Shown: positions 1 to 34,132 of the stretch, piece after piece
Layout of the letters: every line of letters begins with the position of its first letter
Numbering within the stretch: the first letter of the stretch is position 1
Made by a program: the position numbers and the translations under genes
Notes under the pieces: model-generated
Database searches by the model: none
Seen by the model: the letters and a program-made list of their open reading frames with translations, nothing else
Told to the model about the DNA's origin: nothing
Source: a bacterium
GTDB taxonomy: Bacteria; Vulcanimicrobiota; Xenobia; Xenobiales; JADMJV01
Direction: 5' to 3'
NCBI GenBank assembly: GCA_030149525.1
Contig: JASBRJ010000087.1
Location: 1 to 34,132, forward strand
Length of the DNA: 34,132 nt

Positions 1-1490
1 TGCCTATCATCAGTGTTTATGAAAGCAAGGATGAGCCGGTCCGACAGGTCACCCGTAATGGAGAAGAACTCACCTGCACGCCGGGCGACGGTATCTCAAA
101 AAATTCCGACTTTCTTAACGGAAAGAGTGTGGTGCAAGCCAAGGAAGCTATCATTGCCCATCTGGAAGAGAAAGGGAGCGGGTCGGCCAAGGTCAACTTC
201 CGGCTCCGTGACTGGATCTTCAGCCGGCAGAGATATTGGGGCGAGCCTTTCCCCATTCTCCTGGGTGAAGATGGTTCTCTCAAGGCGGTCGACAACGAAG
301 ATTTGCCCGTGACTCTTCCGGATCTGCCCGACTTTCAACCCACCGGTCGCCCGGAGCCACTCTTGGCCAAGGCCACCGAATGGATGAAGGTGACCGACAG
401 CGACGGGCGTGAATGGACCCGCGAGACCAACACGATGCCCAACTGGGCCGGTTCTTGTTGGTATTATCTGCGCTATCTCGACCCTAAGAACGATGTGGAA
501 GCCTGGTCCAAGGAGAAGGAACAGTATTGGATGCCCGTGGACCTTTATATCGGAGGAAAAGAGCACGCCGTGCTTCACCTGCTCTACGCTCGCTTCTGGC
601 ACAAAGTCCTTTTCGACCGCGGTTACGTTTCCACCGCAGAGCCTTTCAAGAAGCTCTTTCACCAGGGTCTTATTACCGCGTTTTCCTATGAGGACCCGGA
701 GACCAAGTTCCTGGTTCCCATGGACGAGGTGGAGGAATATGAGGAGGGCAAGTATCGGCACATAAAGACTCATAAGGAGCTGCGCCAAACCACAGCTAAG
801 ATGAGTAAGTCGCTCAAGAACGTTGTCAACCCCGACGACGTGATCGAAGAGCACGGTGCCGACGCTCTTCGGTTATACGAGATGTTTATGGGTCCTTTGG
901 AGGCCTCCAAGCCCTGGAACACTCGCGCCGTAGATGGTGTGACTCGCTTTTTGAATCGAAGTTATCGCCTCTATGTGGAAGGCGAGGGTCTTCGAAGCAA
1001 TTTGTCCGACAAGGATGCGTCTAACGACAAGGACTTGGAGAAGGCTCTTCATCGTTGTATTAAAAAAGTGACGGAAGACCTGGAAAGCATGTCTTTCAAC
1101 ACGGCCATTGCCGCCATGATGATCTTCGTCAATGAAGGGACCTCCAACGTAGACAAGCTCTCTCATAGCCAGCTTTCTCGCTACGCCCAAATCTTGTCGG
1201 TTTTCGCGCCTCACCTGGGTGAGGAGTTATGGTCGATGTTGGGTTACGAAGGTTCTGTCTCCAAAACGGAGTGGCCGACCTACGATGAGCAAATGTGTAA
1301 GCAAGACGAGTTGGTCTATCCCATTCAAATCAACGGAAAAGTCCGTGTAAGAATGAATCTTGATGCCGAGGCCTCCCGAGAGATAGTCGAGGAGAAGGCT
1401 CGCGAAGCTGCCTCGAAATACCTCGAGGGCAAGACCGTCAAGAAGGTCATTGTAGTGCCCAAGCGTCTGGTAAATTTTGTAGTAGGTTAG
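1..1490 (+). CDS. leuS: Leucine--tRNA ligase, C-terminal part (5' truncated by window edge)
   Basis: Class I aminoacyl-tRNA synthetase that charges tRNA-Leu with leucine in the cytoplasm. The reading frame is open from base 3 to the stop at 1490 and has no start inside the window, so the N-terminal HIGH-motif half lies upstream. Visible parts are the end of the CP1 editing insert, the core segment RDWIFSRQRYWGEPFP, the zinc-free leucine-specific stretch, the KMSKS loop (798-812, followed by LKNVVNPDDVIEEHGAD, which is diagnostic for LeuRS), the anticodon-binding helical bundle and the small C-terminal domain ending KRLVNFVVG. The next gene, cysS, begins 8 bases after the stop, so the two are very probably co-transcribed. 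Identification is secure; only the 5' truncation limits it. Confidence 0.97.
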   Translation, partial: PIISVYESKDEPVRQVTRNGEELTCTPGDGISKNSDFLNGKSVVQAKEAIIAHLEEKGSGSAKVNFRLRDWIFSRQRYWGEPFPILLGEDGSLKAVDNEDLPVTLPDLPDFQPTGRPEPLLAKATEWMKVTDSDGREWTRETNTMPNWAGSCWYYLRYLDPKNDVEAWSKEKEQYWMPVDLYIGGKEHAVLHLLYARFWHKVLFDRGYVSTAEPFKKLFHQGLITAFSYEDPETKFLVPMDEVEEYEEGKYRHIKTHKELRQTTAKMSKSLKNVVNPDDVIEEHGADALRLYEMFMGPLEASKPWNTRAVDGVTRFLNRSYRLYVEGEGLRSNLSDKDASNDKDLEKALHRCIKKVTEDLESMSFNTAIAAMMIFVNEGTSNVDKLSHSQLSRYAQILSVFAPHLGEELWSMLGYEGSVSKTEWPTYDEQMCKQDELVYPIQINGKVRVRMNLDAEASREIVEEKAREAASKYLEGKTVKKVIVVPKRLVNFVVG

Positions 1491-1498
1491 GGAGACAC

Positions 1499-2947
1499 AT
1501 GGCTTTAGAATTATTTAACGCCAGGACCCGCGAGCGGGAAGCCTTCGAAACTATCGAGCCGGGCAAAGTCAAGATGTATTGCTGTGGCCCTACAATTCAT
1601 GACTATGCTCACATCGGAAACTTTCGCACCTTCGTTTTCTGCGATCTCATGAGGCGGTACTTGAAGTATTCCGGCTACCAGGTCTACCAGGTGACCAATC
1701 TCACCGATGTGGAAGATAAGATCATCGCCAAAAGCCAGGCCGAAGGTAAGGACTTTAAGGTCTTCACCAAAGAGTATGCCGACAAGTTCTTTGAGGATCT
1801 GCAGACCCTCAACATAGAGAATTCCGAGGTTCATCCTCGTGCCACCGACCCGGACGTCATGGATAAAATGGCCGAAATGATTGTCGACCTGATGGAGAAA
1901 GGTCATGCCTACAAAGCCGATGACGGGTCGATCTATTTTTCCATCAAGACATGGGAAGACTACGGCAAGTTCGCTCGCATTGAGGTAGAAGATCTCCGCA
2001 AGGGAGAACGGGTGAAAGATGATGAGTACGAAAAGGGGAGCGCTTGCGACTTCGCTCTTTGGAAAGCGTGGACGCCCGCCGACGGGCCCGTCTTTTGGGA
2101 ATATCCGGAACTGGGCAAAGGTCGACCGGGCTGGCACTTAGAGTGTTCGGCTATGGGATTACTCTACTTGGGTGAGACCTTCGACCTTCATCTGGGCGGC
2201 ATCGATCTGCTCTTCCCTCACCATCAGAATGAGATCGCTCAGAGTGAGTGCTGCACCGGGAAGCGGTTTGTGAACTATTGGGTTCACTCTCAGCACCTCC
2301 AGGTAGAGGGGGAGAAAATGAGTAAGTCGCTGGGGAATTTTTACACCCTGCGCGACATGCTCGATCCAGAGAAGAACGCTTCCGGTAAGGCTTGGGACCC
2401 AATGGCTATTCGCCTTGCTTTGCTCAAGGTTCACCACGGGGCGCGCCTGAACTTCACTTTCGACGATCTTCACAGCTCGGCTCAAAACCTTGAGAGGCTT
2501 CACGGGTTCATCAAGCGCTGTCGGGAGATTGCAGGCGATTGTAAAGCGCCTGAGGCCAAACATCCCCTGGTGGTGAAGGCTCGACAGGACTTCAATAAAG
2601 CCATGGATGCCGATCTCAATATCAGCCTGGCACTTGCTGCCGTTTTCACCCTGGTAACAGAGGCCAACAAGCGTTTCGATGCTTCAGAAAACGACAGCAA
2701 AGAGTTGGCCTACTGGTGTCTAGAGGTGATGACGAGTTGGGAAACCGTACTGGGACTAAGACTGTTCGAGGAGAAAGATGAACTCGAACTCACGGAAGAG
2801 GAACAACAATGGCTGGAAGCTCGAAGCGCGGCCCGAAGCGCAAAGGAGTGGGCGGAGGCGGATCGTCTAAGAGATCTCCTTCTGGATCGCGGAATAACCG
2901 TCATAGACACGCCGGACGGTCAAAAGTGGGAGAAAAAGGGCCCGTAG
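1499..2947 (+). CDS. cysS: Cysteine--tRNA ligase
   Basis: Charges tRNA-Cys with cysteine; 482 residues, close to the usual bacterial length of about 460-480. The zinc/active-site signature CCGPTIHDYAHIGN sits near residues 28-41 (Cys29 equivalent of the CGPTVYD motif), the second zinc ligands lie in WHLECSAMG and in the FPHHQNEIAQSEC segment, and the KMSKS loop is KMSKSLGNF near residue 275. The ATG is preceded by a purine-rich AGGGAG ribosome site at about 5 bases. It follows leuS by 8 bases. Its 3' end overlaps the next reading frame (rlmB) by up to 139 bases. CysS next to rlmB and a SigH-like gene is the Bacillota-type gene order. Confidence 0.97.
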   Translation: MALELFNARTREREAFETIEPGKVKMYCCGPTIHDYAHIGNFRTFVFCDLMRRYLKYSGYQVYQVTNLTDVEDKIIAKSQAEGKDFKVFTKEYADKFFEDLQTLNIENSEVHPRATDPDVMDKMAEMIVDLMEKGHAYKADDGSIYFSIKTWEDYGKFARIEVEDLRKGERVKDDEYEKGSACDFALWKAWTPADGPVFWEYPELGKGRPGWHLECSAMGLLYLGETFDLHLGGIDLLFPHHQNEIAQSECCTGKRFVNYWVHSQHLQVEGEKMSKSLGNFYTLRDMLDPEKNASGKAWDPMAIRLALLKVHHGARLNFTFDDLHSSAQNLERLHGFIKRCREIAGDCKAPEAKHPLVVKARQDFNKAMDADLNISLALAAVFTLVTEANKRFDASENDSKELAYWCLEVMTSWETVLGLRLFEEKDELELTEEEQQWLEARSAARSAKEWAEADRLRDLLLDRGITVIDTPDGQKWEKKGP

Positions 2948-3672
2948 TTTTTGGCCGGCACCCGGTGATGGAGGCTCTGAAGGCAGAGGCTCCCATTCAG
3001 CGGATAAGCGTTGCTCGGGATGCGTCGGGCTTGCCCAAGGAACTCTTTGAGACCGCAAAGGAGATGGAGATTCCGGTCACGCGCACCGATAAAGACCGGT
3101 TGGACTTTCTCAGCGGCGGCGGCAATCACCAGGGGGTTGTGGCTCAGATAGGGGAGAGGTCTTTTACACCCTTTGAGTCCTGGTTGAAGAAGCTTCAGTC
3201 GGAGCAAGCGGATCTTGTTCTGGCTCTCGATCAAGTTCAGGATCCACAAAACCTGGGGGCTTTGCTGAGGTCGGCCGAGGGAGCCGGTTGCAAGTTTGTG
3301 CTCGTGTCTACGGCGAAGTCTTGTGGTCTTACGGCTGCCGTCTCCAAAGCCTCAGCCGGCGCAGACCAGCATTTGGTCCTGGGGCGGACGGCCAAAATGG
3401 GAGTTGCTCTCGAAAAATTGCGCGAGGCCGGATTTCAAGTCATTGCAACGACTCCGGCCGCTCCCGACCCCTATTTTAAGATAGATCTTTCTCGGCCTTC
3501 GGTTTTATTGTTGGGAGGAGAGGGTAGAGGTCTACCACCGCACCTAAAACGGGTGGCAACACATGTTGTAAACCTCCCGATGTTGGGTAAGGTACAGTCC
3601 TTGAACGTAGCGAGTTCTGGGGCGATTCTGCTGTATGAATCGGTTCGTCAAAGAATTGAACAAAATTTATAG
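2809..3672 (+). CDS. rlmB: 23S rRNA 2'-O-methyltransferase of the SpoU/TrmH family, RlmB-like
   Basis: SPOUT-class methyltransferase expected to 2'-O-methylate a guanosine of 23S rRNA using S-adenosylmethionine. The substrate-binding domain starts at VVFGRHPVMEALKAE and the three SPOUT motifs are seen in order: DQVQDPQNLGALLRSAEGAG, GGEGRGLPPHLKR and VNLPMLGKVQSLNVASSGA, the last two forming the trefoil-knot cofactor site. The ATG at 2809 has a good GGAAGAGG site upstream and gives a 287-residue protein with a 45-residue Ser/Gly/Arg/Lys-rich leader; such basic disordered leaders also occur in actinobacterial RlmB. That start overlaps cysS by 139 bases. A GTG at 2926 would shorten the overlap to 22 bases and still keep the whole folded domain, but lacks a clear ribosome site. 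Confidence 0.9.
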   Translation: MAGSSKRGPKRKGVGGGGSSKRSPSGSRNNRHRHAGRSKVGEKGPVVFGRHPVMEALKAEAPIQRISVARDASGLPKELFETAKEMEIPVTRTDKDRLDFLSGGGNHQGVVAQIGERSFTPFESWLKKLQSEQADLVLALDQVQDPQNLGALLRSAEGAGCKFVLVSTAKSCGLTAAVSKASAGADQHLVLGRTAKMGVALEKLREAGFQVIATTPAAPDPYFKIDLSRPSVLLLGGEGRGLPPHLKRVATHVVNLPMLGKVQSLNVASSGAILLYESVRQRIEQNL

Positions 3673-3680
3673 CAGGAAAG

Positions 3681-3709
3681 TTTACTTTAATGAAGACGCA
3701 TGATATGAT
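3681..3709 (+). promoter_or_regulatory. Candidate promoter after rlmB (TTTACT - 17 - TATGAT)
   Basis: TTTACT at 3681-3686 and TATGAT at 3704-3709 are 17 bases apart, matching the sigma-70 consensus at 4/6 and 5/6. A transcript from here would begin near 3716 and run into the hairpin plus T-tract at 3724-3765, so it could be a very short RNA or an attenuated leader of sigH. Inference from spacing and consensus only. Confidence 0.4.
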
Positions 3710-3723
3710 CACCAGAGATGAAT

Positions 3724-3765
3724 CCCTGGGCGTCTGCATAAAATAGCTAAGAACCAGGGTTTTTT
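3724..3765 (+). terminator. Terminator-like hairpin between rlmB and sigH
   Basis: CCCTGG (3724-3729) pairs with CCAGGG (3754-3759), directly followed by six T (3760-3765). The 24-base loop is large, which weakens the call. AGACGC (3694-3699) and GCGTCT (3730-3735) form a second perfect 6-base inverted repeat interlaced with the first, so in a transcript coming from rlmB the two helices would form a pseudoknot or compete. Confidence 0.4.
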
Positions 3766-3802
3766 ACTGCCCACATAACCTGGCTTGTCCAATAGAGTTC
3801 TA

Positions 3803-3831
3803 TTGACAAACAGTAATCCCCTTTTTAAGAT
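3803..3831 (+). promoter_or_regulatory. Sigma-70-type promoter of sigH
   Basis: TTGACA (3803-3808, perfect) and TAAGAT (3826-3831, 4/6) are separated by 17 bases. Predicted transcription start is near 3838, giving a leader of about 40 bases with a ribosome site CGGAGGA at 3862-3868. Confidence 0.65.
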
Positions 3832-3876
3832 TGGGGGTCGCCCACCAGGTCAAAAGCTGAACGGAGGACGCGTTTT

Positions 3877-4521
3877 TTGCTGAAGCTACAACAAAGTTCC
3901 TATATGGCGAACTTACAGAACGAACCTGATGAAGAGATCGTCAAGTTGGCCAAGAACGGGGACGAGTTTGCGACTGAATACCTGATAAGTAAGTACAAGA
4001 ACTTTGTCAGGGTCAAAGCAAAGTCTTATTTCCTAGTCGGTGCCGACAGAGAAGACATTATTCAAGAAGGTATGATCGGACTTTACAAGAGTATTCGAGA
4101 CTACCGGGCTGACAAATTGTCCTCTTTCCGTGCTTTCGCCGAGCTGTGTATCACTCGCCAGATCATTACGGCTATCAAGACAGCCACCCGTCAAAAGCAC
4201 ATCCCTTTGAACTCGTACATCTCGCTAAACAAGCCGATTTACGATGAAGATTCCGACAGAACCATGTTAGACATTCTGTCCGGCACCAAAGTGACTGACC
4301 CGGAAGAGGTTTTCATCTCTCACGAGCTGAGTGATGACCTGCGGGAAAAGATTCAACAAAATCTGAGTGAGCTTGAGTCCCAAGTCTTACACTCTTACCT
4401 CGAAGGTAAGAGCTATCAAGAGATGGCTAAAGAACTCAACCGTCACGTGAAGTCTATCGATAACGCTCTTCAACGTGTGAAGAGAAAGATCGAAAAGACT
4501 TTGGGAGAAAAAAGGCATTAG
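3877..4521 (+). CDS. sigH: RNA polymerase sigma factor of the SigH (sigma-30) type
   Basis: Alternative sigma-70 family factor, 214 residues. In Bacillus SigH directs transition-state and early sporulation genes; its role here is unknown. From memory of the Bacillus protein, the region 2 stretch (residues 37-110: ISKYKNFVRVKAKSYF, GADREDIIQEGMIGLYKSIRD, AFAELCITRQIITAIKTATR) is almost the same, as are LNSYISLNKPIYDEDSDRT and the region 4 helix-turn-helix SYQEMAKELNRHVKSIDNALQ (about 180-201). The TTG at 3877 is preferred because a CGGAGGA ribosome site lies about 9 bases upstream; an ATG at 3904 has none. The stop is only 34 bases before tRNA-Thr with no terminator or promoter between them, so mRNA and tRNA probably share a transcript. 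Confidence 0.93.
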   Translation: MLKLQQSSYMANLQNEPDEEIVKLAKNGDEFATEYLISKYKNFVRVKAKSYFLVGADREDIIQEGMIGLYKSIRDYRADKLSSFRAFAELCITRQIITAIKTATRQKHIPLNSYISLNKPIYDEDSDRTMLDILSGTKVTDPEEVFISHELSDDLREKIQQNLSELESQVLHSYLEGKSYQEMAKELNRHVKSIDNALQRVKRKIEKTLGEKRH

Positions 4522-4555
4522 ACCCTAGGACTGGGAATGACCGTTTCCAGGCCAA

Positions 4556-4631
4556 GCCTCAGTAGCTCAATTGGTAGAGCACTCGCCTTGTAAGCGAAAG
4601 GTTGCCGGTTCGAGTCCGGCCCGAGGCTCCA
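4556..4631 (+). tRNA. tRNA-Thr (anticodon TGT)
   Basis: 76 bases with encoded CCA. Acceptor GCCTCAG pairs with CCGAGGC (one A-C mismatch), D arm GCTC/GAGC, anticodon loop CTTGTAA giving TGT, T arm GCCGG-TTCGAGT-CCGGC, discriminator T. Probably co-transcribed with sigH and ended by the hairpin at 4637-4660. Its 3' half is duplicated twice just downstream. Confidence 0.95.
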
Positions 4632-4636
4632 CAAAG

Positions 4637-4668
4637 AAAGACCGCTCCACAGCGGTCTTTTTTTATTT
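4637..4668 (+). terminator. Rho-independent terminator after tRNA-Thr(TGT)
   Basis: Perfect 10-base stem AAAGACCGCT (4637-4646) / AGCGGTCTTT (4651-4660), loop CCAC, followed by a T-rich tail TTTTATTT. Confidence 0.92.
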
Positions 4669-4698
4669 CTCTGGAACAGCTATTCGTGAGCTGGTTGT

Positions 4699-4784
4699 CG
4701 CCTTGTAAGCAGAAAGGTTGCCGGTGGCCTCGTCGCAAGCTCCTCGGAGCACCTTCGGCTTGCGAGTCCGGCCCGAGGCTCCAC
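4699..4784 (+). pseudogene. Truncated tRNA-Thr copy B with insertion in the T arm
   Basis: Contains the anticodon loop CTTGTAA (anticodon TGT), variable loop, T-stem strands and GGCCCGAGGCTCCA 3' end, but no acceptor 5' strand or D arm. The T arm is split after CCGGT by about 38 extra bases. A degenerate copy of the terminator follows it. Confidence 0.75.
4727..4758 (+). repeat. 32-base hairpin-forming insert, copy 1
   Basis: Starts GCCTCGTCGCAAGCTCC and ends with CACCTTCGG. With the next bases it folds into TCGCAAGC / GCTTGCGA (perfect 8-base stem), with an inner CTCC/GGAG pairing. A copy with 31 of 32 identical bases lies at 4899-4930. It resembles a mobile palindromic repeat; no other copy is seen in the window. 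Confidence 0.7.
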
Positions 4785-4789
4785 AAAAG

Positions 4790-4817
4790 AAGACCGCCCA
4801 CCAGCGGTCTTTTTTTA
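4790..4817 (+). terminator. Second copy of the tRNA terminator
   Basis: AAGACCGC (4790-4797) / GCGGTCTT (4804-4811) with loop CCACCA and a run of eight T (4810-4817). Duplicate of the terminator at 4637; it still looks functional although it follows a dead tRNA copy. Confidence 0.75.
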
Positions 4818-4898
4818 TTTCTCTGGAACAGCTATTCGTGAGCTGGTTGTCGCCTTGTAAGCAGAAAGGTTGTCGGTGTACCCGTGAAGGGCATAATA

Positions 4899-4930
4899 GC
4901 CTCGTCGCAAGCTCCTCGGAGCACCTCCGG
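4899..4930 (+). repeat. 32-base hairpin-forming insert, copy 2
   Basis: Differs from 4727-4758 at one base (CCTCCGG instead of CCTTCGG). Here the flank that completes the 8-base stem is missing, so only the inner CTCC/GGAG pairing remains. It lies in tRNA-derived copy C. Confidence 0.7.
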
Positions 4931-4957
4931 TCAGAGGCTCCAGGAAAGGAGATTTTC

Positions 4958-5035
4958 ATGAAACGTGATGGGACTCTGATGATGGTTTCTAAGTGGCTCA
5001 AAATTGGTCGATCTTTTTCTGTTCTGATGGGTTGA
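4958..5035 (+). CDS. Possible 25-residue small protein
   Basis: Reading frame beginning MKRDGTLMMVSKWLKIG and ending SVLMG, preceded by a strong AAGGAGA ribosome site (4946-4952) at 5 bases. The peptide is cationic and could form an amphipathic helix. It lies just after the decayed tRNA copies and its stop overlaps the -35 box of the tRNA-Gly promoter. No homologue recognised. Short frames with good ribosome sites also arise by chance, so this is tentative. Confidence 0.3.
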   Translation: MKRDGTLMMVSKWLKIGRSFSVLMG

Positions 5036-5060
5036 CATTCCTCTCAGGGCTGGCTATACT
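5032..5060 (+). promoter_or_regulatory. Strong promoter of the tRNA-Gly/tRNA-Thr unit
   Basis: Perfect -35 TTGACA (5032-5037), 17-base spacer, -10 TATACT (5055-5060, 5/6). The transcript would begin near 5067 with a hairpin TGCACCG (5066-5072) / CGGTGCA (5081-5087) before tRNA-Gly, probably removed during 5' processing. Confidence 0.85.
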
Positions 5061-5096
5061 CCGGTTGCACCGGTTGGAAACGGTGCACTTTATTTT

Positions 5097-5172
5097 GCGG
5101 AGATAGCTCAGTTGGTAGAGCACTAGCCTTCCAAGCTGGATGTCGCGAGTTCGAGCCTCGTTCTCCGCTCCA
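5097..5172 (+). tRNA. tRNA-Gly (anticodon TCC)
   Basis: 76 bases, CCA encoded. Acceptor GCGGAGA/TCTCCGC, D arm GCTC/GAGC, anticodon stem CTAGC/GCTGG with loop CTTCCAA (TCC), T arm GCGAG-TTCGAGC-CTCGT. Confidence 0.95.
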
Positions 5173-5175
5173 AAT

Positions 5176-5251
<76 letters not shown>

Positions 5252-5253
5252 AT

Positions 5254-5284
5254 TTACGGCCCGCGAAAGCGGGTCGTAATTATT
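5254..5284 (+). terminator. Terminator of the tRNA-Gly/tRNA-Thr unit
   Basis: 11-base stem TTACGGCCCGC (5254-5264) / GCGGGTCGTAA (5269-5279), GAAA tetraloop, followed by a short TTATT. The T-tract is weak, so some read-through into secE-nusG is possible. Confidence 0.7.
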
Positions 5285-5402
5285 AGGGCCACACCTGTGT
5301 TTGGAGCCTCTAGCCCGTTTGGGATCCTGATTCTTCGGGTAGAGTGCAAAGAGATCGGCGCCCGTTATGCCGTTCGAGAGAATATTCAGGGAGACCCGAA
5401 GG

Positions 5403-5729
5403 ATGACGGCTCAAAACACAATGTCTAAAGACAAAAGCGAGAAAAACGCCAAAGCGCGCCGCGCTAAGAAGAAAGACTCTCCAAGTGAGTCGAAGGGATC
5501 CGGTTCTGTGCGAGCCGAGCGAGGCGGAGCTACCGTATCCGGTCCCAAGGGCAGTATTCCCGAGCGCATTGTTAAGTTTTGGAAAGGCGTTGTCGCCGAA
5601 ACTAAGCGCGTCTCCTGGCCCTCCAAACCCGAACTAGTTGCCGGTACCATCACCACGGTCTTTATCTTGATGATCTTCGCAGGATGGCTCGGAGGGCTCG
5701 ACCTCCTCCTGAGACGACTCCTCGGGTAA
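5403..5729 (+). CDS. secE: Preprotein translocase subunit SecE
   Basis: Essential small membrane subunit that clamps SecY in the Sec translocon. 108 residues: a long Lys/Ser/Arg-rich cytoplasmic N-terminus, then the amphipathic signature IVKFWKGVVAETKRVSWPSK and a single transmembrane helix near the C-terminus (AGTITTVFILMIFAGW). The ATG at 5403 is chosen because AGGGAG (5388-5393) lies 9 bases upstream; ATG codons at 5367 and 5421 in the same frame have poorer sites. nusG follows after 26 bases, the universal secE-nusG pairing. The rpmG gene that usually precedes secE in this gene order is not present. 5285-5402 shows no convincing promoter. Confidence 0.93.
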   Translation: MTAQNTMSKDKSEKNAKARRAKKKDSPSESKGSGSVRAERGGATVSGPKGSIPERIVKFWKGVVAETKRVSWPSKPELVAGTITTVFILMIFAGWLGGLDLLLRRLLG

Positions 5730-5755
5730 TAGTGCATGAGAGTTCGGAGAAAGTA

Positions 5756-6400
5756 ATGTCTGTGCAAAACGAAAACGAAGTTGAAAACACTGAGGCCGGT
5801 GACGCCACCGAAGGTCCCGCCACCGAAGCGGCGACCCAGGAAATGGCTGCCGCTGCCGAGGTGGAGAAAGACCCACGCACCGCTTGGTACGTTATCCATA
5901 CCTATTCAGGTTATGAAAATAAGGTGCGCGACGATATTCTTCGCCGCGTAAAGTCCATGAACATGGTCGACAAAATCTTCCAGGTTCTGGTGCCTACCGA
6001 AGAAGAGTTAGAGTTTAAAGACGGTAAGAAGAAAACCGTCCAGCGTCGCGTCTACCCCGGTTACGTTTTCGTTGAGATGATTATGACCGACGACTCCTGG
6101 TACGTTGTTCGAAACACCCGCGGTGTCACCGGCTTCGTATCTCCTGGCCAAAAGCCCGTACCCCTCCCTCCGGATGAGGTGAAGCGGATTAAGCAAATCA
6201 TGGGTATGGAAGCGCCGACACGAGTCAAGCTCCATCTGGAGATCGGCCAGCAAATTCGCGTTACCCACGGACCGTTCCAAGACTTCCACGGTGTGGTTGA
6301 CGAGGTGACTCCGGATAAAGAAAAGGTCCGAGTGCTTATCAGTATTTTCGGACGGGAAACTCCGGTTGAACTCGACTTCGGTCAAGTAGAAAAACTTTAA
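5756..6400 (+). CDS. nusG: Transcription termination/antitermination protein NusG
   Basis: Binds RNA polymerase clamp and modulates pausing, Rho action and coupling to translation. 214 residues: an acidic Ala/Glu-rich extension of about 40 residues, the NGN domain (TAWYVIHTYSGYENKVRDDI through VPTEEELEFKDGKKKTVQRRVYPGYVFVEM and NTRGVTGFVSPG), and a C-terminal KOW domain (VTHGPFQDFHGVVDEVTPDK). The ATG at 5756 has GGAGA 5 bases upstream; an in-frame ATG at 5684 lies within secE and would add a low-complexity piece, so it is not preferred. rplK follows after 73 bases. Confidence 0.95.
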   Translation: MSVQNENEVENTEAGDATEGPATEAATQEMAAAAEVEKDPRTAWYVIHTYSGYENKVRDDILRRVKSMNMVDKIFQVLVPTEEELEFKDGKKKTVQRRVYPGYVFVEMIMTDDSWYVVRNTRGVTGFVSPGQKPVPLPPDEVKRIKQIMGMEAPTRVKLHLEIGQQIRVTHGPFQDFHGVVDEVTPDKEKVRVLISIFGRETPVELDFGQVEKL

Positions 6401-6406
6401 AAAACC

Positions 6407-6441
6407 AAAAGAGAGGGCCTGATGCAAAGGGCGCTCTTTTT
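6407..6441 (+). terminator. Weak hairpin with T-tract between nusG and rplK (possible attenuator)
   Basis: AAAAGAG (6407-6413) pairs with CTCTTTT (6434-6440) around an imperfect GC-rich top, followed by T and G. Partial termination here would set rplK-rplA below or apart from secE-nusG. No separate promoter is evident in the gap. Confidence 0.4.
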
Positions 6442-6473
6442 GGATTTCTAGAAACTTATCGAAAGGAAAAAAG

Positions 6474-6899
6474 ATGGCTAAGAAAGTTAAAGCCCTTATC
6501 AAGCTGCAGGTTCCCGCAGGGAAAGCAAATCCGGCTCCCCCGGTAGGTCCCGCACTCGGTCAACACGGGGTCAATATCATGGACTTCGTGAAGCAGTACA
6601 ATGAGCGTACCGCTGACCAGATGGGCATGATCGTACCCGTAGAGATCACGGTTTACGACGATCGTTCTTTTACTTTCATCACCAAGACGCCCCCGGCTAA
6701 GACCCTTCTTCTCAAAGAAACCGGTCTGCCTAAGGGATCCGGTGAGCCCAACACCCGTAAGGTGGGCAAAGTTACCAAAGAACAGATCCGTCGAGTCGCC
6801 GAGATCAAAATGCCCGACCTTAACGCCAACGACATCGATATGGCTATGCGCATTATCGAAGGTACCGCGCGTAGCATGGGTCTGGTCGTAACCGAGTAA
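6474..6899 (+). CDS. rplK: 50S ribosomal protein L11
   Basis: Binds the GTPase-associated centre of 23S rRNA and helps factor-dependent GTP hydrolysis. 141 residues, the standard length. Signatures: [29 protein letters not shown] at the N-terminus (proline-rich hinge of the thiostrepton-binding domain), TPPAKTLL, and the C-terminal rRNA-binding domain with [19 protein letters not shown] and GTARSMG. Ribosome site GAAAGGAAAA a few bases before the ATG. Precedes rplA by 82 bases, the conserved L11 operon order. Confidence 0.97.
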
Positions 6900-6911
6900 T
6901 CGGATTACATG

Positions 6912-6940
6912 ACCGTCGAGCATGGCTCGATGATTACGGT
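6912..6940 (+). promoter_or_regulatory. Candidate L1-binding or other regulatory hairpin before rplA
   Basis: ACCGT (6912-6916) pairs with ACGGT (6936-6940) and CGAGC (6917-6921) with GCTCG (6925-6929); the two helices are separated only on the 3' side by ATGATT, an asymmetric internal loop. Ribosomal protein L1 is known to repress its operon by binding a helix-asymmetric-loop-helix in mRNA, and the position fits, but the match is structural inference only. Confidence 0.35.
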
Positions 6941-6981
6941 GGAAGGTGCTGAGAAGCCCCGTTCGACCACTGGAGGTAAAA

Positions 6982-7689
6982 ATGGGAAAGAAAGATAAAA
7001 AGTATAAAGCTGCTCTCGAGCAGTTCAACCGCGAAGAGGCCTACGACATCTCCGATGCCGTAGAGACCGTTTGCAAGATTGCATTCGCAAAATTCGACGA
7101 GACCGTTGAGATTCACGTCAAACTGGGGATCGACCCTCGTAAAAGTGATCAAACGGTTCGAGGAACCACAGTTCTACCACACGGAACCGGTAAAACTCCT
7201 AAGGTGATCGTCTTCACCAAGGGCGACAAGATTAAGGCTGCCGAAGAAGCCGGCGCTGATATGGCCGGAGCTGAAGAGCTGATTCAAAAGGTCAAAGACG
7301 GGTTTTCCGACTTTGATATCGCCGTTGCCTCTCCTGATATGATGGGGGAAATCGGTAAAAACCTCGGTCGGATCCTTGGTCCCAAAATGCCGAACCCGCG
7401 TGCAGGTACCGTCGCTCCTGACCCCGCCAAAGCTGTATCGGAGCTGAAGTCCGGTAAGATCCAGTATCGTGCGGACAAGACCGGTATCGTTCACTGCCCT
7501 GTCGGTAAAGTGAGCTTCGGAACCGAGAAGATCGTCGAAAACCTCAAGGTCCTCCTTGAAGCGGTTGTCAAAGCCAAGCCATCTTCTTCTAAAGGTGTGT
7601 ACCTGAGAAGTATTGCCTTGACATCAACCATGGGTCCTTCTGTCAAGGTGGACACCCAAAAAGCCGCGGCCTTCGCCGGCGTCAAGTAA
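6982..7689 (+). CDS. rplA: 50S ribosomal protein L1
   Basis: Forms the mobile L1 stalk of the large subunit and usually also autoregulates its operon. 235 residues, typical length. Recognisable stretches: GIDPRKSDQTVRGTTVLPHGTG, GRILGPKMPNPRAGTV, VSELKSGKIQYRADKTGIVHCPVGK and the C-terminal TSTMGPSVKVD. The ATG at 6982 has GGAGG 5 bases upstream; an ATG at 6946 in frame adds a 12-residue tail that is not part of the family and lacks a site. Instead of rplJ and rplL, a transporter gene follows. Confidence 0.96.
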   Translation: MGKKDKKYKAALEQFNREEAYDISDAVETVCKIAFAKFDETVEIHVKLGIDPRKSDQTVRGTTVLPHGTGKTPKVIVFTKGDKIKAAEEAGADMAGAEELIQKVKDGFSDFDIAVASPDMMGEIGKNLGRILGPKMPNPRAGTVAPDPAKAVSELKSGKIQYRADKTGIVHCPVGKVSFGTEKIVENLKVLLEAVVKAKPSSSKGVYLRSIALTSTMGPSVKVDTQKAAAFAGVK

Positions 7690-7710
7690 AGTATACAGGT
7701 CGTCAACGAC

Positions 7711-9228
7711 TTGAAGAGCTCCCTCTCAAGAATTCCATTCTGGTTGGGGCTCTTTTTGTTTTTTATCGTCCTGATGGCCCCCACTCCATCAGGTATGTCG
7801 CTTTTAGCTCAGCGCACCGCCGCCGTGGCTATTTTGATGGCGTCCTGGTGGATAGGGGAGGCCCTTCCCATTCCTTGCACGGCTCTCTTACCACTGGTTC
7901 TTTTTCCCATCTTTGGCGTTTTGCCCGCCTCCGAGGTCTCCAAAGATTACGGGAATCAGAACATTTTTCTTTTTATGGGCGGTCTCTTTATGGCTATGGC
8001 CATGCAGAGATGGAATCTTCACAGGCGGATAGCCCTCACCATCATGACCCGAGTTCCGCGCAAACCGGCCGCCATTGTAGCGGGGTTTATGGTGGCGACA
8101 GCCGGGATTTCCATGTGGATTTCCGACACGGCGACCGTGATGCTCATGATGCCCATCGGGGTTGCCGTCATTATGCAGGTGGAAGGGCTCAACGCCGATG
8201 AAGAGCCCCAGCCTTCACCGTTCGGAGCGGCGCTGATGTTGGGTATAGCCTACGCCGGAGTCATCGGTGGAATCGGCACTCTCGTGGGCACTCCCCCCAA
8301 TCTTGTCTTTGCCGGAACCTACGAAACCCTGGTTCCTAACGGTCAAACAATCGGATTTGCCCGCTGGATGATTGTGGGCACCTCGGTGACCGTTCTCATG
8401 CTTCCAGTGACCTGGTTCTATCTGACTCGTTTCGCCTTTAAGCTCGACTCAGGCGATGAGGGTGAGATGCTCGACCTTGAGGTTCTCAAGTCGGAAAAAG
8501 AGAAACTCGGCCCCATGAAGACTGGGGAGAAGATCTCATTTGCGGTCTTTCTCTCGGCGGCTGCTCTCTGGTTGACTCGGGGAGAATTTCACAACGGAAA
8601 GATGGCCTCTCCCGGCTGGGGTGGGCTTTTAGAGAATCCTGAGATGGTCTCCGATAGTACGGTCTCCATCGCGGCTGCTCTTCTTCTTTTCGTTCTAAGG
8701 GCAAAGAATCCCAACGGAGAGGGAGTCGGTCCGGTGTTGGACTGGGATTGGGCCAAGCGAATCCCTTGGAGAGTTCTGTTGCTGTTCGGCGGGGGCTTTG
8801 CTCTGGCTCACGCCTTTCAAGAATCCGGATTGTCGGAGTGGGTGGGAACTCGAATTACCTTTCTGTCTTCGCTTCCACCTGTGGCCATGATAGCCGTGGT
8901 CTGTTTTCTGATGACTTTCATGACAGAGGTGACCAGTAATACCGCTACAACGACGGTTCTGATGCCGGTTTTGGCCACAGCCGGTCAAAGTATGGGGATC
9001 GATCCGCTTTTGCTTATGATGCCGGCCGCTATGTCGGCCTCCTGCGCTTTCATGCTTCCTGTGGCAACACCCGGTAACGCGATTGTTTTCGGCAGCGGCT
9101 TCCTCTCATTGAAACAGATGGCCCGGGCCGGTTTTGTGCTGAACATCATCGGGAGCATTATCATCACCATCGTCATGGTTGTGGTCGCTGTACCGGTTTT
9201 TGAGTTGAGTCTCAGCGGTGTGAACTAG
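7711..9228 (+). CDS. DASS (SLC13) family sodium:anion symporter
   Basis: Inner-membrane transporter of the divalent anion:sodium symporter family, which carries dicarboxylates, citrate or sulfate. 505 residues, many hydrophobic segments. The inverted-repeat signatures are both present: a first SDT (residues 138-140, in MWISDTATVMLMMP) and a second SNT (409-411, in VTSNTATTTVLMP), plus GTPPNLVF (193-200) and PIPCTALLPLVLFP near residue 55. The first SNT motif reads SDT, as in some eukaryotic and bacterial relatives. The start is uncertain: TTG at 7711 includes the first membrane helix but lies in a terminator stem and has no strong ribosome site; ATG at 7774 would cut into that helix. Substrate cannot be told from sequence. 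Convergent with the receiver gene 8 bases away. Confidence 0.88.
   Translation: MKSSLSRIPFWLGLFLFFIVLMAPTPSGMSLLAQRTAAVAILMASWWIGEALPIPCTALLPLVLFPIFGVLPASEVSKDYGNQNIFLFMGGLFMAMAMQRWNLHRRIALTIMTRVPRKPAAIVAGFMVATAGISMWISDTATVMLMMPIGVAVIMQVEGLNADEEPQPSPFGAALMLGIAYAGVIGGIGTLVGTPPNLVFAGTYETLVPNGQTIGFARWMIVGTSVTVLMLPVTWFYLTRFAFKLDSGDEGEMLDLEVLKSEKEKLGPMKTGEKISFAVFLSAAALWLTRGEFHNGKMASPGWGGLLENPEMVSDSTVSIAAALLLFVLRAKNPNGEGVGPVLDWDWAKRIPWRVLLLFGGGFALAHAFQESGLSEWVGTRITFLSSLPPVAMIAVVCFLMTFMTEVTSNTATTTVLMPVLATAGQSMGIDPLLLMMPAAMSASCAFMLPVATPGNAIVFGSGFLSLKQMARAGFVLNIIGSIIITIVMVVVAVPVFELSLSGVN
7714..7764 (+). terminator. Terminator of the ribosomal protein operon, overlapping the next gene
   Basis: AAGAGCTCC (7714-7722) pairs with GGGGCTCTT (7746-7754; one G-T pair), and inside it AGAAT (7729-7733) pairs with ATTCT (7737-7741). 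The stem is followed by TTTTTG and TTTTTT. The whole structure lies within the first 18 codons of the following transporter frame. Confidence 0.7.
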
Positions 9229-9236
9229 TGGTTTGT

Positions 9237-9668
9237 TCACTGACTGAGCACTTTTCGGAGGACCCTTTGAACATCAGAAACCATAAACGGCTTTCTCAAC
9301 TGCCCACTGAATCCTAGAACGCTATAATTTCGATCTTCGGAATAATCGCTTGCCAAGATCGCTCGCGTTTTCGGGTTAAGCTTTTTCAACTCGCGGAGAA
9401 CCTCTAGTCCGCCCATGTCTCCAGGCGCTGTAAGGTCCAGGATGACGGCATCAAAAGGCTCGTCACTTTCTTGGGCATGACGAAACCGAGCCAAAGTTTC
9501 TACCCCGGAGGTTGAAACTTCACTTTCGTATCCCAGTTTGTCGAGCAGGCGGGCAGTCACGCGGAGTATCATAGGCTCGTCATCGAGAACCAGAATGCGT
9601 CTAGAGGGAGGGCCGTAGTCTTGGGTTCTCCTGTCATTACAAGCTTCTATTTTGTTGCTGATCTGCAA
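9237..9668 (-). CDS. Stand-alone response-regulator receiver protein
   Basis: Single CheY-like receiver domain with no output domain, 143 residues from the TTG at 9668. Phosphorylation residues are all present: Asp29-Asp30 (VLDDEP), phosphoacceptor Asp78 (VILDLTAPGDMGG), Ser107 (ILASDYSED) and Lys126 (LRKPF). Sequence style (PGDMGGLEVLREL, LASDYSED) resembles the receiver domains at the ends of hybrid PAS histidine kinases. The TTG start is preferred for its GTGGAGGT ribosome site 5 bases upstream; an ATG at 9713 has GGAAGG only 2 bases away. No kinase gene lies nearby, so its partner is unknown. It is divergent from the efflux operon, whose control region lies about 170 bases away. Confidence 0.85.
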   Translation of the reverse strand: MQISNKIEACNDRRTQDYGPPSRRILVLDDEPMILRVTARLLDKLGYESEVSTSGVETLARFRHAQESDEPFDAVILDLTAPGDMGGLEVLRELKKLNPKTRAILASDYSEDRNYSVLGFSGQLRKPFMVSDVQRVLRKVLSQ

Positions 9669-9835
9669 ATGTGACCTCCACGTCATCTGCTTGTCTGCCT
9701 TGAGAACTCTCATGGCCTTCCAGCGACTTGCAGCAATACCTGACCCATTTATGATTCAATCAGTTTGGGGAAGAGTCGTCTATGGTTTGAAACTACCTCG
9801 CAAAGCCGCGTTCTACTTATCCCGGAGGATAATTC

Positions 9836-9869
9836 TTTACAATTTTACAGAATTGTGTAAGATTGTAAA
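9836..9869 (+). promoter_or_regulatory. Large palindromic operator of the RND efflux operon
   Basis: A 34-base near-perfect palindrome centred at 9852.5: left arm TTTACAATTTTACAGAA, right arm TTGTGTAAGATTGTAAA, with 15 of 17 positions complementary. It overlaps plausible promoter boxes (TTTACA 9836-9841, 16-base spacer, TAAGAT 9858-9863). A related 34-base element sits at the start of the tetR gene at 14882-14915 (first 15 bases 14/15 identical), so this is very likely the TetR operator. Confidence 0.75.
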
Positions 9870-9897
9870 AATGCAAACGAGACCCAGGAGAGACAGC

Positions 9898-11238
9898 ATG
9901 AAAAACAGACGGAGAGGAATCTCTGCTTGGGCAGTTGTGGTTGGGTCGATTATCTTCTGCTTGGCCGCCTACTTTGTGGTGAGATGGCAGACTAGGGGAC
10001 CCGAGTCGGAGACAAAACAGGAGGTTCAACCCGCTGTAACGGTGGGAGTGGAGACCTTGAAGTCCGAGTCTTTGAGAAGGATCCGTGAAATGACCGGAAC
10101 TATCAAAGCGAAGAATCCCATAGCTGTGAGTGCCGAATCCAACGGGTTGAGAGTCTCCGACATCCTGGTCGAGGAGGGGGACAGTGTAGCCTCTGGTCAG
10201 GTATTGGCTCGATTAGACCCTTCCAGTTTAGCTGCCCGGAGGCGGCAACTGGAGGCTCGACTCCAACAACAACGAGCCTCACTCTCAAAGACAGTCTCGC
10301 CAAATCGACCGCTTGAGACGGCTCAGCTCAGGTCTTCATTGGAGGAGGCTCTGACTCAGATAACGGTGGAAAAAGCGAATCTTCAGGTCGCTCAGGCGGC
10401 TCTCCAGGACGCCGCAGCGAATCTGGAGCGATACCAGGCTCTCTATAAGAGTGGAGCGATCCCTAAGACGGAAGCAGAAAGCCGACGACTGGAGTATCTG
10501 CGCCAGAAAGGGAATGTCGAGGTCGCAAAAGATCGCGTCGCAGCTGCTCGGGCGGGCGCCCGGCAGGCTGAGCAACGACTTCAATTGGCCAATCAGGGTG
10601 GTCGCACCGAAGACGTGACTATCGCCCAGGCCCAGATCGATGAGTTACAGGGTCAGCTGGAAGAACTACAGATCCAAATTGACCAGGCCACTATTCGCGC
10701 CCCCAGAGCGGGTCTGGTGAGCCGGAAGAATGTCGAGTTGGGACAGGTTGTCACTCCTGGGACCGTCCTTTTCGAGATGGTCCAGAACGGAGAACTCGAG
10801 TTGCGGGCAACCGTTCCGGCCACCGACATCGGTCAAATCGAGATAGGCCAGGCGGCTACCGTCACAAGCGGGAGCCTCAAAGCCGAGGGTCGGGTGTGGA
10901 AAATCTCACCTCAGGTGGATGAGGAGACCCGCAACGCCGAGGTGCGAATCGAGCTTCCCAACTCCAGCGGTTTTCGCCCGGGGATGTTTGCCGATGCGCG
11001 CATCCCCCTGGAATTTCCACCCGCTCCTCTGGCGCCGCAAAAGGCTATTTTTGGGGAGAGCCCCGATTATTACGTCTTCCTTCTCCAAGAGGATCAGACG
11101 GTGGAGAAAGCCTCCGTCTCATTGGGTCCGAAGAGCGAAGGTAAAGTGGCTATCGTCAAAGGCGTGAGGCCAGGCCAAAAACTTGTGGTCGAAGGCGGCG
11201 GGTTTCTCCGTGACGGTGACAAGGTGGCCTTGCCTTGA
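9898..11238 (+). CDS. RND efflux pump periplasmic adaptor (HlyD/AcrA family)
   Basis: Membrane fusion protein linking an inner-membrane RND pump to an outer-membrane channel. 446 residues: N-terminal anchor helix (about residues 8-27), lipoyl half-motif IAVSAESNGLRVSDILVEEGDSV, a long coiled-coil hairpin (roughly 95-255, rich in Gln/Glu/Ala/Arg), second lipoyl half TIRAPRAGLVSRKNVELGQVV, then beta-barrel and membrane-proximal domains. ATG 9898 is chosen for its AGGAGAG site at 5 bases; ATG 9871 lacks one, and the frame remains open upstream through the operator. It overlaps the pump gene by 4 bases. The operator at 9836-9869 controls it. No TolC-like gene is in the window. Confidence 0.9.
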   Translation: MKNRRRGISAWAVVVGSIIFCLAAYFVVRWQTRGPESETKQEVQPAVTVGVETLKSESLRRIREMTGTIKAKNPIAVSAESNGLRVSDILVEEGDSVASGQVLARLDPSSLAARRRQLEARLQQQRASLSKTVSPNRPLETAQLRSSLEEALTQITVEKANLQVAQAALQDAAANLERYQALYKSGAIPKTEAESRRLEYLRQKGNVEVAKDRVAAARAGARQAEQRLQLANQGGRTEDVTIAQAQIDELQGQLEELQIQIDQATIRAPRAGLVSRKNVELGQVVTPGTVLFEMVQNGELELRATVPATDIGQIEIGQAATVTSGSLKAEGRVWKISPQVDEETRNAEVRIELPNSSGFRPGMFADARIPLEFPPAPLAPQKAIFGESPDYYVFLLQEDQTVEKASVSLGPKSEGKVAIVKGVRPGQKLVVEGGGFLRDGDKVALP

Positions 11239-14200
11239 AAATTTCAGCTTGGGCCATTCGCAATCCCATCCCCCCGATTGTTCTCTTCGTTCTTCTTACC
11301 CTGGGTGGCCTCTTTAGTTTTGGAGCGCTGGGAATCGATGAGAACCCGGATGTAGATATTCCCATCGTCACGGTGTCGGTCGCTCAACTCGGTGCGGCCC
11401 CCTCCGAGATGGAGGTTCAGATCACCCGACGAGTTGAGGACGCGGTGGCCGGTGTCGGCAATGTCGAACACATCACCTCCGTTGTGAGTGAGGGCCTCTC
11501 CGTCACGAATATAGAGTTTGCACTAGGAGTCGACACAGATCGTGCTGTCAACGATGTGCGCGATGCGGTGACCCGTATTCGTCAGGACTTGCCCGCAAGT
11601 ATCACAGAGCCCAACGTCAGTCGATTGGATTTCATAGGCGGACCTTTCGCCACTTACACGGTTTCTAATCCGAACTTGTCGGTTGAGCAATTGAGTTGGT
11701 TGGTCGACAATGATATCGCCCGCCAGCTTCTCTCGGTCCAAGGAATCGGCCAGGTTCAGCGTTCAGGGGGAGTGGAGAGGCAGATCACCGTCTTTTTAGA
11801 CCGGAGTCGGATCGAAGGGGTGGGCCTCACCGTCGACGAGGTGAATACTCAACTCCGTCAGTCGAATCTCGACCTCCCCGGTGGAAAGGGTGAGTTAGGC
11901 GAGAGTCAGCAATCTATCCGAACTCTAGGTTCACGAAAGACGCTGGAAGAACTAAAAAAGATCCCTATCACCTTACCGAATCGTCGCGGCACCGTGAATT
12001 TGTCCAGTCTTGCCGAGGTGGAGGATTCCACGGCCGAGCCAACCCAAATGGCTCTCCTCAACGGTCGTCCGGTCGTTGCTTTCTCCTTGGTGCGAAGTAC
12101 CGGCTCCAGCATGGTGGAAGCTCAGGAGGAGGCCGAGAAAAAGATCGAGGAGCTTCTGAGCTCAAAGCAACTCCCCCCGAACACATCGATCGAGCGAGTG
12201 AGGACTCGCGCTCGCTTTGTGGAGGAGTCCTATTTCGCGAGTATTGAACATCTTTTCTTGGGCGCTCTTCTGGCCATGATTGTGATTTGGGTCGCCCTGA
12301 AAGACTTTCGGGCGGCCGCCATCTCTGCCACGGCGATGCCGCTTTCCATGATCCCCACTTTTCTCGTCATGAAAGCCCTCGGCTTCACTCTCAACAATAT
12401 GAGTCTTCTCGGACTGGCGCTCGTGATCGGGATCCTGGTCGACGACGCTATCGTGGAAGTGGAGAACATCGTTCGCCATATTCAGATGGGCAAGACTCCT
12501 TGGAAAGCCTCGCTTGAGGCTGCCGATGAGATTGGTCTGGCTGTGGTGGGTACCACCTTCAGTATCGTGGCGGTTTTTGTCCCAGTGGCCTTTATGGGTG
12601 GAATACCGGGTCAGTTCTTCAAGCAGTTCGGTATCACCGTTTCCGTCGCCGTGCTCTTCTCGCTTCTGGTGGCTCGATTGATCACGCCCATGATGTGCGC
12701 TTACTTTCTTAAGCGCCCGCCTCATGACGAGGAGGATAGCTTCTTCATGCGGCTGTACGACCGCGCCTTGCGTTGGTCTTTGAGTCATCGTTTGGCAACC
12801 TCCGTGATGGCTCTGCTCTTCTTCATTTTTGGGCTAAGTCTATTTCCCTTAATGCCTCGAAGCTTGATCTCCCAGGTCGATAGGGGAGAGGTGACCCTCT
12901 CTGTTGAGCTTGAGCCGGGGACTCCTCTGGAGCGCACCACCGAGGTTGCGAGAACATTGTCGGAACTGTTGGGCAAAGAGGATGGAGTGTCGGCCGTCTT
13001 CGCCTCCATCGGAACGACCTCTTCCGGCGGAGCAGTCGGGGCCGCCAACGCGGCGGGAGTGAACAAGGCTACTCTTTACGGCGTGCTCAAGCCTCGAAGT
13101 GAGCGGGAACTTTCTCAACAAGAAATCGAAAAGAAGCTGCGTCCTCTGACTCAAACCATACCTGGGGCTAGAGCCCGATTCGGTTCCCTGGAAGGGTTCT
13201 CAGGAGGGATTACGATTCTGTTCGCCTCCCAAAATCCGGAGGCCTTAACCGACTTTTCCGAAGAGATCACAGCCGCTATGCGCAATATGTCGATTCTTTA
13301 CGACGTGAAATCGTCAGCCGCTCTGGCCCGCCCCGAACTCCTGGTGAAGCCTGATCCTGAGCGGGCAGCTCAACTCGGTGTTACGGTAGCCTCTCTGGCT
13401 CGGACCGCGCAACTGGCGACTATTGGCGATCAAGAGCAGAATCTGGCCAAGTTTGATCTCACCGATCGGCAGGTGGATATCAGAGTTCAGTTAGCTCCTG
13501 AGGCTCGCACGGATCTTGAGCAGATCGAAATGGTAAAGGTGCCCAGCAATCTTGGTCGCCCGATTGCGCTCCGAAACGTGGCCAAGGTCGAGCAGGGTTT
13601 TGGGCCTTCCCAAATCGACAGATACGACCGCCAACGACAGGTGAAGATCGAGGCCAATCTGGCCGAAGGGGTGACTCTAGGACAGGCCCTTGAGGCCATT
13701 CGCGCTCTCCCTGAATATAAGCAGATGCCGCCCTCGGTGTCGGAGTCTCCCACAGGTGATGTGGAAATCCAGGAGGATGTCTTCTCCGGTTTCTTCTTCG
13801 CCATGGGATCGGCGGTCGTCTTGATATACGCCGTCCTGGTTCTGCTCTATAGCGATTTCTTCCACCCCCTTACCATCATGTTGAGCTTGCCGCTGTCCAT
13901 CGGAGGGGCTTTGGTTGCCCTGGTCGTGACTCAAGAGCCTCTCGGACTGTACGCTCTTATCGGAATCGTCATGTTGATGGGCCTGGCCATCAAAAACTCC
14001 ATTCTTCTAGTCGATTACTGTTTGCAGGAAGAGGAGAAGGGGGTGCCTCGAGAGGAGGCGGTTCGGCAGTCTGGTCGTGCCCGCATGCGCCCTATCCTGA
14101 TGACGACGGTGGCCATGATTGCCGGCATGTTGCCTATCGCGCTGGGAATTGGAGCAGGAGCAGAGATTCGGAAAGCCATGGCCATTGCCGTGATCGGAGG

Positions 14201-14324
14201 TCTCGTGACTTCGACACTTCTTACGCTGCTGGTCGTGCCGGTTGTCCACACCTTCATTGATGATCTTGAGAAGTTTGTCTTTCGATTTGGTCTTAACACC
14301 CTCAAGGCGAGGGAGGATGACTGA
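11235..14324 (+). CDS. RND efflux transporter, HAE-1/AcrB-like
   Basis: Proton-driven inner-membrane pump, 1029 residues, the standard size for the hydrophobe/amphiphile efflux family. N-terminal helix ISAWAIRNPIPPIVLFVLL, two large periplasmic loops (about 32-335 and 550-850), and two blocks of membrane helices. The proton-relay Asp pair is Asp403-Asp404 in TM4 (VIGILVDDAIVEVEN); the C-terminal block holds RMRPILMTTVAMIAGMLP. Start is TTG at 11235, overlapping the adaptor stop by 4 bases, a sign of translational coupling. Its last 23 bases overlap the convergent tetR gene. Substrate unknown; AcrB/CusA-type metal Met clusters were not looked for in detail. Confidence 0.94.
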   Translation: MKISAWAIRNPIPPIVLFVLLTLGGLFSFGALGIDENPDVDIPIVTVSVAQLGAAPSEMEVQITRRVEDAVAGVGNVEHITSVVSEGLSVTNIEFALGVDTDRAVNDVRDAVTRIRQDLPASITEPNVSRLDFIGGPFATYTVSNPNLSVEQLSWLVDNDIARQLLSVQGIGQVQRSGGVERQITVFLDRSRIEGVGLTVDEVNTQLRQSNLDLPGGKGELGESQQSIRTLGSRKTLEELKKIPITLPNRRGTVNLSSLAEVEDSTAEPTQMALLNGRPVVAFSLVRSTGSSMVEAQEEAEKKIEELLSSKQLPPNTSIERVRTRARFVEESYFASIEHLFLGALLAMIVIWVALKDFRAAAISATAMPLSMIPTFLVMKALGFTLNNMSLLGLALVIGILVDDAIVEVENIVRHIQMGKTPWKASLEAADEIGLAVVGTTFSIVAVFVPVAFMGGIPGQFFKQFGITVSVAVLFSLLVARLITPMMCAYFLKRPPHDEEDSFFMRLYDRALRWSLSHRLATSVMALLFFIFGLSLFPLMPRSLISQVDRGEVTLSVELEPGTPLERTTEVARTLSELLGKEDGVSAVFASIGTTSSGGAVGAANAAGVNKATLYGVLKPRSERELSQQEIEKKLRPLTQTIPGARARFGSLEGFSGGITILFASQNPEALTDFSEEITAAMRNMSILYDVKSSAALARPELLVKPDPERAAQLGVTVASLARTAQLATIGDQEQNLAKFDLTDRQVDIRVQLAPEARTDLEQIEMVKVPSNLGRPIALRNVAKVEQGFGPSQIDRYDRQRQVKIEANLAEGVTLGQALEAIRALPEYKQMPPSVSESPTGDVEIQEDVFSGFFFAMGSAVVLIYAVLVLLYSDFFHPLTIMLSLPLSIGGALVALVVTQEPLGLYALIGIVMLMGLAIKNSILLVDYCLQEEEKGVPREEAVRQSGRARMRPILMTTVAMIAGMLPIALGIGAGAEIRKAMAIAVIGGLVTSTLLTLLVVPVVHTFIDDLEKFVFRFGLNTLKAREDD

Positions 14325-14880
14325 GGGCAAGGCAGGTCAGGTTCACCAGGCCCTTGATGCGAATTTGCAGTTCTTCGATACTCTCCGATTTGTCTTTGAT
14401 ACCGTGGACGGAATTCAGAAGGACACGGGCCAGCACAGCGTGGGACATGCCCGTTTGTTGAAGGCGGGCTTGATCACAACGTTCCAGAAGCTTGGTGAGC
14501 GAGGAATGAAATCGTTCGGAGGCAGAGAGCAAGGATTCTCGGATCCTGTCGTCTTGTAGCTCGAAAAGGTCTTTGTAGAACGTTGTTCCGCTCATCTGTT
14601 CATAAGGTCGGAGAACGGCGATTTCAAAGAAAATCATAAGGATTTCAAAGAGGTCGTCTTTTTTCTGGGTCCGTTGTCGGATTTCGGCAAGGAGCTTGTC
14701 GGCGTAGTAGTCCATCACGGCCGCAAAAATCTGTTCCTTACCCTCATACATGGCATAGAGAGTTGGACGAGAGACATGCGATTCGCGGGCGATATCCACT
14801 AAGGTCGTTCGCCGAAAACCAAAATGGAGGAAGAGTTTCTGTGCCGACTCCAGGACTCTTTGGCGCTTCGTCTTGCCCAT
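14302..14880 (-). CDS. TetR/AcrR family transcriptional repressor
   Basis: 192-residue repressor with an N-terminal TetR helix-turn-helix: RVLESAQKLFLHFGFRRTTLVDIARESHVSRPTLYAMYEGKEQIF (residues 8-52), then an all-helical ligand/dimer domain. ATG at 14880 gives the classical TetR start. An upstream TTG at 14955 in frame would add 25 residues. There is no ribosome site before 14880, and TTGACA (14910-14915 on the minus strand) with TAAAAA 16 bases later suggests a nearly leaderless transcript. The operator-like element 14882-14915 covers these boxes, so autorepression is expected. Convergent with the pump gene; the shared operator type at 9836 makes it the likely local repressor of that operon. 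Confidence 0.9.
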   Translation of the reverse strand: MGKTKRQRVLESAQKLFLHFGFRRTTLVDIARESHVSRPTLYAMYEGKEQIFAAVMDYYADKLLAEIRQRTQKKDDLFEILMIFFEIAVLRPYEQMSGTTFYKDLFELQDDRIRESLLSASERFHSSLTKLLERCDQARLQQTGMSHAVLARVLLNSVHGIKDKSESIEELQIRIKGLVNLTCLALSHPPSP

Positions 14881-14881
14881 A

Positions 14882-14915
14882 TTTACATTTTTACAGCAAG
14901 TGAAAGAAATGTCAA
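14882..14915 (-). promoter_or_regulatory. tetR promoter/operator
   Basis: TTTACATTTTTACAG at 14882-14896 matches TTTACAATTTTACAG of the pump operator at 14 of 15 positions. The outer arms TTTACATTT / AAATGTCAA are 8/9 complementary and span 34 bases like the other site, while the inner part is poorly symmetric, suggesting weaker binding. On the minus strand it includes TTGACA and, 16 bases on, TAAAAA. Confidence 0.6.
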
Positions 14916-15094
14916 AGCTCGAGCGGGCTTGACTGTAGGTAGATATTGTTGACAATGTCGGTTTTAGAAGGATAGAACAAGCTTGTTGTAAAAAAAATCT
15001 TTACCAGAAAAGGTAGGGAATCTCAGGGGCGGCTTCGGGCGTTCTCGATTATCAAACCTTTCTGAACGGGTGTCCTGGAAAAGGTGGAAGTAGT

Positions 15095-15496
15095 ATGGGG
15101 ACTTCTTACGAGTTCACGGACGATCAGAATCAGAAACTAGCGACTGTTAGCGATCTCGCCAAAGCTCTCGCCAGTTTTTCGTTTTTGGCCGGCGTGACGA
15201 TGTGTAGTTTGTTTTTCTGTAAGGCAGTTCAGGTGGCACAAGAGCTTGATGCTCCTCCGCTGCCCCTGTTAGGGATCTTGTTGGCTCTGGTCATATTCGT
15301 CTGGATCCCCGTGGCGCTCTTTCAAGTAGTCACGAAGTTCAAGCTCATCATTGAGACGGAAGGGCGAGATATCGAGCATCTTCTCCAGAGTTTCGAGCTG
15401 ATGACTCGCGCTTTGAAACACTCTACCAGTTTGCTGTGGGCCTCCTTGCTTATCGTCAGTATCACCGCAGCCATGCTCATCGGAGGGTTGGGATGA
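15095..15496 (+). CDS. Small membrane protein of a tandem paralogous pair, first copy
   Basis: 133 residues, function not recognised. Layout: a hydrophilic start MGTSYEFTDDQNQKLATV, then three hydrophobic segments (about 28-46, 55-78 and 112-132), with the cytoplasmic-looking motif IIETEGRDIEHLLQSF between the second and third. The next gene shares the same layout and motifs (YEF, Leu-Ala-x-x-Leu-Lys/Ala-Ala-Phe-Ser, TEGxDIxHL). Ribosome site AAGGTGG lies about 9 bases before the ATG. I recall short YEF/TEGxDIxHL proteins in other bacteria but no assigned function. The stop overlaps the start of the second copy (ATGA), so they are translated together and may form a hetero-oligomer. The 14956-15094 gap upstream holds a perfect palindrome AACAAGCTTGTT but no clear promoter. 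Confidence 0.75.
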   Translation: MGTSYEFTDDQNQKLATVSDLAKALASFSFLAGVTMCSLFFCKAVQVAQELDAPPLPLLGILLALVIFVWIPVALFQVVTKFKLIIETEGRDIEHLLQSFELMTRALKHSTSLLWASLLIVSITAAMLIGGLG

Positions 15497-15888
15497 GCGT
15501 TCAAGAGTATGAGTTTTCAAGCAGCGAGAATATTACGATTGCTCAATTGGCCTCGTCACTGAAGGCGTTTTCTGCTCCTTTGTTCGGTCTGGCCATCGTC
15601 AGCCTGCTCGGCTCTGTCTACTTCAAGTTGATGACCGTCTCTCCGTGGGGAGGGGCAGTCTCCCTACTTTTAGGCCTCGTCACGCTGACGGCGCTTGCGA
15701 CCGGGACGCTCGCCGTGACGGCCGGCAACGACCTTGTCCAGATTGTAAAAACCGAGGGTTCCGACATCACCCACCTCATGAAGTTCTTCAGCCGAGTTCA
15801 AAGAATGTTGATGCTGTCGTTACCGCCCGTGTTGGCCTTTCTCTGTCTCAATCTGGCTTTGCTGCTCACCAGTTTTGTTCAGATTTGA
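15493..15888 (+). CDS. Small membrane protein of a tandem paralogous pair, second copy
   Basis: 131 residues, function not recognised. It starts MSVQEYEFSSSENITIAQL, followed by three hydrophobic segments (about 28-49, 54-76, 108-129) and the shared motif IVKTEGSDITHLMKFF between the second and third. ATG 15493 overlaps the upstream stop by 4 bases and has GGAGG 6 bases away; a longer frame from 15436 lies inside the first gene. The pairing and the near-equal lengths say that it arose by duplication of its neighbour. No terminator is seen before the tRNA-Tyr promoter at 15917. Confidence 0.75.
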   Translation: MSVQEYEFSSSENITIAQLASSLKAFSAPLFGLAIVSLLGSVYFKLMTVSPWGGAVSLLLGLVTLTALATGTLAVTAGNDLVQIVKTEGSDITHLMKFFSRVQRMLMLSLPPVLAFLCLNLALLLTSFVQI

Positions 15889-15916
15889 AGGGTCTCAAAA
15901 AAATAGCAAAACGGGG

Positions 15917-15945
15917 TTGACAGCCCCCACATTGGTCCTTAATAT
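15917..15945 (+). promoter_or_regulatory. Promoter of tRNA-Tyr
   Basis: Perfect TTGACA (15917-15922), 17-base spacer, TAATAT (15940-15945, 4/6). Predicted start about 15952, only a few bases before the mature tRNA end. Confidence 0.75.
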
Positions 15946-15953
15946 AGCCGCAT

Positions 15954-16041
<88 letters not shown>

Positions 16042-16045
16042 AGAG

Positions 16046-16069
16046 ACCTCGCTCCGGCGAGGTTTTTTT
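16046..16069 (+). terminator. Terminator of tRNA-Tyr
   Basis: ACCTCGC (16046-16052) / GCGAGGT (16057-16063), loop TCCG, then seven T. Confidence 0.92.
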
Positions 16070-16169
16070 ATTCTCGGGGATTGCATCGCGTCCCACTTTA
16101 AAGTAAGTTCCCAAAAGGTTCTTCAGAGGAGAAGGACTTCACCACAGGGATGGGAAGTGAGAGGTTGCT

Positions 16170-16421
16170 ATGGGAAGCACAGTAACAATACTAATCGATT
16201 ACGTTAAAGAGTTTATTCCGGCCAACAAGGGCCATTTCTTAGCGGCAGGCGTAGGCGCGTTCTTGATCGGCGCTTGCATTTGGCTGACCGCCGTGACCAG
16301 TGGACTGACGGGTGACCTAACTTACCTGGCACTGCATCCCGGTACCGATGTACCGATGATGCTTGGGGGAATCGTTCTGGTGATCGCGGCCCTGACCATG
16401 AAACTTCCTCCGGAGCGTTAG
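16170..16421 (+). CDS. Hypothetical small membrane protein with two helices
   Basis: 83 residues, no family recognised. Two hydrophobic segments (about 23-45 and 60-77) separated by a short loop containing LTYLALHPGTDVP; the ends are polar, the last residues being KLPPER. Ribosome site GAGAGG about 5 bases before ATG. It is a single-gene unit: upstream lies the tRNA-Tyr terminator, downstream a strong bidirectional terminator. The 16070-16169 gap contains a palindrome ACTTTAAAGT; weak promoter-like boxes TTGCAT and TAAGTT there are 17 bases apart. Confidence 0.65.
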   Translation: MGSTVTILIDYVKEFIPANKGHFLAAGVGAFLIGACIWLTAVTSGLTGDLTYLALHPGTDVPMMLGGIVLVIAALTMKLPPER

Positions 16422-16437
16422 GAACTCCAGGAGAGAC

Positions 16438-16473
16438 AAAAAAGTCCGGTGATTTCTCACCGGACTTTTTTTT
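16438..16473. terminator. Bidirectional terminator between the 83-residue gene and hemQ
   Basis: AGTCCGGTGA (16443-16452) / TCACCGGACT (16457-16466), loop TTTC, flanked by six A on the left and eight T on the right, so it can stop transcripts from both sides. Confidence 0.93.
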
Positions 16474-16501
16474 GTGTGGGTAAACCAACCGTAGGGCGGG
16501 T

Positions 16502-17350
16502 TTAGCTTTTGGCCAGAAGCGAATCCGACCAGGCGGGGAGTTTGGGCTGAAACAGATCTTCCGGGGCGGTGTGAATACCGATATAGAACGGTCCAAAGTC
16601 GGCGTACACGGCGCTCACCTCATCGAAGCGCATTTCATAGATGAGTTTTTTGAAGTCTACCGCATCTTTGGCGAACAGATTCACACTCCAGTCATAGTCG
16701 GCAAGGCCGGAACTAGAGGTGATGATCTGAGACACTCGCCCGTAGTATTTCCGACCCGTGGTACCGTGGCTCTTCATCAGCATACCGCGTTCCCGAGGTT
16801 GGAGCATAAACCAGTTGATCGTCTCGCCCCGCTTTTTATTCATGGGATAGAAACAGATGTACGGGTCGTCGGGGATTTCCGGATATAACCTGGCTCTTTG
16901 AGTTTCCTTTTCCTTGAGGAGTTCGGTTTCAAGAGCTTGATCCCACTCGGGAGTGTCTTCCTCTAGGCCACGCTTCGAAAGAAGTTTCTTATAGCGCTCG
17001 GCGGCGCCGTGGAGGGAGAGTTCCACCACCGAAAAATATCCGTACGCTTTCGTCAGATACTCGGAGATGGCCAGTTCAGACACGATTTGCTCAACTTCGG
17101 CCAGTTCGTCGGGTGTTTGGCGAAAATAAACGAGCATAAGATCTGCGATGTTGGAGAGTACTCGATAACAAGCGCCCGACTCTTCTTTCTCTCCCCGCTG
17201 ATTCAGTACGGTCAGAACTCGAGCTGCTTCATCGATGATGCCCTGACGTTCCTCGGCAGAAAGTCGCAGCAGCCCTCGGCGGTCAATGTGATAAAGTTGG
17301 TGCAGACAAAAAGCACCCTCAAGAGTTGAGGGGGGTCGATTTTTACTCAT
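16502..17350 (-). CDS. hemQ: Coproheme decarboxylase (HemQ/ChdC, chlorite dismutase-like)
   Basis: Last enzyme of the coproporphyrin-dependent heme pathway: hydrogen-peroxide-driven double decarboxylation of coproheme to heme b. 282 residues from ATG 17350; the frame stays open upstream to 17476. Both halves of the ferredoxin-like chlorite-dismutase fold are present. The C-terminal half shows the family residues: catalytic Tyr168 (CFYPMNKKRGETINWFML), proximal heme ligand His195 (LMKSHGTTGRKYYGRV), and the conserved TSSSGLADYDWSVNLFA and YEMRFDEVSAVYADFGPFYIG. The Gln/Arg of true chlorite dismutases are absent from this context, so HemQ is preferred. It is divergent from the M24B peptidase with 79 bases between the starts. 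Confidence 0.92.
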   Translation of the reverse strand: MSKNRPPSTLEGAFCLHQLYHIDRRGLLRLSAEERQGIIDEAARVLTVLNQRGEKEESGACYRVLSNIADLMLVYFRQTPDELAEVEQIVSELAISEYLTKAYGYFSVVELSLHGAAERYKKLLSKRGLEEDTPEWDQALETELLKEKETQRARLYPEIPDDPYICFYPMNKKRGETINWFMLQPRERGMLMKSHGTTGRKYYGRVSQIITSSSGLADYDWSVNLFAKDAVDFKKLIYEMRFDEVSAVYADFGPFYIGIHTAPEDLFQPKLPAWSDSLLAKS

Positions 17351-17429
17351 GGGCCCGTCTACGACTTCTGATAGAATTTGGCCTTCCATCACGGGCAGGC
17401 TTCGCAGGTTGGGGGTAAAAGCCCCAGCT

Positions 17430-18806
17430 ATGACAGCCGCACATTTTTCCGAACGACGTTTAAAACTTGCCGACATGCTCCCAGGGATACCCGTTTTTCT
17501 GGCCAGTGGATGTGACCGTTACCGAAATTATCCGGGCCACACCTATCCTTTCCGAGCCTCCAGCCATTATCTTTTCTTCGGTGGTCCCAATAGAAGCGGC
17601 CATGTTCTTTTGATTCTCAACGGGGAGGCGACCTTGTATCGCCCGGCCCCCGACGCCGACGACGAAGTCTGGCACGGCCCATCAGAGAGTCTTGAGGAGC
17701 TTCAATCACGCTACGATTTCAAAGAGATCAAGAACCTGGAAGAGCTGGACGAGGACCTTTCGACCCTGGGTGTTGATGAGGTCCTTGCTCTCCCTTCTTC
17801 CGATGCAGCAACCAATCGTTTTATGGAAAAGTACCTGGGCCGGGTTCCTGACCTGGACGAAGACCCCGACGTGGATCTGGTCGACGCCGTCATGGAGTTG
17901 CGCAGATGTCAGGATGAGGCCGCTCAGAGCGAAATTCGCCGGGCCGTACAAGCTACAGTAGAACTCCAGCGGGTGGTCCTGGGCGCGAGTCGACCGGGAG
18001 TCACCGAGCGTGAGCTACGTGGAGAACTGGACAAAGTGATGGCCTCGAACGGTTGGCAACCGTCTTTTAATCCCATCATTTCCGTTGCCGGAGAAGTTCT
18101 TCATAATCCGTTCTACACTCACACTCTGGCTGATGGTGATCTTCTGCTGGTGGACTGCGGTGTCGAGGTTGAGAGCGGATATGCCGGTGATCTCACGCGG
18201 ACGGTCCCGGTGAACGGTCAGTTCACCAGCACTCAGAAAGCGATTTACGACATCGTGGATAAAGCGCGAAGCGAGTCTCTCCGGCAGATTGCCCCGGGCG
18301 TCCATTTCGCAGAGCTTCATAAGACTGCCAGCCTCGTCATCGCTCAAGGTCTGGTCGAGCTTGGAATCCTCAAGGGTGAGCCGGAGGAGCTGGTTGAGAT
18401 GGGCGCTCACGCTCTCTTCTTTTGCCACGGCCTGGGCCATCTTGTGGGCCTCGACGTGCACGACATGGAAGATTTTGGCGATCGGATCGGTTATGAGGAC
18501 GGGGAGGAGCGTTCGAGTCAGTTCGGCCTTTCCAATCTGCGCCTGTCCCGCGAATTGGAAGCGGGAATGGTCGTGACCGTCGAACCTGGGTATTACCGCA
18601 TTCCAGCTTTGCTCAATGGGCCGCTGGGGGAGAAATTCGCCCATGTCCTGGATCGTGATGTCCTTCAGAAATACGAGGACGTTCGGGGTATTCGGATCGA
18701 AGACGTCGTTCTGGTAACAGATGACGGCTACGAGAACCTGAGTGAAGCCTTACCGACCGCCAGCTCTGAGGTGGAGCAGTTGGTAGGAAGCCTAAGTCCG
18801 GTCTAA
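17430..18806 (+). CDS. pepP: Xaa-Pro aminopeptidase (M24B family)
   Basis: Removes N-terminal residues that precede proline; cytoplasmic dinuclear metal enzyme. 458 residues from the ATG at 17430: an AMP_N domain (residues 1-140, with GCDRYRNYPGHTYPFRASSHYLFF) and a pita-bread M24 catalytic domain. All five metal ligands are seen: Asp242 (LLLVDCGVE), Asp254 (GYAGDLTRT), His337 (FCHGLGHLVGLDVHD), Glu385 (VVTVEPGYY) and Glu424 (GIRIEDVVLV). An in-frame ATG at 17349 would overlap the hemQ start and add non-family residues. The interval contains TGATAGAAT (17369-17377), an extended -10-like box. The last 4 bases overlap the convergent neighbour. Confidence 0.92.
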   Translation: MTAAHFSERRLKLADMLPGIPVFLASGCDRYRNYPGHTYPFRASSHYLFFGGPNRSGHVLLILNGEATLYRPAPDADDEVWHGPSESLEELQSRYDFKEIKNLEELDEDLSTLGVDEVLALPSSDAATNRFMEKYLGRVPDLDEDPDVDLVDAVMELRRCQDEAAQSEIRRAVQATVELQRVVLGASRPGVTERELRGELDKVMASNGWQPSFNPIISVAGEVLHNPFYTHTLADGDLLLVDCGVEVESGYAGDLTRTVPVNGQFTSTQKAIYDIVDKARSESLRQIAPGVHFAELHKTASLVIAQGLVELGILKGEPEELVEMGAHALFFCHGLGHLVGLDVHDMEDFGDRIGYEDGEERSSQFGLSNLRLSRELEAGMVVTVEPGYYRIPALLNGPLGEKFAHVLDRDVLQKYEDVRGIRIEDVVLVTDDGYENLSEALPTASSEVEQLVGSLSPV

Positions 18807-19204
18807 TCGAAAACCGGCTTTGCCGGCGGCTTTACGCCGGAAACCTGGGAGACGATAATCTGGAACTGGTGCACCCAGCGGGTCACCAGTTCGTCGATGT
18901 TGCTTTCTAGCTTGGCCAGTTCTTCCTTGTCGTTGCAGGCTCTGATATCCACTCGAAGTTGATCGAGCTCCTCGGTAAGTTTCTGAAACTTGTCCTTGGT
19001 CGTTTGGTCCGGATGGCGTGCTACCAGGTCGTTCATGAGTGAGGTTTGAGTCGCCGTAAGTTCGTCGATTCTCTTGCGCACCTGTTGCGCCTGAATGGGG
19101 TGGGTGGCCGACTTGGAAAGTTTGGTATGTCGATCCAGATCGCGGCTCACTTCAGCCAGGGTTTCCAACTCTTTGCGGATATCTTGCCCGCCACTTTCAC
19201 TCAT
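18803..19204 (-). CDS. Hypothetical coiled-coil protein
   Basis: 133 residues, soluble, rich in Glu, Lys, Asp and Leu with heptad-like spacing along most of its length (for example DIRKELETLAEVSRDLDRH and QKLTEELDQLRVDIRA). No signal or membrane segment. No family recognised. Tail-to-tail with pepP (4-base overlap). It lies downstream of the 255-residue secreted-protein gene on the same strand, 54 bases apart, so the two may form an operon. Confidence 0.65.
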   Translation of the reverse strand: MSESGGQDIRKELETLAEVSRDLDRHTKLSKSATHPIQAQQVRKRIDELTATQTSLMNDLVARHPDQTTKDKFQKLTEELDQLRVDIRACNDKEELAKLESNIDELVTRWVHQFQIIVSQVSGVKPPAKPVFD

Positions 19205-19258
19205 ATGGTTCGGTTCTTAGGCACGAAAGGCGAGTCCTTCCCGCGGAGTGATCTCAGC

Positions 19259-20026
19259 TCAGGGAGTGAAGGGGGTGCCCTGGCCGGGAGGAGTCACCCA
19301 TTTCTTGACCTCCGGTCGCATCTTGATGAGCTCTCGACCCACTAACGATACTTCGTCCAGAAAGGCTTTCTCGCCCTGGCGAAGCTCTTGAAGCCTTGTC
19401 TTAAGGTAGTCGTTTTCCGCTCCCGCTTGCTCTCGGAGATATCTGAGGTTTTCTCGACCAAGGCGCACATCGGGTGCCGGATAAGATCTCAGAGTTCTCA
19501 ACGCGCCCGACTCTTCTTTCACCACCTCATTGAGCGGGAAAGGGGCGTAAGGATCCAGTTGAACGGTTGGGTGAGAGGTGTAAACCCCGCGACTTATGAG
19601 TCTGTTGAGTTGGTCGATATACTCAGCCAGCGCTTCCCTGGCCTCTTTCAAGACCTTCTCGCGGCGGGCAAATTCTTCACTGAACTGGAAGCTGTGCTCG
19701 AGCCTTGCAACCAGAAAGTAGTATCGAACCAGAGGTCTCTTTCTCTCCGTGAGAGTCTGACCGGAGAACTCTCGCTTGAGCAAGCTTTCCGTCTGGGCAA
19801 CCCCGTCCTCAACGGGTAGGGGAGTGGAGCCGGCAAGGGTCTGTAGCTCTTTGCGCACGGCGGGAGACAACTTTTCCGAAACGGCGACTCTCAGCCTGAG
19901 ATCGTCGGGTGAGATGCGAAGGCGATCGGCGACAACCGGTGTGCTGAGAAGCAGGCAGCACAAAATCCCCGAGCCCCCTCTCAAGAGTACGGGTTTTAGG
20001 TGGGCTTTTTGGAGAAATGATCTCAC
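19259..20026 (-). CDS. Hypothetical exported protein with coiled-coil character
   Basis: 255 residues from the GTG at 20026; no family recognised. A basic N-terminus is followed by a hydrophobic stretch [14 protein letters not shown] and then a polar mature part, which reads as a Sec signal peptide with cleavage after Ala. The rest is helical and charged ([40 protein letters not shown]) and ends in GQGTPFTP. The start is uncertain: GTG 20026 is head-to-head with uvrB, one base between the two start codons; TTG 19984 would still keep the signal peptide and leave room for a uvrB promoter. Confidence 0.65.
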
Positions 20027-20027
20027 T

Positions 20028-22181
20028 ATGGCCAACAGCTTCCGTTTGCAAGCGCCGTTCCCTCCGAGCGGCGACCAACCCAACGCTATCGACAAGATTG
20101 TCGACTCTATCAACGCAGGAAACCGTTTCACAACGCTTCTCGGCGCCACCGGTACCGGTAAGACGTTCACGGTGGCCTCGGTGATCGAGAAAATCAATCG
20201 CCCCGCCCTCGTGCTGGGGCCGAACAAGACCTTGGTGGCCCAGCTCTGTTCCGAGTTCAGAGAGTTCTTTCCCCATAACGCGGTTGAGTATTTCGTCTCT
20301 TACTATGACTACTACCAGCCCGAAGCCTATATCGCCAATACCGATACCTTTATTGAGAAAGACTCCGCCATCAACGACGAGGTGGACCGGCTTCGCCATT
20401 CGGCCACCCACGCCGTGCTGGAACGAAGAGACACTCTCGTGGTGGCCTCTGTCTCGTGTATCTACGGTCTCGGCTCACCTGAAGACTACAAGAGCACCAT
20501 TATGGTTTTTCGGCCTGGTGAAGAGATGCCCCGAAGAGAGTTGCTCAGAGATCTTATCGAGATGCAGTACACCCGGAGCAATACGGTGAACGAGCGTGCC
20601 TCTTTTCGTCTGACCGGAGAGGTGCTGGAGATCCATCCGGTGGACGAAGAGCGTGTTTACCGCATCGAGTTCTTCGGTGATGAAGTAGAGAGCATGACAT
20701 GCTATGACCCTGTCACCGGCGAGTTTCTGGGCGATCCCAAGCGAGTGGTTATCTATCCGGCACGGCACTATGTGACGCCTGAACACAAGCGTAAGGCTGC
20801 GGTCGAGTCGATTGAGGACGAGCTTCGAGAAAGACTTCAGTTCTTCCATTCCGAGGGCAAGCTCTTGGAAGCTCAGCGGCTCGAAATGCGGACTCGTTAC
20901 GACCTGGAAATGATTCAGGAGATAGGCTATTGCAACGGCATTGAGAACTACTCACGGCACACCACGGGTCGTCAGCCAGGAGACGCACCCTACACCCTCC
21001 TGGATTACTTCCCCGAAGACTTCGTCGTTTTCATCGACGAGTCTCATGTCACCGTGCCCCAGCTCAACGGCATGCTTCATGGAGACCGCTCGCGAAAAGA
21101 CAGTCTGGTGGAACACGGGTTTCGACTCCCCTCGGCCTACGACAATCGGCCGCTCGCTTTCAATGAATTTTTGGAGAGGGTAGGGCAGGTGGTATTCGTT
21201 TCAGCCACTCCTGCGGACTTCGAGAAAGAGCGAAGCGACGTCATTGTGGAGCAGATCATTCGACCCACCGGACTGGTTGACCCGGAGCTTGATATCCGAC
21301 CCGTCAAAGGTCAGGTGGACGATCTTTTGGCAGAGATCCGTAAACGTGAAAAGTTGAATGAGCGGGTCTTGGTGACGACTTTGACCAAGAAAATGGCCGA
21401 GGATCTCACCGATTATCTGTCGGGGCTCAATGTGAGAGTCCGTTATCTCCACTCGGAAGTGGACACTCTCGGTCGTATTCAAATCTTGAGAGATCTCCGT
21501 TTGGGAGAATTCGATGTGCTGGTGGGTATCAACTTGCTCCGAGAAGGACTCGACCTTCCGGAGGTGAGTCTGGTAGCCATTCTAGACGCCGATCAGGAGG
21601 GGTTTCTTCGGTCCTCGACGTCTCTTATTCAAACTATCGGCCGGGCGGCGCGGAATGTGTCCGGTCAGGTGATCCTCTATGCCGACAAGGTGACCCGCTC
21701 TATCAAGGCCGCCATGGAGGAAACCCAACGACGCCGAGAGATTCAACTTGCCTACAACAAGAAACACAACGTTTCGCCTCAAACGGTTCGAAAAGCTGTC
21801 AACGACATTCTAGACACCCTTGGATATCAGGCCAAAGAGTCGAGAAGTGTGCGCCGACAGCAGCACGAAGAGATGGAGATTGAAGAGCTCCGAGAATTGC
21901 TGGGCCAAATGGAAGACGCCATGTTGGAGGCCGCGAAAAATCTGGAGTTCGAGGCTGCCGCCGCTTTGCGAGACGAGATGCAGTCGGTGAAAAAGCAGTT
22001 GAATCGAAAGCTGGACGGTCTCCCCATCGCCGAGCAGATCGCTCTTTCGGAGTCGATCGCCAAAGTGAAAACAGAGGTGGGAACAGCCAGAGGGCCACTC
22101 TCTTTTCAGCCCCGAAGCGCGCCTAAGCCGGGCGAGTCCGGAAGCAAGCCGGCTCGACAGAGGTCGCGTCGCCGCCGGTAA
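20028..22181 (+). CDS. uvrB: UvrABC excinuclease subunit B
   Basis: Damage-verification helicase of nucleotide excision repair. 717 residues from ATG 20028 ([17 protein letters not shown] is the canonical start). Walker A GATGTGKT at residues 39-46, the beta-hairpin [17 protein letters not shown] that inserts at the lesion, Walker B-like [13 protein letters not shown], helicase motifs V-VI ([36 protein letters not shown]), and the C-terminal UVR motif ([33 protein letters not shown]) that binds UvrC/UvrA. A basic tail after the UVR motif makes it longer than the usual 660-680 residues. Ribosome site GGAGAA is about 8-11 bases upstream. Confidence 0.97.
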
Positions 22182-22289
22182 AGGGAGAGTTTTCTCATAG
22201 TTCATCTCCTCGGAGATACATATTTCGTTGAGAGAATAGTTCATTTGATGGATGTGGCGCGCCCTTTGATTTGATAAAGTGAATTCAAA

Positions 22290-22378
22290 CCAGGGGCATC
22301 CGCCTGAAGCTTCTCTGAATAAGAGAGGCTTCGTTAATTTTTCGGCTCTTTTCCTAGCCCTGGCCGGGGAGACCCAGG
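22290..22378 (+). promoter_or_regulatory. Leader with two mutually exclusive pairings before the PLP enzyme gene
   Basis: CCAGGG (22290-22295) can pair with CCCTGG (22358-22363), enclosing the 22307-22331 hairpin; alternatively CCTGG (22359-22363) pairs with CCAGG (22374-22378), which lies next to the start of a 10-codon frame. This switch-like layout suggests RNA-level control. It does not match any riboswitch consensus that I can recall. Confidence 0.35.
22307..22342 (+). terminator. Terminator-like hairpin after uvrB
   Basis: AAGCTTCTCT (22307-22316) / AGAGAGGCTT (22322-22331), one G-T pair, loop GAATA, followed after six bases by five T (22338-22342). It may end uvrB mRNA or be the central hairpin of the leader structure described for 22290-22378. 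Confidence 0.6.
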
Positions 22379-22379
22379 A

Positions 22380-22412
22380 ATGAACAAAAGTCAAGCGAAC
22401 CCGCCCCGGTGA
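22380..22412 (+). CDS. Possible 10-codon leader peptide MNKSQANPPR
   Basis: ATG at 22380 with GGAG about 8 bases upstream. The frame ends in TGA overlapping the GTG start of the next gene (GTGA at 22409-22412). The downstream gene lacks its own ribosome site, so translational coupling through this peptide is plausible. Confidence 0.35.
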   Translation: MNKSQANPPR

Positions 22413-23680
22413 ATTTTCAATCCCTTCCTTTTCAAGACCCCGAGTGCCAAAAGCTTTGGCAGCAAGCCCGTCAAGAGACGGCAGAGGTTCGAGCCGAGAT
22501 TCAAAATCGTGCGGATCTCAATTTTCTCAAGGTCCATCGAGCCTTTCAAGAGACCCAGTTGTCGGAGGCGGTTTTGGCCGGCACGACAGGCTACGGCTAC
22601 GACGATAGCGCCCGCGAGGGAGTCGATAGCCTCTTCGCCCGCGTGTTCGGCGCCGAGGCGGCAGCCGTCCGAATGCAGTGGGTTAGCGGGACCCATGCCA
22701 TGACCTCGGCTTTACGTGGGAATCTCAAGCCCGGACAAACTCTCGTCTCGGCCACAGGCGCCCCTTACGACACCTTGCTTCCGGTGATCGGAGTCCCCCA
22801 GGCCGGGGTGGGCTCGTTGGCCAGTATAGGTGTTCACTACCGAGAGGTTCCGCTACAGCAAGGGCGTCCGGATCTTCAGGCCATCGAAGCCGCCCTGGAC
22901 GAAACCACCGGTATGGTTTTCCTCCAGAGATCGCGAGGATACACCTGGCGCCCGTCCTTTTCTCTTGAGACACTGTCTCAGGTCATCGAGGTTGTCAGAC
23001 GAAAGCTGGGCGACAAGGTTACCATCCTGGTGGACAACTGCTATGGGGAGATGGTGGAATTGAGAGAACCCAGCCAGCTCGGTGCGGACATCGTAGTGGG
23101 TTCACTCATTAAGAATCTTGGCGGGACGGTCGTGCCTACCGGAGCGTATGTTGCCGGCCGAACTCAAGCGGTGGAGAATTGTATGGCGGCTTTCACCGCT
23201 CCCGGTCTTACAGGTCATGTGGGGCCGACCCTCGGGCTTGCTCGCACAATGGCCCAGGCTCTGAGTCTTGCGCCCCAGACGGTAGGACAGTGTCTGGAAG
23301 GGCTGGTTGTGGCTTCCTGGCTCTTTGAAAATCAAGGATTCGAAACGTCGCCACGGTGGAATGAGCCGAGAACGGACACCATTCAAGCTATTCGTTTGGG
23401 GAGTGTGGACGGTCAGAGACTGTTCTGCAAGGCCATCCAGAGTATGGGTTTGGTGGACGCCAGGGCGACGCCCGTCTCCGTTGTCCAGCCGGGTTATCGT
23501 GATCCCATTTTGATGGCTGGTGGAACCTTTATACAAGGTTCTTCGGCGGAACTCTCCGCAGACGGTCCCGAACGCGAGCCCTATGTCTGCTATCTGCAGG
23601 GGGGCACCTCAAGAATGCATGTGGAACTGGCGGCAGTTTCGGCTCTACAAGCGTTAAGGAAATCTGAATGTTACCAATAG
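22409..23680 (+). CDS. PLP-dependent Met-gamma-lyase-like enzyme (YnbB/aluminium-resistance family)
   Basis: Fold-type I pyridoxal-phosphate enzyme of the family annotated as methionine gamma-lyase-like or aluminium resistance; true reaction uncertain. 423 residues. Family hallmarks: AGTTGYGYDDSAREGVDSLFARVFGAEAAAVR (about 57-88), VSGTHAM (92-98), Asp209 that binds the pyridine nitrogen (ILVDNCYGEMVE) and the Schiff-base Lys235 (VGSLIKNLGG). GTG at 22409 is the only reasonable start between the upstream stop and the first conserved block. It has no ribosome site and appears coupled to the upstream leader frame. The end overlaps murI by 13 bases. Confidence 0.88.
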   Translation: MNFQSLPFQDPECQKLWQQARQETAEVRAEIQNRADLNFLKVHRAFQETQLSEAVLAGTTGYGYDDSAREGVDSLFARVFGAEAAAVRMQWVSGTHAMTSALRGNLKPGQTLVSATGAPYDTLLPVIGVPQAGVGSLASIGVHYREVPLQQGRPDLQAIEAALDETTGMVFLQRSRGYTWRPSFSLETLSQVIEVVRRKLGDKVTILVDNCYGEMVELREPSQLGADIVVGSLIKNLGGTVVPTGAYVAGRTQAVENCMAAFTAPGLTGHVGPTLGLARTMAQALSLAPQTVGQCLEGLVVASWLFENQGFETSPRWNEPRTDTIQAIRLGSVDGQRLFCKAIQSMGLVDARATPVSVVQPGYRDPILMAGGTFIQGSSAELSADGPEREPYVCYLQGGTSRMHVELAAVSALQALRKSECYQ

Positions 23681-24498
23681 AAAACCTCAAACGACCCGAC
23701 GTGCGCAAGATCGGAGTCTTCGACAGCGGTCTGGGTGGACTGACCGTGCTCCAGGAACTGTTGCGAAACCACCCAGGTCATGAGTACGTCTATTTTGGTG
23801 ACACAGCTCATGTGCCATACGGTTCTCGGAGCGCCGAAGACGTGATAGAACTGGTCTGCGAGATCGCAGGCTACCTGGTTCAGCAAGGTTGCCAGGGCCT
23901 GATTCTGGCCTGCAACACATCTTCTGCCCTGGCTATCTCCGCCCTGAGGACAACGGTTGATGTCCCGGTTCTGGGGGTTATCGGAGCGGCGGCACGAGAG
24001 GCCGCCCAAGTGACTTCTGGATGCGTGGCGGTCTTGGCAAACCCTTTGACCGCGTCGTCCGGAGTCTACGGTGAGAGAATTCGCTTGGAATCTAAAGGGC
24101 TGGCGAAATCTTTGCCCAGAGTCGTAGAGATCGGATGTCGGGATCTTGTCCCCATCGTCGAAAAAGGCTTGTTGCACACCGAGGAGTCCAAGCACATCTT
24201 GGAGGGCTACGCTAGAACCGTTCTGGACGCCGGCGCGGACACCATGGTCTTGGGCTGCACTCACTACCCGTTGCTTTTGCCCGTTCTAGGCCCTCTGCTG
24301 GGTGAAGGGGTGAAGATTGTCAATCCGGCGACTCTCATGTCGGACTATCTGCACCCTCTAGAGCACCAAGAGAGCCCGACCGTAGAATTCAAAGTGAGCG
24401 GTTCCCCACAAGAGTTCAGCGCTTCGGCCTCTCGAATCCTTGGCTGGGATATAGAAAGTCGTCAGGTGTTACTTCGAAGACCGACTCAGACGCTATAG
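23668..24498 (+). CDS. murI: Glutamate racemase
   Basis: Makes D-glutamate for peptidoglycan. 276 residues, typical length. The two catalytic cysteines are Cys82 (LACNTSSA) and Cys197 (LGCTHYPLL); other signatures are IGVFDSGLGGLTVL (15-28) and YFGDTAHVPYGSRS (42-55). The start overlaps the upstream PLP gene by 13 bases, so they form an operon. Its last 6 bases overlap a convergent small gene. Confidence 0.96.
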   Translation: MLPIENLKRPDVRKIGVFDSGLGGLTVLQELLRNHPGHEYVYFGDTAHVPYGSRSAEDVIELVCEIAGYLVQQGCQGLILACNTSSALAISALRTTVDVPVLGVIGAAAREAAQVTSGCVAVLANPLTASSGVYGERIRLESKGLAKSLPRVVEIGCRDLVPIVEKGLLHTEESKHILEGYARTVLDAGADTMVLGCTHYPLLLPVLGPLLGEGVKIVNPATLMSDYLHPLEHQESPTVEFKVSGSPQEFSASASRILGWDIESRQVLLRRPTQTL

Positions 24499-24708
24499 GC
24501 GGTTGGCGTTGGGAAAATACCAGCGATAGGCCGCGCACTGCGCCTGATAACGGGTATGGCCTTGAAAGAGCTTCGGCTTTCCAAGTTCATCGGAGATGGG
24601 AGTCCCTTGGACTTCAAGCCAAGCCATCCATTGTCCATCTCTGGTTTGACTAGCCTTTATATCAGCTTTTTGAGAAAGCCTTAAGCCAGGCTTACGCAAT
24701 TTCAGCAT
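24493..24708 (-). CDS. Hypothetical small protein
   Basis: 71 residues, basic, with several Trp (WMAWLEVQG, YRWYF). No signal or membrane segment, and no family recognised. ATG at 24708 is chosen because GGAAGGAA lies about 6 bases upstream; the frame opens earlier, at 24741. A promoter-like element sits at 24794-24822 on the same strand. Convergent with murI, overlapping by 6 bases. Confidence 0.6.
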   Translation of the reverse strand: MLKLRKPGLRLSQKADIKASQTRDGQWMAWLEVQGTPISDELGKPKLFQGHTRYQAQCAAYRWYFPNANRL

Positions 24709-24755
24709 GTCTGTTCCTTCCCCCCAACAGAACACCCTCATACGACGAAAGTACG

Positions 24756-24773
24756 GTCTGTTAATTCCCAGAC
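24756..24773. promoter_or_regulatory. Inverted repeat before the 71-residue gene
   Basis: GTCTG (24756-24760) and CAGAC (24769-24773) flank TTAATTCC; the symmetry extends through a nearby AC/GT. It lies between the promoter and the start codon, a suitable place for an operator or a short RNA hairpin. Confidence 0.3.
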
Positions 24774-24793
24774 GTCAAATGGGTCGTGAGAGT

Positions 24794-24822
24794 AGTATAA
24801 CTGTGCTAGATCGCGTGCGCAA
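24794..24822 (-). promoter_or_regulatory. Promoter of the 71-residue gene
   Basis: On the minus strand TTGCGC (4/6), 17 bases, TATACT (5/6). Predicted start near 24788, about 80 bases before the start codon. Confidence 0.55.
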
Positions 24823-24865
24823 GGGCCAATAGGACATGTTTTAATGTTAAAAACGGGATGAAAGG

Positions 24866-25705
24866 TCAGTTTCCGCCTTGTTCTCTCAAGAGCGAACTGC
24901 GGGTGATCTTCGTGAAGGGGCTGACAAGACCGGGGTCGAGGAGACGAACTCGTGCAGGAGACCGTGCCATCTCAATCACGGTGCCGTCAAGTATCTTATA
25001 ATCCTTCTGCCCGTCGGCAATCACGAACGGTCGGGTGACCTTGGTTCGGTTGTACACGGATATCTTGGTATCCATGGGGAGCACGGTGGGGGCGAGGAGG
25101 GCGGAATTGATCGAGTTGGAGCCGATCAGAATCATGGACTCCAGCAACACCACCGGACCACCGGCCGACATGGCGTAGGCTGTCGACCCGGTGCGGGTGG
25201 CAACAATGACACCGTCTCCAAGGATTTCTCCGATGTGTTCGCCGTTGATCTCTACATCGAGGGTCAGAGTCCGGTTGCTTCCTCCGATGAGGACTTCGTT
25301 GAGAGCGTCGACTCTCCAGACTTCCTCTCTACGGTTGGACACGCTTGCTCGAATCATGGACCGCTCGTCGGTAGAGTACTTTCCCTCGCAGAGCAGTTCC
25401 AGTGCGCCTTCCAATTGAGGCTCGCGAATGGTGCAAAGATAGCCGACCCGGCCGAAATTGACACCCATCACCGGGATATCTTTCTCAGCCATCAGGCGGG
25501 CGGCGTGAAGAAGGGTGCCGTCTCCGCCCAGGGCCAACAGGCAGTCGACATCGGCACCGTCCATGACTTCATTGAGTGCGAATCCTTCGCCGCCCAGCGA
25601 ACGAACGATCTCCTTGGCTCTTTCCGCAGCCGCGTCGGCGCCGGGATGGTTCTCGCGGGTGGTAAACCCCACGCGTTTGATCTTTTTCGATTCCTCTTGA
25701 CCCAT
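24866..25705 (-). CDS. nadK: NAD kinase
   Basis: Phosphorylates NAD to NADP; cytoplasmic. 279 residues. The GGDGT motif is at residues 60-64 (catalytic Asp62), followed by PVMGVNFGRVGYL (78-90), the NE pair Asn136-Glu137 (DALNEVLIGG), the glycine-rich GDGVIVATRTGSTAYAMSAGGPV and the C-terminal FVIADGQ. The ATG at 25705 has no good ribosome site, but the protein begins where the family begins. A promoter is not obvious in the 119-base gap upstream, which is mostly the terminator of the next gene. Confidence 0.95.
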   Translation of the reverse strand: MGQEESKKIKRVGFTTRENHPGADAAAERAKEIVRSLGGEGFALNEVMDGADVDCLLALGGDGTLLHAARLMAEKDIPVMGVNFGRVGYLCTIREPQLEGALELLCEGKYSTDERSMIRASVSNRREEVWRVDALNEVLIGGSNRTLTLDVEINGEHIGEILGDGVIVATRTGSTAYAMSAGGPVVLLESMILIGSNSINSALLAPTVLPMDTKISVYNRTKVTRPFVIADGQKDYKILDGTVIEMARSPARVRLLDPGLVSPFTKITRSSLLREQGGN

Positions 25706-25770
25706 CGTGGCGTTTTATAGACTGTGCTTGGCAATCCCTCTCGGGCCTCTCGGGAAAGGTCGACCCTAAG

Positions 25771-25799
25771 AAAAAACGACCGGTGAAGACCGGTCGTTT
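25771..25799 (-). terminator. Terminator of the C39-like protease gene
   Basis: AAACGACCGG (25774-25783) / CCGGTCGTTT (25790-25799); six A to the left on the plus strand are a T-tract for minus-strand transcripts. Confidence 0.88.
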
Positions 25800-25824
25800 C
25801 GAAAAGCTTTGCTAACTCCTGATT

Positions 25825-26562
25825 CTAGAGCATCCCGGTGGGACCCATAGGGAAGGGGTTGGCGGCGTAAGGTGTTTGAGGTTGGGGCGGCGGCATTCGG
25901 TCGGCTACGAAGAGGAAGTTGCCGTCCGGGTGGGAGGGAGCATTCACCATGTTGCTCTTGTTGGTCGTCTTCACTTGTCCGTCGGCCGGGTCGGCGTAGG
26001 TCACTGTGTCGGCATCGGTTTTGATGATGGTGACGATGTGACCCCGACCGGATGGGGAGAACTCGGGACCGTTGAGCGCCACAATGACGGGAAGTTTTTC
26101 CTGGTTGACTTTGCGGTCGATCATCGCCCAGGAGTCGGAGGTGATGTTACCGGCGTCTCGCCAGTCGAATCCGGCCGGGCGACTTTCATTCTTAAGAGCT
26201 TCCAAGAGACGGAACCCGTAGTGCTGATCCACATCCATATCGGTGAGGTTTCCACCGGTCAAAGAGTTGAGACACATGGCCACACTGGTCTGACCACAAG
26301 AAACACCGTTGGATTGAGCCAGCGGCTTCACATCTACGCCGGGTCCGCTGTAGTTGTTTCGCCCGGAGATTCCGGAGAGGTTGAAATGACTCATGTTGTT
26401 GAGTTTGTTCATGGCAGCCGACTGAGAACCGGCCGAGCGAGTCTTAGGCTCGGAGTGGTTGGCCATGAGCTTCTGGAAGGCGGCGGAGTTGATCTGAGGA
26501 CCCTGCTCGATTCGCCTTTCAATCTGACGGATTCTGTTTTCTACGCGGTCAATTTTACTCAA
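25825..26562 (-). CDS. C39-like (papain-fold) cysteine protease candidate
   Basis: 245 residues. The catalytic set of a papain-fold peptidase is recognisable: Gln83 and Cys89 in LAQSNGVSCGQTSVAMCLN, His175 in GRGHIVTII and Asp191 in VTYADPADG. There is no standard signal peptide. The N-terminus (residues 1-35: coil-forming RVENRIRQIERRIEQ and then AAFQKLMA) resembles the leader found on some flagellum/rod-associated hydrolases and NlpC/P60 proteins, which may be an export or docking sequence. The C-terminus is Pro-rich (MPPPQPQTPYAANPFPMGPTGML). Start is TTG with GAGGAGAG about 7 bases upstream. Divergent from the dehydratase gene. Peptidase or transpeptidase activity is inferred, not certain. 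Confidence 0.7.
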   Translation of the reverse strand: MSKIDRVENRIRQIERRIEQGPQINSAAFQKLMANHSEPKTRSAGSQSAAMNKLNNMSHFNLSGISGRNNYSGPGVDVKPLAQSNGVSCGQTSVAMCLNSLTGGNLTDMDVDQHYGFRLLEALKNESRPAGFDWRDAGNITSDSWAMIDRKVNQEKLPVIVALNGPEFSPSGRGHIVTIIKTDADTVTYADPADGQVKTTNKSNMVNAPSHPDGNFLFVADRMPPPQPQTPYAANPFPMGPTGML

Positions 26563-26593
26563 AACGGACTCTCCTCAGGCAACATTATAGACC

Positions 26594-28489
26594 ATGTGTC
26601 TGCGTTTTGTCCCCGAAACGGCTGTAAAAAAGTTGTTACAAAGAAATGAACATCTCAAACCTTGGGCGAACGCACCTCCAGTGAGGGCGACTGACCGCAT
26701 TTTCCTAAAGCTGGGGGACCTGGCTCTGGTATGGCTCGGGCTAATTCTAGCTGTCTTGATCCGCACCGATCTGAACTGGTCCAAAACGCTTTCTTATCTT
26801 AACGATCAGACCTGGTTTTTCTTCACCTTTGCCCTGGCCTGCGTCACCCTCTTCTGGCTGCGCGGGCTTTATTCTCGAGACTGGAGATATGTGGGGATCG
26901 GCGACGCCATCGATCTGGCAAGCTCTCTTTTCATCGTCTTCGTACCTTTCGAGATCATGACCCTGACCTCCGTGGGGGCGGCGTTCCCCCGGACGGGTCT
27001 CTTGATCGCTTATTTCCCTATCCTTTTTCTGGTGGCCGGCCTGCGTATCCTGATTCGTCTTTCCCTGGAGAGAAGAAGTCGCCGCCCCGATGGAATAAGA
27101 TATCTGGTGGTGGGTTCGGGGGATTCCGCTGAACTTGCGGTTCGTGAGCTGAGCCGTGCCGGAGGGATTCCGGTGGGCGTGGTCAGCTTAGGTCCGGGAA
27201 GCGGACGCCTTTCTATTCGAGGCTGCCCCCATCTTGGCCATTTTGGACAACTCAGAGAACTGGTCACGGATTATCGAGTGGGTGGTCTGATCTTGGCGGG
27301 ATTGGAGCCTGCTCAGAACAGCAAAGTCGTGGGGGAGGCCAGCCCCCTCGGCTTGCAGCTTCGAACACTTCCGGCCGTCTCCGATGTTCTCAAAGGAGAG
27401 GTGGAGGTCAACACTCTTCGACCGCTGCGCCTGGAAGATCTGTTGGAGCGGGACCCGGTGACTCTGGATCGCGAGATGGTCGGCGCCTACCTTCGGGGCG
27501 AGGTTGTGCTGGTGACCGGGGCGGGAGGCTCTATCGGGTCTGAAATCGTGCGACAGATTCTTCCCTTGCGTCCTCAGTCCGTTATTCTGCTGGGTCGAGG
27601 CGAAAACTCCATTCATGAGATTCTGACCGAACTGCGCCAAACCTGGAGTTCAGAGTTGGAGGAGTGGGAGCTTGATTTGATTCCGGTGATCTGCGATATC
27701 CGGGACAAGAAAGGGCTGGATAAGGTTTTTGAAGTTCATCGCCCTACCGTTGTCTTTCATGCCGCCGCCCACAAGCATGTGCCGCTCATGGAAGCTCAAC
27801 CGGTGGAGGCCTGTCGAAACAATATCGTGGGGACCCTCAATCTTATGGATTGCTGCCGCGGTAAAGTCAAACGGCTGGTCGCTCTCTCCACCGACAAAGC
27901 CGTGGATCCTAGCTCTGTGATGGGAGCCACCAAGAGGGTGACCGAACTTTTGATCCACACCAGCGGGGAGCCGGGCTTCACCGCCGTAAGGTTCGGCAAT
28001 GTCTTGGGCTCGAGAGGGAGCGTGGTTCCCACTCTGCAAAAACAGATCGAACGAGGCGGTCCGCTCACCATCACTTCGCCCGATATGCGCCGCTATTTTA
28101 TGACGATTCCCGAAGCTGTCTCCCTCGTTCTCGGAGCCGGGGCGAGCGCCCAGGGTGGGGAGATATACGTGCTGGAGATGGGACAGCCGATTAAGATTGT
28201 GGACCTGGCCGAGAACTTGATTCGACTTTCCGGGTTAGTACCCCATGAAGATATTGAACTGGTTTTTTGTGGAGTCAGGCCCGGTGAGAAGTTGAACGAA
28301 GAGTTAGTCTATTCTCAGGAGAGCAGTGAGCCTTGTCGGCTCAAGGGCATCGTGAGAGTGACTCCCAAGGAGTTGTCACCCGACTGGCCCGGGGAAAACC
28401 TGGACAAGTTACGACTGGCAGTCGAGGACGCCGACGACGAGGCCTGTCGAAGGTTTCTCTTTGCTCTTTTGGACTCGGGACGAGACTGA
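26594..28489 (+). CDS. NDP-sugar 4,6-dehydratase/epimerase, FlaA1/CapD/PglF family
   Basis: Membrane-anchored sugar-nucleotide dehydratase acting on UDP-GlcNAc-type substrates in surface polysaccharide or glycan synthesis. 631 residues: four hydrophobic segments (about 41-57, 74-90, 107-125, 134-155), a CoA-binding-like Rossmann domain (YLVVGSGDSAELAV, 170-183) and the SDR catalytic domain with TGAGGSIGSE (308-317), LSTDKAV (431-437) and VMGATK (442-447, the Met-x3-Lys that replaces the usual Tyr-x3-Lys in this family). The ATG at 26594 has no ribosome site; later in-frame GTG/TTG codons (for example at VRATDR) are possible, so the first 25-30 residues are uncertain. No other sugar genes are adjacent. 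Confidence 0.92.
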   Translation: MCLRFVPETAVKKLLQRNEHLKPWANAPPVRATDRIFLKLGDLALVWLGLILAVLIRTDLNWSKTLSYLNDQTWFFFTFALACVTLFWLRGLYSRDWRYVGIGDAIDLASSLFIVFVPFEIMTLTSVGAAFPRTGLLIAYFPILFLVAGLRILIRLSLERRSRRPDGIRYLVVGSGDSAELAVRELSRAGGIPVGVVSLGPGSGRLSIRGCPHLGHFGQLRELVTDYRVGGLILAGLEPAQNSKVVGEASPLGLQLRTLPAVSDVLKGEVEVNTLRPLRLEDLLERDPVTLDREMVGAYLRGEVVLVTGAGGSIGSEIVRQILPLRPQSVILLGRGENSIHEILTELRQTWSSELEEWELDLIPVICDIRDKKGLDKVFEVHRPTVVFHAAAHKHVPLMEAQPVEACRNNIVGTLNLMDCCRGKVKRLVALSTDKAVDPSSVMGATKRVTELLIHTSGEPGFTAVRFGNVLGSRGSVVPTLQKQIERGGPLTITSPDMRRYFMTIPEAVSLVLGAGASAQGGEIYVLEMGQPIKIVDLAENLIRLSGLVPHEDIELVFCGVRPGEKLNEELVYSQESSEPCRLKGIVRVTPKELSPDWPGENLDKLRLAVEDADDEACRRFLFALLDSGRD

Positions 28490-28567
28490 GCGCTCCCAAG
28501 GACCTTATCAGCAAAGGCGAGAAACTGCTTAAGAACGTTGATGTTATAACCTTTTTGGAGGATTCAA

Positions 28568-30409
28568 TTGAAAATACTTGAGAGCAAGCGAGGCCGACTG
28601 AGCGTCGTTTGCGTCTGCTTCTTGGCCGTCGCGGCCATGATGCTTGCAAACTATCGGGCCGAGCGCACCGGATTGTCGGAGCCTCGTCCCAGTTCTGAAC
28701 TCTACACTCTGACCGACCCGGATGGAGTCGGTGAAAGGCCCCCGGGCGTTGAGCGAGTCGTCGGTGAGGTTTATATCGATCTTATCGATGAACTCGATAG
28801 CAGCGGGCTGGCCGGGCTTTCCCAGGAATGGGACGTGGAGCTTCGCTTCAGTTCCGATTTCGGAAAGCGTTACAACACTCTGATCGCCACTCTGGACGAG
28901 TCTCAAATGCCGGCCTTCCTGAAGCAGTTGGAGAGCGATCCCCGGGTGGAGTCCTGCGACCCCAACTATGTTTATCGTCTCACAGGTATGCCGGTGGAGG
29001 TGGCCGATGGGGATTTCCCCGACGACCCGCGCTTCCATGAACAATGGCACATGAAAATGATCGATGTTCAGGGCGCTTGGCCTACATCCACCGGTCGTGA
29101 CGTGGTCACGGCTGTTATTGACACCGGCGTGGCTTACAAGAATTTTGAGGACTTCCATCAGGTGGAAGATCTCGACCAAACTGCCTTCGTTTCCGGTTAT
29201 GACTTCGTGAACAAACGGGTGGAAGCGTGCGACGACCAATGCCACGGAACCCACGTTGCCGGGACCATCGCCCAGTCGACCAACAACGGCAAGGGCGTGG
29301 CCGGGGTAGCATTCGGGACTCGCATCATGCCGGTCAAGGTTCTCAGCCGCACCGGAAGCGGTACTCTTGCCGATGTCGCCGATGGTATCCGTTTTTCTGC
29401 CGATCACGGCGCTACCGTTATCAATATGAGTCTGGGGGGGCCTTTCCCCAGTATCAGCATGGAAGACGCTGTCAACCACGCCTACAAGAAAGGCACGATC
29501 GTGGTTTGCGCGGCGGGTAACTCCAACACGCCCCGCAAAGAGTACCCTGCCGGCTTCGACAACGCCGTATCGGTTTCGTCCATTGGTCCTGAGAAGAAGC
29601 GTGCCTTTTACTCCAACCACGGGGATTCTATCAGCTTCGCTGCTCCGGGCGGCGATACCAGAAATTACGGTCCCTCCGGCGGTGTGCTGCAAAACACCAT
29701 CGAGCCGGGTAATCATCGCAACTCCGACTACTTCTTTTTTCAAGGAACGTCTATGGCCGCCCCGCACGCGGCGGGTGTCGCCGCTCTGGTCGCTTCAACC
29801 GGCGTGACCAATCCGGCCACCATTGAGTGGGTTCTGCAGAAAAGTGCGGTGGCGGTGGATGCCGAACCTGTGGAAGGCTTCGGCGCCGGTATCCTCAACG
29901 CCAAGAACGCTGTTCAGTTGAGTGGACACACTTTCAAGCTCATTCAATTGGCCCTGGCCGGTTTGCTCTGCTTGATCGCAGGCGTTGCGATGTTGCGACG
30001 TAAGGCCGTTCACCACTTCGCTTTGATGTTGCCTACGGCAGTGTTGGGATCGTCCGGTTTCTTTTTTCTAGCCACTCTTTGGCCGGGCCACACCGCATGG
30101 TCGAACTTTTTCACTCTAGGTCTTCCTTCGTGGGGGATTCCCCTTATGGGAGCGGCTCATCATGGAAACCCGATCTTACTCAGCTGTCTGTTCCCTATGC
30201 TCCTCTCCATTGTCGTGGTGGAAAGGCCTCTTTTGAGAGCCTTGGTAGCCGGTCTGTCGGCGGGATTTGCGGCTCACCTGCTGTTTGCAGCCGCCATGTC
30301 GACGGTCAGCGTTCTCTATGTGCCCGTCTTCTTGGGTCGTCTCTGGTTAGTGGCCAACGGAATGCTGTGCGTTTTCCTGGCCATCGTCCTGGCCGAGGAG
30401 CACCCGTAA
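28568..30409 (+). CDS. S8 subtilisin-like protease with polytopic membrane tail
   Basis: Serine protease predicted to act outside the cytoplasmic membrane. 613 residues: N-terminal hydrophobic segment (11-28), an inhibitor-I9-like propeptide region (about 60-137, with QLESDPRVESCDPNYVY), the S8 domain with Asp185 (AVIDTGV), His226 (CHGTHVAGT), oxyanion Asn318 (AAGNSN) and Ser395 (GTSMAAPHAAG), then about five hydrophobic helices (457-476, 484-503, 535-552, 558-577, 590-609). Start is TTG at 28568 with GGAGG 7 bases upstream. An extended -10 TGTTATAAC (28542-28550) lies just before it. Subtilases are usually free or singly anchored; this membrane tail is unusual. Confidence 0.9.
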   Translation: MKILESKRGRLSVVCVCFLAVAAMMLANYRAERTGLSEPRPSSELYTLTDPDGVGERPPGVERVVGEVYIDLIDELDSSGLAGLSQEWDVELRFSSDFGKRYNTLIATLDESQMPAFLKQLESDPRVESCDPNYVYRLTGMPVEVADGDFPDDPRFHEQWHMKMIDVQGAWPTSTGRDVVTAVIDTGVAYKNFEDFHQVEDLDQTAFVSGYDFVNKRVEACDDQCHGTHVAGTIAQSTNNGKGVAGVAFGTRIMPVKVLSRTGSGTLADVADGIRFSADHGATVINMSLGGPFPSISMEDAVNHAYKKGTIVVCAAGNSNTPRKEYPAGFDNAVSVSSIGPEKKRAFYSNHGDSISFAAPGGDTRNYGPSGGVLQNTIEPGNHRNSDYFFFQGTSMAAPHAAGVAALVASTGVTNPATIEWVLQKSAVAVDAEPVEGFGAGILNAKNAVQLSGHTFKLIQLALAGLLCLIAGVAMLRRKAVHHFALMLPTAVLGSSGFFFLATLWPGHTAWSNFFTLGLPSWGIPLMGAAHHGNPILLSCLFPMLLSIVVVERPLLRALVAGLSAGFAAHLLFAAAMSTVSVLYVPVFLGRLWLVANGMLCVFLAIVLAEEHP

Positions 30410-30434
30410 ATTCCGGTGTACCGGCTTTTCCCTC

Positions 30435-30459
30435 AAGGGGCCCTGCGGGGCCCTTTTTT
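30435..30459 (+). terminator. Terminator after the subtilase gene
   Basis: AAGGG-g-CCC (30435-30443) pairs with GGG-CCCTT (30448-30455) around TGCG, one bulged G, then a run of T to 30459. Confidence 0.85.
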
Positions 30460-30536
30460 GATCCCAAAGCGTCATCTCAACGGAAAGTAGCCGATCGGCT
30501 CCCTGCTGTCTGCGGCTCCTGTGCTAAGCTTGTTTT

Positions 30537-32723
30537 ATGAGGCGTAGAATCACCCGAAAGGGTATGTACATCATCTCCGCCCTCATGATCAGTGCGGTTA
30601 TCGCGCTCTTTGTAGGGGCCGGCTTGAAGCTTTCAGTAGGAAACTTGAAGGCGAACAATGGAAGAGACCAACGGGCTCTTCTGGCTGCCGAATCAGGTCT
30701 TCGTTATGTCCAATCTCGCACTGCCGCCAACTACGGCTGGAGGGCGGACGAAGGATTGGTCGTCAACGACCCCGATCTGGTGATAGAGGAGAACAACGGA
30801 AACATCATCGGCCTGGTGAGAGCGTCCGACGGCCAGTTTGCCCAGTTCCGGATCCGTTTCAACTATCAGGACGACAGCGCGGGAGATGCCGACGGGAGAC
30901 CCGACCCTGCTGCTAACTTTCGGATCGATTCTCCCTACGTCTCCGTGAATAACCTTCTGGGAGGTTCTGCTGTTCCCGTGCCACGAGCCGACGGCCCCGG
31001 CGCGTCGGTGACTGCCACCAGTCCCACTCCTTACGAGGTCCCGGGTGGAACGGTCTGCGTGATCGTTGAGGGGCGTTTCGGGCCGGGACTCTCAAGCCTC
31101 TCCGCCTCCAACCTGAATCCTCCAGTCGACGGACCGGTGACCACAAGAATTCTGGAAGCCAATCTCGATGCCGCTCAGACACCGGGGGTGGACGCTGCGG
31201 CCATGTCGGCCGGCGATATGACCTTCGAGCTCGATGGGAACGCGGCGGTGACCTTGAGTGCCAAGGATAAAAACCAGGCCTCACGGCTTCGGAGTCGTTC
31301 CAAGATCGTGGTCCAAGACGGCGGTAACCCCAACTTGAAGTCTAAGAACGGAGAGACGTACACCATCGACGGAACGCTTCAGGCCGATGCCGAAGCTGGG
31401 GTCAAGACGCAAACGGAAGACACCTCGACGAGCTTCTATCGACTGGAGTGGAGCGATGTGAAAAAGGCCGACCCGGCCGGACCTTCCATTTCGGCCGGAA
31501 CCTACGTGGTATGGGATGACGGGACTCTCCATTATTACGATATGGACTACAATTCTTACGTCACTTTCATCGAGGCCAATCCTACAAGCGTGGGGACCAT
31601 CGTAGACAACAGTTCCTTGCCTTCCGGTTTTCAGTTCGATGGAAGCGATGCGTCTAAGCCTAAATTTCTCATTAGCGGTGATATTCATGTCCAGGCGACG
31701 TCCAACAACAACGAGCTGAATATCATTCCTCGCAAGGGCGCGCAAGAGGATCCGCCCGACGCCTCAGGGAGCCAAACCGAATCTCAAATGGTCAGTTCAG
31801 TTCTGTCAGGACTCTCTTCGCCGGACCAGACCGGAGTGGGGGCGGGGATCTATAGCGGACCGGAAGCTGCTCGGTGGAATATTCCTATCAGTGGGACTAT
31901 TCCAGGGGGGGAGATCAGAGCCGAGACCGGGAGCTATTACTCCGGGACCTGGCAGGGCGTGATCTTAAAGGAGATAATTCCAGGACAGGCGGCACTTATC
32001 GTCGATTCGGGGATTCAGCCTCTTTTTAGTCCGTCGATAGGATCGGACCCAAGAGGAGCCCTCACAAACGGCATGACTTCAACCTTCGCGGGAACTCCCC
32101 AGCTGCAGCAGATCCTCTCCATGATTCTCGGCTCCGGCTCCGAGATGCGCGAGTTGAACGTAGGATCTGCCCCCGCTACTCTTCGAGCCGACAAACTCAA
32201 AGTAGAATTCACGCCGCCGGAAGGCCAGTCCGCCATTCTGTCCGCCGACGGGAACATCCGAATCGGAGCTAACGTGAAGGGCGACGGCGGCTCTATCACC
32301 TCGGCTGAGACCATACGCCTGGTGGGCAACGGAACCGATCTGCAGGCTTCCATTGAAGACGGCCTGACGCTTTACGCTAAGGAAGACGTGGTTATGTCCA
32401 CTCTCAAGGAAAAGAACGTCGGCAGTAACGATTGGGAATATAAGGACCTCAAATTGAAAGGCGTGGTGTATGCCTGGGGCAACATCGAAGCGAAGCTCGA
32501 TTTCAACGACCAGTCGGTTCAGAAGGCCGGAAAATTTAAGCTGGAGGGAACCATGGTGGCTTACGGCGGAGACCCCAGCGGTCAACCGGGTGCCGGTTCA
32601 GGTGGTGCCATTGATGTTCGTGCCGGTGAGACCGAAATCAAATACAACCCGGCCTATCTTCTTAAACTCGACAATTCACCTCCGCCAGGACCGGTGAAAC
32701 AGTCTCTCTACACCGTTTACTGA
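30537..32723 (+). CDS. PilX/GspK-like type IV pilus assembly protein, very large
   Basis: 728 residues. The N-terminus RRRITRKGMYIISALMISAVIALFVGA is prepilin-like: basic leader, Gly9 followed by a 20-residue hydrophobic helix lacking Glu5, as in PilX/GspK-type minor pilins, then the AAESGLRYVQSR motif characteristic of PilX-like proteins. The remaining roughly 650 residues are Gly/Asp/Ser/Thr-rich and beta-rich, with repeated phrases such as GDIHVQA, DGNIRIGA, AETIRLVGNG and GNIEAKL that suggest a beta-helix or stacked-strand region, and end LKLDNSPPPGPVKQSLYTVY. PilX is typically under 250 residues. ATG 30537 lacks a ribosome site. The end overlaps the next gene by one base. Likely part of a pilus tip or priming complex. 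Confidence 0.75.
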   Translation: MRRRITRKGMYIISALMISAVIALFVGAGLKLSVGNLKANNGRDQRALLAAESGLRYVQSRTAANYGWRADEGLVVNDPDLVIEENNGNIIGLVRASDGQFAQFRIRFNYQDDSAGDADGRPDPAANFRIDSPYVSVNNLLGGSAVPVPRADGPGASVTATSPTPYEVPGGTVCVIVEGRFGPGLSSLSASNLNPPVDGPVTTRILEANLDAAQTPGVDAAAMSAGDMTFELDGNAAVTLSAKDKNQASRLRSRSKIVVQDGGNPNLKSKNGETYTIDGTLQADAEAGVKTQTEDTSTSFYRLEWSDVKKADPAGPSISAGTYVVWDDGTLHYYDMDYNSYVTFIEANPTSVGTIVDNSSLPSGFQFDGSDASKPKFLISGDIHVQATSNNNELNIIPRKGAQEDPPDASGSQTESQMVSSVLSGLSSPDQTGVGAGIYSGPEAARWNIPISGTIPGGEIRAETGSYYSGTWQGVILKEIIPGQAALIVDSGIQPLFSPSIGSDPRGALTNGMTSTFAGTPQLQQILSMILGSGSEMRELNVGSAPATLRADKLKVEFTPPEGQSAILSADGNIRIGANVKGDGGSITSAETIRLVGNGTDLQASIEDGLTLYAKEDVVMSTLKEKNVGSNDWEYKDLKLKGVVYAWGNIEAKLDFNDQSVQKAGKFKLEGTMVAYGGDPSGQPGAGSGGAIDVRAGETEIKYNPAYLLKLDNSPPPGPVKQSLYTVY

Positions 32724-33199
32724 TGCGAAGACACTCACGCGCCTTTTCACTTGCCGAACTTCTGGTGGCTCTGGCTCTGATTGCCGTGGCTATTCTCTCG
32801 GTGTTGGCTCTGTCCATCGCGGTGGCGCGGGGCAACCGAGAAGGGGTCGATAAGACGGTCGGAACCGTGGTGGCCTCCCAGGTGCTGGAGCGCTTGGTGG
32901 ATCAGTTGAGAGCCGACGAACCGGTGGGATTCAAGGCCGCCTTTTGGGGAGGCGATTTCACCTCAAACCCCTTCAATACCGGGATTCTCACCAATAACAA
33001 GACGGAGTACAAATACGAGATCTTTGCACGCACGGTCACCGACTCATCAGGGGCGTCCCTGGGAGGCTCTACTCCCGACAATCGACTCAAAAAAGTGGAT
33101 GTGACCGTCTACTGGTGGGATTCAGATTCAGAGACTCATCAAGGCTACGGCGATCTCAAAGTGACGGTTTCAAGGTTGATAAGCGAGGGAGAGCTTTGA
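32723..33199 (+). CDS. Type IV minor pilin, PilV/GspI-like
   Basis: 158 residues. Class III signal: MRRHSRA, cleavage before FSLAELLVALALIAVAILSVLAL with Glu5 of the mature protein in place. The following helix and a short beta domain (about 80-150) fit a minor pilin. Second of three consecutive prepilin genes; overlaps the first by one base and the third by 4 bases, so all three are translated as one operon. Assignment to PilV rests on order and size. Confidence 0.85.
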   Translation: MRRHSRAFSLAELLVALALIAVAILSVLALSIAVARGNREGVDKTVGTVVASQVLERLVDQLRADEPVGFKAAFWGGDFTSNPFNTGILTNNKTEYKYEIFARTVTDSSGASLGGSTPDNRLKKVDVTVYWWDSDSETHQGYGDLKVTVSRLISEGEL

Positions 33200-33996
33200 G
33201 GTCTCGAAGAGGATTTACTCTGTTGGAGATGGTCGTGGCTCTGGGTCTGTTCGGTATCATCGGGACCATTCTCGCCTTCTCTTTTGCCGGTGCCGGTGAT
33301 GTCTGGCGAACGGTAAGCGGAAGCAGTGAAGCCCAGATCAATCTCAGTAAGGCAAGAGACCGGCTGACCCGGGATCTTAAGAGAACAAGCTTCGACAGTG
33401 TGAGGGTCGGCAGCGGTCTCACCAGTCTAGGAGCCGAAGACGGAACCTTGATCTGGTTTCTTTCGCCGGTGGATCCGGTGACCGGTCATGTGGTTCGAAC
33501 CAACACCGGCGCACCGTTTTGGCAGCGGAATATCATTTACTATCTGGCGGTCCCACAAAATCATGTCACCCTCTTCGGATTCACCTGTTCCGGTGGAGCC
33601 GACCCCGACGGTTTCGAGGTTCAGTGCCCTCATAAGGTTCTGATTCGCAAAGTGGTGGATGGGGGAGGGGTCACCGATCCCACCGATGAGTCGACTATCG
33701 AACAACCCCTCACCGCCGCTGAAGCGGTCACCTATCTGTCCAGGCCCAACGGCTTCGACACTCAAGCTATGATGTCGGAGCCGGGAGTGAGCGATGTCTC
33801 TATTCCTGCGACGGGACTGCTCTCCATGCGAGCCCAAATCGCCCCTGATCCCAAATGGCCGCGAGAGGTTCATATCGATCTTTCGAGCGTCAGCGTTCTG
33901 ACGGCTCAAAGAGAACTGGCCATTGGGAAGGTACCGCTTAACGACACTCGTTTCACCAACAGTATCGAGTTGCAGATCTTTCCCGGGTTGCCCTAG
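33196..33996 (+). CDS. Type IV minor pilin, PilW/GspJ-like
   Basis: 266 residues from the TTG at 33196, which overlaps the previous stop by 4 bases (TTGA) and has GGGAG about 5 bases upstream. Canonical class III signal MRSRRG before FTLLEMVVALGLFGIIGTILAF, Glu5 present. The pseudopilin J style is seen in LSKARDRLTRDLKRTSFDSV. The Cys pair in FTCSGGADPDGFEVQCPHK could form a disulfide. A longer frame from 33115 lies in the previous gene and is not used. With its neighbours it forms a minor-pilin cassette; the major pilin and motor genes are outside the window. Confidence 0.88.
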   Translation: MRSRRGFTLLEMVVALGLFGIIGTILAFSFAGAGDVWRTVSGSSEAQINLSKARDRLTRDLKRTSFDSVRVGSGLTSLGAEDGTLIWFLSPVDPVTGHVVRTNTGAPFWQRNIIYYLAVPQNHVTLFGFTCSGGADPDGFEVQCPHKVLIRKVVDGGGVTDPTDESTIEQPLTAAEAVTYLSRPNGFDTQAMMSEPGVSDVSIPATGLLSMRAQIAPDPKWPREVHIDLSSVSVLTAQRELAIGKVPLNDTRFTNSIELQIFPGLP

Positions 33997-34032
33997 TGGT
34001 CTGTCACGTAAAGATTTTGGGCCGAGACCGCC

Positions 34033-34119
34033 CCAGAGGCGGCCGTAGCCTCACCGATTTTTCCTCACGTGCGGCCAGGCACGCCGCGGAAAAACCGGTG
34101 AGCCCACAACCACCTCTGG
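34033..34119. other. Long imperfect hairpin after the pilin operon
   Basis: Three nested inverted repeats: CCAGAGGcGG (34033-34042) / CCaCCTCTGG (34110-34119); CTCACCGATTTTTCC (34050-34064) / GGAAAAACCGGTGAG (34088-34102), 14 of 15 complementary; and GCGGC (34071-34075) / GCCGC (34083-34087). There is no terminator T-tract after it. Could be a structured RNA, a palindromic repeat or the end of a mobile element; the window stops before this can be told. 33997-34132 has no convincing gene. Confidence 0.65.
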
Positions 34120-34132
34120 AACGCCCTCGACT

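Follow-up and report, generated by a model that had tools for sequence, protein, structure and literature searches.

A TetR-family regulator and two candidate operators at opposite ends of a convergent MFP-RND efflux locus

Does the TetR-family regulator encoded beside an RND efflux operon control that operon, and also its own gene, when the two promoters lie 5 kb apart and the genes converge? The question is raised by a locus in the window, i.e., the whole 34,132-nucleotide stretch of DNA that was analysed, where an operon for a membrane fusion protein (MFP) and an RND permease meets a tetR gene tail to tail (Table 1). The permease gene has a TTG start and overlaps the MFP stop, and the presence of an ACR_tran permease and an RND_mfp adaptor in one operon places the system among the RND pumps. 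No outer-membrane channel gene was found at the locus, which is thus not a tripartite RND operon, and the best match elsewhere in the genome to the channel protein of the relatives lies next to a different RND gene, on contig C197. The original prediction had described the module as self-contained; this description has to be dropped, since the channel gene, present in the sister genus's pump operons, is lacking here.

The regulator matches solved structures of TetR-type regulators, including NalC, CmeR, TtgR, AcrR, and QacR, and it scores below the cut-offs of the NCBIfam equivalogs for AcrR (26.5 versus 271 bits), MtrR (38 versus 280 bits), and the acrEF regulator (32.1 versus 274 bits). A single-sequence structure model had a mean pLDDT of 56, too poor for use. 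The 3' ends of tetR and the RND gene overlap by 23 bp (14302 to 14324), and no terminator-like site is listed in this overlap. TetR regulators have been classed as type I when divergent from their target, as type II when transcribed in the same direction, and in a third class, global or of any orientation (PMC6790063); the convergent layout is neither type I nor type II, and type III is the closest class. On the other side of the pump, a divergent response-regulator gene (9237 to 9713, minus strand) encodes only a receiver domain according to Pfam.

Table 1. Genes, candidate operators, and promoter-like hexamer pairs of the efflux module (window coordinates)
Feature	Position	Strand	Basis or description
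RND periplasmic adaptor (MFP), 446 aa	9898-11238	+	TIGR01730, 204 bits vs cut-off 94.9
RND permease, 1029 aa	11235-14324	+	ACR_tran, E 2e-240
TetR-family regulator, 192 aa	14302-14880	-	TetR_N PF00440, E 1e-10, 41.7 bits vs cut-off 24
Putative pump operator	9836-9869	none	34-bp palindrome, arms 15/17, four TTTACA-like half-sites
Extended pump cluster	9836-9877	none	five half-sites, including a third 8-bp minus-strand repeat
tetR operator-like site	14882-14915	none	TTTACA half-sites, two of them perfect; degenerate opposite arm (10/17)
Pump promoter-like pair	9844-9872	+	TTTACA-17-AAAAAT, TG before; consensus match; inside operator
Alternative pump pair	9836-9863	+	TTTACA-16-TAAGAT; consensus match; overlaps first pair
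Promoter-like pair facing the response-regulator gene	9842-9869	-	TTTACA-16-TAAAAT; consensus match
tetR promoter-like pair	14887-14915	-	TTGACA-17-AAAAAT, TG before; consensus match

Upstream of the pump operon, we confirmed the predicted palindrome, TTTACAATTTTACAGAATTGTGTAAGATTGTAAA, in which 15 of the 17 arm positions are complementary and each arm holds two TTTACA-like half-sites 8 bp apart. When the local 65 bp were shuffled 20,000 times with dinucleotides preserved, a palindrome of this quality never arose, and a genome scan with the full 34-bp pattern, allowing up to three mismatches, returned no match beyond the site itself. A third minus-strand repeat (TTTGCATT-TTTACAAT-CTTACACA) extends the cluster to 9877, so that the 34 bp are not necessarily the footprint of the site. 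The half-site spacings in the module are N6, N14, and N22, and the motif is better described as built from a TTTACA hexamer in 8-bp steps. The claim of an operator motif defined directly by the two sites stands as far as the shared, unique motif is concerned, and has to be revised as regards its unit and extent.

At the other end of the module, the site TTTACATTTTTACAGCAAGTGAAAGAAATGTCAA lies one base upstream of the tetR start codon and keeps the 34-bp register of the pump site, with an arm symmetry of 10/17. Its two perfect half-sites lie on one side; the far side holds TGTCAA, and the middle holds TGAAAG, shifted out of register by one base. Over its first 15 bases, the site agrees with that of the pump at 14 positions, a level not attained in any of 1,000 shuffles of the sequence upstream of tetR, and the right arm is weak, its 10/17 having a P value of about 0.009 in the fixed register. 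Thus, the weaker tetR site anticipated at a convergent promoter 5 kb away, with the same spacing and a left half matching at 14/15, is indeed present.

The shared 15-mer, TTTACAWTTTTACAG, matches the 8.27-Mb genome exactly at two places, namely the two ends of the module, and the suggested search for further sites yielded none elsewhere at one mismatch. Matches with two mismatches are at background level, their number being similar to that of a reversed-pattern control; the ten that fall outside the module were rejected as candidates, each of them being overlapped by an open frame of 120 codons or more on either strand and none (0/10) having a palindromic partner. Within the window, TTTACANNTTTACA occurs four times at one mismatch or less, with 0.04 occurrences expected, and three of these belong to the pump site and one to the tetR site. 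Its uniqueness in the genome argues against the 15-mer being a general promoter element, and the confinement of the sites to the module fits a local regulator.

Both sites overlap promoter-like hexamer pairs, which were called from consensus match only. The -10-like hexamer of tetR ends six bases ahead of the ATG, and for this reason the tetR messenger may be leaderless. In the pump promoter, the shared 15-mer falls on the -35 side, but in the tetR promoter it covers the -10 region, so that the likeness is not readily accounted for by a common promoter function alone. A confounding factor has nevertheless to be weighed: read in the orientation of tetR, the pump palindrome is also promoter-like on its minus strand, so that promoter features could account for part of the similarity.

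A tetR gene beside an MFP-RND operon, together with a genome-unique motif in both promoters, is what an autoregulated local repressor predicts. We therefore consider it likely that the TetR/AcrR-type protein represses both the pump operon and its own gene through the two predicted operators and is released by a ligand. The repressor would bind the clustered TTTACA-type half-sites upstream of the pump, possibly as far as 9877, cover the -35 and -10 hexamers, and exclude RNA polymerase from the MFP-RND operon. By binding the weaker site that covers the tetR promoter, it would probably also regulate its own gene, and a small molecule, presumably a pump substrate, would be expected to release it. 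We infer from the present data the binding and ligand release, as well as the relative strength of the two sites and the number of dimers bound; in particular, the forecast of strong repression at the pump and mild repression at tetR would follow from the difference in symmetry. What the original prediction said of an autoregulated repressor thus keeps its main support, namely, the position of the TetR gene and a unique motif over both promoter-like pairs, and loses the self-contained module and the 34-bp unit. The weak opposite arm at the tetR site and the half-site spacings, which differ from the N12 of TtgR, speak against the repressor model. Control of this sort is of a kind already known, i.e., ordinary local control of an efflux pump by a TetR-type repressor, and the locus provides a testable candidate operator for a TetR protein for which no close relative was found.

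Other readings of the same sites can be considered. The low symmetry at tetR and the coincidence of the shared segment with the tetR -10 region would suit a reading in which the pump palindrome alone is an operator and the 15-mer near tetR is a look-alike promoter segment, tetR not being autoregulated; we regard this as unlikely, because a common promoter element should recur, whereas the 8.27 Mb hold no further site at up to one mismatch, and because the right arm at tetR beats chance in the fixed register. The convergent position of tetR, which is a geometry of the third TetR class (PMC6790063), would instead be in agreement with a regulator encoded elsewhere that binds both sites while the adjacent TetR acts on other targets. 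This appears very improbable, given that sites restricted to the module point to a local regulator; moreover, the neighbouring response regulator showed nothing but its receiver domain.

Compatible with the local-repressor model, of which it would be an extension, is the idea that the palindrome at the pump serves as a bidirectional operator-promoter from which the response-regulator gene is transcribed as well, so that three units would be controlled. The palindrome does contain a minus-strand promoter-like pair matching at 10/12 positions, but a palindrome with a plus-strand promoter yields minus-strand matches for free, and this pair may be such a by-product; furthermore, the palindrome lies about 120 bp from the start of the longest response-regulator open reading frame. 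We consider this extension rather doubtful. It is also possible to hypothesize, with a similarly low expectation, that the convergent, 3'-overlapping layout is itself regulatory, with derepressed pump transcription running antisense into tetR, lowering the repressor and creating a switch, and that the five half-sites phased by 8 bp form an operator that binds several dimers cooperatively.

The local-repressor model can be compared with characterized systems. TtgR, the TetR-family repressor of the ttgABC RND pump of Pseudomonas putida, has an operator, located upstream of ttgABC, that contains TTTACA-N12-TGTAAG (PMC4538802); the hexamers TTTACA and TGTAAG are common to both systems, whereas the N12 spacing is not found among the N6, N14, and N22 of the module, and TtgR itself is only weakly similar to the window's TetR, mainly in the N-terminal part (E of about 1e-5 to 1e-4). 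SmeT, of the TetR family as well, binds a 28-bp pseudopalindrome and, in blocking RNA polymerase there, represses both the smeDEF pump of Stenotrophomonas maltophilia and smeT itself (PMC3128119). Such local control of both pump and regulator is likewise proposed here, but different from the 28-bp region in the smeDEF and smeT promoter regions, the present locus has two separate sites 5 kb apart flanking convergent genes. Two native operators with promoter hexamers in the same region are known for EilR, the TetR-family repressor of the eilA pump in Enterobacter lignolyticus (PMC6127294), where, unlike here, they share one intergenic region and follow a 24-bp consensus.

The source genome is the only member of its genus in the set of relatives. 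No TetR orthologue was found in 98 relatives, 15 genomes of the order, the genome contigs, or plasmids, the searches returning at best distant TetR proteins. The window motif was absent, at up to two mismatches, from the stretches fetched for the relatives; as the searches yielded no TetR orthologue, this absence carries no weight against the sites. Synteny in the stretches fetched for four relatives was limited, among the matched window genes, to nusG-rplK-rplA. In the window, these three genes are followed (5684 to 9228) by a DASS-family transporter gene (7711 to 9228), not by rplJ.

Homologous pumps do exist in genomes of the sister genus and in others of the class, with identities of about 59% for the RND protein and 35 to 42% for the MFP (35 to 40% in the sister genus). 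In the sister genus (G001 to G005), the pump is encoded in a co-directional tetR-MFP-RND-OMF operon that, different from the window's module, includes the channel gene and another type of TetR, with a CecR C-terminal domain (CecR_C) in the two proteins scanned, and the window's genome yielded no match above 40% to the CecR-type N terminus. Abutting the start of the CecR-type tetR, a palindrome unlike that of the window, TTTCAAACG(C/T)TAGTTTGAA, is conserved in five genomes (L070 to L073 and L075) and is likely the operator of the CecR-type regulator. Thus, the related pumps found within a single bacterial family are accompanied by TetR regulators, and by candidate operators, that are unrelated to one another. 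The window's permease is 58 to 59% identical to the permeases of all these relatives, while these share 65 to 69% across families; being about equally distant from all of them, it is probably not a simple vertical orthologue. For comparison, a ribosomal protein places the genome nearest its own family (68 to 70%) versus 65% for the next family, with some members of the order reaching 66%.

A scan of the genome contigs with the RND permease gave only distant permeases (26 to 30% identity). Among plasmids, the best full-length match to the TetR is from Tropicibacter oceani (27%, E 5e-13), where it is the regulator of a tetR-MFP-RND unit, which is consistent with a role of the window's TetR at an RND pump. 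This unit resembles the window's module in having MFP and RND genes beside tetR and in lacking a channel gene, and differs from it in being co-directional and in having no comparable 34-bp palindrome upstream. The closest plasmid permease, from Roseomonas (49%), has a divergent TetR with a different palindrome.

As regards the window itself, a second 15/17 palindrome (16438 to 16471) occurs within CAAAAAAGTCCGGTGATTTCTCACCGGACTTTTTTTTG and looks like a bidirectional terminator between genes. In the ranking of RND homologues, a second paralogue of the family, with an identity of about 58% to the window's RND protein, was set aside as a candidate; in the sister genus (L122 to L125), it directly follows two ABC-type exporter-like genes and has neither a TetR nor an MFP match next to it.
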